Positions 1-64,000 of a DNA stretch of 64,000 bases are shown piece by piece. The position numbers and the translations under genes are program-made. The notes under the pieces were generated by a model. The model was given only the letters and a program-made list of their open reading frames with translations, had not been told where the DNA came from and searched no databases. The DNA is from Sulfitobacter faviae (GTDB taxonomy: Bacteria > Pseudomonadota > Alphaproteobacteria > Rhodobacterales > Rhodobacteraceae): positions 1 to 64,000 of the forward strand of contig NZ_PGFQ01000001.1 in the NCBI RefSeq assembly GCF_029870955.1, in the 5' to 3' direction. Position 1 is the first letter of the stretch. Every line of letters begins with the position of its first letter.

Positions 1-1942
1 CAATCGTCAGGGTTGATTTGCCCCCCCCGACACGCCCGTCACGCAGACAAATTTCCCAGCGGAAGTCCACCGTCACATTCTGCAAGTTGTTGCCAGTGGC
101 CTTTACACCTGCAACTTCTTCTTATTCCCCTTGCGCCGCTTCGCCGGGACAGAGATCTCGCGAACGCCGGTAAGGTATTGACCCGTCACAGAATTCGGAT
201 CGCTGCAACCTCTTGCGGCGTTCCATGGCTGATAACCTGCCCGCCGTGACCCCCCCCGCCCGATGTCAAAGACTAATCCGCCTCGCGGATGCTTCCTCAT
301 CGTGCTCCACCACGATCACGGTATTCCCCTGACGCGCAGTTCTCAGTTATCGAGGAGACGTCATTGTCACGCTGGTGCAGACCAATCGATGCTCATCAAG
401 AACGTAGAGAACGCCCGTCAGCCCGAGCGATCTGGCTCGCCAAACGAATGCGCTGGCTCTCACACCACTTAAAGTACCGCTTGAACGTGACATCGTAGTA
501 CTCAAGACCAACGTTATTTAGAAATCCGAACGCTCCCGGATTTCCTTCAAAATGGCCCGGCAATCTCGTTCTTCTGATCGGTCAAATGTCTGGTACCGTC
601 TTGCACCAGTCGAAAGCCTCGCGGATCGACATCTCGACCACTTTGCGATATGCAGCAATTCATCTTCACCGCCGTCGCGCGGCCAATCCGCACCGCCAGC
701 GCTTCGGGCCGCAGGCGATAGCCGCCGCAGGTGCCGCAGGCGGTTATTCTGATAGCGTTCGAACTCCTCGCGCACCAATTACTATCGGTTTCGCGTAGCG
801 CCGCTGCATGTTGGGATGACACCTTCGAACACCCGCTTCACCTCATAGACGCGGCCGCCTTCGTCATAACGGAAGATGATCTCTTCTTTGCCGGAGCCGT
901 GGAGGAAGACGTTCTGAACCTTTTCAGGCAGGTCTTTCCAACGTGTCTTCTGATCAAAATTATAATGTTCGCAATGGCTTCGATGGTCTGCTTAAAGTAC
1001 GGAGACTTCCCCTTACGCCATGGTGCCAACGCCCCTCATAATCTTTAGGTTTTGATCTGGCCACCAAACGTTCGTCGAAGAAAAGCTCAACCCCAAGGCC
1101 GTCGCAAGACGGGCATGCCCCAAAGGGCGCGTTGAAAGAGAACAGCCGAGGCTCGATCTCTGAATGGTGAAGCCACTGACGGACAGGCAAATTTCTCAGA
1201 GAACGTATGGCGTTCCGGTTCGCCTTCACTGGGGCGTCCAAAACGGCGATCCCATCGGCAAGGTCGAGCGCTGTGCGGAGCGAGTCCGCAAGCCGCGTTT
1301 CCAAACCTTCACGCACCACGATCCGGTCGACGACGACGTCGATGTCATGGCGGAATTTCTTATCCAAGTGGGCGGCTCATCAAGATCGTAGAAGTCGCCA
1401 TTCACCTTGACCCGCTGGAAGCCCTGCTTGCGCAACTCAATGAATTCCTTGCGGTATTCGCCTTTCCGGTCCGGATGATGGGGCCAGCAGATAGGCCCGC
1501 GTGCCCTCTTCCATCGTCATGATCCGGTCGACCATATCCTGCACCTGCTGGGCCTCGATAGGCTTGCCGGTGGCGGGCTATAGGGCGTGCCGACGCGGGC
1601 GAAAAGCAGACGCAGGTAATCGTAGATCTCGGTCACCGTGCCGACGGTCGACCTCGGGTTCTTCGACGTGGTTTTTGCTCGATCGAGATGGCGGGGCTGA
1701 GGCCGGAAATGTGATCACATCCGGCTTTTGCATCATATCAAGGAACTGCCGCGCATAGGCGAGAGCGATTCCACATAGCGCCGCTGCCCTTCGGCATAGA
1801 TCGTGTCGAAGGCAAGGCTCGACTTACCGGAACCAGAAAGCCCGGTGATTACAACCAGTTGGTCCCGTGGAATATCCACGTCGATGTTCTTCAAATTGTG
1901 CTCGCGCGCGCCGCGCACTTCAATATTCTTCAGCTCAGCCAT
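1..1942 (-). CDS. uvrA: UvrA excinuclease subunit A (3' end outside window; many frameshifts)
   Basis: ATPase that recognises DNA damage in nucleotide excision repair with UvrB and UvrC. It begins [20 protein letters not shown] at an ATG at 1942 preceded by a GAGGGG ribosome site. The first Walker A ([10 protein letters not shown]) lies near residue 35, a zinc-binding CPSCDGLG near residue 270 and LTGQYLTG near residue 610. The window edge falls in the second Walker A (TGVSGGGKST). The protein stays collinear with the family over about 648 codons, so losses and gains of bases nearly cancel. The frame nevertheless breaks many times, most densely at 1370-1760 and 560-1000. This is far worse than elsewhere in the window. 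Poor consensus is more likely than a pseudogene, but the sequence alone cannot exclude decay. Confidence 0.9.
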
Positions 1943-2006
1943 CACATGCCCCTCTTAACGATTTGTACATAGGTGCTGATGCAGTGTTTCCAACGAAAAG
2001 TGAGAA

Positions 2007-3172
2007 CTAAACAGGAACGTGCCGCCTGCGACGTCGGCCGCCCACGAGGAGAAGATGTGCCACAAGCCCCATAACGAAAGCCCCGCCCGCGAGTAGCGGC
2101 AGCGCCGCAGCGCCGAAGCTTGCCAGGCCGAAGGCCATGACCGGCGTGCCAAGGCTGTTGCCGAGGTTGCCCATCTGCGCCACCGCGCCGTTGGCCTGCG
2201 CCTGCGCGGTGGCGCCGGTATTTAGCTGCGCCACAGCGGTGAAACTTGCCCCTTGGATCAGCCCCATGGCCCCTGCAAGTGCCAGACAGGCCAGCGGGTG
2301 CCGGGGCGAGCCAGAGACCATTGAAAGGGCCGAAAGGCCAAAGCCCGTTTGCACGACGTAGACCGCTGGCAGGCGCGGCAGCAGTGCCACGCCGATGGTC
2401 ATCGACACCGCGATACTGGTGAGCGGCATCGCGGCCATTGTGACCGCGCGCCATGCCTCGGGGAGGTAGGCGGCAAGACAGTGAGGATGGAGACGAAGCT
2501 GAATGTATAGAACAGCCAACCCGCCGCCGGAGCGGAGAGAAAGGGTGACCGGTAAATCGCAAGGTGATCGCGGAGCATCTGCGGCAGGGAGAACGGGGCT
2601 GCGCGCCCTCCTCCGGCAAGCTGCGCAGGCTGGCGGAGAGCACCAGCGCGCAGCCCGCCATATAAGCCGCGTGAACAGCGAAGAGCGCTGGCACACCCCA
2701 GCTCAATGCGAGCGGACGGCCGAAAAGCGTCAGGACCGCGAAGGCCACGCCGAAGAAGGTGCCCCAGAGGGTCAGGGTAAACCCGCGGTCTTTCACGGCG
2801 CTCAGCTGCGCGATGAGGGTCGGCGCGGCGACGACGATGGCCAGATGCGACAGCCCTTCGACGACACGGCTGGCCAGCATCCAGCCAAAGCCCGGCAAGA
2901 ACGCCTGAAAAGCCGACACGGCCGCGCCGAGCCAGAGGGCGAAGAGAAGCGCGCGGCGATAGCGGACTCGGCGACCACCAGCCCCGCCACGACACCAAGG
3001 AGGATACCGACACCACCCACCAATGAGACCAAAAACCCGAGCGCCGCCCCGGCCTGCGGGTAGATATCCGGCAACAGATCGAAGATGACGCTCATCTTGC
3101 CATATTGCGCTGCCGCCCCAGCCCCGCAGCCCAAAGCGCGAAGACGCGCGGAAAGGAGGTTTGTTCAGCCAT
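2007..3172 (-). CDS. MFS transporter (frameshifted)
   Basis: Inner-membrane transporter of the major facilitator superfamily, about 390 residues and 12 predicted helices when the frames are joined. It starts at an ATG at 3172 (MAEQTSFPRVFALW). Three segments in different frames follow: KMSVIFDLLPDIYPQAGAAL, the central LPGFGWMLASRVVEGLSHLA, and a C-terminal part ending GGRRRRRHVPV. Breaks fall near 3115-3135, 2950, 2610 and 2480, in G/C runs. Its start overlaps the stop of the upstream methyltransferase gene by 8 bp, so the two are probably translated together. The substrate cannot be read from the sequence. Confidence 0.75.
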
Positions 3173-3738
3173 CCGCCCTCAAGCCTTTTGGGCCAGCGCC
3201 ATGCGCAGAGTGGCATCTGGGATCGTTGGTCAGATCATCTGTGGTCTTGTCGAAAGCCGGGGGCCAGTCGGGTTCTAGATTGCGTGCGGCGGCGGCACGG
3301 TTGCCCCATTGTTTGGCGGTGATCCGGTGCGCGTCGAACCCGGCCTCGATCAGCAGGTTCTTCAGGCCCCGGCGGACCAACGGGAGTTGTCATTTGGGGC
3401 GGCATGAAAGGGGATGAAAACGGCACGGCGATCCAGAAATATCCGCCCGGCCTGAGCATCTGTTGAACATGCCCCAAGGCCGTATAGGGCCGGTCGAGAT
3501 GCTCCCACACCTGATTGGCGAGGATCAGATCGAACTGCCGCGCGGCACCGCTCGCAGGATCGGTGAAGGGCCCTGCGCAGATGTCATAGGTCGGATAGGC
3601 GAACTGGGTGTAGCTCTTGAACGTGAACCGTTTGCCGAACTTGCCGGAGATCTCGGCGGCATCCAGCGCTTCAGGGTTCAAACGGTCAATCATCCGGCGG
3701 GTGCTGCGGTGCATGACGACACGGTTTAGGCTGACCAC
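3165..3738 (-). CDS. SAM-dependent methyltransferase-like protein (frameshifted)
   Basis: The protein resembles class I SAM methyltransferases: FDLILANQVWEHLDRPYTAL, then QQMLRPGGYFWIAVPF, matches the post-motif II pattern of Methyltransf_11-type enzymes. The N-terminal part begins at a GTG at 3738 (MVSLNRVVMHRSTRRMIDRL). The true start may lie upstream in another frame, because family members usually carry extra N-terminal residues. The frame breaks near 3400; the C-terminal segment NLLIEAGFDAHRITAKQWGN continues in a second frame to a stop at 3165. The gene overlaps the MFS gene by 8 bp. The methyl acceptor is unknown. Confidence 0.7.
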
Positions 3739-3810
3739 GACATGGCTCCCGACGGTTTGGCCGAAGTGCGAGGGGGCGAGGCGCGTTGGGCGCGCCCTGC
3801 CCCGCGCACC

Positions 3811-5202
3811 TTACATATGGATCACGCGGTCGAAAGCGTCGAGCACGGATTCATGCATCATCTCGCTGAGCGTTGGATGCGGGAAGACGGTGTTCATCAG
3901 GTCTTCTTCGGTGGTCTCCAACTGGCGGCCCACGACATAGCCTTGGATCAGCTCCGTCACCTCGGCCCCGACCATGTGCGCGCCCAGAAGTTCCGGTTTT
4001 GGCGTCGAAGATGGTTTTCACCAGCCCCTCAGGCTCCCCCAAAGCCACGGCCTTGCCATTGCCGATGAAGGGGAAGCGCCCGACCTTGATGTCATAGCCC
4101 TGCTCTTTGGCCTTCGCCTCGGTCAGCCCGACGGAGGCGACTTGGGGGTGGCAATAGGTGCAGCCGGCGATGCTTTCGGGTTTGACGGGATGGGGTTTCT
4201 GGCCGCGATCAGCTCGGCCACCATGACGCCCTCGTGGCTCGCCTTATGCGCAAGCCAGGGCGCGCCGGCGATGTCGCCGATGGCAAAGAGCCCATCGACC
4301 CCGGTGCGGCAGTATTCATCCGTCACGACATGGGTGCGGTCAACCTTGACGCCAAGCTCTTCCAGCCCCAGCCCTTCGGTATTGCCGACGATGCCAACGG
4401 CGGAGATCACGGTGTCGAACTCAAGCTTCTCGACCTTGCCGTCCCGTTCGATATGGGCGGTGACCTTATCCTCGGCACGGTCGAGCTTCTTGACTGTGGC
4501 CTTTTGCATGATGGTCATGCCCTGTTTTTCGAATGCCTTTTTGGCGAATTTCGAAATCTCTTCGTCTTCGACCGGCAGCACGCGGTCCATCACCTCGACC
4601 ACGGTGGTATCGGCGCCGAGGGTGTTGTAAAAGCTCGCAAATTCGATTCCGATAGCACCGGACCCGATGACCAGCAGTTTCTTGGGGTCATGCACAGGTT
4701 GCAGGGCGTGGCGATAGGTCCAGACGCGTTTGCCGTCCGCCTCTAGCCCCGGCAATTCGCGGGCGCGCGCGCCGGTGGCCAGCACGATATTCTTGGACGT
4801 CAACTCTTCGCTGCCCTTGTCGGTTTTAACGGAGACCTTCCCCTTTGCGGGGATCGAGGCTTCGCCCATGAAGACCTCGACCTTGTTTTTCTTCAGCAGG
4901 TGTTTGACCCCGCCTTCCATCTGTTTGGCCACGCCGCGCGAGCGTTTGACCACGGCGGCAAGATCATAGTCGATCTTATCCGCCGCCAGACCGAAATCTT
5001 TGGCACGGTGCATCAGGTGGAACACTTCGGCAGAGCGCAGCAACGCCTTGGTGGGGATGCAGCCCCAGTTCAGGCAGATGCCGCCGAGGTTCTCCCGTTC
5101 GACCACCGCGACCTTCAGGCCGAGCTGGGCACCACGGATCGCGGCGACATAGCCGCCCGGCCCCGCACCGATCACGATCAGATCAAAGGATTTGGCAGCC
5201 AT
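3811..5202 (-). CDS. lpd: dihydrolipoyl dehydrogenase (E3)
   Basis: Flavoenzyme that reoxidises dihydrolipoamide for the 2-oxo acid dehydrogenase complexes, passing electrons to NAD+. The N-terminal FAD-binding GAGPGGYVAAIRGAQLG and the redox disulfide motif GGICLNWGCIPTKALL are clear. The NAD site GSGAIGIEFASF and the second FAD motif GLFAIGDIAG also match. The reading frame is intact to about 4205. It then loses one base in a CCCC run and about two bases near 4000; the remainder ends in FDRVIHM with a stop at 3811. Repaired length is about 464 residues, normal for the family. The gene stands alone, far from pdhA-pdhB-pdhC at 18-22 kb, but its promoter carries the same core operator. Confidence 0.95.
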
Positions 5203-5224
5203 GGCAAGGACCTCGCGTTAGGGT

Positions 5225-5260
5225 TTGCAAATATAGTTTACCGCTAAACCATATTTGCAA
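5225..5260. promoter_or_regulatory. 36-bp palindrome over the lpd promoter
   Basis: The arms pair at 16 of 18 positions. The outer arms are TTGCAAATAT and ATATTTGCAA and the core is TTTACCGCTAAA. It lies 23-58 bp upstream of the lpd ATG, between lpd and the DUF924 gene. On the minus strand TATATT inside the site could be a -10 box, so a bound protein would cover the promoter. The core also occurs at 17813 and, with one change, at 18369 upstream of pdhA. The regulator is not identified. Confidence 0.75.
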
Positions 5261-5298
5261 TCGCCACAACCACGCGTGTTGCCCCGGCCTGCCAAGGC

Positions 5299-5897
5299 TC
5301 AGGCCGCTTGAAGTTCCGCGCGCAGGTCCTTGACCGTCCGGCCATAGCCGCCCGCGTCGAGATAGGAGGTCTCCTGCGCGGTGAAACTGCGTGACAGCGC
5401 CGCGTTGCGATAGGGAAAGCGGCCAAACTGGCGGATCACTTCGCGGTGGGCGCGGGCATGCAACAGGTTGCTGCCATCGCTTTTCGGCATCCGTTCGCAC
5501 ATCAGACGCACGCAGCGATCTTGGTCGCAGAGGTTCTCGGAATGCATCAGCGGCAGATAGAAGAACTGCCGCGCGGGCGCCTCAACGCGCATGTCCCAGC
5601 CTTTCTCGATCGCCAGTTTTGCCGCCGCCAGCGCGATACGGTCGCTGGAAAACGCCTTGCCCGTGTCGCGGAACATGTTGCGCGGAATTGATCGGTCAGG
5701 ATCAGAAAGGCCAGCGCGTCGGTGGGATTGGTCAGCCAATGGTTCAGCTTGCCAGCCTGCGCCTCATCCCAAAGCCCCTCGAAACGCGCACGGATATCGG
5801 CATCCAGCGTTTCGGAACTGTTGTACCATCCGGCCGGACCTACGTCTTCGAGCCAGAAATTCAGTACATCTTGGGGTTCTGCATTTGTGGCAGCCAT
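5299..5897 (-). CDS. DUF924 family protein (one frameshift)
   Basis: Member of the DUF924 family, alpha-helical proteins of unknown biochemical role. It starts MAATNAEPQDVLNFWLEDVG at 5897. The conserved LTDQFPRNMFRDTGKAFSSD region is reconstructed across a one-base loss near 5690. The C-terminal part reads QFFYLPLMHSENLCDQDRCV and RFPYRNAALSRSFTAQETSY, both typical of the family. The length is 599 bp, 3n+2, as expected for one lost base. It ends about 40 bp from the lpd palindrome, so lpd has its own promoter and is not simply in this transcript. Confidence 0.8.
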
Positions 5898-5963
5898 CCC
5901 GCACACTCCTTTGCCGCAATCTGGGCGTTTCGTTAAAGTTAAGAACGTCTTACCGCAAAAAGC

Positions 5964-7294
5964 CTAGTCACGTTTTATGTCATCCGCGACATCGTTATCG
6001 CTATCAGGGGCGTTTTTCTCTGCTTCGGCGTTTTCTTGGGCAGCTTCCTCGGCGGCCTCCTGTTCCGTTTCAATGATATATTCCTGCGCGATCTCCACGG
6101 CCACGGCAGTGGCCGAGGGGTAGATCGGCACGTAGTTGCCTGTCTCGTCGACCGGTACCGCGGCACGCTGTGTCTTACGATAGGAGGCATAGGCGGCCAG
6201 AGCGGCGAAAAGCACGGCGGTGAACAGGTAAAAGCCCCCCGGCCCAAGCGCGCCCATCATCCAACCAGTGATCACCGGGCCCAGAACCGCACCCAAGCCG
6301 TTGATAAATATCATCCGCCCGAGGCCGAGGCCATGTCCTCATGCTCCAGAAAGTCGTTGGTGTGGGCCATGAGCAGCGAGTAGAGCGGGTTCGACATGCC
6401 CCCCACCAGAAAGGCCGTGGCCAGCAGGATCGGGAAGACATGGCCCAGCGTCATCCCGATGACCGAGCCGATACCGCCGAGCGTGGCAACGATGACAATC
6501 AGGCTACGGCGGTCCATGCGGTCCGAGATCCAGCCGATGGGGTATTGGAGGATTACGGAGCCGACGAAGAACATGGCCACGAAAAGTGAAATCTGCCCGA
6601 CACTCAGCCCGGCTTCGGCGCCGTAAACCGCCGCCATGCCGAATTGCGCCGAGAAGACGCCGCCCAGAAGGAACATGCCCACACAGCCCAAGGGCGAGAA
6701 ATCCATCAACTCGCGCAGGCTCATCGGTTTGGTGGTGTCAAAAGGCGGTGTCGGGCTGATCGACAGAAGGATCGGGGTCACCGCGATGCTCACCAGCACC
6801 GAGGGGATGACGAAGAGCACGAAGCCCGAGGGGTCGGCGGTCAGCAAGAGCGCCTGCGCGATCACGATGCCCAGTGTCTGCACGATCATATAGGCCGAGA
6901 GCGCCTGCCCGCGGTTTTCGTTCGTGGCGGCGTTGTTCAGCCAGCTTTCCGCTGTGACGTAGACGGCGGAGAAGCAAAAGCCGATCAGCACCCGACCCAG
7001 CGACCAGACGATGGTGTTGGGGAAGGTCGGATAGATGATCATCACCGCCGAGATCAGCGAGGCCAATGCCGCGAAGACCCGCACGTGGCCCACCCGCCGG
7101 ATCATCCCAGGCGCCATGCGCGACCCACCAAGGAAGCCCAAGAAATAGGCAGACATGACGATCGACATCTGGAAGGTCGAGAAGCCTTCGATGCCGCCAC
7201 GGATACCCAGCAATGTGCCCTGCATGCCGTTGCCGACCATCAAAAGGCACATGCCCAGCAAAAGCGCCCATGCGCTTGAAACCACTTGAATCAT
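5964..7294 (-). CDS. MFS transporter with acidic C-terminal tail (one frameshift)
   Basis: Major facilitator superfamily permease of about 443 residues. Residues 1-325 (MIQVVSSAWALLLGMCLLMV onward) hold most of the predicted helices, including a GQALSAYMIVQTLGIVIAQA helix. After a break near 6315 the protein resumes at NGLGAVLGPVITGWMMG and runs to a long acidic tail rich in Glu, Ala and Asp. The helical layout and GWISDRMDRR loop resemble YcaD-like permeases. Substrate unknown. The total length is 3n+2, as expected for one lost base. Confidence 0.8.
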
Positions 7295-7347
7295 CAGTCA
7301 ATTCCTTGTTCGCCCAAGCCCTCCCATGGACGGCAATCGCAGGCTAG

Positions 7348-8427
7348 TCACCCCCTGGCGCGACATTCAAGCGGGTTTTGCGCCTCAGGCAGCAGAAGGG
7401 AGGAATCGCCGTAGGAGAAAAAGCGATAGCCCTCGCCGATGGCATGGGCATAGATGTCTTTCACCCGCTGCACCCCCATGAGGGCCGAGACCAGCATCAT
7501 CAGCGTCGATTTAGGCAGGTGGAAATTCGTCATCAGCCCGTCGGTCACGTTGAACTTGAACCCCGGCGTGATGAAAATATCGGTATCCCCTTCCCATGCG
7601 GTGATCTCACCCTCGCGCGCCGCCGTCTCAATCAGGCGCAGGGCGGTGGTGCCCACGGGGATCACGCGCCCTCCGGCGGCGCGGTGGCGGCAATCTCTTC
7701 AGCGGCCTTTGCGCTGACCCGGCCCCATTCGGCGTGCATTTTGTGTTCCGAGATGTCGTCGACCTTGACCGGCAGGAAGGTGCCCGCGCCGACATGCAGG
7801 GTAACATGGCTAAAACTCACGCCCTTCGCGGCCAGCGCTTCGAGCAGCGGCTCGTCGAAATGCAGCGAGGCTGTGGGCGCGCGACCGCGCCCGCGTGGCG
7901 GGCAAAGACGGTTTGGTAGTCGGTCATGTCCTGCGCATCGGCGGCGCGTTTGGCGGCGATATAGGGCGGCAGCGGCATCGCCCCCGCGGCATTGAGCGCC
8001 GCATCGAAATCGTCGCCCGAACAGTTGAACCGCAGATGCCCCTGCCCGTCTTCCACCGCCTCCAACGTGGCACGCAAATCATCGGAAAAGACGACCTCTT
8101 CGCCGATCTTCAGCTTGCGCAGCGGTTTGATCAGCGCCGACCAAGTGCCGTTCCCGCGCGGCTCCAACAGGGTGACTTCGATCTTGGCTTGCACCGCCCC
8201 TTGGGCCGAGGCGCGGTGGCGAATGCCGCTCAGCCGTGCGGGATCACGCGGGTGTCGTTCAGCACCAATCGGTCGCCGGGGCGCAGCCAGTCGGTCAGAT
8301 CGGTCACGCGTCGGTCGTGCAGAGCGGCGCCCTCCGCCACCAGCAACCGCGCAGAGGAGCGCGGGTTGGCGGGGCGGGTGGCGATCAGGGTCTCAGGCAG
8401 ATCGAAATCGAAATCGGAAAGCTTCAT
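7348..8427 (-). CDS. queA: S-adenosylmethionine:tRNA ribosyltransferase-isomerase (frameshifted)
   Basis: Transfers and isomerises the ribosyl moiety of SAM onto 7-aminomethyl-7-deazaguanine in tRNA, the step before queuosine formation. It starts [20 protein letters not shown] at 8427, with [11 protein letters not shown] following. The middle segment contains [20 protein letters not shown] and then [13 protein letters not shown]. The C-terminal segment contains [14 protein letters not shown] and [20 protein letters not shown], both family signatures. Breaks fall near 8230, 7880 and 7670, and the total length is a multiple of three, as three single-base losses would give. It follows the AsmA-like gene by 40 bp on the same strand. 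Confidence 0.9.
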
Positions 8428-8467
8428 CGGCGCGGCTCCGGGTCTGGCGGCAGGGTCGCCCCGGCGC

Positions 8468-11400
8468 TTAGCGCTCCTCCGGCACCCGGGCAACCGGATT
8501 CGCTTGGCCCTGCACCTGTGGCGGCTGGGGCGGCGGGCGGCGGAACAACTCGCGGAACATGCCGGGGGTGAGCGCCGAGAGCGGGTTGACCGAAACGCTG
8601 GGGTCTTTCGCGGCCCCCGTGAGCCGGTAGTTGAACCCGATCAGCCCCTCGCCCTTGCGGGTAAAAAGGGACCCGATCCCATTGAACATATAGACCGGAG
8701 AGATCACGCCCTGCATGTCGATCAACCCGCTGTCGAGCGCATAGACCCCATCCATCGACAGGCCCAAGGAGGCGCCCACGGCGCTGGCCTCGGTCAGGGT
8801 CAGGCGGTTCGGGGTCAGGCGGAAGTTCGCTTCCACATCGTCAAAGTAAATCCCGTCGCCGTTGAGCTCGTTGATTAGCCCGACGACCGAGATGGCATTG
8901 ACCAGCGCCGCGATCCCCGGCGCGTCCTGAATAGCGACATCGCTGACCGTGAGCTGCCCGTCAAAGGCGCCGCCCGAACCCACCGGCAGCAGGGTGAGCG
9001 ACAGGTTCCCCCGACCACCTGTTTCACCAACCCGGTTGAGCGCAGAACCCCGCCCGCGTCATCCGAGACCACCCGCACCGCACTGCGCCCCGCTTGGGGC
9101 AGCACCCGCCCCTGCACCGGCGTGCCGCCATTGAGCCGGGCGGTAAAGGCGCCGTCCATCCCCTTGGCGGTGTCGAATGTGCCCGAAAGATCGGTCAGGT
9201 AAATCGTGTCGGTGATCTGCCACCGGTCCAGCGCTACGCGCATCGGCGGCCCGGCTTGCCCCTCGGCCGCGCCGAACTCGGCCCGGCGCATGTCAAGCGT
9301 GCCGCCGCCCAGCACCACCTGCACCGGGTTGCCCTTGCCCTGCCCGATCAGTTGCAGCGGGATATCCAGCCAGTCGCCCCGCCGCAGCCGGTCGATCCGC
9401 ACCCGGTCCAATGTGCCGCCGGGGCAAGGTGGATGGAGCCCGCCACCCGCAGCCCCGGCGCGTTTAGCTGAAAGGCGTCGATATTCGGCGTCTCGCCCAA
9501 ACGCCCCGCCAGTCGCAACTTGCCCTCGGTGCCCGGCGCCTTGCTCCATGACAGTTGCGGTACGGAGACACCCAAGCCCGCCAGATCGCTCTGCAAGGTG
9601 AAGCGCGGCGCTTCGCCCTTCTTGAGGTCCACGGCAATCTGCCCGCGCCCCTCGCCACGAAGGCTGCCGGGGGCAGTGCCACGCCAAAGGCTTCGAGCCC
9701 CGCCGGGGTCAGCGCCACTTGAGCCGTTAGACGGCTTTGATCCGAGCCGGGGCCGATCGCCTGCGACCATTCCCCGTCGAAGCCCACCCCGTCGATACGC
9801 CCCGCGCCGCCGATGGTGATACGGTCATTGTCGGCGGTGATGGACAGTTTGCTGGCCTGAAGGCTCCGGTCTTTGACCAGCGTATCGGTCGAGAGCGCCA
9901 GCAGATCCCCGCGAAGTGATAGCGCACATCTTCGGGCTTGCCGCCCTTTTTCAACGGCAGCGCCAGCGTGCCTTTCAGCACCGCCTCCCCATCCGCGAGC
10001 GTCACGGGCAGCCCGGCCTTATCCATCACCCGCATCGGCGGCTGGTTCAGCAGCGACAGCGCCGCGGTCAGGGTGGAGCGCGTGTTGAGCCGGATCACCG
10101 AGGGCTGCCGTCTTTCACCCGCACATCGGGAATGATGAAGGAGGATCCATCCAGCGTCACCGCCCCGCCCTGCGGCGCGATGACCTCGCCCGCGTCCACC
10201 GTGACGACAAGGCGGTTGTCGAGCAGGCTCATATGGCCGCTGCCATCGGTGATATGCGGCAGGGTCTTCAGAAACCGCACCTCGGCCCCGGCATAGTCAA
10301 AGGCGACATAGGTCTGGGGCGCCTGCCCCGGCGCCATGCGCAGCGCCAGATCGAGGTTGCGCATTCGGCCCGCGTGAAGGTTCTCATCCAGCCATTTGCG
10401 GGTCTTGGGCTTCACCCCCTCGGGCCAGAGCGCCAGCAGGCGTTCGGGGCTGAGCCGGTCCATTCGCCCATCGAGAGACAGGTTCCAGCCCGCCGCCTCG
10501 GCCACCAATGCGCCATCAAGGCGCAGGTTGCGGCCCTGATCACTGATCTCCAGACGCCCCAGCTTCAGTTGAAACGGATTAAGGCTGAGTTCAAAATCGA
10601 TATCCGCCTGGTCCAAGGCCACCGTTTCGGGGTAGACCTCCGCCGGGTTGGCCCGCAGGTCGCGCAGGCTGAACTGCCCCACCATCCGTCCCGGAATGCC
10701 GCCCGTGACATCGCCCAGTTGCGAGCTCCCGGTGATATTGCCCGAGACCCAAGGGCTGTCGAGCGACATCTCGTCAAAGCGCAGCAGCTGGCGCGCGGGG
10801 TCGTAGCTGAAATAGCTCTGCGCCCCATCGAAGGGGATCGGCTTGGTCTGCGGGTTGGGCTGCAACACGCCCTTGCCGATCTGCAAAGAAGCGTTGATCG
10901 GTGCGAAACGGCCCGCGCTATCGATGCCGCTGCGCACCGCGCCCGAGATATTGGTCCGCAGCACTTCGAGCCACGAAAAGGCTGGCCCCTGCGCCGCGAT
11001 GTCGCGCGCATCGACCCCGTCGAAGGTCACGCCAAAGGTCGCGGCATTCTCACCGATCTGGCTGCTGTAATTGGCGGTGAGCGTGGCCACCCCCGCGCCC
11101 CCGCTGAGCACCGCGAGGTCCGCCGAGAGGTCAAGCGCGTCACCATTGCGCGACAGGCGCAGCCGCCCGCCATCTCCGGTCCAAGCGCGGCCCGCGCGGG
11201 CATCCTCGAACCGCAGCGTCAGCGCGCGCAGCTCGACTGAGCGGAGGGCGGATAGCGCGGGGCGGCCAATACCTCGTCGATCTGGCCGATAAGTTGCGGC
11301 AGGGTCGCCGCCTCCCGCTCCGGTGGGGCGATCCCGGCCCCGGCGCTCAGGCTCACCCGGCCATCCGCCCCGCGGCGCAGGTTGGCCACCACGCCCGATA

Positions 11401-11803
11401 GCGAAATCGCCCGCGGCTGCGCCATACCGCGCAGCAAGGACCGCATCGACAGGCTGGCCTTGAACTCATTGAAACTGACGATCTCATCGCCCTCGGGCGT
11501 GGTGACAAAGATGTCTTGCAAACGCACGCGGGGGCGCCAACCCTCATCGACAACGAATTCCATCGCGCCGAAATCCACCCGCGCCTGCGGCAGGGCCGAA
11601 GCAATCCGCGCCTCGATCCGTGTCTGCACCCAAAGCGGCGCCGGAATCGGACGCCCGGTGAAATAGACCGCCGCCCCGGTGGCCAGCGCCGCCAAGAGCA
11701 CCAGCACCACAGCCGAAACGATCCCCGCGCGGCGGCGCGACCGGCGGCGCGGCGGCCCTTCGCCATCTGGCGCAGGGGGGCTGGAAGGGGACGGGTCGCG
11801 CAT
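8468..11803 (-). CDS. large AsmA/YhdP-like (DUF3971) envelope protein (several frameshifts)
   Basis: About 1,110 residues. An N-terminal proline- and arginine-rich stretch precedes one membrane helix ([20 protein letters not shown]). A long beta-rich periplasmic part follows, with a YhdP-like region at about residues 240-570 (for example [20 protein letters not shown]). The C-terminal block [20 protein letters not shown] to [14 protein letters not shown] is the AsmA-like conserved end. In other bacteria such proteins are thought to bridge the envelope and help move phospholipid to the outer membrane; here that is inference. Breaks fall near 11240, 10100, 9910, 9670, 9420 and 9010, and the total stays a multiple of three. 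An alternative start at 11855 lies in another frame. Confidence 0.8.
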
Positions 11804-11911
11804 CGGGCTCCGGTTCGGATAGGGCGGCTTTCTGGGGCGGCTTTGACGTTGTCAAATCAGATGCAGTATGACAGCCCTGAACGACCCTTCACAAGCCAAA
11901 GGAACCGCCCC

Positions 11912-12385
11912 ATGTCGCAGATCGGACCCCAGCCCGGCCAACCGGCCCCGGATTTCACCCTTCCCGTGACCGGCGGTGGCGAGATCACGCTCTCTGCCTT
12001 GCGCGGCGCGCCGGTGGTTCTTTTCTTCTACCCGCGCGACGACACGCCCGGCTGCACCAAGGAATCGATCGGCTTTTCCGAGCGTTTGTCTGAGTTCGCC
12101 GAGGCAGGCGTGCAGGTCTTTGGCATTTCGCGCGACAGTATGGACAAACACGACAAATTCGCCGCCAAACACGCGCTGACGGTGCCGCTTTTGTCTGACA
12201 CCGATGGCGCGGTGACCGAAGCCTATGAGGTTTGGGTCGAGAAAAACATGTACGGCAAGAAATCGATGGGCATCGAACGCGCGACCTATCTGATCGACCC
12301 CGAAGGGCAGATTGCGCAGGTCTGGCGCAAGGTGAAGGTGCCGGGCCATGTGGATGCCGTGCTCGACGCGGTGCGCGGCGCATGA
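11912..12385 (+). CDS. bcp: Bcp/PrxQ-type peroxiredoxin
   Basis: Thiol peroxidase that reduces hydrogen peroxide and organic hydroperoxides. It starts MSQIGPQPGQPAPDFTLPV at 11912. The active-site motif is FYPRDDTPGCTKESIGFSER, with the peroxidatic Cys near residue 46. The second Cys found five residues later in many Bcp proteins is absent, so this looks like a one-Cys type needing an external thiol. At 157 residues it has normal length. Its stop overlaps the ATG of the DUF455 gene (ATGA), so the two are probably translated together. Confidence 0.92.
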   Translation: MSQIGPQPGQPAPDFTLPVTGGGEITLSALRGAPVVLFFYPRDDTPGCTKESIGFSERLSEFAEAGVQVFGISRDSMDKHDKFAAKHALTVPLLSDTDGAVTEAYEVWVEKNMYGKKSMGIERATYLIDPEGQIAQVWRKVKVPGHVDAVLDAVRGA

Positions 12386-13196
12386 TGCCGCTGGCAGAAA
12401 TGGCCGAGGCGGTGCTGCGCACGGCGGATGGGCGCGAGAAGACGGCGCTGTCGCGGAAATATGCGGCGCAGTGGCTCTCGGCCCGCGCGGCAGGTGAGAG
12501 CAACTCGGGCCGCGCCGACCCGCCGCTGCACCCTGCCCGGCCCGCACAGCCCGAGTTGCTCTCGCCCCGCGACGTCCCGCGCCGCCGTCCCGGCACGCCC
12601 GAAGGCCGCGCGGCGCTGCTTCATGCCGTGGCGCATATCGAGTTGAACGCAGTGGACCTGCATTGGGATGTGATCGCCCGCTTCTCCCATGTGCCGCTGC
12701 CCTTGGGCTTTTATGACGATTGGGTCAAAGCGGCGGATGACGAATCCAAACATTTCAACCTGATGTGCGATTGTCTTGAGGAAATGGGCAGCCATTACGG
12801 TGCCATGCCCGCCCATGCGGGCATGTGGCGCGCCGCCGAAGACACGGTGGACGATCTGATGGGCCGCCTCGCCGTGGTGCCCATGGTGCTGGAGGCCCGC
12901 GGCCTTGATGTGACCCCGGCATGATCGAGATTTTCCGCAAGGCGAAGGCCGACAGCGCCGTGGCCGCGCTTGAAACGATCTATGCCGAAGAGGTCGCCCA
13001 TGTGGCCTATGGCAGCAAGTGGTTTCACTTTCTCTGTGGCCGCCATGATGACGACCCAAAGGACCGTTTTCATGCCCTCGTGCGCAAGTATTTCCACGGC
13101 GATCTCAAGCCGCCCTTCAACGAGGAAAAGCGCGCCGAGGCGGGAATCCCGCCCGATTTCTACTGGCCCCTGACCGCGGATGGCGGGCCAAGCTGA
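12382..13196 (+). CDS. DUF455 ferritin-like protein (one frameshift)
   Basis: Member of the DUF455 family, ferritin-like four-helix proteins whose reaction is unknown. Metal-ligand-type motifs are visible: LLHAVAHIELNAVDLHWDVI, ADDESKHFNLMCDCLEEMGS and TIYAEEVAHVAYGSKWFHFL. The ATG at 12382 overlaps the bcp stop. The frame is lost near 12921, where a GG should probably be GGG (TPG-MIEIF); the total of 815 bp is 3n+2. Residues about 38-60 are encoded across a 15-bp perfect inverted repeat; the second arm encodes the conserved PELLSPRD, the first arm a less conserved stretch. Confidence 0.85.
12496..12563. repeat. 15-bp perfect inverted repeat inside the DUF455 gene
   Basis: GAGAGCAACTCGGGC at 12496-12510 is the exact reverse complement of 12549-12563, with a 38-bp loop. 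The second arm encodes a conserved part of the protein; the first does not. Confidence 0.8.
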
Positions 13197-13262
13197 TCAG
13201 GGTCTGACGCAGCAAGTGCTTGGTATCGGCGGATTTTTGCCAACGAAAAAGCGCTTTTTTGG

Positions 13263-13314
13263 GCGAATGGGGGAATGCCGCGCAGGCGCGGGTCAATAGG
13301 GTTGCCCCATTCGC
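13263..13314. repeat. 10-bp perfect inverted repeat upstream of the M23 peptidase gene
   Basis: GCGAATGGGG at 13263-13272 pairs with CCCCATTCGC at 13305-13314 around a 32-bp loop. It lies in the 194-bp gap between the DUF455 and M23 genes. A short AAAAAGCGCTTTTTT palindrome at 13245-13259 just before it could end the DUF455 transcript. No T-run follows the larger stem, so it may be a regulatory or mRNA structure. Confidence 0.5.
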
Positions 13315-13390
13315 GGGCACTGGCTATTGACGTTGGGCGCGAAGGGGGCGAGGCCCCGCGCACCGACGGGACGGGACAAAGGACGAAAAC

Positions 13391-14719
13391 GTGCGCACAC
13401 GGATTGCCATCAAGACGCATGCTCTGCTTGAGCATTACTTTCCCGAACGCCGCGTCTTTCTGAAATCCGACAGCGACACACGTTTCATCCGCCTGCGGCC
13501 CGGCACCCAGATCCTCGGGCTGGCGGGATCGGCCTTTCTGGTCTCTTGGGCCATCATTGCCACCGCCATCATCCTGATGGACAGCATTGGCTCCGGCAAT
13601 TTTCGCGAACAGGCCAAACGCGACCAGCGCACCTATCAAGCCCGGCTGAACGAGCTTTCCGCACAGCGTGACCTGCGCGCCGAAGAAGCGCTTGCCGCCC
13701 AAGACCGCTTTAACGCGGCGCTCACGCAGATTTCCGTCATGCAGTCCGAACTGCTGGCCTCTGAGACCCGCCGCCGCGAATTGGAAACCGGGATCGAGGT
13801 GATCCAATCCACCCTGCGCGACACGATGAAAGACCGCCAGAAGGCCCGGCTGAAACTGGCCGAACTGGAAGGCAGCCTTGAGAATGGCGAAGCGGGCAGC
13901 CTGCGCGCCGATGCCGATCAAGCGCCGGTCGATTTCCTTGCCCAAGCCCTTGCCCGGACCGCGGCAGAGCGCGACAAGGTCGTGGTCGACGCGCAGGATG
14001 CGCTGTTGCAAGCCGACGAAATGGCCCAGGAAATCGCCCTGATGCGCGATCAGAACGACGCGATCTTCCGCCAGCTGGAAGAGGCGATGAGCGTTTCCGT
14101 CGCCCCGCTCGACAAGATGTTCCGCAGCGCGGGCATGCCGACCGACCGGATCCTCGCCACCGTGCGCCGGGGCTATTCGGGCCAAGGCGGGCCGATGACG
14201 CCGCTCTCCTTCACCACCCGCGGCGAAGAGCTGAGCCCCGACACGCTGCGCGCGAACAAGCTGCTGGGCCAGATGGACCGGTTGAACCTCTACCGCATCG
14301 CCGCCGAAAAGGCGCCCTTCGCGAACCCGGTCAAAAACGCTTTCCGCTTCACCAGCCAGTTCGGTTATCGTCGCGACCCCAAGACCGGCGGCCGCCGGAT
14401 GCACAAGGGCGTCGACTTTGCCGCCGGGATGGGCACGCCGCTTTATGCGACCGCCGATGGCGTGGTGATTCACGCAGGCTGGTCCTCGGGCTATGGCCGT
14501 CTGGTCAAGATCCAGCATGAGTTCGGCATTGAGACCCGTTATGCCCACATGTCCAAGCTGCGCGTGAAAGTTGGTCAAAGAGTCTCGCGCGGGCAGCATA
14601 TTGGTGATATGGGAGCATCAGGACGGGTCACCGGTGTCCATCTCCACTATGAAGTCCGCGTAGGTGGCAAGGCTGTTAACCCCATGATCTATATCAAGGC
14701 TGCAAACGATGTTTTCTAA
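13391..14719 (+). CDS. membrane-anchored M23 family peptidase
   Basis: Zinc peptidase of the LytM/M23 type, either a peptidoglycan endopeptidase or an amidase activator. A GTG start gives 442 residues. One membrane helix lies at residues 43-65 (LGLAGSAFLVSWAIIATAII). A long coiled coil follows at about 75-235. The LytM domain spans about 330-435 with RRMHKGVDFAAGMGTPLYAT, RYAHMSKL and VHLHYEVRVGG, so the H-x8-D and HxH zinc ligands are present and the domain is probably catalytic. It overlaps the bactofilin gene by 11 bp, and this pairing occurs in other bacteria where bactofilins help position wall hydrolases. Confidence 0.92.
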   Translation: MRTRIAIKTHALLEHYFPERRVFLKSDSDTRFIRLRPGTQILGLAGSAFLVSWAIIATAIILMDSIGSGNFREQAKRDQRTYQARLNELSAQRDLRAEEALAAQDRFNAALTQISVMQSELLASETRRRELETGIEVIQSTLRDTMKDRQKARLKLAELEGSLENGEAGSLRADADQAPVDFLAQALARTAAERDKVVVDAQDALLQADEMAQEIALMRDQNDAIFRQLEEAMSVSVAPLDKMFRSAGMPTDRILATVRRGYSGQGGPMTPLSFTTRGEELSPDTLRANKLLGQMDRLNLYRIAAEKAPFANPVKNAFRFTSQFGYRRDPKTGGRRMHKGVDFAAGMGTPLYATADGVVIHAGWSSGYGRLVKIQHEFGIETRYAHMSKLRVKVGQRVSRGQHIGDMGASGRVTGVHLHYEVRVGGKAVNPMIYIKAANDVF

Positions 14720-15207
14720 AAGCAAAATCAACGATCCCGCCCCTCAGGATGCAGAAGTGTCAAAACCGGCACCCTCCGGTGCATCCTCGGCCCCCGCCCT
14801 CTAAGCAGAGCGAATTCAAGGCCAGCGCGCCCAAGGCCAAGCCCCCTGCATCCGTTCTGTCTTCGGATCTCCATGTGACCGGCAACATGAAAACGACGGG
14901 CGACGTTCAGGTTGAAGGCACCGTCGAAGGCGACATCCGCGCCCATCTGCTGACCATCGGTGAGACGGCGACGATCAAGGGCGAAGTGGTTGCCGATGAC
15001 GTGGTGATCAATGGCCGCATCGTGGGCCGCGTGCGGGGCCTCAAGGTGCGCCTGACATCGACCGCACGGGTCGAGGGCGACATCATCCACAAAACCATCG
15101 CGATCGAATCCGGCGCGCATTTCGAAGGATCTGTGCAGCGTCAGGACGATCCGCTGAACCCCGGCGCGAAATCCGCACCGGCGCAGAAGCCGAACCCCGC
15201 GTCCTAA
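14709..15207 (+). CDS. bactofilin (frameshifted near N-terminus)
   Basis: Polymer-forming cytoskeletal protein. The beta-helical core runs from SVLSSDLHVTGNMKTTGDVQ to ESGAHFEGSVQ, with repeated hydrophobic-Gly turns such as VEGTVEGDIRAHLLTIGETA. The expected start is the ATG at 14709 (MFSKSKINDPAPQDAEVSKP). That frame stops near 14800, and the core is in another frame; repair restores a disordered N-tail. The length is 3n+1, so two bases may be missing. A stem-loop with a T-rich tail follows at 15230. Confidence 0.88.
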
Positions 15208-15229
15208 GCTTCGGCAGGCTGAACAGTCG

Positions 15230-15265
15230 CAGGCGTCGCAGACAATGCGGCGCCTGTTTGCTTTT
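15230..15265 (+). terminator. probable terminator after the bactofilin gene
   Basis: CAGGCGTCGC pairs with GCGGCGCCTG (9 of 10 positions) around a short loop, followed by TTTGCTTTT. It starts 22 bp after the bactofilin stop. Confidence 0.55.
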
Positions 15266-15435
15266 GGGGGACGGTCTACGCTGCGCCCTGCCCGCTTCGC
15301 CAATATCAGTAGGTCGGAATATGCGCCGCGCTGTGCTGCTGGCAGACCACTGGCGATAAAGCTCATTTCATCACGGCCTGAGCTCGCCGATGCGTGGGGA
15401 GAGCAAACCCACCCCACGCGCCGCTAGTTGGGACG

Positions 15436-15990
15436 TTACTCGGTCACGGTGACCGTTTTCATCACGTCCGGCGTGCCCACGACGGCGCCGTTCGGGCCGG
15501 TGCCGCGCTTGATGGCATTGACCACGTCCTGCCCTTCGGTAACCTTGCCGACAACGGTGTACTGACCGTTGAGGAAGGGTGCTTCGTCGAACATGATGAA
15601 GAACTGGCTGTTGGCACTGTTCGGGCTCTGGCTACGGGCCATGCCGACGACGCCTTTCTCATAGGCGATGTCCGAAAACTCGGCCTTGAGGTCGGGCTTC
15701 TCGGAGCCGCCCATGCCGGCGCGTGCGGTGTCGCCATCGGCGCGGCCAAACTGCACGTCGCCGGTCTGCGCCATGAAACCGTCGATCACGCGGTGGAAGA
15801 CCACCCCGTCATAGGCGCCTTCCTCGGCCAGTTCGGTGATCTGCGCCACGTGGTTAGGCGCGACGTCTTCGAGCAGGTCGATCTTGACGGTGCCATTGGC
15901 CTCGCCCGCGACCTCGATCTCAAGCCCGGTGGCCATCGCCGCCGAGCCGAGAAGCGCGAGAACTGCGCTGGAGGTGGCAATCTTAGGCAT
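15436..15990 (-). CDS. peptidyl-prolyl cis-trans isomerase, cyclophilin type, exported
   Basis: Cyclophilin of 184 residues with an N-terminal signal peptide (KIATSSAVLALLGSAAMATG), so probably periplasmic. Core motifs are present: FHRVIDGFMAQTGDVQFG, then NSANSQFFIMFDEAPFLNGQ and YTVVGKVTEGQDVVNAIKRG. It catalyses isomerisation of Xaa-Pro bonds in folding proteins. The start overlaps the stop of the upstream cyclophilin gene by 8 bp; the two are a tandem pair, one exported and one cytosolic. Confidence 0.93.
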   Translation of the reverse strand: MPKIATSSAVLALLGSAAMATGLEIEVAGEANGTVKIDLLEDVAPNHVAQITELAEEGAYDGVVFHRVIDGFMAQTGDVQFGRADGDTARAGMGGSEKPDLKAEFSDIAYEKGVVGMARSQSPNSANSQFFIMFDEAPFLNGQYTVVGKVTEGQDVVNAIKRGTGPNGAVVGTPDVMKTVTVTE

Positions 15991-16489
15991 CTGCGGCCAC
16001 CTTGACGGAGATCATGCGGTCAGGGTTCGCAGGCGGCTCGCCACGGGTGATTGCGTCGACATGCTCTATGCCGGAAATGACCTGCCCGTAAACGGTGTAT
16101 TGACCGTTGAGGAAGTCATTGTCCTTGAAATTGATGAAGAACTGGCTGTTGGCGCTGTCGGGGTTGGCCGAACGGGCCGCACCGATGGTGCCGCGCGCGT
16201 GCGGAACCTTGGAGAATTCTGCAGGCAGGTTCGGCAGGTCCGACCCGCCAGTGCCCGCCGCGCGCAGGTTGAAGTTGTCTTCCATGTTGCCATTGGCCAC
16301 GTCGCCAGTCTGGGCCATGAAACCTTCGATTACGCGGTGGAAGGCGACGTTGTCGTATTTACCGGCGCGGGCCAGTTCCTTCATCCGCTCCACGTGCTTG
16401 GGCGCAAGGTCGGGCATCAACTCGATGGCGACGGTGCCGCCTTTCAGTTCCATCAGGATGGTGTTCTCGGGGTCTTTGATCTCGGCCAT
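15983..16489 (-). CDS. peptidyl-prolyl cis-trans isomerase, cyclophilin type, cytosolic
   Basis: Cyclophilin of 168 residues without a signal peptide (starts MAEIKDPENTILMELKGGTV). Motifs FHRVIEGFMAQTGDVANG and NSANSQFFINFKDNDFLNGQ match the PpiB group. It is the first gene of a two-gene unit with the exported paralogue, which it resembles throughout. The pair probably arose by tandem duplication plus gain or loss of an export signal. Confidence 0.94.
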   Translation of the reverse strand: MAEIKDPENTILMELKGGTVAIELMPDLAPKHVERMKELARAGKYDNVAFHRVIEGFMAQTGDVANGNMEDNFNLRAAGTGGSDLPNLPAEFSKVPHARGTIGAARSANPDSANSQFFINFKDNDFLNGQYTVYGQVISGIEHVDAITRGEPPANPDRMISVKVAADA

Positions 16490-16616
16490 GGGGCAATCCT
16501 TTGCTTTGTCTTTGCCAGATACCTAAGGAGCTTGGCCGCGATTGCCAAGCCGCGCATTGACCTGAGGCCAGATAACAGCAAAACACAGCGCAAGAGATTG
16601 GATTGGGAGAAGACCG

Positions 16617-17804
16617 ATGGGCTGGAAATCACTGGACGATATGGAACTGGACGGCAAGCGCGTGCTCTTGCGGGTCGACATCAACGTGCCGGTCGAAGAG
16701 GGCCGCGTCACCGATGCCACGCGGATTGAGCGGATCGTGCCCACGGTGGACGACATCCTGTCGCGCGGCGGCAAGGTGACGCTGCTGGCGCATTTCGGAC
16801 GGCCCAAGGGCAAGGTCGTCGAAGAGATGAGCCTGCGCCAAGTCCTTCCCGCACTGGAAAAGGCACTGGGCCGCGACGTGGCATTCCTGCCATCGCTAGA
16901 CGCCGCAGGCGACGCGCAGGCCGATCTGCAACTCATGGAAAACATCCGCTTCTACCCCGGTGAGGAGGCCAATGACGAAGATTTCGCCCGCCAATTGGCC
17001 GCGCTCGGCGATATCTATTGCAACGATGCCTTTTCTGCCGCGCACCGCGCCCATGCCTCGACCGAGGCGCTGGCGCGGCTGCTGCCCGCCTGCGCAGGGC
17101 GCTTGATGCAGGCGGAGCTCTCGGCGCTGGAGGCGGCACTGGCCAAGCCCAAGCGCCCGGTGGGCGCTGTCGTGGGCGGGGCCAAAGTCTCGACCAAGAT
17201 CGCGCTTTTGGAAAACCTCGTGAACCGGCTCGACGTCTTGGTCATCGGCGGCGGCATGGCGAACACCTTCCTCGCCGCACTCGGGGCCGATCTGGGCAAA
17301 TCGTTGGAAGAGCCGGACTACTACGACACGGCCAAGGACATCATGGCGCAGGCCGAAAAGGCAGGCTGCCGGGTCATCCTGCCAGTCGACGGTCTGGTCG
17401 CGCGGGAGTTCGCCAAGGGTGCGGCCCATGAGGTCGCCCCGCTTGGCCCTGATGCGAAACTCGCGACAGATCAGATGGTGCTCGACGCGGGCCCCGAGAC
17501 CGTTGCATTGGTCGAGACGGCCTTCGCCGAGTTGCGCACCCTGATCTGGAATGGCCCCATGGGAGCCTTTGAAATCCCGCCCTTCGACACCGCCACCGTC
17601 GCCGCGGCCCAAGCCGCCGCCGCCAAGACCCGCGAGGGCACGCTGACCTCCGTCGCCGGGGGCGGTGACACGGTCGCGGCGCTGAACCAAGCGGGCGTGG
17701 CGGATGATTTCACCTATATCTCCACCGCCGGGGGCGCCTTCCTTGAATGGATGGAAGGCAAGACCCTGCCCGGCGTGGCCGCATTGGATGGGTCGGCTGC
17801 GTAG
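16617..17804 (+). CDS. pgk: phosphoglycerate kinase
   Basis: Interconverts 1,3-bisphosphoglycerate plus ADP with 3-phosphoglycerate plus ATP. The 395 residues show the N-terminal substrate motif [18 protein letters not shown] and [10 protein letters not shown]. The nucleotide-binding [15 protein letters not shown] and the C-terminal [14 protein letters not shown] are also present. The frame is intact throughout. The stop lies 9 bp before a copy of the TTTACCGCTAAA core at 17813. Confidence 0.97.
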
Positions 17805-17812
17805 AAAGGCGA

Positions 17813-17824
17813 TTTACCGCTAAA
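17813..17824. promoter_or_regulatory. TTTACCGCTAAA core site upstream of the FtsB-like gene
   Basis: Exact 12-bp match to the core of the lpd palindrome, 93 bp before the FtsB-like start. The outer arms seen at lpd are missing here. The FtsB-like gene stands directly upstream of pdhA, so the site could act on the whole block. Confidence 0.5.
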
Positions 17825-17916
17825 AACAACGGGTTTCCCGCAATTGTGGGATTCCCATAACGAATCGCCTGTGTCATACTGATGTCACGTCCGCCAAGAG
17901 ACGCAGAGGCAGAACC

Positions 17917-18216
17917 ATGACACGCAACACCCGTCCGGCTTTCGGCACATTGCTGTTCTTCGCAATCGCTTTCGCGCTGAGCCTGTATTTCACCTTCGCC
18001 GCCGTGCAGGGGGATTTCGGCCTGTTCCGCCGGACCGAGATCGTGGCCGAGAACCAAAAGCTGAGCGACCGTCTGGCCGAGGTCCGCGCCGAGGTGGCCC
18101 GGATGGAGAACCTGACCCGCCGCCTGTCGGACGACTACCTCGACCTTGATCTTCTGGACGAACGCGCGCGCAAGGTGCTGGGCATGGTCCGCACCGATGA
18201 GATCGTCATTCGCTAA
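17917..18216 (+). CDS. ftsB: FtsB/DivIC-type septum formation initiator
   Basis: Bitopic division protein of 99 residues: a short cytoplasmic N-tail, one helix at residues 9-28 (TLLFFAIAFALSLYFTFAAV) and a coiled coil at about 35-75. The C-terminal end DLDLLDERARKVLGMVRTDE is the conserved end of the family. In other bacteria it acts with FtsL and FtsQ in the divisome. It sits between pgk and pdhA, a position common in alphaproteobacteria, with a core operator site on each side. Confidence 0.85.
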   Translation: MTRNTRPAFGTLLFFAIAFALSLYFTFAAVQGDFGLFRRTEIVAENQKLSDRLAEVRAEVARMENLTRRLSDDYLDLDLLDERARKVLGMVRTDEIVIR

Positions 18217-18365
18217 GCTTTCGCGGCTTATCGTCTATCGGCCCCTGCCCCGCGCCTGCGGCCTTGCAATCACACGAAATCTCTGGCCTCCTTCGCCTTG
18301 TCAGCCGTGGTGCGCGCACCACGTCACAAAGTCTCTCGCAATCCATTCTGGAATGCGTTAGGGAA

Positions 18366-18383
18366 TAGTTTAACGCTAAACTA
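18366..18383. promoter_or_regulatory. 18-bp palindromic operator upstream of pdhA
   Basis: TAGTTTAACGCTAAACTA pairs at 8 of 9 positions. It contains the core TTTAACGCTAAA, one base different from the lpd and 17813 sites. It ends 38 bp before the pdhA ATG. A GGAGGAG ribosome site at about 18409 separates it from the gene. Confidence 0.75.
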
Positions 18384-18421
18384 CTTTTGGCACCTAACCA
18401 AAGCCGACGGAGGAGACGTCC

Positions 18422-19428
18422 ATGGCCGCGAGGAAATCGAGCAAGAAACCCAATGTCTCGGCGGAGGAGCTGACCAGCTACTACCGCGACATGCTGCTGA
18501 TCCGGCGGTTTGAAGAGAAAGCCGGACAACTTTACGGCATGGGGCTGATCGGGGGTTCTGTCACCTCTATATCGGACAAGAAGCGGTCGTTGTCGGCCTT
18601 GAGGCTGCCGCCGAGGAAGGCGACAAGCGCATCACCTCCTACCGAGACCACGGGCATATGCTGGCCTGCGGCATGGACCCTAACGGCGTTATGGCTGAGC
18701 TGACGGGCCGCGAGGGCGGTTATTCCAAGGGCAAGGGCGGCTCGATGCACATGTTCTCGAAAGAGAAGCACTTCTACGGCGGCCATGGCATCGTCGCGGC
18801 GCAGGTGCCGCTTGGCGCGGGCCTTGCTTTTGCCGATCAATACAAGGGCAACGGGCGCGTCACCTTCACCTATTTCGGCGACGGTGCGGCGAACCAGGGC
18901 CAGGTCTACGAGACCTTCAACATGGCCGCTCTGTGGAAACTGCCCGTGATCTTCGTGATCGAGAACAACCAATACGCCATGGGCACCTCGCAGCAGCGCT
19001 CGACCTCCTCGGCCGAGATCTGGGAACGTGGCCGCGCCTTCGGCATCCCCGGTGAGGCGGTTGACGGCATGGACGTGCTGGCGGTCAAGGAAGCCGGTCA
19101 GAAGGCCGTGGAACACGCCCGCAAGGACGGACCCTATATTCTGGAGATCAAGACCTACCGCTACCGCGGCCACTCCATGTCTGACCCCGCGAAATACCGC
19201 ACCCGCGAGGAAGTGCAGAAGATGCGCGACGAACGCGACCCGATTGAGGCCGTGCGCAGCCTGCTCTTGGAGGGCAACCACGCGAGCGAAGAAGATCTCA
19301 AGGCCATCGACAAGGAGATCAAGCAGATCGTGAACGAAAGCGCCGATTTCGCCAAGGAAAGCCCGGAGCCCAACCTCGACGAGCTCTGGACCGACATCTA
19401 CGCAACCGAAGTTCCGCAGGAGGCCTGA
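18422..19428 (+). CDS. pdhA: pyruvate dehydrogenase E1 component, alpha subunit (one frameshift)
   Basis: Thiamine-diphosphate subunit of the E1 decarboxylase. It starts [20 protein letters not shown] at 18422 after a strong GGAGGAG site. The frame breaks near 18556, where one T appears to be missing ([15 protein letters not shown] expected). It then runs to 19428 with the ThDP motif [20 protein letters not shown] and the phosphorylation-loop region [14 protein letters not shown]. Length is 3n+2. It is the first gene of pdhA-pdhB-pdhC, 4 bp before pdhB. Confidence 0.96.
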
Positions 19429-19432
19429 AGCA

Positions 19433-20824
19433 ATGGCAACCGAAATTCTCATGCCCGCCCTCAGCCCCACCATGGAAGAAGGCACGCTGGCGAAATGGCT
19501 GGTCAAGGAAGGCGACGAAGTCTCCTCCGGTGACATCCTCGCCGAGATCGAGACCGACAAGGCCACGATGGAATTCGAAGCCGTGGACGAAGGCACCATC
19601 GGCAAGATCCTCGTCGAGGAAGGCACCGAAGGCGTGAAGGTGAACAGCCCCATCGCCGTGCTGCTCGAAGAAGGCGAAAGCGCCGACGACATCGACACCG
19701 CGAAATCCGCCCCCGCCGAGGACAAGGGCGAAGAGGCTAAGCCCGCGCAGGCCAAATCCCCGGACGATGACCGCGAAACGCCTGCCGAGGGCAAGAAACA
19801 GCCCGAGCCCGATACCAGCCCCGATTGGCCCGAGGGCACCGAAATGAAGCAGCAGACCGTCCGCGAAGCGCTGCGCGACGCCATGGCCGAGGAAATGCGC
19901 CGCGACGAGAACGTCTTGCTCATGGGCGAGGAAGTGGCCGAGTACCAAGGCGCCTACAAAATTTCCCAAGGTCTTCTGGACGAATTCGGCGCCAAGCGCG
20001 TGATCGACACGCCGATCACCGAGCATGGCTTTGCCGGCATCGGCGTCGGCGCGGCCTTCGGCGGTCTGCGCCCCATCGTCGAATTCATGACCTTCAACTT
20101 CGCCATGCAGGCGATGGACCAGATCATCAACTCCGCGGCCAAGACACTTTACATGTCCGGCGGGCAGATGGGCGCGCCCATGGTCTTCCGCGGCCCCAAC
20201 GGCGCGGCGGCCCGCGTCGGCGCCCAGCACTCCCAGGACTACGCCGCATGGTTCATGCAGATCCCCGGCCTCAAGGTCGCGATGCCCTATTCGGCCAGCG
20301 ATTACAAAGGCTTGATGAAGTCCGCAATCCGCGACCCGAACCCGGTGATCTTCCTTGAGAACGAGATCCTCTACGGTCGCAGCTTCGACGTGCCGGACAT
20401 TGAGGATTACACGGTCCCCTTCGGCAAGGCCCGGATCTGGCGCGAGGGTGCGGATGTCACCATCGTCAGCTTCGGCATTGGCATGACCTATGCGCTGGAA
20501 GCGGCAGAGAAACTGGCCGAGGACGGTATCGAGGCCGAGGTCATCGACCTGCGCACCCTGCGCCCGATGGACACCGAAACGGTGCTGAAATCGGTGATGA
20601 AGACCAACCGCTGCGTGACCGTCGAAGAAGGCTGGCCGCAGGGCTCGGTCGGCGGCTACATCAGCGGCGTGATCATGCAGGAGGCGTTCGACTACCTCGA
20701 CGCTCCGGTCATCACCTGCACCGGCAAGGACGTGCCCATGCCCTATGCCGCCAACCTCGAAAAACACGCGCTGGTCACCACCGACGAGGTGATCGAGGCC
20801 GTGCGCAAAGTCACCTACCGGTAA
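19433..20824 (+). CDS. pdhB: pyruvate dehydrogenase E1 component, beta subunit with N-terminal lipoyl domain
   Basis: E1 beta of 463 residues. Residues 1-80 are a lipoyl domain (lysine in ETDKATMEF), then an Ala/Glu/Pro linker to about 135, then the transketolase-type domain ([40 protein letters not shown]). An attached lipoyl domain on E1 beta is a known alphaproteobacterial arrangement. The lipoyl domain differs from that of the next gene, pdhC, at only about 6 of 87 positions, which suggests recent duplication or gene conversion. The gene ends 10 bp before pdhC. Confidence 0.97.
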
Positions 20825-20834
20825 GGAGCGGATC

Positions 20835-22190
20835 ATGCCCACAGAAATTCTCATGCCCGCCCTTTCGCCCACGATGGAGGAAGGCACGCTCGCCAAGTGG
20901 CTGGTCAAAGAGGGTGACGAGGTCGCCTCGGGCGACATCCTCGCCGAGATCGAAACCGACAAGGCCACGATGGAGTTCGAAGCCGTCGACGAAGGCACCA
21001 TCGGCAAGATACTGATCGAAGAAGGCAGCGAAGGCGTGAAGGTAAACACGCCGATCGCCGTGCTGCTCGAAGAAGGCGAAAGCGCCGACGCCATCGACAG
21101 CGCCGCCCCGGCCAAAGAAGAGAAACCTCAGGCAGAGGAAACGCCCAAAGCAGCCGAGGCCGAAACGCCCGAAGCGGGCTATGGCCGCGGTGCGACGGAT
21201 GCGAATGACGCGCCGCCCAAGAGCGACGCCAAAGCCCCCGCCGCGCCCAAGGACGACAAGGGTGGGCGCATCTTCGCCTCCCCCCTCGCCCGCCGGATCG
21301 CTGCGGACAAGGGTCTCGACCTCGCCCAGATCGAAGGCAGCGGCCCGCGCGGTCGGATTGTCAAAGCCGATGTGGAAAGCGCCCAGCCGACGGCTGCCAA
21401 GGCTGACAGCCCCGCCGCCACCAAAGACGCCGCGCCGGTGACACAGCCTGCTCCTGCTGGCCCCTCCTCCGACGCCGTGCGCAAGATGTACGAGGACCGC
21501 GAGGTCGAAGAGGTCAAGCTCGACGGGATGCGCAAGACCATCGCCGCGCGCCTCACCGAGGCCAAGCAGACGGTCCCGCATTTCTACCTACGCCGCGACA
21601 TCCAGATCGACGCGCTGCTCTCGTTCCGGGCTGAGGTCAACAAGCAGCTCGAAGCCCGGGGCGTGAAGCTTTCGGTCAACGACTTCATCATCAAAGCCTG
21701 TGCGTTGGCGCTGCAATCGGTGCCCGATGCCAATGCGGTCTGGGCCGGGGATCGTATTCTGAAGCTCAAACCCTCGGACGTGGCCGTGGCCGTGGCCATC
21801 GAAGGCGGGCTCTTCACCCCGGTCCTTCAGGACGCCGACACCAAGTCGCTCTCGACCCTCTCGGCGCAGATGAAAGACCTCGCAACCCGCGCCCGCGACC
21901 GCAAGCTGGCACCGCATGAGTATCAGGGCGGCAGCTTCGCGATCTCCAACCTCGGCATGTTCGGGATCGACAATTTCGACGCGGTCATCAACCCGCCGCA
22001 TGGTGCGATCCTCGCCGTGGGGGCTGGTGTCAAAAAGCCGATCATCGGCAAGGACGGTGAGATCGCAGCGGCGACAGTCATGTCCGTGACCCTCTCGGTC
22101 GATCACCGCGTGATCGACGGGGCGCTCGGGGCCCAGCTGTTGAACGCGATTGTCGAGAACCTTGAAAATCCGATGATCATGCTGGCCTAA
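20835..22190 (+). CDS. pdhC: pyruvate dehydrogenase E2 component, dihydrolipoamide acetyltransferase
   Basis: E2 core of 451 residues. Lipoyl domain at 1-80, a linker rich in Ala/Pro/Lys, then the peripheral subunit-binding domain near 135-170 ([20 protein letters not shown]). The catalytic acetyltransferase domain occupies about 215-451, with [20 protein letters not shown] holding the HxxxD active site. It moves acetyl groups from lipoamide to CoA. The E3 gene is elsewhere (3811-5202). A bidirectional terminator follows at 22213. Confidence 0.97.
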
Positions 22191-22212
22191 AGGCTGCACC
22201 TCACAAACGAAG

Positions 22213-22239
22213 AAAGCCGGGGCATGCCCCGGCTTTTTT
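22213..22239. terminator. bidirectional terminator between pdhC and cysE
   Basis: AAAGCCGGGG and CCCCGGCTTT form a 10-bp perfect stem around CATG, followed by more T. The pairing A-run lets it work for convergent cysE as well. Confidence 0.9.
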
Positions 22240-22261
22240 ATTGCGATACTGGCATCTGACC

Positions 22262-23074
22262 CTATTCGGCGTCTGGCCCGAAGAGATGGTTCATCGACAT
22301 TGACGGTTGATCACAGCCCGCCTCCCCAACGATCCGCGCGGGGATCCCGGCGACGGTTTTGCAGGCGGGCACAGGCTCCAGCACAACCGACCCCGCCGCG
22401 ATGCGGCTGCAATGGCCGATAGAGATATTGCCCAAAACCTTCGCGCCTGCACCGATCAACACGCCATTGCCGATCTTGGGGTGACGGTCCTCTTCCTCTT
22501 TGCCGGTGCCGCCAAGGGTCACCGAATGCAGCATTGAGACATTGTCACCCACTACCGCCGTCTCACCGATGACGATGGAATGCGCGTGGTCGATCATGAT
22601 GCCCTTGCCCATCTTGGCCGCCGGATGGATATCCAAGCCAAAAATCTCGCTCACCCGCATCTGGATGAAATAGGCCAGATCGCGCTTGCCCTTAGCATAG
22701 AGGTAGTGGCCCACACGGTAGGCCTGCACCGCCTGATAGCCTTTGAAATACAGAATCGGCTGCAACAGCCGGTGGCAGGCCGGGTCGCGGTCATAGATGG
22801 CCACGAGATCGGCACGCGCCGCGGCGACGAGATCGGGGTCTTCGGCATAGGCTTCTTCGACCATCTCGCGCACGACCATCATCGACATCTCGTTCGACGA
22901 AAGCTTGGCCGCGATGCGGTAGGAAAGCGCATTCTCGATAGATTTATGGTGCAGGATACAGGCATGCACAAAGCCGCCGATCAACGGCTCATCACGCACC
23001 GCATCCTCGGCTTCTTGCTGAATCTGGTCCCAGACCGGGTCCACTTTCGAGATATTTCTGCGTGTCTGCGCCAT
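22262..23074 (-). CDS. cysE: serine O-acetyltransferase
   Basis: Acetylates L-serine with acetyl-CoA, the first step of cysteine synthesis. I chose the start MAQTRRNISKVDPVWDQIQQ at 23074, with GGAG upstream; a longer in-frame extension to 23152 looks untranslated. Motifs include FFACILHHKS-like FVHACILHHKSIENALSYRI, then the left-handed beta-helix region DIHPAAKMGKGIMIDHAHSI and GNGVLIGAGAKVLGNISIGH. Length 270. It lies just downstream of the last GTA gene on the same strand. Confidence 0.95.
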   Translation of the reverse strand: MAQTRRNISKVDPVWDQIQQEAEDAVRDEPLIGGFVHACILHHKSIENALSYRIAAKLSSNEMSMMVVREMVEEAYAEDPDLVAAARADLVAIYDRDPACHRLLQPILYFKGYQAVQAYRVGHYLYAKGKRDLAYFIQMRVSEIFGLDIHPAAKMGKGIMIDHAHSIVIGETAVVGDNVSMLHSVTLGGTGKEEEDRHPKIGNGVLIGAGAKVLGNISIGHCSRIAAGSVVLEPVPACKTVAGIPARIVGEAGCDQPSMSMNHLFGPDAE

Positions 23075-23172
23075 GGCACGGGCTCCTTCACTCTGCCGTA
23101 AGGGTAGCTCATGCAATAGCGTAGGACCATTTGTAAATCCGCACATGCTCAAAATCGTGATAACGCGCGGGC

Positions 23173-26100
23173 CTATCCGGGGATGGTCAAACCTGTAGTC
23201 GGCCCCGCGCCATATGTGGCCGAGACCTGCGCCACCGTCACGTCAAACGCTCCGCTGACGCCATCAGCCGCCCGTGCCGCGGTGCTATAGGTCCACCGCG
23301 GCGTATCAAGCAGCACCTCCCGCCGCTGCTCGTTGCCTTCGAAAACGCGTAAGAGATAGCGTTCACTCTCCTCACCTAGCGGCACCTCCGGCCCCTCCCA
23401 AGCGTCGCCGTCGGTCCGCGTTCGGCGAATCCAGCTAAGGGTGATATCGCCACTGGCCCCAGCCTCGGCCCGCAGATGACAGGGGCTGTAGGGCCGCAGA
23501 CCATTCCCGTCAAAGGCATGAACCTGATGCAGGTAAGAGGGGTCATCCACCGGTCGCCGCGCAGGCCCGATGCGGTAATGCTGTGCCACGCGGCGCAGAT
23601 GCGGGCTCAGCTCGACCTGCTGTGGCGTGCCGTTCATCAGCACAAAGCGCGACCCGGCGGGCCAAACCTCGGGCATCAACCCATCGCTGCCCGCCTGCCC
23701 GCGCAAACGACCCGTCAGCCAATAGGTCATCGGGGCGACAAGCTGCGCCTCCTCAAACTGGAACAACTCCCAACGGTCCGCGCTCCCATCCCCAATGGCG
23801 GCAAGGTTCGCCCCATTCAAAAGCGCCTCTCTGCTAACGGACTGAAGGCTGCCGCTGGTTAATTTGACCTCCAGCACCGGCCCCGCGTCAATCAACCCTG
23901 GTCGTGCTGCGTGCAACGGCGTTTGGGTAACGCCCATGATCGACCGGTTCGCCACGATGGCGTTTAGCGCATAGTCCGAATCCACGGCAGAGCGATAGAC
24001 CGCGACGGACCCCGGCCAAGGGGTCGCCGTCACCGCCAGATGCGGCGCATGGGGCACCTCATCCCCACGCAAAAGCGGCAGGTCCATGAACTGCGGCAGA
24101 ACCGGCAGCGGGGGGACGAAGGGGCGCAGCGCTGCAAGCTCTTCTTCAAGCGGTGCGGGATCATAGACTTCGGGCTCGATCCGAACGGCGTCGATCAGCA
24201 GGGAACCGGCCTGTTCCACCCGGTCGACGCGGTAGTGCCCCGGCCCCTCCGCCCCATCGCCCGGCAGTTCGATCACATCCCCCGCCCCGACAGCCATCCC
24301 CGACGGCGGCAATGCCAGCCGCAGCATCTCACGCGCGACGCGCGCTTCGGTCAGCCAGCGTTCGGCCACCTGCCGCCCCTCACCTCGGGTCAAGGCCATG
24401 TTCAGCTCGGTCCCGGTGACCGCATGGGTCGCCTCATCCGCCAAAACCGCCTCTTCGGCAATCGGGTCAAAATCCGCATCGGCCTGAATGAACCGCAGCC
24501 GCACACGGCCCGAGACTTCGGCCTCCGCCTCACGCGACTGCTCGGTCACCCCGCTCAGATCGGGGTGAACCGCGAGGCGATCGGGGTCGAGGGGCAGCGC
24601 ATCTGCCCCGTCACGCATCCGAAACTGCAAGATCCCGTCGCGTTCAATCGCGTCAAACCCATAACGCAGCATCAGCGGTTGCAGCGCGGCACGTGCCTCG
24701 CCAACCTCGGCCACTGTGTAGCCGCGCACATAGCCGAACAGCGCGGAGGTATCGAAATGCGCCACACCCGCCCGTCGGCAAATCTCCCCCACGACCGAGG
24801 CCAGCGACCGCGCCGAGGCCCGCCCGTTCAGCCAGTGGCCACGGCTGTAATTCTCTCCATCGCTCCAGAGATCGACATTATTGGGGAAAAAGGGAAAAGG
24901 CCGCGTGTCCCATGCCCAGACAAAAGCACGTGTCATATCCAGCATCGGCGCGCCATATTCTTCCGAGATCGGATTATGCGCCGGATCGCGCCAGTAGTCC
25001 GAGATCGCCCGCAGATATTGCATCTGCATCAGATCGTCCCGTGCGCCAGTGGAATAATGCGGCAAGGCGCTTTCCGAGCTCTTCAGATCGAGAAACTTGT
25101 TGGGCTGGTTCGCCCCTTTGTCGATGGCCGCGCAGCCGTATTCCGTGAACCAGATCGGTTTCGACATCGGCTGCCATTCCGTTGGAGCGGCTTGCCGCTG
25201 CCCGCCGATACGGGGGTGGTGCGGGCTCTCCCACCATTGGCGCAGGTCTTTGTAGCGGTACACCCAAGGCTCATCATGCGCGCCATCGGTGATCGGCGTG
25301 CGGATCTGCGCGTCGCGGGCCTCGGGCGAATGGTAGTACCAGTCATAGCCCTCGCCGCCTTCGATGTTGGATTTCAGATAGCCGACATCGTAGATCGCGG
25401 GCCAGTTCTCGCCGTCCAGATGCCCTTCCTCATCGCGCCAATCGGACAGCGGCATGTAGTTGTCGATCCCGATGAAATCGATCTGCGGATCGGCCCATAG
25501 CGGATCAAGGTGAAAGAAGACATCGCCGCTGCCATCCTGCGGGTGATAGCCGAAATACTCAGACCAATCAGCGGCATAGCTGATCTTAACCTCCGGCCCC
25601 AACAAGGCGCGCACTTCTCCGGCCAAGGCCCGCAGCGCGGGCACCGCGGGAAAGCTGTTGCCCGCCGCGCGTGTCTGCGTCAGCCCCCGCATTTCCGAGG
25701 AGATGCAAAACGCCTCGACCCCGCCCGCCGCGGCGCAAAGCGCGGCGTAATGCAAGATGAAGCGCGATAGGGTCCATTCCTCGGGGCCGTTGTAGACGAC
25801 CGAGCCGTCGCCCACCGCGAAATCCGCAGCCGTGACGGTTCCGAAAAACGCCGCCACCTCAGCTTCTGCCGCCGCCGTACCATCCGGGCTGCCCGGCCGC
25901 CCCGGGGCCACCGAAAGCGTGATCCGCCCGCGCCACGGTAGGCGGGGCTGGTCCTCGGCATCGCTATAGGGGTCCGGCAGCCCGTTGCCTTCGGTCTGAT
26001 CCATCAAGATGAAGGGATAGAACATCACCGCCTTACCCGCCGCCTTCAGCGCTTGGATGGCCTCGACCACCGCGGCATCGGCGGGCGTGCCGCCGTAGAT

Positions 26101-27101
26101 CGGACGCGCGTCTTGCTGGGTGATCACCTCTGCCGTGCCACGCGTCACGCCAGAGACTCGCCAAGGCATGTTCTCGCCGTCAATATCCGGGTCTTCGACC
26201 TTGGGCCGCAGGCGACAGTCACCGCAGCGCAGATCGCTGCCAAACCACGACACGACGAGAGAGGCCGCTTCCAACCGTGGCAATTCCTCGGTCAGGCTTT
26301 CCAAGGAAACCGCAAAATCGGTCTTGGCGGCGGGCGAGTTCACATTGGCGCTCCACCGGCTGCCGGGGCCGTCGGTGTAATGCACCGGGGTCGTCGCCAG
26401 CGCGTATTCCCCGTGCCGGGGATCAAGGCGACCCCCTGAACCCCATAGGCGGGGGCGTGCTCCCAGCCCGGCGCTTGCGGCTGTTCGGGGCGCATCACCT
26501 CGAAAGAGAACTGCGGCACCCGGTTGCCAAATTGCGCAAGCGGGAGGTCTTCCATCACCACATAGGCCGTGCCGCGATAGGCGGGCACCCGGTCCGCGCC
26601 CTCGATCGCGGCGATGGTCGGGTCGGGCTGCTGGTCCGCCGCGCCTCGGTAAACGCGCATGTTCAGATCGTCCGGGGCAATCTCCTCCCCATCCGCCCAG
26701 ATGCGCCCAACGCTGGTGATCTCCCCTTCGCAGAGCGCGATGGCAAGGCTGACGGTATAGCTGTACTCGGACGTCTTCGGCCTTGGCGGGCCACCCTTGC
26801 CGCCGCCACTGACTTCGGTGACCTCTTGGAACCGCGACGCCCAGATGACATGCCCCGCCAGTCGCATCCGCCCGTAAAGCTGCGGGATCGCCGCCCCCTC
26901 GCCCGAGCCTGTCAGGCGAAAGCGATCCACCTTACCGGTCTCGACCGCCTCTCCGCCTTGGCCCAGCAAGCGTTGATCCACCAATCGCCCAAGGCTCGCC
27001 CCCACCGCGCGGCCCACCGCGACCGAAGACAGCCCCGCCAGCGTGCCCCCGATGGAGCCGCCAACCGCCGCCCCTGCTGCCGAAAGAACAATCGTCGCCA
27101 T
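23173..27101 (-). CDS. GTA gp15, baseplate 'megatron' (host specificity) protein (one frameshift)
   Basis: Largest GTA protein, about 1,310 residues, placed at the tail tip in the R. capsulatus particle. The N-terminal 240 residues begin MATIVLSAAGAAVGGSIGGT (helical, small-residue rich) and continue to a break near 26400. The rest has the glycoside-hydrolase-like TIM barrel (IDFIGIDNYMPLSDWRDEEG, KPIWFTEYGCAAIDKGANQP) and a phage-tail C-terminal half. The ATG overlaps the gp14 stop by one base. Total length is 3n+2, so one lost base explains the split; I do not read it as decay. Confidence 0.92.
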
Positions 27102-27547
27102 CAGGAGGCCTCCTCAGGAAATACAAATCGCGCCACGATGCGCCGCTGCCATGGCGGGCTGAGCGGGCTTTCCACCACCCCGTGCCGCGCATAGGCGTGA
27201 ATGAAACTGGCGCTGGCCCCGACGCGCGCCTGCAGTCCAAGGTGCTTTGCCACCGCACCCTGCCGCATCCGGAAAAGCAGCACGTCACCGGGGGCAGCAT
27301 CACCGCTGTCTTTCACCGCCATATGCCGTAGCGCCGCCGCCCAGAGCCGCTCCTCCCCCTGCGGCTCGGACCAATCCATCGAATAGGGTGGCACCGCCTC
27401 AGGGTCCGCGCCCAGCAACTCCTGCCAAAGCCCCCGGATCAGCCCCAGACAATCGCAGCCCGCCCCCTTTGTCGCGGCCTGATGCACATAGGGCGTGCCA
27501 ATCCATTCGCGGGCGGCCTGCACCAAACGCTCTCCCGCAGCACTCAT
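27101..27547 (-). CDS. GTA gp14, NlpC/P60 cell-wall peptidase
   Basis: Peptidase of 148 residues at the tail tip, thought to cut peptidoglycan during DNA entry. Start MSAAGERLVQAAREWIGTPY at 27547. The catalytic Cys lies in KGAGCDCLGLIRGLW and the His in AVAKHLGLQARVG, as in NlpC/P60 enzymes. It overlaps gp13 at its start and gp15 at its stop by a few bases, which points to coupled translation. Confidence 0.9.
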   Translation of the reverse strand: MSAAGERLVQAAREWIGTPYVHQAATKGAGCDCLGLIRGLWQELLGADPEAVPPYSMDWSEPQGEERLWAAALRHMAVKDSGDAAPGDVLLFRMRQGAVAKHLGLQARVGASASFIHAYARHGVVESPLSPPWQRRIVARFVFPEEAS

Positions 27548-28429
27548 CGGCGCGACCCGCCGCCGTTCACACCGTCCGACCGGGGCACCGCCATCATCCA
27601 ATCCTCCCCCGGCAAATCGGGAAAGCCGCGAAAGTTCAGCAGGTTGTTGAACTTCAGCCGACAGGTCTCCATCCGCTTGTCGCAGCCTGCGGTAAGCCGG
27701 ACACGGGTGCCCGACGCCACCGCCCCGCGGATCGGTTGCCAAAGCTCGATCACGCGCTGCCCGTCCTCATGGTAGTCACGTTTTACCATGCCCCAGAGTC
27801 CCGCCGCGGGCCCCTCCAGCACATCGAGCCGCCCCCGGGCGAACCAACCTTCCTCGTAGCCCGGGAACGCGGTCCAACGGAAATACTGCGCCTCCGCCAC
27901 CGTCTCGACCACACGCGTCTCAGCATAGCCGGGCGCGGTGAGATCGAACCGGCAATCACCATCCCCCAACACCGCCGAGCAGGGCTTTTGATAGACGCGC
28001 CCCATGGGCCGGTTGAGCGGTTCCGTCAGCCCCCGCAACTCGGCGCGAAAGCTGCCCCCGCGCGGTGCAGATCACCGATTGAGCCGTGAAATTGCAGCCG
28101 CCGCTGCGCGGGTTTGCCCAGTTCACCAGCCACGCCTGCACCTCGGCCCCATCAAAGCGCCCCTGCTCGATCTCACCCTCGCGGATCGCATCATCGCTGA
28201 GCGCGCCAAGCGCCTCTGTGTTATCAACCGCCAGCCCGCTGGTTTGTGCCAGCGCCCGCGCGCTCAGCCCGGTATCGGCGCGAAAAGTGACCCCGTCGAA
28301 CATCAGCGGCATGTCGTGATCGGTAAAGGCAAATATCGCCCCATCCGCGCGCGTCACCTGCCAGCAATGGCAGAGTGTCGTCACACCCTGCGCGATATGG
28401 GCTCCAAAGCCCCTGTCCAGCCCCGCCAT
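27544..28429 (-). CDS. GTA gp13, tail hub protein (DUF2163; frameshifted)
   Basis: Hub protein of the RcGTA-type baseplate, about 295 residues. The N-terminal half reads MAGLDRGFGAHIAQGVTTLC and FTDHDMPLMFDGVTFRADTG. The C-terminal half contains several conserved Cys (KPCSAVLGDGDCRFDL, GCDKRMETC); related hubs bind an iron-sulfur cluster, so this one probably does too. The frame breaks near 28040, where the gene length is 3n+1, so two bases may be missing. Confidence 0.88.
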
Positions 28430-29060
28430 CAGACCCGCACCTCGATCACCGGCACGTCGGGCACCTGTCCGGCCTGAAAACTCTCGACCGAGACCAGAAT
28501 GCGGTCGGTGTCAAATCGCACCGGCACGTCGAACTCGAAGCCCGCAAAAATCTCGATTTCAGGGTCAGGCGGATGGGCAAAGGTGACAATCCCGCTCTCT
28601 GCGTCGACCTCATATTCGACGCCCTCGCGCAGCTCATCCTGCTCAAGCCCCACGCGCACGGTCCCCGCGACCGGTTTGGTGATCGGACGGCGATAAGACT
28701 GCGCGCCCGAGCGGTAGGTCTTGGTCAGTTGAAACGCCGCCCGAACCCCATCCCCATAGCCGATGCTCTGGTCGTCGAAAGCCACCGGAAGCGCCATTTT
28801 GCCCGACTTATAATCAGCCCAATCCTTCCAGCGAAACCCGTACATCTGCCCCATGCGCGCCTCGAAAAAGGCAATCAGCACCTGCAGATCATCGATCGAG
28901 CGCATCCCCAGCCCGGCATCATAGACCCGCCGCGAATGGGCCCAGGGCGTGTTACGCTCCTCATGACCGTTGGCCAAGCTGACCACATCTGTCTGCCGTT
29001 GCGGCCCCCGACAGAGCCAAAGCTCAGCGACGGGGGAAATCTGACCTCGTGAAACTGCAT
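28429..29060 (-). CDS. GTA gp12, distal tail protein (DUF2460; one frameshift)
   Basis: About 210 residues. It starts MQFHEVRFPPSLSFGSVGG at 29060, breaks near 29005 and continues VVSLANGHEERNTPWAHSRR to the stop. The family forms the distal ring that joins tail tube and hub in RcGTA-type particles. The length is 3n+2. The stop shares a base with the gp13 start. Confidence 0.9.
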
Positions 29061-29087
29061 GATCTGCTCCTTTATCCGCCGCGCGGC

Positions 29088-29747
29088 CTATCGGTTGCGG
29101 TTGCCGGTGCTGAGGGCACGGCTCAACTGTGCGGCGATCTGGCTTTGGCTGCGTTGAAACCCCTGCACATCGGGAGTGGTGATGTTCATCACGATGGTCG
29201 TCGCGCCGCCGCCGCTACCGCGCACGCCCAGCTTGCCATCCGCCCCCCGCGCCAAGGGCATGATCGCCTCCGGCCCGGCCTCACCCATCAGCCCCGTGCC
29301 GCCGCGCATGGGAAAGGCGGTCGCCGAGGTAACCACCCCGCCCTGCGCGAAAGGCATGACCTTACCTTGCGAGAAAGGCGCGCCATCGGCGAAGGGCAAT
29401 ATCCCCTCTACGATGCTGCCCACGCCCTCGCTGATCAGCCCGCCGAAATGGTCCGTCACCGGGCGCATCGCGGCATTGTAAGTCGTGCGGATCATCGACT
29501 GCGCCAAGTCGCTTAGCGCGTCCGAGAGTTTGGCCCCGTCAAAGACCACCCCATCAAAGGCCCGCCGCAACCCACGGCTCAGCCCTTTCTCAAGGGTCGC
29601 CACGTCTTTGCCCGTCGCGGCAAGCGCGCCGCGCATCCGCCGCAGCTCACCGTCGAACCCGGCCACCAAACCGCTGGTCTGCGCCAGTGTCTCATTCAGC
29701 CCCTCGGCGCGGCTCTCAAGGTCATCGAAATCGTCAAAGTCAGCCAT
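29088..29747 (-). CDS. GTA gp11, tail tape-measure protein
   Basis: Only 219 residues, short for a tape measure, in keeping with the short tails of GTA particles. Start MADFDDFDDLESRAEGLNET at 29747. The N-terminal 75 residues are helical; a Gly-rich, membrane-compatible middle (GEGVGSIVEGIL-type) and a C-terminal GPEAIMPLARGADGKLGVRG follow. The tail-length role is inferred from family and position. It overlaps the gp10.1 stop by 8 bp. Confidence 0.85.
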   Translation of the reverse strand: MADFDDFDDLESRAEGLNETLAQTSGLVAGFDGELRRMRGALAATGKDVATLEKGLSRGLRRAFDGVVFDGAKLSDALSDLAQSMIRTTYNAAMRPVTDHFGGLISEGVGSIVEGILPFADGAPFSQGKVMPFAQGGVVTSATAFPMRGGTGLMGEAGPEAIMPLARGADGKLGVRGSGGGATTIVMNITTPDVQGFQRSQSQIAAQLSRALSTGNRNR

Positions 29748-29951
29748 CACCGGCCCCTTTCGTCTCATCTGGATAGGCCGCCATCAGCGCGGCGAGACCG
29801 TCGCTCAGCAGTGGCGCGGGCCAGACTTCGGCCCCAGCATCAACTGTAACTCCGCCGGCGTCAGCGCCCAGAATTGATCCGGCAGCAGCCCCAATCGTGA
29901 CAGCCCCACCCGCAGCAACGCGGGCCAGTCAAAGCCGCTTGCCGCGTTCAC
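29740..29951 (-). CDS. GTA gp10.1, small tail assembly protein (DUF2376; one frameshift)
   Basis: About 70 residues, too short for routine calling because the frame breaks near 29815. GTG start at 29951: VNAASGFDWPALLRVGLSRL, then LGLLPDQFWALTPAELQLML. After adding one base the protein ends SDGLAALMAAYPDETKGAGD, and its TGA overlaps the gp11 ATG. Position and size match rcc01693-like tail assembly chaperones. It overlaps gp10 by 4 bp. Confidence 0.8.
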
Positions 29952-30268
29952 GCCTGCACCGTAAAGGCCCGCGCCAGCAATTCAGCCGCGGCCCGCGCCG
30001 CCGCCATCGGCCCGCCCTCGATCTGCGCGTGCTCAAGCGTTGCGGCATCCATCTCCGCCCCACCTCCGCGCAGCCCGGCCAGCAACAGGGCCAAGACATC
30101 GCGGCTCGAAAAACGATTGCTTTCAAACCGCTCTACCAGGGCCACAAGGCTGTCGGCCTGCAACCCCGCCTCCAACTCGGCCAAGGCCCCAAGGGTCAGC
30201 CGTGCCTCATGACGTTCACCATCAATCACGAGGCTCACCTCGCCGCGCCACGGGTTCGCCATGCTCAC
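29948..30268 (-). CDS. GTA gp10, tail assembly chaperone-like protein
   Basis: About 105 residues: ANPWRGEVSLVIDGERHEAR, LTLGALAELEAGL and a helical C-terminal half ending AAAELLARAFTVQA. A GTG at 30268 overlaps the gp9 stop as GTGA; an ATG at 30262 is the alternative. Position next to the tail-tube gene matches the gp10 family, thought to assist tail assembly. Confidence 0.85.
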   Translation of the reverse strand: MSMANPWRGEVSLVIDGERHEARLTLGALAELEAGLQADSLVALVERFESNRFSSRDVLALLLAGLRGGGAEMDAATLEHAQIEGGPMAAARAAAELLARAFTVQA

Positions 30269-30687
30269 ACCACCACATCGGGCGTAAAGATCAGCTCCCC
30301 CGCCGATTGCAGACTAAGCTCAAAGGTGGCCTCCCCATTCAGCGACCCCGCGTATTCCAAAGCGGAGACCTGAAACGGCCCCTGCACCACGCCGAAATCC
30401 GGAATGATCACCTGAAAATCCGGCGTCAGCCCGTTGAAAAACAACTGCCGCGCCCGTTCATCGGTGCCCGCATCGCGGAACACCCCCGACCCGCTGATCG
30501 CGGCTGAGCGGACACCGGCACCCGCCAGCAACTCCCGCCAACCGCCGCTTGAATCGAGCGAGGTCACATCCACCGTTTCGGCGTTGAAACTCACCCGTTT
30601 GGCCCTGAGCCCGGCGATCGTCTCGAACTGCCCATCGCTGGTCATATCCACTTTGACCAAAAGGTCCTTGCCCGCTTGAACTGCCAT
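30265..30687 (-). CDS. GTA gp9, major tail (tube) protein
   Basis: Tail-tube protein of about 140 residues: MAVQAGKDLLVKVDMTSDGQ, TVDVTSLDSSGGWRELLAGA and SAAISGSGVFRDAGTDERAR. These match the phage major tail protein TP901-1 type. It forms the tube between connector and baseplate. The frame is intact. Confidence 0.9.
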   Translation of the reverse strand: MAVQAGKDLLVKVDMTSDGQFETIAGLRAKRVSFNAETVDVTSLDSSGGWRELLAGAGVRSAAISGSGVFRDAGTDERARQLFFNGLTPDFQVIIPDFGVVQGPFQVSALEYAGSLNGEATFELSLQSAGELIFTPDVVV

Positions 30688-30722
30688 CACTGTCTCCTCG
30701 CACCAATCTGAAATCTAAAGTC

Positions 30723-31132
30723 TTATGCGTCCGCGACCCGGGCGCGGAATTGCAGGTCGATCCGTCGGGCAGAGGCCCCATCGATCCGCCGCGCCGTCGC
30801 TTTGAGAAAGGCCATATCCACCACGCGCCCCCGGCTGAGCGCCGGCACCGCCCCATGCAGCAGGTCTGAGATCACCGCCGCGCAGCCCTTCGCCGTGCTG
30901 AACCCCGGCGCGCTGGTGACCACCGACAGGGTCAGCCGATGCTCCGCCCCTGCACCTTCGGGATCCGACAGATCCTTCGCCACCTCCTGGCCCAAGAGCA
31001 CATAGGTCTCTGGCAGGCTCCCCCTGGCACCGCGTCATAGACCGCGTCACCGATCAGCGCGGTGAGCCCCGGATCGCTCTGCAACAGGTCATAAACCGCC
31101 GCCTGCAATGCCCCTGAAAGCGCATAGGTCAT
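30723..31132 (-). CDS. GTA gp8, tail terminator (DUF3168; one frameshift)
   Basis: About 136 residues, thought to cap the tail tube at the head. Start MTYALSGALQAAVYDLLQSD at 31132, overlapping gp7 by 4 bp. The frame breaks near 31020 (GGSLPETYVLLGQEVAKDLSD after repair), then LTLSVVTSAPGFSTAKGCAA leads to the stop. Length 3n+2. Confidence 0.85.
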
Positions 31133-31467
31133 ACCGCCACCTCCTCATCGGCAAAGCAGATCAGATACCGCCCGCCCGCATCGCTTTCGGCCACCGCCCG
31201 GATTACGAAGACCCGCGTGCCCTCGCGAAACCGCTGCTCGGGGGTTGGTCGCTGCGGGGCACCTTCCGGCGTCGCACGCACTGTGATCTTGACCCCCATC
31301 CGGCTGACGGCCACCCCGCCCTGCGCAGTCTCCCGCCCCGTCCGCGCGCGCACCTCGGCCCAGAGGGTGCCCACGGGCTGCCAGACCTCGTGATGCCCTC
31401 CCGCGCCATCACTCACCCGCTGCGCCGCTTCCAATACAAGGGGCCGGTTCAACTGCGGGCGGCTCAT
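31129..31467 (-). CDS. GTA gp7, head-tail stopper
   Basis: 112 residues: MSRPQLNRPLVLEAAQRVSD, HHEVWQPVGTLWAEVRARTG and GTRVFVIRAVAESDAGGRYL. This is the SPP1 gp16-like head-tail joining fold, placed between gp6 and gp8. ATG at 31467 overlaps gp6. Confidence 0.87.
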   Translation of the reverse strand: MSRPQLNRPLVLEAAQRVSDGAGGHHEVWQPVGTLWAEVRARTGRETAQGGVAVSRMGVKITVRATPEGAPQRPTPEQRFREGTRVFVIRAVAESDAGGRYLICFADEEVAV

Positions 31468-32063
31468 GCCGTTCCCCCAAAGCCGAGGCGCACCCGGCGG
31501 TAGCGTTCGATCAGGCTGCTGACGCCAAAGGGCATGCACCCTTCGCCAAGCGCCGTATCGTCGCGGTATTCATAGTAATGCGCGGCCAGCAGCATCACCG
31601 CTTGGGCCAAATCATCCGGCAACCCGCCCCAATCAGCGGCCATGCCCGCGTCGAAACTGATTAGCGCGGCCCCCGCACTCGGGATGCGCGGCAGGGCGGC
31701 GGTGCTGGCCCGAAGACGCGGCGCTTGCGCATCGCGTTCCAGCCAATAGCGCTCGGGGTCCACCGCCGTCTCCACCCCGTCCCGCGCCACAAGCGCCACC
31801 CGCGCGATCTCTTGCACAGGGGCCACGGGCAAGACCTGCGCCGCGGCATCGCGCCAAAAGGTCAGCGACAGGGCAAAACGCCGAATGATCAACACCTTGC
31901 CCGTCCGCGCCTCCACCGCCGCCATCGCCGCGCGCAGGAAGCTGCGCAACACCGGGTCTTGAAGGCCGTCCTGCGCAAAGCCGGTGCCAAGGCGCAGATG
32001 CATTCTGAAGGCCTCAACCGGCAAGACCGCATCCGGCACATTTGTCTCTTCGATCAACATCAT
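31464..32063 (-). CDS. GTA gp6, head-tail connector (adaptor)
   Basis: 199 residues, gp6-like head-tail connector, expected to bind below the portal. It reads MMLIEETNVPDAVLPVEAFR, DPVLRSFLRAAMAAVEARTG and ends in SLIERYRRVRLGFGGTA. It is separated from the capsid gene by 166 bp that holds a GC stem-loop at 32191. Confidence 0.88.
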   Translation of the reverse strand: MMLIEETNVPDAVLPVEAFRMHLRLGTGFAQDGLQDPVLRSFLRAAMAAVEARTGKVLIIRRFALSLTFWRDAAAQVLPVAPVQEIARVALVARDGVETAVDPERYWLERDAQAPRLRASTAALPRIPSAGAALISFDAGMAADWGGLPDDLAQAVMLLAAHYYEYRDDTALGEGCMPFGVSSLIERYRRVRLGFGGTA

Positions 32064-32190
32064 CGAACGTCTCCAAAAATCGCTCCCGCGCCCCTCGGGG
32101 CCATGCGGTTATTCCCGGACGCGCACCGGTTGCATTGCTCGGTCGGAGGGGAGCAGCTAGACAACGCAACCTCGCAGGCGCACGTCCGGA

Positions 32191-32210
32191 CCGGGGCCAA
32201 GTTGCCCCGG
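32191..32210. other. GC stem-loop between capsid and connector genes
   Basis: CCGGGGC and GCCCCGG form a 7-bp perfect stem around CAAGTT in the 166-bp gap downstream of the GTA capsid gene. No T-run follows, so it is not a normal terminator. It might slow transcript decay or reduce read-through, keeping capsid expression higher. Confidence 0.45.
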
Positions 32211-32229
32211 CCCCGGCTTCGGCACCGGC

Positions 32230-33410
32230 TTACGCCAGGCCGAATTTCATCAGCTTGATCGCCGCGAAATCGCTCACGTCGCCGCCGACACGTTTGGTGG
32301 CATAGAACAGCACATGCGGCTTGGCGCTGAACGGATCGCGCAGGATGCGCAGATCGGGGCGCTCGGCCACGGTGTAGCCTGCCGAAAAGTCGCCAAAGGC
32401 GATGGCCATCGCATCGGTCGCCGGATCGGGCATGTCCTCGGCCACCAGCACCGGATAGCCCATCAGCCGCGCAGGCTCCCCGCCGCCAACCCGTCGGACC
32501 ACAGGAACCGTCCATCGGTGTCTTTCAACTTGCGCACCTTTGCCGTGGTCTTTGAGTTCATCACGAAAACCGCATTCTTGCGGTAAGCCGCGCCAAGGGC
32601 ATAGACCAACTCAATGATCGCATCCGCCTCGGGGTTGGCGTTGGTGCCGCTGGGGACATAACCCAGATTGCCCCAGGTCCAGACGCCGTTGTCCACCGCC
32701 GGATGGCTCAGAAAACCGGTAGGCTTGTCGATGCCGTCACCGCTGACAAAAGCCGCCGCTTCGGCCCGTGCAAATTTGTCAGCGATACGCCCCGCCAGCC
32801 AACCTTCGATATCAAAGGCGCTGTCATCCAGCAGACGTTGGCTCGCCTTGGGCAGCGCGCTCAACTCATGCAGCGGCACGGTGATCCGGTCGATCTGGGG
32901 CGTGTCCGTCTCGGCCTGCGCGCCGCTCTCGGTCGCCCAACCAGCGCCCACATCGGCGTGATCGACCAACACGTCATAAGACGTGGCCTCCACCTGCACC
33001 ACCGAGGCAATTGCGCGGATCGACGCGCCCGCATTCAGCACAGATTGCACCCGGTCGGCGGTTTGCGGATCCACCAGATAGCCGCCATCCGAATTCACCG
33101 CCGTCGACATCGATTTGCCATCCAGTTCCAGCCCCCGCAGCCCGTCGTCATCGCCGTTGCGCAGATAGGCGTCAAAGGCTTTCTTATGCGGCGCATCGTG
33201 ATCGATCGCGCCCCCCAAAGGGCTGCGGGCAGGCAGGGTCATCTTGCGGTCGATCATGGCAATTCGCTCTTCTGATTGTTGAAGTTTCGTATCGATCTCG
33301 GCCCGAAAGCCGTTGAAGTCACTGACAAAACCGCTCACGGCCTGCCGCACTTCCTCCGCCGGAGACAGGTCTTTGCCCGCCTTTGTGCTCATCTCACTCT
33401 TGGTCATCGC
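32230..33410 (-). CDS. GTA gp5, HK97-fold major capsid protein (one frameshift)
   Basis: Capsid protein of about 393 residues. I chose the start MTKSEMSTKAGKDLSPAEEV at 33410, with AAGGAAA just before it. An N-terminal coiled coil (about 1-70) is the probable scaffold part cut off by the gp4 protease. The HK97-type core runs MSTAVNSDGGYLVDPQTADR to AGYTVAERPDLRILRDPFSA. A G is missing from a GGGG run near 32470 (GLAAGEPARLMGYPV after repair). Length 3n+2. Confidence 0.93.
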
Positions 33411-33436
33411 TTTTCCTTCGATCTGCTCAGTCAAAC

Positions 33437-34051
33437 TCAGGCTCTGCCCCGCACCATCTCGGCCCGCGCGGCATCAAAGGCCGCCGCCATCTCGCGCAGC
33501 ACATAGCCCACGGCCCTGAACTCCCCCTTCGCCCCGACCCGCGCCGAGGGCAGCATCGGAAAGGTCACCAAAGACACCTCCCAAAGCTCCAGTTCCGACA
33601 ACAGCCGCAGCCCTTTGGTGGTCTTGCCCGCCTTCACGGTGCGGTAGCCGATGCTGAGCCCGTCGATGGCCCCCGCCTCGATCAGCGCCGCCGCCTCCCG
33701 GCCCTTGGCCACAGTGCTAAGGATGCGCCCCTTGACCCAAAGGCCCCGGCCATCCTCGCGCACCTCGTCCCAAACGCCGATGGGCTGGGCCGGATCGTGC
33801 TGCCACAGCATCTTGACGCTGCGTCCCGCCTTCGCGACCGCCGCAAGGCTCGCTGCATAGGCCCCCGGCTCGACCACATCGCCGCCCTGATCGACCGCGC
33901 CAAAGAGGCTGGCATAGCCGCTGATTTCCAGCCCATCCTCGACCGGCGTCACGCTGCCGAAGCGGGCAAATTTATGCTCCAACCCGCTGCCCGTAGGCGC
34001 AACTTCCCCGTTCTCCGGCCAGCCGCCGGAGGCATCCAATTGATAAGTCAT
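33437..34051 (-). CDS. GTA gp4, HK97 prohead protease
   Basis: Serine protease of 204 residues that trims the capsid protein during assembly. The catalytic His is in VKMLWQHDPAQPIGVWDEV and the Ser in GAIDGLSIGYRTVKAG, both typical of the U35 group. Residues 30-60 (GLEISGYASLFGAVDQGGDV) are the conserved N-terminal region. It lies between gp3.5 and gp5 on one transcript. Confidence 0.92.
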   Translation of the reverse strand: MTYQLDASGGWPENGEVAPTGSGLEHKFARFGSVTPVEDGLEISGYASLFGAVDQGGDVVEPGAYAASLAAVAKAGRSVKMLWQHDPAQPIGVWDEVREDGRGLWVKGRILSTVAKGREAAALIEAGAIDGLSIGYRTVKAGKTTKGLRLLSELELWEVSLVTFPMLPSARVGAKGEFRAVGYVLREMAAAFDAARAEMVRGRA

Positions 34052-34074
34052 CGTATTTTTCCTCGTTCAGCCCG

Positions 34075-34299
34075 CTATGGTGCCACCGCCAGAAAGGATT
34101 GCACCGCCTGCGCCAAGATCACCGCCACCACGCCGTAGACCGTAAGCCACAGCCGCCGTTCCAACCGCTCCATCATCTGCTCAATCCGGTCGAGCCGCTT
34201 TTGCATGTTCTCCCGGTGCACCGCGCTGAGCGCCTCATGCGCTTGAAGCCGCAACCCCGGCGCGCATTCGAAGCGCTCGATTTCACGCAGCTCAGGCAT
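34075..34299 (-). CDS. GTA gp3.5, small membrane-helix head-formation protein
   Basis: About 74 residues: MPELREIERFECAPGLRLQA, a charged coiled-coil middle (RLDRIEQMMERLERRLW) and a C-terminal helix LTVYGVVAVILAQAVQSFLA. It corresponds in place and pattern to the small gp3.5 gene of RcGTA. An ATG three bases upstream is possible. It overlaps the gp3 stop by 8 bp. Confidence 0.8.
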   Translation of the reverse strand: MPELREIERFECAPGLRLQAHEALSAVHRENMQKRLDRIEQMMERLERRLWLTVYGVVAVILAQAVQSFLAVAP

Positions 34300-35470
34300 C
34301 ATCGGCCACCGCTGGAAGCCCCAACAGGCTGCGTTTCTCCGCATTGCTCAGAAACGCCGCCGCAGACACCCGCGCCCATTGCGCATCACGCTCCGCAGCC
34401 AATGCAGGCACTTGATCGAGGTCCGGCTTCAAACTCACCGCCGCCCCCAAATACCCGCTTAACCACTCCGCCAGCGTCGCCGTCACCCGTGTCGCCAAAG
34501 GCAGCACTGTCAGACGATAGAACGCCCGATGCGCCTCTTGATAATTCGCGTAAGTGGCATCGCCCTGCACCCCGATCAGCATCGGCGGCACCCCAAAGGC
34601 AAGCGCAATCTCCCGCGCCGCACTCTCCTTGGTCTTTTGAAACTCCATATCCGAGGGCGAAAATCCCATCGGCTTCCAGTCGAGCCCACCCTCCAGCAGC
34701 ATCGGCCGCCCGGCATTGCGCGCGCCTTGGTGATGGCTCTCCATCTCGCTCACCAGCCGGTCATACTGATCCTCGCTCAGCTTGCCCTGCCCCTCGGCCC
34801 CGCGATAGACGATCGCGCCGGAGGGCCGCGCGGCATTGTCCAACAATGCCTTCGACCAACGGCTCGCCGCGTTATGCACATCCATTGCCATGGCCGCCGC
34901 CTGCATGGGGCTGAACCCATAGTGATCGTCCTGGGGGTGAAAGTTGCGGATATGACAAACCGGCGTCGCCGCACCGCTTGCATCGAAACGGTGCTTGCGC
35001 CCGCCCACCGCATATTCATAGGCGATAGGCCAGCCATCCGCCCCCGGCACCACCCTCATCCGGTCCGAGCGAAGTACATGCAGTTCTACCGGCAAACCGC
35101 TCTCACCGCCCACGGCTTCGACATAGCCATCGCCGCTCAAAAGCATCTGCCCATACAGCGCCTCAAGCATCTCCGCCCGGCCTTGGCCCGCATTCGGGCG
35201 GCGCATCAGTTCGATCAGCGGGTGTTCGTCATAGCGCCGCGCGCTGTCCTGCACGACCAGCGGCAACGCTGCGGCAGCCTCAGCGATCAGCTTGACCGAG
35301 CGGAACCCAACCGGATTGCCACAGAACCCGGCACGCGTCAGGCTCACGCTATCGCGCGGGCTCCAAGCGACACGGCCCGAGGACTGATAGGCGACGACCG
35401 GCCCCGTGGCGGATGCTTTGCGCTCTGCTGTCTCACCTGCCGCCCCACGCCGTAGAAAATCGAATACCAT
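34292..35470 (-). CDS. GTA gp3, portal protein
   Basis: HK97-type portal of 392 residues. Start MVFDFLRRGAAGETAERKAS at 35470 with GAGGAG upstream. Conserved stretches are AGFCGNPVGFRSVKLIAEAA, YGFSPMQAAAMAMDVHNAAS and GVPPMLIGVQGDATYANYQE. It forms the dodecameric DNA gate through which the terminase packs DNA. The frame is intact. Confidence 0.93.
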   Translation of the reverse strand: MVFDFLRRGAAGETAERKASATGPVVAYQSSGRVAWSPRDSVSLTRAGFCGNPVGFRSVKLIAEAAAALPLVVQDSARRYDEHPLIELMRRPNAGQGRAEMLEALYGQMLLSGDGYVEAVGGESGLPVELHVLRSDRMRVVPGADGWPIAYEYAVGGRKHRFDASGAATPVCHIRNFHPQDDHYGFSPMQAAAMAMDVHNAASRWSKALLDNAARPSGAIVYRGAEGQGKLSEDQYDRLVSEMESHHQGARNAGRPMLLEGGLDWKPMGFSPSDMEFQKTKESAAREIALAFGVPPMLIGVQGDATYANYQEAHRAFYRLTVLPLATRVTATLAEWLSGYLGAAVSLKPDLDQVPALAAERDAQWARVSAAAFLSNAEKRSLLGLPAVADDA

Positions 35471-35601
35471 GTCGTCGCTCCTCATTCTGCCCGGCCCCGG
35501 CGGCGAAGACCTGCCCCGCATTGCCCGGCGTTGTCAGACTTTCCCTGAAATCCCTTAACGCTGGAGAAACCCACCGTGCGCTGCCCCGCGCAACAGCCCG
35601 C

Positions 35602-37014
35602 TCACAGGCTCCGCACCCCCGGGCTGCGCCACTGCGCGGCAGGCTCGATCATCAGCTCATGCAGCGCCCAGACCAGCGCATCGGCGCGGTCCGGGCTGCC
35701 CTTGCCCTCGTACCCCCGCGCCGTCATCAGACACATCTGATCCTCCAGCGCATCGAGCCCCGGCAAATGGCTCACCCGGCCCTGCTCATAAAGCGCCGCC
35801 ACAGGCTCGGCCCGCGCCACCTTGCCCCGCGCCGCATGCACGGTCTTGAGCGAGACCAGCGGATCGACCTGCCGCAAGACCTCGGCCACCAACTGCCCGC
35901 CCTGATTGACCTCAGCCACCAACCGATCCGCCCCGTAGCGCGTCATCGCCGCAATCGCCGCCTGCGCCCAGCCCATCGGCGTGGCCCCCTGCACCGTGCA
36001 ATCGGCCAGCACCACCGCCCGCCAATCCTGCGGCGGCCCCTTGGTCTGCGCCCCCACCACCACGATGCCACATTCATCCGATCCCGCCCCGCTGGTCGTG
36101 GCAGGGTCAAGGCCCACCACGATGCGGTCCAACTCCGGCGCCTCCCGCAGCCGCCCCGCCTCTAACAAGGCCGAGGTCCACAGCGCCCCTTCGGCATCGG
36201 CCAACAGAACCCCGTCCAACTCCTGCCGCCCCAGCCGCGTGCCCCGGTAGCGCGCCCGCACCTCTTCAAGGAACGACCCCGCCAGATTGGCCGCATTCGC
36301 CTCCGTCGGCGCATGGGTCGTGACCGTCGAGGGCGCGGCCAAAAGCGCCTTCAACACATCTACGTTGCGCGGTGTCGTCGTCACGCAGACCTGCGGGCGC
36401 TCCCCCAAACGCAGCGCAAACTGCAACTGGTCCCAAGCCTCCTGCCCGCGCTTCCACTTTGCCAATTCATCCACCCAAGCCGCATCGAACTGCGGCCCGC
36501 GCAGCCCTTCGGGGTCATGCGCCGTATGCACCGTGGCAATCGCCCCATTCGGCCAGACCAACCGCTTGCGCGTCGCCTCCCAATCGGGCCGCCGATCCGG
36601 CGGGCTACAGGCCAGAATGCCGCTGTCGCCAAAGATCATCACCTCGCGCACCTGCTCGATGGTCTCGCCCACCAGCGCCACGCGACTGCACGCACCGGGG
36701 TCAAGCGGTCGGCTCCCCTCAACCTTGCTGCGGACCCATTCCGCCCCGGCCCGCGTCTTGCCCGCGCCGCGCCCGCCCATGATCACCCATGTCCGCCAAT
36801 CGCCCTCGGGCGGCAGTTGGTGGTTGAGCGCCCAGAACTCAAACAAAAAAGGGAGAGCCAGAAGCTCTCCCTCACCGAGTTCATTCAGAAACTGCGCCTG
36901 GGTCTGAGCATCGGCGCAGGCGATCCAGCTTGCACCCGATGTCAGCCCGCGCTTTGTCCATGTCGAGGGCATAGCCCCCGCGCGCGATTCCAGCTTGTCG
37001 GTTCCGACAGTCAT
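35602..37014 (-). CDS. GTA gp2, large terminase subunit
   Basis: ATP-driven motor and nuclease that packs headfuls of host DNA into GTA heads. Walker A is VIMGGRGAGKTRAGAEW, Walker B is GPQFDAAWVDELAKW, and the nuclease Asp lies in IVVGLDPATTSGAGSDECGI. An ATG at 37014 gives 470 residues; another at 36972 (MPSTWTKRGLTSGASW) fits the family length better. Either start lies inside gp1 in a different frame, so gp1 and gp2 overlap by 90-130 bp. Confidence 0.93.
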   Translation of the reverse strand: MTVGTDKLESRAGAMPSTWTKRGLTSGASWIACADAQTQAQFLNELGEGELLALPFLFEFWALNHQLPPEGDWRTWVIMGGRGAGKTRAGAEWVRSKVEGSRPLDPGACSRVALVGETIEQVREVMIFGDSGILACSPPDRRPDWEATRKRLVWPNGAIATVHTAHDPEGLRGPQFDAAWVDELAKWKRGQEAWDQLQFALRLGERPQVCVTTTPRNVDVLKALLAAPSTVTTHAPTEANAANLAGSFLEEVRARYRGTRLGRQELDGVLLADAEGALWTSALLEAGRLREAPELDRIVVGLDPATTSGAGSDECGIVVVGAQTKGPPQDWRAVVLADCTVQGATPMGWAQAAIAAMTRYGADRLVAEVNQGGQLVAEVLRQVDPLVSLKTVHAARGKVARAEPVAALYEQGRVSHLPGLDALEDQMCLMTARGYEGKGSPDRADALVWALHELMIEPAAQWRSPGVRSL

Positions 37015-37224
37015 TCAGCGTGTTCTCCGCTTTCAGGCAATGCGCCAGCAGTCCCGCCACTTTGGACGTTTTGCCAGACACCGCAGTTTCCTTGAGTTCC
37101 CCCCGGACCGGGCCTGTTCCGTCAGACCTTCGATTTCCCGACGCAGCGCGCCGATTGCTTCTTGGAGACCGCGCAGGATTTCCGCGCTGTCTTCCGTCTC
37201 TTGCTCCGGGGTAATGATCGTCAT
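36881..37224 (-). CDS. GTA gp1, small terminase subunit (one frameshift)
   Basis: First gene of the GTA operon, about 114 residues. It starts MTIITPEQETEDSAEILRGL at 37224 with GAGAGG nearby, then a coiled-coil stretch (LQEAIGALRREIEGLTEQAR). After a break near 37085 it resumes VSGKTSKVAGLLAHCLKAEN and ends with a basic tail (RADIGCKLDRLRR). The pattern fits RcGTA TerS, which guides packaging without a pac site. Length 3n+2. The second half is overlapped by gp2. Confidence 0.8.
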
Positions 37225-37264
37225 CGCTTTACCTCTCGTTGGTTATCCCCAACCGAGCAGACAC

Positions 37265-37297
37265 AAAAAAACGACCGCCGGGTCACCCCGGGGCCGT
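37265..37297 (-). terminator. intrinsic terminator in the GTA leader (candidate attenuator)
   Basis: Read on the minus strand, ACGGCC-CCGGG, a GTGA tetraloop, then CCCGG-C-GGTCGT give 11 base pairs with one bulged base, followed by seven T. It lies about 40-75 bp upstream of gp1 and downstream of the candidate promoter at 37325. A 20-codon ORF (37243-37305, MGKRPRGDPAVVFLCLLGWG) runs across it but has poor ribosome-site spacing. On the plus strand there is no T-run, so it points toward the GTA genes. Confidence 0.75.
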
Positions 37298-37324
37298 TTG
37301 CCCATGTCCTCTAGCGTGCCACAA

Positions 37325-37353
37325 GTCCTACGTCAGACCGTCCGCAAAGTCAA
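37325..37353 (-). promoter_or_regulatory. candidate promoter of the GTA operon
   Basis: On the minus strand, TTGACT and TAGGAC are separated by 17 bp. Transcription would start near 37318, about 95 bases upstream of gp1, and pass through the terminator at 37265-37297. The site lies between the mltG terminator and gp1. Identified only by consensus. Confidence 0.45.
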
Positions 37354-37410
37354 GAAAAACTGTGTTAACAAGACCTTACAGAGGCGCGCGGCAAGCTCTC
37401 CGCGCGAATA

Positions 37411-37438
37411 AAAACCCCGCTGTCTCCAGCGGGGTTTT
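37411..37438 (-). terminator. terminator after mltG
   Basis: AAAACCCCGCTG pairs perfectly with CAGCGGGGTTTT around a 4-base loop; the minus strand then reads TTTTTATT. It ends 9 bp after the mltG stop and insulates the fab-mltG genes from the GTA operon. Confidence 0.92.
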
Positions 37439-37447
37439 CAGGTGGTC

Positions 37448-38631
37448 TCAGTTTCCGCCGGTTGAGGCATTGCCCGCCGCTTCCGCGCCGCGCTCCGCCT
37501 CAATTTGACGCCAGCGTGCGACGTTGCGGTTATGCTCGTCCAAGGTTTCCGCAAAAGCGTGCCCCCCGGTGCCATCCGCCACGAAAAAGACGTAGTCCGT
37601 CTCCGCCGGTTGCGCTGCGGCCATCAAGCTCGCCCGGCCCGGGTTGGCGATGGGCGTGGGCGGCAGACCGTCGATCACATAGGTGTTCCACGGCGTCTCT
37701 GCCCGCAGTTCCGAACGGCGCAGCCCGCGGCCCAGCACGCCCTTGCCCTCGGTCACCCCGTAGATCACCGTGGGGTCGGTCTGAAGCCGCATCCCTTGGT
37801 TCAAACGGTTCACGAAAACGCTCGCCACCTGCTCACGTTCGGCGGCGACACCGGTTTCCTTTTCGATGATCGACGCAAGGATCAGCAGATCCTCGGGCGT
37901 CTCGATCGGCAGATCGGGGTCGCGCGCTTCAAAGGCTTCGGCCAAGAGCACCTCCTGCGCCGCGGCCATCCGTGCAATCACCTCGGCCCGGTCGTCGCCC
38001 GGACGCACCTCATAGCTATCGGGCGCGAGGCTGCCCTCTGCCGGAAGCTCCTCAACCTCGCCGGTCAATTGCTCGACCTGCTTGAGCGCTTCGACAACCT
38101 GCCAGCTGGTCACCCCTTCGGCCAATGCCACACGAAACCGCGTGTCATTCGCACTCGAGATTTCGGTATAGGCTTCGGGAGCTTCTTCCTCACCCGGAGT
38201 GAATTCCGCGCGTTCGACAAAACGGCTGGTGACCGGGTCCAACTCACGGACCTGCACGCTCACCCGGTTCACCCCGATGCGATAGACAACCTCAGTACCG
38301 CAGGTGCTGGCCCCGCCTTGGGTCACGATGTCCACGATCCCCTGCATCGACGTGCCGGGCTGAACAAGAAAGCTGCCCGCCTTCAGGCTGCTCGACTTCT
38401 CCTCGTAATCCGCGCCCATGCGAAAGATCGCGGGCGAGGAAACCGCGCCCTGCTCCTCAAGGTTCTGGCTGACCTGCCGCATGTTCGAGCCGCGCTCGAC
38501 CTGCACACAGATCGCCTGTTCCAACGGCCCTTCAGAGACATAGGTCGACTTGCCCCAGAGGATGATCCCCCAAGCAGAAACAGGCCGACCAACAGAAACG
38601 TCACGGCGTTAGAGGCGATATGACGCCACAT
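37448..38631 (-). CDS. mltG: endolytic transglycosylase MltG (one frameshift)
   Basis: Inner-membrane YceG-family enzyme that cuts nascent glycan strands. It starts MWRHIASNAVTFLLVGLFLL at 38631, giving one N-terminal helix. After a break near 38560 the frame resumes EQAICVQVERGSNMRQVSQN. The catalytic region ILASIIEKETGVAAEREQVA contains the conserved Glu, followed by LQTDPTVIYGVT and ANPGRASLMAA. Length about 394, 3n+2. It starts one base after the fabF stop, and fabF-mltG order is common in these bacteria. Confidence 0.92.
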
Positions 38632-39891
38632 TTAGCTGACTTTCCCGAACAGAACCGATGCGTTGGTGCCGCCGAAACCAAAGGAATTGCTGAGCGCCAC
38701 GTCGATCTTGCGCTCGACCTTCTTGTTCGGCGCCAGATCAATCGGGGTTTCCACCGCCGGATTGTCGAGGTTGATCGTCGGCGGCGCTACCTGATCGCGG
38801 ATCGCGAGCATGCAGAAGATCGCCTCGATCGCGCCCGCGGCACCCAAAAGGTGCCCGGTGGCGGATTTGGTCGACGACATGGTCACATTGCCCGCCGCAT
38901 CGCCCATCAGACGCTCGACCGCGCCCAGCTCAATGGTGTCGGCCATGGTCGAGGTGCCATGCGCGTTGATGTAATCCACATCCGAAGGCTCCAGCCCCGC
39001 GTTCTTCAGCGCTGCACGCATGGAGCGTTCGCCACCCTCGCCATCCTCGGAAGGGGCGGTGATGTGATGCGCATCGCCCGACAGGCCATAACCCAGCACC
39101 TCGGCATAGATCTTGGCACCGCGCGCCTTGGCGTGTTCATACTCTTCCAGCACCACGATGCCCGCGCCCTCGCCCATGACGAAACCGTCGCGGTCCACGT
39201 CATAGGGGCGGCTGGCCTTTTGCGGATCGTCGCCGCGTTTGGTCGAGAGCGCCTTGCAGGCGTTAAAGCCCGCCATGCCGATCTCACAGATCGCCGCCTC
39301 GGCACCGCCTGCGATCATCACATCCGCATCACCGTATTTGATCAGCCGCGCCGCATCGCCGATGGCATGGGCGCCGGTTGAACAGGCGGTCACGACCGAG
39401 TGGTTCGGCCCCTTAAAACCATAGCGGATCGACACCTGACCCGAGATCAGGTTGATCAGCGCGCCGGGCACGAAGAAGGGGCTCACGCGGCGCGGGCCTT
39501 TTTCATGCATCATGACGGCGGTATTGGCGATGGAGTTCAGCCCCCCGATGCCCGAGCCGATCAGAACGCCGGTGCGTTCCTGATCTTCCTGCTCGGTCGG
39601 CTTCCAACCCGAATCCTCAACCGCCTGCTGGGCGGCGGCCATGCCGAAGAGGATGAAGGTATCGACCTTGCGCTGCTCTTTCGGCTCCATGTATTTATTG
39701 GCGTCGAAGGTGCCATCGCTGCCATCGCCCAAGGGCACTTCGCAAGCGTATTGAGTCACCAGTTTGCTGGCATCAAAGCCGGTGATCGGCCCGGCCCCGG
39801 ACTTCCCATCAAGGATCCGTTTCCAGCTTTCTTCCACGCCGTCCGCGAGCGGGGTAACCAAACCCAAACCCGTTACTACAACTCTGCGCAT
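38632..39891 (-). CDS. fabF: beta-ketoacyl-ACP synthase II
   Basis: Condenses malonyl-ACP with acyl-ACP in fatty-acid elongation. Start MRRVVVTGLGLVTPLADGVE at 39891; an upstream in-frame extension to 39939 lacks support. The catalytic Cys is in HSVVTACSTGAHAIGDAAR and the His residues in YINAHGTSTMADT and STKSATGHLLGAAGA. 419 residues, intact. It belongs to the fabD-fabG-acpP-fabF block. Confidence 0.97.
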   Translation of the reverse strand: MRRVVVTGLGLVTPLADGVEESWKRILDGKSGAGPITGFDASKLVTQYACEVPLGDGSDGTFDANKYMEPKEQRKVDTFILFGMAAAQQAVEDSGWKPTEQEDQERTGVLIGSGIGGLNSIANTAVMMHEKGPRRVSPFFVPGALINLISGQVSIRYGFKGPNHSVVTACSTGAHAIGDAARLIKYGDADVMIAGGAEAAICEIGMAGFNACKALSTKRGDDPQKASRPYDVDRDGFVMGEGAGIVVLEEYEHAKARGAKIYAEVLGYGLSGDAHHITAPSEDGEGGERSMRAALKNAGLEPSDVDYINAHGTSTMADTIELGAVERLMGDAAGNVTMSSTKSATGHLLGAAGAIEAIFCMLAIRDQVAPPTINLDNPAVETPIDLAPNKKVERKIDVALSNSFGFGGTNASVLFGKVS

Positions 39892-40033
39892 CTCAGTGCC
39901 CCTTGCCGATAATGTCTCGGCGAACCTCTTACCCTGCAAAAGCCTGTAGGCACAAGCATATCGGCGGGGGTCCGCAGGCAGAGCGCAAAAACGCCGATGG
40001 CCCGAATCTCAGGGGCCGTCGCCCGATTGGGGC

Positions 40034-40567
40034 TCAGCCCGGCGGGCCGCGCCGGGTCATCAGATGCACCGCACCGCCCGCCATCTTGACGTCGCGCAGC
40101 CCCTGATAGCCAAGCGCCCTCGCGATCCGCAAAGCGGCCTCATTCCCCGCAGAGATCATGCAGACCGTGCGGCCCGTGATCACCCGATCAAACCACTCAT
40201 GTGCCGCCCGGGCGGCCTCGGCCCCAAGCCGCTGGTCTTGGGCCTGAGGGGCCAAGACCAGCCGCGCCTCGGGGTAAGTGTCGAAATCCTCACCGAAATT
40301 GCGGGAGCCAAAGACGAAACCCGTCTGGCCCAGCATCTCGCGCTGGCGATGAAGCTGCACCGCCCACTGTCCAAAGCCGGTGATCTGCCAATGGCCCGCG
40401 TTGCGCAGAAAAGCGTCCCATGACTGCCCCTTGGGCCGGGGCTGATCGAGGATCCGGTCCGCCACATCGGGCATCGCCCAAATCTCAGCATAGCGCTGAA
40501 AATCCTCGGCACGCATGGCGCGCAGGGTCAGTCTGGCGGTGTTGATGGTCGGGATCGTGCGGGACAT
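40034..40567 (-). CDS. GNAT family N-acetyltransferase
   Basis: 177 residues, RimJ/RimL type. I chose the start MSRTIPTINTARLTLRAMRA at 40567. The acetyl-CoA-binding part reads LGAEAARAAHEWFDRVITGR and ISAGNEAALRIARALGYQGL. The substrate is unknown. It lies between acpP and fabF but is separated from acpP by a terminator. Confidence 0.88.
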   Translation of the reverse strand: MSRTIPTINTARLTLRAMRAEDFQRYAEIWAMPDVADRILDQPRPKGQSWDAFLRNAGHWQITGFGQWAVQLHRQREMLGQTGFVFGSRNFGEDFDTYPEARLVLAPQAQDQRLGAEAARAAHEWFDRVITGRTVCMISAGNEAALRIARALGYQGLRDVKMAGGAVHLMTRRGPPG

Positions 40568-40652
40568 GGGGTGAATTGCCTTCACGCTTGAAACTTCTTG
40601 GCGCAGACATGCGACCTCAGCTCCAAAGGGACAAGCCCGCCCCGTTCAGACA

Positions 40653-40690
40653 AATAAAAACGGCGTCATTCCGCTAGGAACAACGCCGTT
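40653..40690 (-). terminator. terminator after acpP
   Basis: On the minus strand AACGGCGTTGTTCC and GGAATGACGCCGTT form a long stem with one or two mismatches, followed by TTTTATTT. It lies 37 bp after the acpP stop and would raise acpP transcript level relative to the GNAT and fabF genes. Confidence 0.85.
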
Positions 40691-40726
40691 CTCAAAACTC
40701 AAATTCGCCGGTTGCCCGGCAAAGCC

Positions 40727-40960
40727 TTAAGAGGCTTCTTTGATGAACTTGACCGCATCGCCAACGGTCTGGATGTTCTCAGCCGCGTCATCGGGGATCT
40801 CGATGCCGAACTCTTCTTCGAACGCCATCACCAGTTCCACGGTGTCGAGGCTGTCTGCGCCGAGATCGTCGATGAACGACGCATTCTCAGTCACTTTGTC
40901 CTCTTCCACGCTCAGGTGTTCTACAACGATCTTTTTCACGCGGTCTGCGACGTCGCTCAT
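40727..40960 (-). CDS. acpP: acyl carrier protein
   Basis: 77-residue acidic carrier protein. The 4'-phosphopantetheine is attached to the Ser in [20 protein letters not shown]. Start [20 protein letters not shown] at 40960 with GAGGAC nearby. The gene lies between fabG and fabF, as in many bacteria, and its 5' leader carries an unusual inverted repeat (40991-41059). Confidence 0.98.
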
Positions 40961-40990
40961 AATAAGTCCTCATGTCTTCGGGCCATTCAA

Positions 40991-41059
40991 GGCCCCTTTT
41001 GGTTTCCGCCCGCCGGTAATCGGCGTTTGGAGGATGCCCCAAAAGGGGCGGCTATTTCC
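40991..41059 (-). promoter_or_regulatory. structured acpP leader with competing stems
   Basis: GCCCCTTTTGG at 40992-41002 is the exact reverse complement of 41049-41059. The second copy also forms its own hairpin (GCCCC-AAAA-GGGGC, 41046-41059), so the two pairings exclude each other. A CGCCG-GTAAT-CGGCG hairpin sits between them. No T-run follows. Confidence 0.5.
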
Positions 41060-41162
41060 TTGTTCGCACAAGGCGCAGGGGGTGATCAAGCACCCTCCGT
41101 TTCGATTCTGCGCCCCCTTTAGCACATGCGCCGGGCTTGGCAAACGCTATTGAGGCGCAGGG

Positions 41163-41900
41163 TCACAACATGGCCATACCGCCGTTCACATGCAAGGTGG
41201 TCCCTGTCACATAAGCGGCCTCGGCGCTGGAAAGATAGACCACGGCGGCGGCAATCTCATCCGGGTCGCCCATGCGGCCTGCGGGGATTTGCCCCATGAT
41301 TCCAGACTTTTGCTCATCCGTCAGCTTGTCGGTCATCGCAGTAGTGATGAAGCCCGGCGCCACGGCGTTCACAGTGATCCCGCGGCTTGCCACCTCATAG
41401 GCAAGCGACTTGGACATGCCCACGACACCCGCCTTGGAGGCCGCGTAATTGGCCTGGCCGGGGTTGCCCGTGGCGCCCACCACGCTGGAGATATTGATGA
41501 TCCGGCCCCAACGCGCCTTCATCATGCCGCGCATCACCCCTTTGCAGAGCTTGAAGGTCGCGGTGAGGTTCACGTTCAGCACCGAATTCCACTCGTCATC
41601 CGACATGCGCATGAAAAGATTGTCGCGGGTGATGCCCGCATTGTTCACCAAAATATCGACCGAGCCCATGGCCTCCGCCGCCTGTTTCGGCAGCGCGTCC
41701 ACGGCCTCCATATCGCTGAGGTTGCACGGCAGCACATGGGCGCGTTCGCCCAACTCGGCCTTCAGCGCCTCAAGCGGTTCGGTCCGCGTGCCCGACAGGC
41801 CAACGGTAGCCCCTTGGGCGTGCAGCTTGCGCGCAATATCCGCGCCGATGCCGCCCGAAGCGCCGGTGATCAGGGCATTCTTTCCTGTAAGATCGAACAT
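41163..41900 (-). CDS. fabG: 3-oxoacyl-ACP reductase
   Basis: NADPH-dependent short-chain dehydrogenase of 245 residues that reduces 3-oxoacyl-ACP. The cofactor motif is ITGASGGIGADIARKLHAQG, and the catalytic Ser, Tyr and Lys lie in ISSVVGATGNPGQANYAASK. The C-terminal end is YVTGTTLHVNGGMAML. Intact frame, 69 bp after the fabD stop. Confidence 0.97.
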   Translation of the reverse strand: MFDLTGKNALITGASGGIGADIARKLHAQGATVGLSGTRTEPLEALKAELGERAHVLPCNLSDMEAVDALPKQAAEAMGSVDILVNNAGITRDNLFMRMSDDEWNSVLNVNLTATFKLCKGVMRGMMKARWGRIINISSVVGATGNPGQANYAASKAGVVGMSKSLAYEVASRGITVNAVAPGFITTAMTDKLTDEQKSGIMGQIPAGRMGDPDEIAAAVVYLSSAEAAYVTGTTLHVNGGMAML

Positions 41901-41969
41901 GTCTCTTCCTTTATTCTCTCAAAGGGCGCGAGGCCCCGACGCGGCGGAAATCCCGCCTATTTTCATGCC

Positions 41970-42901
41970 TCAGGCGTCAGACGCGGCCTCAACCTCATCC
42001 GGCGTGCCGATGCTGCGGGTGGCGACACTTTTGTCGATGCGCCGGATCATGCCCGAAAGCGCCTTGCCCGCGCCGATCTCCCACGCCTCTGTCACGCCCT
42101 GCGCGGCCATCCACTCGACCGAGGAACGCCAGCGCACGCGGCCTGTGACCTGTTCAACCAGCAACTCCCGAATGCGGGCGGCGTCCGACACCGCCTCGGC
42201 GGTGACATTGGCGACCAGCGGCACGGCGGGATCGTTGAAGGTCACCTCGCCCAATGCTTTCGCCATCTCTTCCGCAGCCGGCCCCATCAAGGGGCAATGG
42301 AAGGGGCGGAGACGGGCAGCAACAACGCGCGCTTGGCCCCGGCCTCTTTCGCCATGGCAACGGCCCGCTCTACCGCGGCCTTTTCGCCGGAGAGCACGTT
42401 CTGGCTCGGGTCATTCTCATTGGCGACCTGACAGACGGCCCCTTCGGCGGCGGCTTCGGCCAGTTTCTCGGTCTCTTCGATGCCGAGGCCGAGAATCGCC
42501 GCCATGGCGCCCTCACCCACCGGCACGGCGGCCTGCATGGCCTTGCCGCGGATGCGCAGCAGCCGCGCGGTGTCCGCGAGCGACAGCGCGCCCGCAGCGC
42601 AGAGTGCCGAGTATTCGCCAAGGCTGTGCCCGGCCACAAAGGCCGCCTTCTCGACACTAACACCCTCGGCCTTCAGCGCGGCCATGGCGGCCAATGAGGT
42701 CGCCATCAGCGCGGGTTGGGCGTTCTCGGTCAGGGTCAGCGTGTCGATGTCGCCGTCCCAGATCAGCTCCGACAGTTTCTCGCCCAAGGCCGCATCGACC
42801 TCGTCGAAAACGGCGCGGGACTCGGGGTAGGCTTCGGCCAGATCGCGGCCCATGCCGATGGTCTGGGCGCCCTGCCCGGGGAAAACGAATGCGATGCTCA
42901 T
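41970..42901 (-). CDS. fabD: malonyl-CoA:ACP transacylase (one frameshift)
   Basis: Transfers malonyl from CoA to ACP. Start MSIAFVFPGQGAQTIGMGRD at 42901; the active-site Ser is in AFVAGHSLGEYSALCAAGAL, and RGKAMQAAVPVGEGAMAAIL follows. The frame breaks near 42300 (LPVSAPFHCPLMGPAAEEMA after repair), then VEWMAAQGVTEAWEIGAGK. 932 bp, 3n+2. This essential enzyme being split is a key sign that the breaks are sequence errors. Confidence 0.95.
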
Positions 42902-43027
42902 GGTTGCAGCCTCTTATTAGCGATTTCACCCGATGTATCGCGTCCCATGCCGCAAGGGCAAGCCCGTCCCGGCCCGCGCGCCCGCGCCGGGGGTTGCCGT
43001 GGCCGGGAAACCGTGTATACGGGCGCT

Positions 43028-43077
43028 TCCTTGCACAGCATATGAACCGCGCAGACTCTCGTGGTGGGGAGCAAGGA
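43028..43077 (+). promoter_or_regulatory. stem-loop in the rpsF leader
   Basis: TCCTTGC at 43028-43034 pairs with GCAAGGA at 43071-43077, enclosing 36 bases, 47 bp before the rpsF start. It may be a leader bound by ribosomal proteins S6 and S18, as known in other bacteria. The specific motif could not be confirmed. Confidence 0.35.
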
Positions 43078-43124
43078 TGAACGCCCCGCCTATGAAATGC
43101 GCCTTGATACAAATAGGAGTGCAC

Positions 43125-43478
43125 ATGCCGCTTTATGAGCATGTTATGATTGCGCGTCAGGACCTGTCCAACACGCAAGCAGAGGGCCTCATCGAACACT
43201 TCGGCACCGTTCTCGCGGACAACGACGGCAAGCTCGTCGACAGCGAGTACTGGGGCGTCAAGACGATGGCCTACAAGATCAACAAAAACCGCAAGGGCCA
43301 CTATGCCTTCCTGCGTTCGGACGCACCCGCGACAGCCGTGCAGGAAATGGAACGCCTGATGCGCCTGCATGATGACGTGATGCGCGTCCTGACCATCAAG
43401 GTCGACGAGCACAAAGAACTGCCCTCCGTGCAGATGCAGAAACGCGACGAACGCGACAACCGTCGCGAGCGCCGTTGA
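43125..43478 (+). CDS. rpsF: 30S ribosomal protein S6
   Basis: 117 residues starting MPLYEHVMIARQDLSNTQAE at 43125 with AGGAG upstream. WGVKTMAYKINKNRKGHYAF and the basic C-tail RDERDNRRERR are typical. It partners S18 in the 30S platform. First gene of rpsF-rpsR-rplI. Confidence 0.98.
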   Translation: MPLYEHVMIARQDLSNTQAEGLIEHFGTVLADNDGKLVDSEYWGVKTMAYKINKNRKGHYAFLRSDAPATAVQEMERLMRLHDDVMRVLTIKVDEHKELPSVQMQKRDERDNRRERR

Positions 43479-43507
43479 TCGCCAGCTTGAAGAAGAGGAC
43501 ATAAACC

Positions 43508-43735
43508 ATGGCTGCAAAACCATTTTTCCGCCGTCGCAAAGTCTGCCCCTTCTCGGGCGACAACGCACCTGCGATCGACTACAAGGACACACGTCTGCTG
43601 CAACGCTACATCTCTGAGCGTGGCAAGATCGTTCCTTCCCGCATCACCGCCGTATCGGCCAAGAAACAACGCGAGCTGGCCCGGGCCATCAAACGCGCAC
43701 GTTTCCTCGCCCTGCTGCCCTACGCCGTCAAGTAA
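43508..43735 (+). CDS. rpsR: 30S ribosomal protein S18
   Basis: 75 residues: [17 protein letters not shown], then [20 protein letters not shown] and [20 protein letters not shown], the family core. It binds S6 in the ribosome. It lies 29 bp after rpsF. Confidence 0.98.
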
Positions 43736-43746
43736 GGAGAGAGCAC

Positions 43747-44373
43747 ATGCAAGTTATCCTTCTGGAACGTGTGGCCAAACTGGGCCAGATGGGCGAAGTC
43801 GTGGACGTAAAGCCCGGCTATGCCCGCAACTACCTGCTGCCGCAGGGCAAGGCGCTGTCGGCCTCCAAGGCCAACGTCGAGGCCTTTGAGGGCCAGAAAG
43901 CCCAGCTCGAAGCACAGAACCTCGAGACCAAGAAAGAAGCCGAGAAACTCGCCGAGAAGCTGAACGGTCAGCAGTTCGTCGTGATTCGCTCCGCTTCCGA
44001 CGCCGGCGCGCTCTACGGCTCCGTCACCACCCGTGACGCCGCCGAAGCCGCGACTGCCGAAGGTTTCTCGATCGACCGCAAGCAGGTCGTTCTGGGCAAC
44101 CCGATCAAGGAACTGGGCGTGCATGATGTGCGCATCATCCTGCACCCCGAAGTCGACGCCACAATCGAGCTGAACGTTGCACGTTCGCCCGAAGAGGCCG
44201 AGCTTCAGGCATCGGGCAAATCGATTCAGGAACTGGCCGCCGAAGAGGAAGCCGCCGCTGAATTCGAGATCTCCGAACTCTTCGACGACATCGGCTCTGC
44301 CGCTGACGAAGACGGCGACTCGGACGTGGTGCGCACCCCCGAGGGCGACGCACAGGACGACAGCAACAGCTGA
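43747..44373 (+). CDS. rplI: 50S ribosomal protein L9
   Basis: 208 residues. The N-terminal domain reads [37 protein letters not shown], followed by a long helix and C-terminal domain. An extra acidic C-tail of about 45 residues ([20 protein letters not shown]) makes it longer than the usual 150. Last gene of the operon; a strong terminator follows. Confidence 0.97.
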
Positions 44374-44399
44374 TCCGGCCTGTCCGATCTGACATGAAA

Positions 44400-44432
44400 C
44401 GCCGCGCGGTCCCCCGCGCGGCGATTTCTTTT
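44400..44432 (+). terminator. terminator after rplI
   Basis: CGCCGCGCGG pairs perfectly with CCGCGCGGCG around a 4-base loop, followed by ATTTCTTTT. It starts 27 bp after the rplI stop. Confidence 0.9.
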
Positions 44433-44534
44433 GCGCAGCCCCTCCAACCGCCCCGCGCGCGCCTCTGACGCAAACGCCTGTAAAAACAGCGCGATTTATG
44501 CTATGATACCTCTATTCAGCATGGAGGATGACAC

Positions 44535-44825
44535 ATGCGTTACATCACCATCACCACTTGGGAACTCGCCGACGGGGCGGATTACGACGTGGCCCTGCGC
44601 ACCATCGAAGAAAAGCGCCTGCCCGCCCTAAAGGGCTTTGGCGCCAGCCGCATCACCGTGGTCCGCACCTCTGAGCGCACGAGTGCCGCAATCACCGAAT
44701 GGCCCGACAGGGCCACGCGCGACGCCGCCGAACTCAAGATCGACGAGGTCCGACGTTCGGTAAAGCGCGAAGATCAGAGCCGCATGACCGGCGAAATGAA
44801 AGGCGAAATCGTCGCCGACGTTTAA
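44535..44825 (+). CDS. small protein of unknown function
   Basis: 96 residues: MRYITITTWELADGADYDVA, TIEEKRLPALKGFGASRITV and a Lys/Arg/Glu-rich C-terminal end. Spacing and pattern suggest a small ferredoxin-like (dimeric alpha-beta barrel) fold, but no family could be assigned. GGAGG precedes the ATG by 8 bases. It stands alone between rplI and the transglycosylase. Confidence 0.7.
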   Translation: MRYITITTWELADGADYDVALRTIEEKRLPALKGFGASRITVVRTSERTSAAITEWPDRATRDAAELKIDEVRRSVKREDQSRMTGEMKGEIVADV

Positions 44826-44952
44826 GCATGGCGAAAAGCCGCGCCTGAGGGTCCAAGGCTTGGGCAAGGGGCCGCGTATCCTGCGCCTACGCTCTTGCCC
44901 GATGGCCCCCTTGGGGCGATCCTCGGGGCGAGATAACAAGCCCCGGTGCATC

Positions 44953-45438
44953 ATGCCTCAGACCACACGCCGCATGTTCCTTTCCCTCATCGCCGCCAGC
45001 ACGCTCACCGCCTGCAACGCCGCGCCCGAAGTCTCCCCCACGCCGCCGGAGCGCCCCGCCCTGCCGCTGCACCCGAATGAGACGCCAGAGTTGCGACGCA
45101 AGATCAACCACTGGGCCGACTTCTATGACCTGCCGCGCCCCTTGGTGCACCGTCTGGCCATCCGCGAAAGCACCCACAATCCCCGCGCCCGCAACGGCCC
45201 CTATTACGGTCTGCTGCAAATCCTGCCCGCCACCGCGCGGTCGATGGGGTTCCGGGGCAAACCTTCCGATCTTTTAGACGCCGATACCAATCTGAAATAC
45301 GCGCTAAAATACCTGCGCGGCGCGTGGCTCCTGTCGGACGGTGACCATGGCACCGCCATCAAATGGTACGCCCGCGGCTACTATTACGAGGCCAAGCGCC
45401 GCGGCATGCTTGTGGAAACCGGCCTACGGGACGGGTGA
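44953..45438 (+). CDS. lytic transglycosylase, SLT-type lipoprotein
   Basis: 161 residues. An N-terminal signal with RRMFLSLIAASTLTACNA ends in a lipobox, so it is probably an outer-membrane lipoprotein. The SLT domain has the catalytic Glu in VHRLAIRESTHNPRARNG, then YYGLLQILPATARSMGF and LKYALKYLRGAW. It cuts glycan strands of peptidoglycan. The role of this copy is not clear from context. Confidence 0.88.
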   Translation: MPQTTRRMFLSLIAASTLTACNAAPEVSPTPPERPALPLHPNETPELRRKINHWADFYDLPRPLVHRLAIRESTHNPRARNGPYYGLLQILPATARSMGFRGKPSDLLDADTNLKYALKYLRGAWLLSDGDHGTAIKWYARGYYYEAKRRGMLVETGLRDG

Positions 45439-45510
45439 TTAATTTTCGGGCTTGCGCGGCCTCTCGCTTCGCCTCAGGTAGGTGTTAATCACGTCAAGAA
45501 GGAACGCCGC

Positions 45511-47469
45511 ATGACCCTCCGCCTCAACCGCCGTCACTTCCTCGCCGGCACTGCCGGATTGCTGGCCCTCCACCCCTTCTCTCTCCGCGCCGCGGCCAAT
45601 CAGGCGCATCTGCGGCTGATGGAAACGACCGACCTGCATGTGCATGTCTTTCCTTACGACTATTACGCCGACAAAGAGGTCGACACCGTAGGCCTTGCCC
45701 GCACCGCCAGCATCGTCAAATCGATCCGCGCCGAGGCGACCAATACGCTGATGCTCGACAACGGCGACTTTTTGCAGGGCAATCCGATGGGCGATTACAT
45801 CGCCTATGAGCGCGGCATGAAAGAGGGCGACATGCATCCGGTGATCCAAGCGATGAACGCGCTTGGCTATGACGCCTCGACCCTGGGCAATCACGAGTTC
45901 AACTACGGGCTTGATTTCCTGATGAAATCCCTCGCCGGGGCCGACTTCCCGGTGGTCAGTGCCAATGTCGTCAAAAAGGTCGGCGCCAAACCGAGCGACG
46001 ATGACACGCTGGTCAAACCCTATGTCCTGCTCGACCGGATGTTGACCGATGGTGCCGGTGAGATGCATCCGATCAAGATCGGCATCATCGGCTTCGTCCC
46101 GCCCCAGATCATGAGCTGGGACCGCCGCCACCTCGAAGGCAAGGTGCAGGCCCGCGACATCCTCGAGTCCGCCCGCGCATGGGTGCCCCAGATGAAAGAG
46201 GCAGGGGCCGACATCATCATCGCGCTGTCCCACTCGGGCATCGGTGCGGCCAAGGAAGAGGATATGATGGAGAACGCCTCTGTCCCCCTCGCCGCCGTAG
46301 AGGGGATCGACGCCATCATGACCGGGCACAGCCACCTCGTCTTCCCCTCGGGCAGCTATGCGGACTATCCGGGCGTGGACGTTAGCGAAGGCACGATCCA
46401 CGGCAAACCCGCCACCATGGGCGGCTTCTGGGGCAGCCACCTCGGCCTGATCGACCTGATGCTTGAGCGTGACGGCAGCGGCTGGCGCATCGCCAGCCAC
46501 AGCGCCGAGGCGCGCGCGATTTCACAGCGCAACGAAGACCGCTCAGTGATGCCGCTGGTGGAAAGCGATGCCGAGGTGCTTGCCTCCGTCCAACAGGAAC
46601 ATGATGAGACGCTGGCCTATGTTCGCCGCGCCGTGGGCAAGACCGACGCCAATCTGCACAGCTATTTCGCGCTGGTAGCGGATGACCCTTCGGTGCAGGT
46701 CGTCTCCAACGCGCAGCGCTGGTATATCGAACAGATGCTTAAGGGGACCGAACATGAGGGGCTGCCGATCCTCTCTGCTGCCGCCCCCTTCAAGGCCGGT
46801 GGCCGTGGCGGGCCGGAGTATTACACCGATGTGCCGAAAGGCGATGTGGCGATCAAGAATGTCGCCGACCTTTACCTCTACCCCAACACAGCCCGCGCGG
46901 TGCGCGTGACCGGGGCGCAGGTGAAAGACTGGCTCGAACGTTCCGCCGGCATGTTCAACCAGATCACCCCCGGCAAGGCCAACCAGCGGCTGCTGAACCC
47001 CGAGTTCCCCAGCTACAATTTCGATGTGATCGACGGGGTGAGCTATCAGATCGACCTCAGCCAGCCTTCCAAATTTGGCCCCAAGGGCACTGAGGCAAAC
47101 CCTGGGGCGAGCCGGATCGTGAACCTTGAGTTCGAAGGGCACCCCCTTGATCCCAAAGCCGAATTCATCATCGCCACCAACAACTACCGTGCCAGCGGCG
47201 GTGGGGCCTTCCCCGGCGCGATGGGCGATACCATCGTGTTTGAAGGGCCCGACACCAACCGCGACGTGATTGTGCGCTATATCGTCGAGAAAGGCACCAT
47301 CAGCCCCCGTGCCGATGGCAACTGGCGCTTCGCGCCGTTGGAGGAAACGAGCGTAATGTTCGAAACCGGGCCAAAGGCGGCGGACTACGTCGATGAGGTG
47401 ACAGGGGTAGAAATGGAACAGGTAGGCGACACGGAAGACGGCTTCGCGCAGTTCCGGATTACTTTGTGA
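45511..47469 (+). CDS. cpdB: CpdB-like 2',3'-cyclic-nucleotide phosphodiesterase/3'-nucleotidase
   Basis: 652-residue periplasmic metallophosphoesterase. A Tat-type signal (RLNRRHFLAGTAGLLAL) leads the protein. Metal motifs are LMETTDLHVHVFPYDYY, LMLDNGDFLQGNP, STLGNHEFNYGLDFL and MTGHSHLVFP. The C-terminal 5'-nucleotidase domain begins near residue 370 and has FIIATNNYRASGGGAFPG. It scavenges phosphate and nucleosides from nucleotides outside the cytoplasm. Intact frame. Confidence 0.93.
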   Translation: MTLRLNRRHFLAGTAGLLALHPFSLRAAANQAHLRLMETTDLHVHVFPYDYYADKEVDTVGLARTASIVKSIRAEATNTLMLDNGDFLQGNPMGDYIAYERGMKEGDMHPVIQAMNALGYDASTLGNHEFNYGLDFLMKSLAGADFPVVSANVVKKVGAKPSDDDTLVKPYVLLDRMLTDGAGEMHPIKIGIIGFVPPQIMSWDRRHLEGKVQARDILESARAWVPQMKEAGADIIIALSHSGIGAAKEEDMMENASVPLAAVEGIDAIMTGHSHLVFPSGSYADYPGVDVSEGTIHGKPATMGGFWGSHLGLIDLMLERDGSGWRIASHSAEARAISQRNEDRSVMPLVESDAEVLASVQQEHDETLAYVRRAVGKTDANLHSYFALVADDPSVQVVSNAQRWYIEQMLKGTEHEGLPILSAAAPFKAGGRGGPEYYTDVPKGDVAIKNVADLYLYPNTARAVRVTGAQVKDWLERSAGMFNQITPGKANQRLLNPEFPSYNFDVIDGVSYQIDLSQPSKFGPKGTEANPGASRIVNLEFEGHPLDPKAEFIIATNNYRASGGGAFPGAMGDTIVFEGPDTNRDVIVRYIVEKGTISPRADGNWRFAPLEETSVMFETGPKAADYVDEVTGVEMEQVGDTEDGFAQFRITL

Positions 47470-47711
47470 CCTCCCCGCTGCGTATTAGCATCTGACATTG
47501 CCACATAGAGCAGCGCCTTCCCTTGGGGGCGTTGCAACGATGGTGGCCTGCGGTCGCCCCCATCGCACACAACTGCTGCGAATTTTCGAGACCTTGCAAA
47601 TCGCCCCCCCGGGGTGCCCCCGGGCGGGACATCGACAGTAGGTTCGGTAATCCTTCACGCCCATCCAGAGTGACAGGCAAAGGCCACGCTTCTCACCCAG
47701 CCCAAACGAAA
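47470..47711. other. 242-bp gene-free stretch with strong hairpins
   Basis: Lies between cpdB and the tig terminator. No conserved protein is seen. The sequence holds GC-rich stems such as CGATGG/CCATCG around 47538-47569 and a run of C and G near 47606-47633. It may hold a structured RNA on either strand. I saw no SRP, tmRNA or clear 6S signature. Confidence 0.35.
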
Positions 47712-47739
47712 CAGGGGCGACGGTTTCCCGTCGCCCCTG
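47712..47739 (-). terminator. terminator after tig
   Basis: CAGGGGCGACGG and CCGTCGCCCCTG form a perfect 12-bp stem with a GAAA loop on the minus strand, followed by GTTTCGTTT. It lies 24 bp after the tig stop. Confidence 0.85.
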
Positions 47740-47763
47740 CTCCAAAATCTGATCCGGTAAGAC

Positions 47764-49095
47764 TTATTCGTCTTCCAGCTCTTCAACAGCTTTCTGAAGC
47801 TCTTCTTTCGAGATCTCTTTCTCGGTCACCTTGGCCTGTTCGACCACGTGATCGACAACCTTGTCCTCGAAGATCGGCGCGCGCATCTGCTGCTGCATCT
47901 GCTGGTTCTGCTGCACGAATTCAAAGAACTGACGCTCCTGACCCGGGTACTGACGCGCTTGGTTCATGATCGCTTGGGTCATCTCGGCGTCGGTCACCTG
48001 AACGTCGGCTTTCTGGCCCAGCTCGGCCAGCAGCAGGCCCAGACGGACACGGCGTTCAGCCAATGTCTTGTGCTCGTCTGTCGGCTCGATCTCGGGGTGA
48101 TCGTGGCCTTCCACATCGGGGTTTTCCTCGTGCCACAGCTGATGCGCGATCTGCTTGGCTTCGGCGTCAACCAGCGACGGCGGCAGGTCAAAGCTGACCT
48201 CTTTGTCGAGCGCGTCCAACAGGTTACGCTTCATCACGGCGCGCGATGCACCGGCATATTCCGCTTCCAGACGCTCAGCGATCTGACCTTTCAACGCGTC
48301 GAGATCCTCGGCGCCGAATTTCTTGGCCATCTCGTCGTTAACCTCGGCGGCGACGGGCTCTTTCACTTCTTTCACGGTGCAAGCGAAGGTGGCTTCCTTA
48401 CCGGCCAGATGCGCGGCCTGATACTCTTCGGGGAAATTCACGACGACGGATTTCTCTTCGCCCGCTTTCACGCCGACCAGCTGCTCTTCGAAGCCGGGGA
48501 TGAAGGAGTTGGAGCCCAGCACCAGCGGGTAATCTTCCGCCGCGCCGCCTTCGAATTCTTCGCCGTCGACGGAGCCTTTGAAGTCGATCACAACCTGATC
48601 GCCATCTTCGGCCTTGGCACCCTCTTCGCGGGCTTTGAAGTCCTGCGCGGTTTCGGCAAGGCTTGCCAGCGCTTCTTCGACAGCCGCATCGTCAGCTTTG
48701 ACCACCATCTTTTCCAGTTCGATCTTGCTCAGATCAACTTCGGGAATCTCAGGCAGTTTTTCGTAGGACATGGAGACTTCGACGTCGTCGCCTTCTTTCC
48801 AGTCCTCATTGGTCATCTTGACCTCGGGCTGCATGGCGGGGCGGTCGCCGGTCTTTTCGAAGTGCTCGTTCATGGCGCCGTCGATGCTTTCCTGCATCGC
48901 TTCGCCCATGATCCGCTGGCCGAACTGCTTTTTCAGCAGCGCCATCGGCACCTTGCCCTTGCGGAAGCCCTTCATCTCGACTTCGGGCTGCGCTTCGGCC
49001 AGCTTCTCGTTGACCTTGGCTTCAAGCTCATCGGCGGTGACGGTGATGTTGTAACCGCGTTTCAGACCTTCGTTCAGCGTCTCGTTGACCTGCAT
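47764..49095 (-). CDS. tig: trigger factor
   Basis: Ribosome-bound chaperone of 443 residues. The ribosome-binding signature is [20 protein letters not shown], at residues 40-60. The FKBP-type isomerase domain follows at about 160-240 ([36 protein letters not shown]). The C-terminal arms end in an acidic tail. Intact frame; the terminator at 47712 follows. Confidence 0.97.
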
Positions 49096-49249
49096 GTGTG
49101 CTCCATAGGGTAAGGCCGCGCGGCGGGGGCGCGGGCGAAAATTTGTGTCCTTCTATGGGTGTTGAACCGCCTGCGCAAGGGGGTCCGCGGCCCATCGCGC
49201 CACATCCGCAGAATTCGCCCCCACCCCCGCCGGACAACCCTGTGCCGGG

Positions 49250-50167
49250 TTACACCAAAAGCACGGCGACATAGGCCACATAGGCCAGCGCAAAGAGCGC
49301 CCCCTGCCCGCGTGTCACGCGCCCGCCAAAGGCGCAGGCGATCAGCGCCACCGTGGCCCCCAGCATCACCCAAATATCGAGCGCGGCGATCTGCGCAGCC
49401 ACCCCCACCGGCTGGATCAGCGCGGTGATGCCCAGCACGCCGAGGATGTTGAAGATGTTGGAGCCGACCACATTGCCCAATGCCACATCGCTCTGCCCGC
49501 GCCTTGCGGCGATGACCGACGTGACCAATTCCGGCATGGAGGTGCCTACGGCCACGATGGTCAGGCCGATCACCGCCTCAGACAGCCCCACGGCCTGTGC
49601 GAGGGCTACAGCCCCAGTGACCAGAAACCGCGCCGAAAGAATGGTCAGCAAAAGCCCACCCAGCAGCCAGACGAGCGCCAGCCAAACCGGCGCTTGATCC
49701 GGCAGCGGCTCCATCGCCTCTGCCCCGCTTCGATCGCTGCGAAAGGTGTAAATCAGATAGGCCGCCAGCCCCGCGAGGGCGGCGCCCCCCGCAAGCCGAT
49801 CCACCTGCCCCAGCAGCACAGTGCCGAGGCAAAGCAGGCTGGCCGACAGCATGACCGTCCCGTCCCGCGCGAAACTACGTCCGGAGATGGCCACCGGGGC
49901 GATCACCGCCGCAAGGCCGAGAATCAGCAGGATATTCGCGATGTTCGACCCCACCACATTGCCAAGCGCGATGTCCGGCGCGCCCAGCAAAGCCGCCTGA
50001 ACCGAGGTCACCAATTCCGGGGCCGAGGTGCCAAAGCCCACCACCGTCAGCCCGATCACCAAGGGCGACATGCCAACCCTCTGCGCCAGCGCCACGGCGC
50101 CGCGCACCAGATACTCACCACCGAGCACGAGTCCCAGCAGACCACCAAGGACAAACAGAATGTTCAC
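49250..50167 (-). CDS. calcium/sodium antiporter (CaCA family, YrbG-like)
   Basis: 305-residue inner-membrane exchanger with about ten helices. The two alpha repeats are [20 protein letters not shown] followed by [20 protein letters not shown], and [20 protein letters not shown] followed by [20 protein letters not shown]. The pattern is diagnostic for the family. The transported ion is inferred from family, not shown here. Confidence 0.93.
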
Positions 50168-50294
50168 GGGAAAAATCTCATCGGCCTCAGACCATCGGGC
50201 GCCGCGGAGACCGCGCAGACGCCCGATGCAAATGGGGATAGGCCGGAGGCATTCAAGGCCGCGCGGAAAATTCAGGTCCGCCGCGGCAGGGCGC

Positions 50295-50579
50295 TCACAT
50301 GCCCAAGGCTTCTTTGTACATTTCCATCACCGCTTCTTCTTCGGCGATGTCGTCCTTGTCGCGCTTGCGCAGAGCGATCACCTTGCGCAGCACCTTGGTG
50401 TCGTAACCGCGCGATTTCGCTTCGGCCATCACCTCTTTTTGCTGTTCGGCAAGGTCTTTCTTCTCGGCGTCCAAACGCTCGATCCGCTCGACGAACTGGC
50501 GCAGCTCATTGGCGGTGACCCGGTAGGTCGCATCGCCTTGGGATTCGACGACATCGGGATTGGTGCTGGTATCGCTCAT
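50295..50579 (-). CDS. gapR: GapR-like DNA-binding protein (DUF2312)
   Basis: 94 residues with [40 protein letters not shown] and [17 protein letters not shown]. These match DUF2312/GapR of alphaproteobacteria, which clamps overtwisted DNA and supports replication and cell division. Stand-alone gene, intact. Confidence 0.92.
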
Positions 50580-50686
50580 GGGAAGTCCTCACGGAATGGC
50601 TGGCTCTGGCGGGTTTGACTACAGGCTGCACGCCCAGCCCGCAAGCGGGACTTGCCCCCTTGGCGGTTTGGCGTAGCTCTGCCGCC

Positions 50687-50926
50687 ATGGAAAGCGCAAA
50701 CACATCTATTTTCGATCTCATGGTCTGGGGCGGCGCCGGCCTATCCCTTTTGGGATTGCTCGGTCTGGGCTGGTGCATCATCAAGGTGAGCCGTGCAAAA
50801 CGCGCGCAGCTCGACGATGAGGAGATGCGCGTGGTGCTGCGCAAAGTTGTGCCGCTGAACATGGGCGCGCTGTTTCTCTCCGTGATCGGCCTGATGCTGG
50901 TGATCCTCGGGATTTCGCTGGGCTGA
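50687..50926 (+). CDS. small two-helix membrane protein
   Basis: 79 residues. Helices at about 10-30 (VWGGAGLSLLGLLGLGWCII) and 56-76 (LNMGALFLSVIGLMLVILGI) flank a charged loop rich in Arg/Lys/Glu. It starts at the ATG at 50687. The function is unknown. It lies between gapR and the sulfur-transferase-like gene, divergent from gapR. Confidence 0.75.
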   Translation: MESANTSIFDLMVWGGAGLSLLGLLGLGWCIIKVSRAKRAQLDDEEMRVVLRKVVPLNMGALFLSVIGLMLVILGISLG

Positions 50927-50993
50927 TCGGCGCGTTTGAACGGCCCGCCCCGGCGGTGCTGGACAGGGCGGCTGCATCTGCTTAAATCGGCCC

Positions 50994-51416
50994 ATGGATA
51001 TTCGCCAAATCACCCCCCGCTATTTCGTCGCCCCGCAGATCGAGCCCGGTGACATGGAAAGCCTGCGCGCCCAAGGCATCACCCGCATCCTGTGCAACCG
51101 CCCCGACGCGGAAGTGCCGCCCAGCCATCAGGCCGCCGCCATGCGCGACGCCGCCGAGGCCGCGGGGATTGCCTTTGCCGAACAGCCACTGACGCACCAG
51201 ACCATGACCCCCGATGTCATCGCCCAGAACCGCGCCCTTGGCGTGGAGACCGACGACACCGTGTTGGCCTATTGCGCCTCGGGCACCCGTTCGACCATCG
51301 CTTGGGCCTTGGGCCAGGCCGGAGAGATGGACAGCGACGCGATCATCGAAGCGGCACGTCAAGGCGGGTATGACCTTGAGAACATGCGCCCCATGCTGGG
51401 ACAAAGCTATACTTGA
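50994..51416 (+). CDS. TIGR01244/DUF442 family phosphatase-like sulfur transferase
   Basis: 140 residues. The catalytic loop VLAYCASGTRSTIAWA has the Cys and Arg of protein-tyrosine-phosphatase and rhodanese folds, in a C-x4-R form. Members of this family occur with sulfur metabolism or persulfide-dioxygenase proteins, but no such partner is visible here. Intact frame. Confidence 0.88.
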   Translation: MDIRQITPRYFVAPQIEPGDMESLRAQGITRILCNRPDAEVPPSHQAAAMRDAAEAAGIAFAEQPLTHQTMTPDVIAQNRALGVETDDTVLAYCASGTRSTIAWALGQAGEMDSDAIIEAARQGGYDLENMRPMLGQSYT

Positions 51417-51448
51417 GGTCTCTGCCGGTCCCCTTGGGGGCCGGTATT

Positions 51449-54147
51449 CTACGCCGCCGCGGTCAGGGCGCGGGCGGGCAGCTGCACCCGGAAGGCCGTG
51501 CCGGGCACATCCCGCAGAAAGCTGATCTCTCCGCCCAAGCGGCACATGATCTCACGGCAGATGGCAAGGCCAAGCCCCGCGCCATCGCCCTCCCCCGTGA
51601 TGCGCGAGAACTTCTCGAAAATCAGCGCCTCCGACCCCGCGTCGATCCCATGGCCGTTGTCGACGAAATCAATCACCAGCCCCTGTGTCGTCACCCGCGG
51701 TGTGATCACCAGTCGCGGGTCATCCGCCGCGCAGTATTTGCGGGCGTTGGTGACGAGGTTGATAAAGACCTGCACCAGCCGGTCGAGATCGCTGGTCAGC
51801 ACAATATCCTCGGCCTGCGGATCGCGCAGCACCTTGAGCGGCCGCGTGACCCCAGCCTGCGCCGTGGTCACCGCCAGATCCAGCAGATCGCGCAGGTTGC
51901 CCTCGCGCTGGTTCAGCGTCACCTGCCCGTTTTCCAGCACCGAGAGATCCAACAGGTCATCCAACAGCCGCGTCAGACGGATCGTCTCGCTATGGATAAT
52001 CGTGGCATAGCGGTTCTTGTCGGCGTCCGTGAGACCGGGCGCATCGCGCAGGATCTCGGAGAACGAGCGGATTGAGGTCATCGGCGTGCGCAATTCATGG
52101 CTGATCTGACTGAGGAAACTGTCCTTTTGCAACGACAACTGCGTCAGCTTCTCATTGGCCGCGCGCAACTGCGCCGCCGTCTCGGTCAACTCGCGCGACT
52201 TGGCTTCCAACTGGCTGGAATACTCCAGCATCTGCGCGGATTCGTCGGCCACAGCCAGCAGGTCTTGGACCGAGACCGAGGCCCCGCCGACGATCTGCGC
52301 CACCATCGCATGGGCCGTGGCCGCCCCGACCGAGGCCGCCAACTCCCGCTCCAGCGCCTGCACGAATCGTGGCGTGGGCTCGGGCAGACGCCGCCCCTGC
52401 CCCTGCCGCTCGGCCTCGCGGGTGAAAAACGCCTGCGCCTCCGTCGCGCCCAAGATGCGCTGCGCCATGATCATCAGGTCTTCGCTGCCCGCGACCGAGG
52501 CCGTCCACCCCCGCGCCGGGCCGGAATGGTCAAAGACATTGACGAATTGCGCGCCCTGTAGCCGCTCCAACGGTGTGGGGAAGCTAAAGAGGGAGACGAC
52601 GACGAAAACCAGCGTGTTGAGCGCAAGGCTCCAGACCACCGCATGCACCGTCGGGTCGATCCCCGCGATGCCAAAGAGCGCCTCGGGGCGCAGCCATGCG
52701 AGGCCCCAAAGCCCCTGCTCCAAGGTCGCGCTCGACAGGGCCACATCCGCGCCAAAGCTGGGCAGCAGCATGGTAAAGACCCAAAGCACAAAGCCCGTGC
52801 CCAGCCCGCAAAGCGCGCCGGTCCGCGTGGCCCCGCGCCAGAGCACCCCGCCCAGCATCGCGGGCAAAAACTGCGCCACCCCGCCAAAGGAGATCGTGCC
52901 AATCGCCGCCAGCGCCCCGCTGCCGCCCGAGGCGCGATAGTAGAGATAACCCAAGCCCACCACGCAGAAAATCGACAGCCGCCGCGCAAGGATGACGATA
53001 TTGCGCACATCCCCGACTGCGTCGCCCCATCGCGGCGCAGCGCCAGCCAGATCGGCATGACGATATGGTTGCTCACCATGGTCGAGAGCGCCAGCGTGGC
53101 GACGATCACCATCGAGGTCGCCGAAGAGAAGCCGCCCAAGAATGACAACATCGCCAGCCCGTTCTGCCCTTGGCTGAGCGGCAGGCTCAGCACGAAGAGA
53201 TCGGGGTTCGCGCCCTCAGGCATCAGGTCCAGCCCCACCACCGCGATGGGCACGACGAAAAGGCTCATCAGCATCAGGTACAGCGGGAAGGCCCAGCTTG
53301 CGATCTGCAACTGCCGCTCGTCGTCGTTCTCGACCACCATGACCTGAAACATACGCGGCAGGCACAAAAGCGCGGCCCCCGAAAGCACGGTCAACGCGGC
53401 CCAACGGCTGCCCTGCACTTGCCATTGCCCGATGTCTGAGGCGTCGATCCGCGCCAAGGTCTCGCCCAAGCCTCCGGCCAGACCCCAGATAACGTAGACC
53501 CCCACCGCCACCAGCGCCAGCAGCTTGACCACCGCCTCAACGGCGATGGCGATGACGACGCCGTGATGCCGCTCGTTCACATTCAGGTTTCGCGTACCGA
53601 ACAGTACCGTGAACAGCGTCAGCCCCGCCGCGACCCAAAGCGCCGCCTGCCCCCGGTTGATCACATCGCCCCCCGCCTCGGCCAGCGGCACGTCGGCGGC
53701 GGCGAAGATTGACAGCGACAGGATAACCGATTGCAATTGCAGCGCGATATAGGGCGTCACACCGATCACGGCCATCACCGTCACCACGATCGCCAGCGTG
53801 TTGGACTTGCCGTAGCGCGATGAAATCAGGTCCGCGATCGAGGTGACGCGATGGCTTCGCCCGATCCGCACCAAACGGCGCAGCCCCCACCACCAGCCGA
53901 TCATCACCAGCGAAGGGCCGAGGTAGATGGTCACATATTCCAGCCCCGAGCGCGCCGCATATCCCACCGCGCCGTAAAAGGTCCAAGCGGTGCAGTAGAT
54001 CGACAGCGACAGGGTATAAACCAGCGGCGAGCGCAGCAGCCAGCCGCCCTGCCCGCGCAGGGCCGCGCGTTCGGCGGCGAAGGCCACGATGAAAAGCCCC
54101 GCCACATACATCAGGCAGACCGCGACCAACTGGTTGAGCGATACCAT
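51449..54147 (-). CDS. SSS-STAC hybrid sensor histidine kinase (one frameshift)
   Basis: About 899 residues. Residues 1-500 form a sodium:solute-symporter-like membrane part (MVSLNQLVAVCLMYVAGLFI, YCTAWTFYGAVGYAARSGLE). A STAC-type linker follows (FVQALERELAASVGAATAHA), then a coiled coil. The kinase part has the phospho-acceptor His in FLSQISHELRTPMTSIRSFS and the ATP-binding NLVTNARKYC and GAGLGLAICREIMCRLGGE. The frame breaks near 53020; length 3n+2. CrbS/CbrA-like kinases of this architecture respond to carbon or amino-acid sources, so that is the probable signal class. Confidence 0.92.
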
Positions 54148-54437
54148 CAGCGCGGCCCGTCCGGCTGTGCTACATCCTCACCCGAGGCCACATCCCGCGT
54201 CCGCCGCCAGAGCGCCCATGTTCCCAAGATCAGCAGCGCCCAGACCCCAAAGAGATAGCGCAGCGCCACGCTCATCGGGATGGTCGGTGCGGTGGGGTCC
54301 GGGCTGCCCGCTGGCACGGGCCAAAGCAGCGGCACCATCCACAGCATCAGCCCCAGAAACGGCAGCAGGCGCACCGCATCCATCATCCGCCGCTGACGGT
54401 AGCCGCGTTTTTCCAGAAAGATCGGCCTACGGGGCAT
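54147..54437 (-). CDS. small two-helix membrane protein between kinase and regulator
   Basis: 96 residues. Helices at about 24-43 (LLPFLGLMLWMVPLLWPVPA) and 59-78 (LRYLFGVWALLILGTWALWR), a positively charged N-tail and an acidic C-tail. Its stop shares a base with the kinase start (TGATG). By position and topology it resembles the small subunits that accompany some solute-symporter proteins, so it might help the SSS part of the kinase fold or sense. That role is inference. Confidence 0.75.
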   Translation of the reverse strand: MPRRPIFLEKRGYRQRRMMDAVRLLPFLGLMLWMVPLLWPVPAGSPDPTAPTIPMSVALRYLFGVWALLILGTWALWRRTRDVASGEDVAQPDGPR

Positions 54438-54443
54438 GGCGGA

Positions 54444-54812
54444 TCAACTGGCGATCAGGTCGCGCACCGCGTCCAGCATCTCGGCATTCGAGAACGGCTT
54501 GGTCATGAAGCGGCTGACACCCGCCTTTTCGGCCATGGCGCGGTCCCGGCTTTGGCCCCGTGCGGTCAGCATCAGCACCGGCAACGCACCGGTTTCGGGG
54601 TCACCGCGCAGCTCATCCAATATCTCGAAACCGCTCTTGCCCGGCAGCATCACGTCGAGCATGACCAGATCCGGCGATGCCTTGCGGATAACCTCCACCG
54701 CGCCTGACCCATTGGCCAAGGTCTCCACACGCCAACCCTCTTGGCTCAGCAAAAAGCGGATGGCCTCGGCGATATTCACCTCGTCCTCCACCAGAACTAC
54801 GAGTTTGCTCAT
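54444..54812 (-). CDS. single-domain (CheY-like) response regulator
   Basis: 122-residue receiver domain with no output domain. Start MSKLVVLVEDEVNIAEAIRF at 54812. The acidic pocket (VEDE) and phospho-acceptor Asp in DLVMLDVMLPGKSGFEILDE are present, as are the LMLTARG Thr and FMTKPF Lys. It is the first gene of a three-gene unit with the small membrane protein and the SSS kinase, so the kinase probably phosphorylates it. Confidence 0.93.
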   Translation of the reverse strand: MSKLVVLVEDEVNIAEAIRFLLSQEGWRVETLANGSGAVEVIRKASPDLVMLDVMLPGKSGFEILDELRGDPETGALPVLMLTARGQSRDRAMAEKAGVSRFMTKPFSNAEMLDAVRDLIAS

Positions 54813-54929
54813 CGGCAAAAAGTCTCCCCCCTCGGTGTGCGGCCGCCCCGTCTTGCTGCGGGGTCTCGCGCACCGGGGGGAGCATGCATCGGTTTGCCAG
54901 CCCTGTCAAAAACTGCCTTCCGCGCCGCC

Positions 54930-56222
54930 TCAGATCCCCTCGCGCAGGATCGAAGGCTCGCGCCGCGCGCGGCATCCTTCCACCGGGCAAATGCGACAGG
55001 TCGCCCCCACCTGCTGCGCCGGCGCCACCCCCGAGGGGACCGGCAAGAGCAGCATGACCGATTGGCTGAGCGGCGGCGTGTTATAGGCAGCCGCAGCTTG
55101 CACTTCGCAGGTGGCAATCGCTTCGAACTCCGCCTGCCCGCGCCCCATTTGCATGACGCGGGATTTCATCACCAGTCCCGGCTGCCCCTGCACCGCGAAG
55201 AGCGGCCAAAGCGGGCAACAGGCGCCAAAGCGCGGCACGGTGAACCCCTCGATCGACTTGGCGAATGTCACGCTGCCAGAACGGTCACAGACCACCAGCC
55301 CCGCGCCGAGGTCAGGCAGTGACGCCAAGCGCCGCAGCACCCGGCCCATCGGCTGGTCGAGTGCCTGCGCCAGTTTGGCAGGATCGTGACCTATCTCCCC
55401 CGCCGCCCGCTCCAGCCGCGCCAAAGGCAGCGCCGCCGCATCGCGGGCGATCTGTTGTAACACACCCGTCGCGATATGCTGCGCGGCCTTGGTCTTGAGC
55501 GTATCGGCCTGTTCGACCAGCGCCGCAATCGCCGCCTGCGGGGCGCGCGCCTCTTCCAAAGGGTCGAAGCGGTAGTCATGCGCGGCGAGGAAACTCTCAA
55601 CCTCGGCCTGGGGCGAATGGGCCACCTCGCGAGTCTCGGCGGCATTGTCGAAATAGGTCACCAGCGCCTGCGCGCTGTCGGACAGGCGACGGCTGTCTTG
55701 GTGGATATTGGCGTGAAACCGATCGCGCCATTCCGCTTGCAAACTGTCCGTTTCGGCCAGAATCGCGGCGGTGGAACGGATCGCCGCGGCGGTGCTGAGC
55801 AACTCGTGCATGGAGGTGGCAAGCTGCGGGTCATGGGCCAACCGGTCCGAGAGCGCCTCGACCGTCTGCTCCAGTGCCGCGATGCGGCGCTGGCTGTTGG
55901 CCAGCACCTTGGCCCAGCCCGGAAACCGCCCCGCGAATTCATCCGCCCGGTCGCTCTCTGGCCCGGTCAGCCCCGCATCCTCCGCCGCCTCGCGCAGCGT
56001 GGCAATCAGCGCGGCTTCGGCCCCTTCGGTCAGCGCCTGCGGCTCGACCCCAAGCGCATGGGCGATATTGAGCAAGAGCTTGCCGCCGATTCTGCGCCGA
56101 TTGTGCTCGATGAGGTTGAGATAGCTGGCCGAGATGCCGCTTTGCTGCGCAAGCTCGGCCTGTTTCAGCCCCGCCATCACGCGCCGCTCACGGATGCGGC
56201 TGCCGGTTAGCCCCTCACGCAT
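54930..56222 (-). CDS. RamB/ScfR-type XRE regulator (DUF2083)
   Basis: 430 residues. N-terminal helix-turn-helix at about 8-65 (SRIRERRVMAGLKQAELAQQ, SGISASYLNLIEHNRRRIGG). The middle and C-terminal part match the short-chain acyl-CoA-responsive family, with conserved Cys in the C-terminal third (ATCRICPVEGCRARREP). In related regulators (PccR, MccR, RamB) acyl-CoA derivatives control carbon metabolism. It is divergent from the ABC transporter; a palindrome at 56309 lies between them. Confidence 0.88.
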   Translation of the reverse strand: MREGLTGSRIRERRVMAGLKQAELAQQSGISASYLNLIEHNRRRIGGKLLLNIAHALGVEPQALTEGAEAALIATLREAAEDAGLTGPESDRADEFAGRFPGWAKVLANSQRRIAALEQTVEALSDRLAHDPQLATSMHELLSTAAAIRSTAAILAETDSLQAEWRDRFHANIHQDSRRLSDSAQALVTYFDNAAETREVAHSPQAEVESFLAAHDYRFDPLEEARAPQAAIAALVEQADTLKTKAAQHIATGVLQQIARDAAALPLARLERAAGEIGHDPAKLAQALDQPMGRVLRRLASLPDLGAGLVVCDRSGSVTFAKSIEGFTVPRFGACCPLWPLFAVQGQPGLVMKSRVMQMGRGQAEFEAIATCEVQAAAAYNTPPLSQSVMLLLPVPSGVAPAQQVGATCRICPVEGCRARREPSILREGI

Positions 56223-56308
56223 GGGACGGCCCCGCGTGATTTTTCGCCCGTTGTTTCAAGGTCTTTCTGCGCCGCAATATCATATTCTTTACAGCCCTTC
56301 CGGCATGA

Positions 56309-56326
56309 TTGCGAATATATTTACAA
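56309..56326. promoter_or_regulatory. 18-bp palindrome between XRE regulator and ABC transporter
   Basis: TTGCGAATATATTTACAA pairs at 7 of 9 positions. It lies 87 bp upstream of the XRE start and 131 bp upstream of the transporter start. The half-site TTGCGAATAT resembles the TTGCAAATAT outer arms of the lpd palindrome and TTTGCAAA sites of RamB-type regulators. Autoregulation is the simplest reading. Confidence 0.6.
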
Positions 56327-56456
56327 AAAAATCGTTTCGATCAAGCGCCTTATTGATCGGTTTTCATTTTCCGCGCCATAGTTTCTTTGCACTATTGCGT
56401 GTTGTGGCATCGGGGGGAGGTTCCGCTGCTGCGACTTACAAAAATGGGAGGACTTC

Positions 56457-57803
56457 ATGTCGTTTACGAAACTGACACGCCGCGGGCTGATCCAGACCGG
56501 CGCGGTTGCCGGTGCAGGGTTGGCGCTGCCGACCTATCTGCGCGCGGAAAATCACGCGGGCTTCACCAATGCCCCCACGGGCAGCACCGTGACGCTTGGC
56601 TTCAACGTACCCCAGACCGGCCCCTATGCCGAAGAAGGTCTGGATGAGCTGCGCGCGCAGGAGCTTGCGGTCGAACACCTCAATGGCGGGGGCGACGGCG
56701 GCATGATGAACACCTTCAGCTCCAAGGCGCTGAAGGGCAACGGTATTCTGGGCAAAAAGGTCGAATATGTCACCGGCGACACCCAGACGAAATCCGACGC
56801 GGCCCGCGCCAGCGCCAAATCGATGATCGAAAAAGACGGCGCGGTGATGATCAACGGCGGCTCGTCCTCGGGCGTGGCCGTGGCGGTGCAAGACCTTTGC
56901 CAATCGGCGGGCGTGATCTTCATGGCGGGTCTCACCCACGCCAATGACACCACCGGCAAGGACCGCAAGGCCAATGGCTTCCGGCATTTCTTCAACGCCT
57001 ATATGTCCGCCGCCGCTCTCGCCCCGGTGCTCAAGAACGCCTATGGCTCTGAGCGTCGCGCCTATCACCTGACCGCGGATTACAACTGGGGCTGGACCCA
57101 GCAGGAATCCATCGCCGCCGCGACCGAGGCAATGGGCTGGGAGACCGTGGAGAACGTGCTGACGCCGCTCGCCTCGACCGATTTCTCCTCCTATATCGCG
57201 CCGGTGCTGAACTCGGGCGCCGATGTGCTGGTGCTGAACCACTACGGCGGCAACATGGTGAACTCGCTCACCAACGCGGTGCAGTTCGGCCTGCTCGACA
57301 AACAGGTCAACGGCAAGAAGTTCGAGATCGTCGTGCCGCTCTACTCCGAGCTGATGGCCGCCGGTGCCGGGGCCAACGTGCAGGGCGTGATCGGCTCGAT
57401 GAACTGGAACTGGCAGTTGCAAGACGAAGGCTCCAAGGCCTTCACCAAATCCTTTGGCGAGAAATACGGCCGCCCGCCGTCGAACTCCGCGCATACCTGC
57501 TACGTGCAAACGCTGCTCTATGCCGATGCGGTGGAACGCGCGGGCTCGTTCAACCCCTGCGCCGTGGTCGAGGCGCTTGAGGGCTATGAGTTCGACGGGC
57601 TGGGCAACGGGCCGACACTCTACCGCGCGGATGATCACCAGTGCTTCAAAGACGTGCTCGTGATGAAGGGGGCCGAGAACCCGACCAGCGAATACGACAC
57701 GCTGGAGATCGTCGAACAGACGCCCCGTGCACAGGTCGAATATGCCCCCGATCACCCGATGTTCGCGGGCGGTGATCTGGGCAAATGCAACCCCGGCGCG
57801 TGA
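56457..57803 (+). CDS. ABC transporter substrate-binding protein (branched-chain amino-acid/amide type)
   Basis: 448-residue periplasmic protein with a Tat-type signal (TRRGLIQTGAVAGAGLALP). The mature part reads LGFNVPQTGPYAEEGLDELR and continues through INGGSSSGVAVAVQDLCQSA to YLTADYNWGWT-like TADYNWGWTQQESIAAATEA. It belongs to the LivK/UrtA/FmdD group; the true substrate (branched-chain amino acid, urea, short-chain amide or related) is open. First gene of the five-gene transporter. Confidence 0.9.
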   Translation: MSFTKLTRRGLIQTGAVAGAGLALPTYLRAENHAGFTNAPTGSTVTLGFNVPQTGPYAEEGLDELRAQELAVEHLNGGGDGGMMNTFSSKALKGNGILGKKVEYVTGDTQTKSDAARASAKSMIEKDGAVMINGGSSSGVAVAVQDLCQSAGVIFMAGLTHANDTTGKDRKANGFRHFFNAYMSAAALAPVLKNAYGSERRAYHLTADYNWGWTQQESIAAATEAMGWETVENVLTPLASTDFSSYIAPVLNSGADVLVLNHYGGNMVNSLTNAVQFGLLDKQVNGKKFEIVVPLYSELMAAGAGANVQGVIGSMNWNWQLQDEGSKAFTKSFGEKYGRPPSNSAHTCYVQTLLYADAVERAGSFNPCAVVEALEGYEFDGLGNGPTLYRADDHQCFKDVLVMKGAENPTSEYDTLEIVEQTPRAQVEYAPDHPMFAGGDLGKCNPGA

Positions 57804-57819
57804 TCCGCTGACATCAGAT

Positions 57820-57851
57820 GGCGCGCGGGCCTGATCCTGCGCGCCCTTTTT
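57820..57851 (+). terminator. terminator between binding protein and permease genes
   Basis: GGCGCGC pairs with GCGCGCC around a 12-base loop, followed by CTTTTTAT. Partial read-through would give more binding protein than permease, as is common in ABC operons. Confidence 0.7.
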
Positions 57852-57904
57852 ATCGCTGCAAGCGGCCATGCCGCTTGTAAACGCTTCCCTTACAGGTGGG
57901 GACC

Positions 57905-58932
57905 ATGGACGCAATCCTTCTGCAAATACTCAACGGCCTCGACAAAGGCTCGGCCTATGCGCTGATCGCGCTTGGGCTGACGCTGATCTTCGGCACCCTT
58001 GGCGTGGTCAATTTCGCCCATGGGGCGCTCTTCATGATCGGGGCCTTCTGTTCGGTCACGCTGCAACGCATTCTGACGCTCAGCGTCGAGACCATCGACG
58101 AGACCAAGAAGGATTTCCTCGGCAATCCGCTGAAGGTCAAAACCCCCTATGTCGAACAGTGGTTCGGGCCGGAAACGGGACAGGCGATCATTGATTGGTC
58201 GGTGCCGCTGGCCATCCTCTTTGCGATCCCGGTGATGCTGCTCATTGGCTTCATCATGGAACGCGGGCTGATCAAACATTTCTACAAGCGCCCCATGCGG
58301 ATCAGATCCTCGTGACCTTCGGCCTCGCCATCGTTTTGCAGGAAGTCGTCAAATATTTCTACGGCGCCAACCCAATCCCCACCCCTGCGCCGCAGGCTTT
58401 CGTGGGCAGCTTCGACTTCGCGCCGCTCTTGGGTTTGGACACGTCGTTGGCCTACCCCTATTGGCGCTTGGTCTACTTTGGCTTTTCGACCCTCATCATC
58501 GCCGCGGTCTTTGCCTTCTTGCAATTCACCACCTTCGGCATGGTGGTCCGCGCAGGCATGGCGGACCGTGAGACCGTGGGCCTTCTGGGCATCGACATCG
58601 ACCGCCGCTTTACCATCATGTTCGGCATCGCCGCCGCCGTGGCGGGGCTTGCGGGCGTGATGTACGCGCCGATCAACTCGCCCAATTATCACATGGGCAT
58701 GGACTTTCTGGTGCTGAGCTTTGTCGTCGTCGTGGTCGGCGGCATGGGTTCGCTGCCGGGCGCGGTGCTGGCGGGGTTCCTGCTGGGCATCCTCGAAAGC
58801 CTCGCTTCCATGAATGAAATCAAAAGCATCATCTACGGTATCGACCAGATCATCATCTACGTCGTTGCCATCGTGATCCTGCTGGTCCGCCCGCGCGGTC
58901 TGATGGGACGCCGCGGCGTGATGGAGGAATAA
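57905..58932 (+). CDS. ABC transporter permease, LivH type (one frameshift)
   Basis: About 342 residues, eight predicted helices. Start MDAILLQILNGLDKGSAYAL at 57905. The frame breaks near 58305 (KRPHADQILVTFGLAIVLQE after repair), then VVVVVGGMGSLPGAVLAGFL, the family signature, to a stop at 58932. Length 3n+2. Forms the membrane channel with the LivM-type partner, 4 bp downstream. Confidence 0.93.
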
Positions 58933-58935
58933 GAC

Positions 58936-60141
58936 ATGTTCGGACTGGAAAAACGCGATACGCTTCTTTTGGGGGTCGTGATCGTTCTCACGCTCTTCGC
59001 CCCCTTCATCCTTAACCCCTTTCCGGCGGATTCGGGCCTAGCACAGTTCAACGCGGGCTACCCCGACCTGATGCAACGCTTTGTGATCTTTGGCATATTT
59101 GCCATCGGGTTCAACATCCTCTTCGGGCTGACCGGCTATCTCTCCTTTGGCCATGCGGCCTTCCTGGGGGTCGGTTCCTACTCTGCTGTCTGGATGTTCA
59201 AACTGCTCAGCTACAACGTCGTGCCCGCGCTGGTGCTGGCCGTCATCATGGCGGGGTTGTTCTCGGCACTGATCGGCTACATCAGCCTGCGGCGCTCGGG
59301 CATCTACTTTTCAATCCTGACGCTGGCCTTCGCTCAGATGTCCTTCAACCTCGCCTATTCGGTGCTGACGCCGATCACCAATGGTGAGACGGGGTTGCAG
59401 ATCTACACTTCCGATCCGCAGTACCTCCAAGCCGTCGACGCGCCTTCGTTCCCGAATCTCTTCGGCGCTGCGATGAACTCCTCGACGACGCTGTTCTTCG
59501 GTGGTTGGACCTTCACCTTCTCCGTCGGCTACTATTTCTGCGCGGTCTTCCTGATCCTCGCCTTCTATCTGGCGATCCGCATCTTCCGCTCGCCCTTCGG
59601 CATGATGCTGCGGGCGGTGAAATCTAACCAGCAGCGGATGAACTACACCGGGTTGAACACGCGGCCCTACACGCTGGCGGCCTTTGTCATCTCGGGCATG
59701 TATGCCGGGCTTGCGGGCGGTCTGCTGGCGGCGATGGACCCGCTGGCGGGGGCCGAGCGGATGCAATGGACCGCATCGGGCGAGGTGGTGCTAATGACGA
59801 TCCTTGGCGGCGCGGGCACATTGATCGGGCCGGTGCTGGGCGCAGGCTTCATCAAGTACTTCGAAAACATCTTTGCCAAGATCAACGACAACGTGTTGCA
59901 CGGCTGGTTCGCCTTCATGCCCGACGGGATCGAAGACGCGATGGTCGCGATCATCCACCCCTTCGTCGGCAAGGGCTGGCACCTGACGCTTGGCCTTCTG
60001 TTCATGCTGGTCGTGATCTTCCTGCCCGGTGGGCTGGTCGAGGGCGGGCAACGTCTGGGCCGGGTCTTCCGCCGCCGGGACAAGAACGCAGGCTCGGTCG
60101 AGGCCGACGCCGCCCAACAGCGCAGCGAAGCCGCGGAATAG
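58936..60141 (+). CDS. ABC transporter permease, LivM type
   Basis: 401 residues with about nine helices. Motifs are [40 protein letters not shown] and [20 protein letters not shown]. Second membrane subunit of the transporter. Intact frame; livG starts 11 bp downstream. Confidence 0.94.
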
Positions 60142-60151
60142 GAGAGACATC

Positions 60152-60916
60152 ATGGCCATTCTCGAAGTCAAAAATGTCGGCAAGCGCTTTGGCGGGTTGC
60201 AGGCGCTGAGCGACGTGAACCTCAGCGTGGCGGAGAACTCCGTCCACGCGATCATCGGTCCCAATGGGGCAGGCAAATCCACCCTGCTGAACTGTCTGGT
60301 GGGCAAGCTCATCCCCGATACCGGCTCCGTCATGTTCGACGGGCAGTCGGTGCTGGGGCGCAAACCCTATGAGATCAACCAGATGGGCATTTCCCGCGTG
60401 TTCCAAACGCCCGAAATCTTTGGTGATCTGACGGTGATGGAAAACATGCTGATCCCCTGCCTTGCCAAACGCGACGGGGCATTTCAACTGAACGGCTGGT
60501 CGCGGGTCGTGGGCCAGCGCGACATGATCGACAAGGCCGAGGAAATGCTGCGCGACATGCGTATGATCGACAAACGGCACATGCCCGCGGCCTCCATGTC
60601 GCGCGGGGACAAACGGCGGTTGGAGATCGCCATGTGCCTTGCCCAAGACCCCCGTCTGCTGCTTTTGGACGAACCGACCGCCGGCATGGCGCGGGCCGAC
60701 ACCAACAACACCATCGACCTGCTCAAACAGATCAAGGATGAGCGCGACATCACCATCGCCATCATCGAACACGACATGCATGTCGTTTTTTCACTGGCCG
60801 AGCGGATCACCGTGCTGGCCCAAGGCACGCCGCTGGTCGAAGACACGCCCGACCGGATCAAGGGCCACCCCAAGGTGCGCGAAGCCTACCTTGGCGAAAG
60901 CCAAGACGCCGCCTGA
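60152..60916 (+). CDS. ABC transporter ATPase, LivG type
   Basis: 254 residues. Walker A is GPNGAGKSTLLNCLVG and Walker B is RLLLLDEPTAGMARADTNNT. The ABC signature is MSRGDKRRLEIAMCLAQDP, a variant of LSGGQ. First of the two motor subunits. Confidence 0.95.
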   Translation: MAILEVKNVGKRFGGLQALSDVNLSVAENSVHAIIGPNGAGKSTLLNCLVGKLIPDTGSVMFDGQSVLGRKPYEINQMGISRVFQTPEIFGDLTVMENMLIPCLAKRDGAFQLNGWSRVVGQRDMIDKAEEMLRDMRMIDKRHMPAASMSRGDKRRLEIAMCLAQDPRLLLLDEPTAGMARADTNNTIDLLKQIKDERDITIAIIEHDMHVVFSLAERITVLAQGTPLVEDTPDRIKGHPKVREAYLGESQDAA

Positions 60917-60949
60917 CCCCCTCCTATTGCCGCAGATCTAGGACAGCAT

Positions 60950-61702
60950 ATGACCACCAGCACGCTCGACAAAAACGCCAACCACGCCCAAACCGCCCCC
61001 GCCTTCCTCTCGGTCTGGGACATTCACGCCTATTACGGCGAAAGCTACATCGTGCAGGGGGTGAGCTTTAACGTCCATGAAGGGGAGATTCTCGCCCTGC
61101 TCGGCCGCAACGGGGCCGGCAAAACCTCGACCCTGCGGGCCATCGCGCGGGTGAGCGACCCAGAGTTGAAACGCGGCGAGGTCTGGCTTGACCATCAGCC
61201 GCTGCACAATATGGCCAGCCACCAAGCCTCTGCCGCGGGGCTGGCACTGGTGCCCGAAGACCGGCGCATCATTTCCGGCCTCACGGTCGAAGAGAACCTC
61301 AAACTCGCCCAGATCGCCCCGCCCATCGGCTGGTCGCTCGACCGGCTCTATGACCTCTTCCCGCGCCTGCGCGAGCGGCGCCATCAAGAGGGGGTGACCC
61401 TCTCGGGCGGGGAGCAGCAGATGCTCGCCATCGCACGCGCTTTGGCCCGGGACATCAAGGTGTTGCTGCTCGATGAACCCTATGAAGGGCTGGCGCCGGT
61501 GATCGTGGATGAGATCGAAAAGACGCTGGGGCTGATCAAGGCGCAGGGCATCACCACGATTCTGGTCGAACAAAACGCGGTGCGGGCGCTGAAACTGGCC
61601 GACCGGGCGGTGATCCTCGACACCGGCGGCGTGGTCTTTGACGGCACCGCCGCCGAGGTGCTCGACAATGCGGAACTGCGCGCAGAATACCTCGCGATCT
61701 GA
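60950..61702 (+). CDS. ABC transporter ATPase, LivF type
   Basis: 250 residues. Walker A GRNGAGKTSTLRAIARV, signature TLSGGEQQMLAIARALARDI and Walker B VLLLDEPYEGLAPVIVDEIE. Second motor subunit. A large stem-loop follows the stop at 61717. Confidence 0.95.
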   Translation: MTTSTLDKNANHAQTAPAFLSVWDIHAYYGESYIVQGVSFNVHEGEILALLGRNGAGKTSTLRAIARVSDPELKRGEVWLDHQPLHNMASHQASAAGLALVPEDRRIISGLTVEENLKLAQIAPPIGWSLDRLYDLFPRLRERRHQEGVTLSGGEQQMLAIARALARDIKVLLLDEPYEGLAPVIVDEIEKTLGLIKAQGITTILVEQNAVRALKLADRAVILDTGGVVFDGTAAEVLDNAELRAEYLAI

Positions 61703-61716
61703 CCTAAGGTCACTCA

Positions 61717-61765
61717 GGTCCGGCGCGCGCGGCTGAGGCCCAGCCTCATTCTCGCGCCCCGGACC
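61717..61765 (+). other. large stem-loop after the ABC transporter operon
   Basis: GGTCCGG and CCGGACC bracket an inner GAGGC-CCA-GCCTC hairpin with further pairing between. It starts 15 bp after the livF stop. No clear T-run follows, so it may protect the 3' end or work with Rho. Confidence 0.5.
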
Positions 61766-61899
61766 GCTTTGCGCGACAAAAAACCGATCCTACCCCCTAG
61801 ACAACAGTTGGCTTTTCATGGCTTTGCCCATGCCCTATAAGCGTGCCAATCAATCGCGCAGCGACGGGCCGCAGGCCTGCCGAAATCTTCGAGGATCCA

Positions 61900-62423
61900 A
61901 TGACAAACAAAACCCATGACGCTGACGTGGCCTTCATCAAGGCCCTCGCCGAGCTGCTGAATGAAAACGACCTGACCGAGCTTCAGGTGAAACGCGACTA
62001 TGCCGAGGATGACAGCCTGAACGTGCGCGTCAGCCGCAAGCCCCCGCAGCAGGTCATGGCCGCCCCCAGCAACAGTACCAAGCCGCCCCGGCGCCCGCCG
62101 CCGCCCCGGCGCCCGCCGCCGCCCCGGCGCCCGCCGCTGCCGCCCCCGCTGCTCCGGCCCCTGCTGCCGACGCCGATCCGGCTGATCACCCCGGCGCCGT
62201 GACCTCGCCCATGGTCGGCACCGTGTATCTTCAGGCCGAGCCGGGCGCGCCGGCGTTCATCTCCGTGGGGGCCTCGGTCTCCGAAGGTGACACGCTTCTG
62301 ATCGTCGAGGCGATGAAGACCATGAACCACATCCCCGCCCCCCGCGCCGGCACCGTCAAGCGCATCCTCGTCGGCGACGGCGATGCCGTGGAATTCGGCG
62401 CGCCGCTGGTGATCCTGGAATAA
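61900..62423 (+). CDS. accB: biotin carboxyl carrier protein of acetyl-CoA carboxylase (one frameshift)
   Basis: About 174 residues. N-terminal part [20 protein letters not shown], then a Pro/Ala linker encoded by an 18-bp tandem repeat. After a lost C near 62065 the biotinyl domain follows ([20 protein letters not shown]), with biotin on the Lys of [13 protein letters not shown]. It carries CO2 from AccC to the carboxyltransferase. Length 3n+2. Confidence 0.95.
62082..62135 (+). repeat. three 18-bp tandem repeats in the accB linker
   Basis: GCCGCCCCGGCGCCCGCC occurs three times in a row and encodes Ala-Ala-Pro-Ala-Pro-Ala units in the repaired frame. It lies just after the missing-base site. 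Confidence 0.85.
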
Positions 62424-62432
62424 GGGCCGGAC

Positions 62433-63785
62433 ATGTTCAGCAAAATCCTAGTCGCCAACCGGGGAGAGATCGCGCTGCGCGTCATCCGCGCGGCCCGCGA
62501 GATGGGCATCCAGACCGTCGCGGTGCATTCCACCGCCGACAGTGACGCGATGCACGTGCGCATGGCCGACGAATCCGTCTGCATCGGCCCGCCCTCCTCG
62601 ACCCAATCCTACCTCTCGATCCCCGCCATCATCGCGGCCTGCGAGATCACCGGCGCCGAGGCGATCCACCCCGGCTACGGCTTCCTGTCCGAGAACGCGA
62701 ATTTCGTGCAGGTGATCGAGGATCACGGGCTCACCTTCATCGGCCCCACCGCCGAGCATATCCGCGTCATGGGCGACAAGATCACCGCCAAGGACACGAT
62801 GAAAAAGCTCGGCGTGCCCTGCGTGCCCGGCTCCGACGGCGGCGTGACCTCGCTGGAAGACGCCAAGCGCATCGGTGAGGAAATCGGCTATCCGGTCATC
62901 ATCAAGGCGACCGCCGGTGGCGGCGGCAAGGGCATGAAAGTGGCCCAGACCGCAGCCGACATGGAGAAAGCCTTCCAGACCGCGCGGGCCGAGGGCAAGT
63001 CAAACTTCGGCAACGACGAAGTCTACATAGAGAAATACCTCACCACGCCGCGCCACATCGAAATTCAGGTCTTTGGCGACGGCAAGGGCAATGCCGTGCA
63101 TCTGGGCGAGCGGGACTGTTCGCTGCAGCGCCGCCACCAAAAGGTCTTCGAAGAGGCCCCCGGCCCGTCGATCACCGCCGAGGAACGCGCCCGCATCGGC
63201 AAGACCTGCGCCGACGCCGTGGCCAACATCAACTACATCGGTGCCGGCACGATCGAGTTCCTTTACGAGAACGGCGAGTTCTACTTCATCGAGATGAACA
63301 CCCGTCTGCAGGTGGAACACCCGGTGACCGAAGCGATCTTTGGCGTCGATCTGGTGCGCGAGCAGATTCGCGTGGCCGAAGGCCTGCCGATGTCCTTCAC
63401 GCAAGATGATTTGCAGATCAACGGCCATGCCATCGAGGTGCGCATCAACGCCGAGAAACTGCCGAATTTCGCGCCCTGCCCGGGCAAGATTACGCAGTAT
63501 CACGCCCCCGGCGGGCTTGGCGTGCGGATGGATTCGGCGCTGTATGACGGCTATTCGATCCCGCCCTTCTACGACAGTCTGATCGGCAAGCTCATCGTGC
63601 ATGGCCGCGACCGTCCCGAGGCGCTGGCCCGTCTGGGGCGCGCTCTGGGTGAGTTGATCGTGGACGGTGTCGATACCACCGTGCCACTCTTCCACGCCCT
63701 GCTGGCCGAAGAAGACATCCAATCGGGCGGCTACAACATCCACTGGCTTGAGCATTGGCTGGAAACCAACCTCGGCGACGGCTGA
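62433..63785 (+). CDS. accC: biotin carboxylase of acetyl-CoA carboxylase
   Basis: 450 residues. [20 protein letters not shown] starts the biotin-carboxylase N-domain. The ATP-grasp Gly loop is [19 protein letters not shown]; the active-site [18 protein letters not shown] and [20 protein letters not shown] follow. Carboxylates biotin on AccB using ATP and bicarbonate. It lies 9 bp after accB. Confidence 0.97.
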
Positions 63786-63791
63786 CATGAC

Positions 63792-64000
63792 ATGTCGGAT
63801 CTGACGCCCGAGATCCTGCTCCACGGCTATTCCATCGGGATTTTCCCCATGGCGGAACACCGCGACGACCCGGAAATTTTCTGGGTCGATCCGCGGCGCC
63901 GTGGGGTGATGCCGCTCAATGGTTTCCACATCTCACGCTCTCTGGCCCGCGCCATTCGGCGCAGCCCCTTTCACCATACGATCAACCGTGATTTCCAAGC
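63792..64000 (+). CDS. aat: leucyl/phenylalanyl-tRNA-protein transferase (N-terminal part, runs off window)
   Basis: About 69 residues visible: [40 protein letters not shown] and [20 protein letters not shown]. These are the N-terminal hallmarks of Aat, which adds Leu or Phe to N-terminal Arg/Lys of proteins as a degradation signal. The start overlaps no other gene and lies 6 bp after accC. Confidence 0.95.

Follow-up and report, generated by a model that had tools for sequence, protein, structure and literature searches.

The late genes of phages lambda and 21 lie behind a promoter-proximal terminator at PR', and the Q protein that acts there depends on two sites, one in the promoter spacer to which it binds and a -10-like pause element just past the transcription start (PMC6606751). 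A similar layout is found at the AlpA promoters PalpB and PPA0807 of Pseudomonas aeruginosa, which control lysis genes that are on in a subset of cells and combine a binding element in the promoter spacer with leader terminators that begin at +54 and +26 (PMC7969949, PMC9371919). PalpB carries a -10-like CACGAT at -1 to +5, and antitermination by AlpA at this promoter needs A+1 and T+5 (PMC9371919, PMC7969949). Among gene transfer agents (GTAs), CcGTA of Caulobacter crescentus is activated by GafY and IHF and is under antitermination by GafZ, the homologue of the GafA C-terminus, which passes terminators and for which a putative binding element lies between the -35 and the -10 (PMC11150451). 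The same report, Tran and Le 2024, suggests antitermination for GafA too; none of the known antiterminators is reported to be similar to the predicted structures of GafZ, and no relation between GafA/GafZ and Q is reported (PMC11150451). The sequence of the Q binding element differs from that of the GTA element described below. By the title of a further report (Korotaev et al. 2025), the BaGTA of Bartonella, which is a different, chimeric GTA, is likewise under antitermination.

The mode of action of GafA, which interacts with the omega subunit of RNA polymerase and activates the GTA cluster in Rhodobacter capsulatus, is debated between polymerase recruitment via omega, as proposed in PMC9638019, and unrecognized antitermination (PMC11150451). 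Full-length GafA bound only a probe 76-125 bases upstream of g1 that contains the -10 element and the start site (Fogg 2019, PMC6363796); binding of the C-terminal domain of GafA was placed on this fragment, too, and that of the N-terminal domain on the two flanking ones (Sherlock and Fogg 2022, PMC9638019). By word search, "hairpin" and "terminator" (or "terminat") are absent from the main texts of PMC6363796, PMC9638019, and PMC6854486, and a leader terminator before gp1 is not described among the open-licence PMC matches listed, a scope beyond which most subscription papers and bioRxiv preprints fall. An earlier note on this DNA knew of no described attenuator at this position, which agrees with the literature matches listed; antitermination by GafZ in the GTA of Caulobacter was, however, reported in 2024 (PMC11150451).

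We here analyzed a stretch of 64,000 nucleotides from the beginning of contig NZ_PGFQ01000001.1 of Sulfitobacter faviae (the window) and compared its GTA locus with those of related bacteria. The conservation of a leader stop signal in most genera examined suggests that the particle genes may be switched on by a protein that enables readthrough. The features of the locus are listed in Table 1; downstream of the promoter, terL is accompanied by the genes for the portal, the GTA head-formation protein (NF048001), the prohead protease, and the capsid, and this gene set identifies the cluster as RcGTA-type. The terL of the window shares 97% identity with that of S. delicatus. Its gp1 frame encodes 63 aa compared with 114 aa in 35 of the 42 relatives examined, and 210 bases, not 211, separate the gp1 start from terL. 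The copy in the window is therefore either frameshifted or contains a sequencing error. Upstream of the GTA promoter, mltG is encoded on the same strand.

Table 1. Features of the window at the start of the GTA cluster.
Feature	Position	Strand	Basis or remark
Separate terminator-like hairpin immediately 3' of mltG, upstream of the GTA promoter	37407..37438	-	read from sequence
-35 element TTGACT	37348..37353	-	read from sequence
CGGACGGTC spacer element, consensus CGnaCG[GC]TC	37336..37344	-	candidate GafA/GafZ binding element
Weak -10 element TAGGAC	37325..37330	-	read from sequence; degenerate across genera
CACGCT, predicted -1 to +5 (predicted +1 = A37317)	37313..37318	-	candidate sigma-dependent pause element
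Conserved initial transcribed region, consensus AwGCT[AG]GAAGAAGTGGGCAA	37298..37317	-	motif and alignment across genera
Terminator-like stem-loop of 13 pairs with C37277 bulged out; loop GTGA at 37286-37283	37269..37299	-	fold
T7 tract	37265..37271	-	read from sequence
Second hairpin including start of gp1 RBS (GAGAGG 37237-37232)	37235..37257	-	fold
gp1/terS frame, 63 aa; start ATG 37224	37033..37224	-	frameshifted vs relatives
gp2 = terL, terminase large subunit	35602..37014	-	Pfam Terminase_6N/6C
Terminator-like hairpin and T run, early in terL	36849..36873	-	scan and homologous-site comparison

Sequence and fold bear out the promoter-like pair and the hairpin with T run that the earlier note had placed ahead of gp1, including the GTGA loop and the run of seven T; the stem, which had been given as 11 pairs, folds with 13 pairs and a bulged C. 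The -35 and -10 elements are separated by a 17-base spacer. A simple promoter scan of 12 kb, which produced two hits, did not pick up this TTGACT/TAGGAC pair because the scan requires a -10 element ending in T and TAGGAC ends in C. In the genome of S. faviae, a single site matches the promoter pattern exactly, and matches with two mismatches are no commoner there than in the control. With the transcription start at A37317, a prediction from the -10 spacing, the stem begins at +19. A stable GC-rich hairpin is thus directly followed by a T-rich tract, as in intrinsic terminators, at the level of the sequence. By itself and in the window sequence only, however, this leader hairpin is unremarkable: The 55-nt RNA from the predicted +1 folds with z = -1.9 and the 106-nt leader region with z = -3.2, and a simple scan of 12 kb found 17 terminator-like sites compared with 9.7 (sd 3.2) in shuffled sequence. 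The feature rises above chance because it is conserved across genera and because its stem arms co-vary.

Conservation was assessed in a sample of one genome per genus of Rhodobacteraceae (198 genomes, of which 175 have terL) using 148 of the 150 listed terL places among these 175 genomes (G182 and G013 were excluded). Hairpins were scanned in the region from 480 to 190 bases upstream of terL at 147 loci, with L020 being too short. A hairpin and T run at -18 kcal/mol or below was detected in 110 of the 147 genera, a number that includes a few hairpins positioned outside the leader, where 2.8 would be expected from 30 dinucleotide shuffles of each locus. The hairpin is therefore conserved in close relatives, which the earlier note had named as a point on which its proposal could fail. 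An iterated two-block motif scan, with motif and score trained on the same loci in which they were counted, found the promoter module and start site in 108 of 148 genera and in 106 at a stricter cut. The order of the module is TTGAC, CGnaCG[GC]TC, a weak -10, a CAnGCT-like site at the predicted -1 to +5, the hairpin, and the T run; downstream of the weak -10 the consensus across genera reads TTGTGaCAwGCT[AG]GAAGAAGTGGGCAA and then continues into the hairpin. Among the 106 genera, each base of the -35 TTGAC is 96-99% conserved, and the G at base 2 and the C at base 5 of CGnaCG[GC]TC reach 99% each. When the A of CA is taken as +1, A+1 and T+5 are present in all 108 module genera; compared with the consensus -10, just 2-3 of 6 bases of the -1 to +5 site agree.

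A script recognized the hairpin with its T run in 97 of the 108 module genera, with medians of +19 for the start of the stem, +49 for the base that directly precedes the T tract, and -22.5 kcal/mol for the stability. Of the 108 module genera, 104 have at least 5 T within 8 bases at +41 to +66, compared with 4 at +67 to +92. Two further sets, which share species with the genus sample, gave the same picture: Module and hairpin are present in 28 of 29 further Sulfitobacter loci (the best 29 of 56 genomes with terL), and among 79 named loci the module was found in 71, 68 of which have the hairpin. Some of the 40 genera (of 148) below the module cut-off retain a variant with hairpin (e.g., L170, L176, L178, L179, L196, and L208); in L193, L210, L211, and L223 a GCTGG-like start is kept and the scan finds no hairpin plus T. 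DUF6456 (PF20057), the GafA/GafZ family, was present in all 20 tested of these 40 genera. Since the hairpin can be absent where DUF6456 is present, the terminator is either dispensable in some lineages or the GTAs of these lineages are decaying.

The two arms of the stem have changed together. Across the 97 genera, arms bind their own partner at -22.9 kcal/mol compared with -16.9 kcal/mol for swapped partners, the loss upon swapping rises from 1.7 to 8.2 kcal/mol as the arms diverge, and the own arm ranks within the best 5% in 39 of 97 genera. The table of pairs from these genera is partly circular because the hairpins were folded sequence by sequence, and the swaps together with a 48-row alignment serve as controls. 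This alignment consists of R. capsulatus and 47 rows chosen by eye among the first 60 of 81, the latter being the 97 hairpin genera minus, by script, about half of those with loops of other than 4 bases. Of 8 named pairs, 7 have changes on both sides, and not one of five measures was reached by any of 500 shuffles, a control that can be inflated by the kinship of the rows and for which the slide and swap controls provide a partial answer. Sliding the partner lowered the covariation score from 0.317 to 0.024-0.139 and the number of double-change cells from 32 to 2-13; 2-6 pairs then retain some both-side change, and a slide of +3 leaves 85% of the counted cells paired. Judged from these sequence comparisons, selection acts on the stem as a paired structure.

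In addition to the leader hairpin, a second one with CTCTCGTGCG...CGCATGAGAGG-like stems is found in many genera (z < -1.5 in 38 of 97, mean z -1.2) and might possibly serve translational control of gp1. In a longer leader, the initial region can also pair with the T run and the bases that follow it (37259-37309, minus strand), which lengthens the stem; the same holds for R. capsulatus.

The genome that we assigned to R. capsulatus, a member of the best-matching genus, has a portal 100% identical to the RcGTA portal of PDB 6tba, and its reading frame between the start of g1 and the published 3' primer measures 324 bases, which is the published length. Four of 5 primer-derived strings match this genome, with pGTA R being the one without a match. 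The g1 primer string, with no matches in IMG/VR or in 18 genomes of the genus, spans a deletion junction, as its halves are separated by ~100 bases in the R. capsulatus sequence. Primer pGTA F matched one of 394 genomes, inside mltG; by its g1 primers this genome is not R. capsulatus, yet it has the module. In R. capsulatus itself the module is present upstream of g1, and the probe bound by GafA, when mapped onto this sequence, extends from the end of the -35 element to the first base of the stem. The equivalent of CGGACGGTC falls within the bound fragment, and we infer that exactly this element may be what GafA or GafZ binds.

A GafA/GafYZ homologue is encoded in the genome of S. faviae: DUF6456 is single-copy there, as it is in all 36 genomes searched, and Caulobacter alone matches among 14 control genomes. 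In S. faviae (region G000:C1:2807969, L338), GafA is represented by two ORFs, one GafY-like and one GafZ-like, with an ATGA overlap that was read from the translations and with a tentative start codon for the first ORF. This split arrangement is comparable to the separate genes of Caulobacter and unlike the fused GafA of R. capsulatus; L345, the second genome examined from this genus, likewise has separate GafY-like and GafZ-like ORFs.

Each part of the Q and AlpA layout thus has a sequence counterpart in the GTA module, in the same order, with a spacer element (the motif of 106 genera) and a terminator after the promoter and before the genes, as at PR'. The CACGCT of the window occupies the same register as CACGAT of PalpB (PMC9371919, PMC7969949). 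Unlike the AlpA promoters, the GTA module is conserved through a family and drives a particle cluster. With CcGTA it shares the position at a GTA main promoter, a regulator of the GafA/GafYZ family, a putative binding element in the spacer, and terminators, here predicted ones, to be passed, whereas the terGTA of CcGTA is made up of three GC-rich repeats of 150 bp that lie downstream of the first gene, its start codon lies at +251, and its -35 is degenerate (PMC11150451); the window has one short hairpin of the intrinsic type ~18 bases past the predicted start, a good -35, and the conserved -1 to +5 site. We consider a promoter-proximal terminator of the GTA cluster that is bypassed by GafA/GafYZ antitermination to be the best explanation of these observations and probably the correct one, and the antitermination of the kind known from phage late genes that the earlier note had proposed is also our preferred reading of the conserved module. 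RNA polymerase would start at A37317 and be slowed by the -10-like sequence at -1 to +5. Without an antiterminator, it would halt at the hairpin and T7 ~50 bases on and release a short leader RNA. The GafA C-terminal or GafZ part would bind the element between -35 and -10 and load onto the early polymerase, which could then pass the leader terminator and, in roseobacters, also a second terminator inside terL. Termination at the hairpin, pausing at the -1 to +5 site, and readthrough caused by GafA are all inferred in this scheme. Several points weigh against it: 40 of 148 genera fall short of the module cut-off, the contact of GafA with omega could account for control of the cluster with no need of antitermination, the N-terminal domain of GafA bound on both sides of the C-terminal site, and the terminator known from Caulobacter is placed beyond the first gene instead of in the leader.

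The terminator-like hairpin early in terL, whose site is present in 126 of 130 loci compared, reaches -10 kcal/mol or below in 22 of 29 genera from the top of the family sample, 60 of 77 named loci, and 6 of 20 loci of the Rhodobacter set, and it is better than all 15 synonymous shuffles in 17 of 29, 55 of 77, and 2 of 20, respectively. At the R. capsulatus site, neither a fold of -10 kcal/mol or below nor one better than all synonymous shuffles was found. This hairpin fits a guarded operon, but it is lineage-specific (roseobacters).

Four other explanations of the leader hairpin have to be weighed against antitermination. The earlier note had also offered translation of a leader ORF as the switch, in which ribosomes on a 20-codon ATG ORF (37305-37243) would open the hairpin. 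This ORF is indeed present in the window, and 73 of 97 genera have an [AG]TG codon where it starts. However, the phase in which the hairpin would be read varies among the three frames (42/28/27), and in 26 of the 97 genera the frame stops ahead of the T run, so that no conserved ORF with a frame overlapping the hairpin emerged from this set. In R. capsulatus, the leader frame runs for six codons and stops within the loop, and in the window its start codon is located 12 bases from the predicted start site and lacks a normally spaced ribosome site as read from the sequence, which together make leader-peptide attenuation extremely improbable. An attenuator or riboswitch made of RNA only, with an alternative antiterminator fold that competes with the hairpin, would agree with the conservation of the leader and with the outer extension of the longer leader, in which the T run and the bases beyond it are paired to the initial region. 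In swap tests, however, clear co-variation was confined to the pairing of the stem arms with each other, which was matched in stability by 0 of 30 swaps (a difference of 5.9 kcal), and a conserved, mutually exclusive antiterminator pairing was not found, with only small residual signals: The own pairing of the initial region with the left arm was less stable than swaps, the left arm with the downstream part was marginal (2 of 30 swaps as stable) and the right arm with it gave 3 of 30, and the initial region with the downstream part exceeded its swaps by 0.3 kcal (0 of 30 as stable), a small gain that possibly reflects relatedness. No Rfam family reached its cut-off, and we regard this explanation as very unlikely.

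The position of mltG on the same strand upstream might suggest that the hairpin is a mere terminator of this gene or a boundary insulator. This reading is hardly credible, since a separate terminator-like hairpin at 37438-37407 already follows mltG ahead of the GTA promoter and since module and hairpin are retained in 28 of 33 named loci without an adjoining mltG. Stem-loops at the 5' end are able to protect mRNA, so the hairpin could instead be a stabilizer or processing site of the GTA transcript with control exerted by GafA-driven initiation only, as would be consistent with the binding of GafA to the promoter and its interaction with omega. A stabilizer requires no T run, though, whereas the T run is kept in the great majority of module genera at the position given above, and GafZ is a demonstrated antiterminator in Caulobacter (PMC11150451); we therefore judge this explanation to be unlikely, if less so than the other three.

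More tentatively than the antitermination of a leader terminator as such, we propose that Rhodobacteraceae GTAs including RcGTA may be controlled by a switch in the style of phage late genes throughout, a possibility about which we remain rather undecided. Transcription would then initiate also in GTA-off cells and yield a leader RNA of ~50 bases, GafA would chiefly be an antiterminator loaded at a sigma-dependent pause, and the second terminator of roseobacters, embedded in synonymous positions of terL, would guard against leaky readthrough. If this is true, the rare, all-or-none GTA-producing cell would reflect a readthrough decision beyond a promoter decision only. The leader hairpin would supply the missing cis-element for the antitermination idea in the model species, help to explain the silence of a lethal cluster in most cells, and connect GTAs to the AlpA lysis switch and the phage Q systems.

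Beyond the family, terL matches were found in 43 genomes of a class sample, 41 of them outside Rhodobacteraceae, and 20 upstream regions of the latter were examined. Six of these 20 (L361, L366, L367, L372, L374, and L376) have a possible gp1-leader hairpin with T, as read by eye and without a shuffle control, so this is suggestive only. In L361, L374, and L376, which represent three other alphaproteobacterial families, a CACGCT/AACGCT/CACACT-like start precedes the hairpin and T, again as a merely suggestive observation. A scan of IMG/VR with the start motif gave 28 matching stretches, and the terminases found in phage records were all below 60% identity. Four of 58 Sulfitobacter genomes (L378-L381) lack the segment from terL residue 184 to ~406 of the large tail protein; in these, terL and the large tail protein are joined in one frame, an open frame of 835-874 aa in three and 418 aa in one, and the promoter and leader hairpin are retained.
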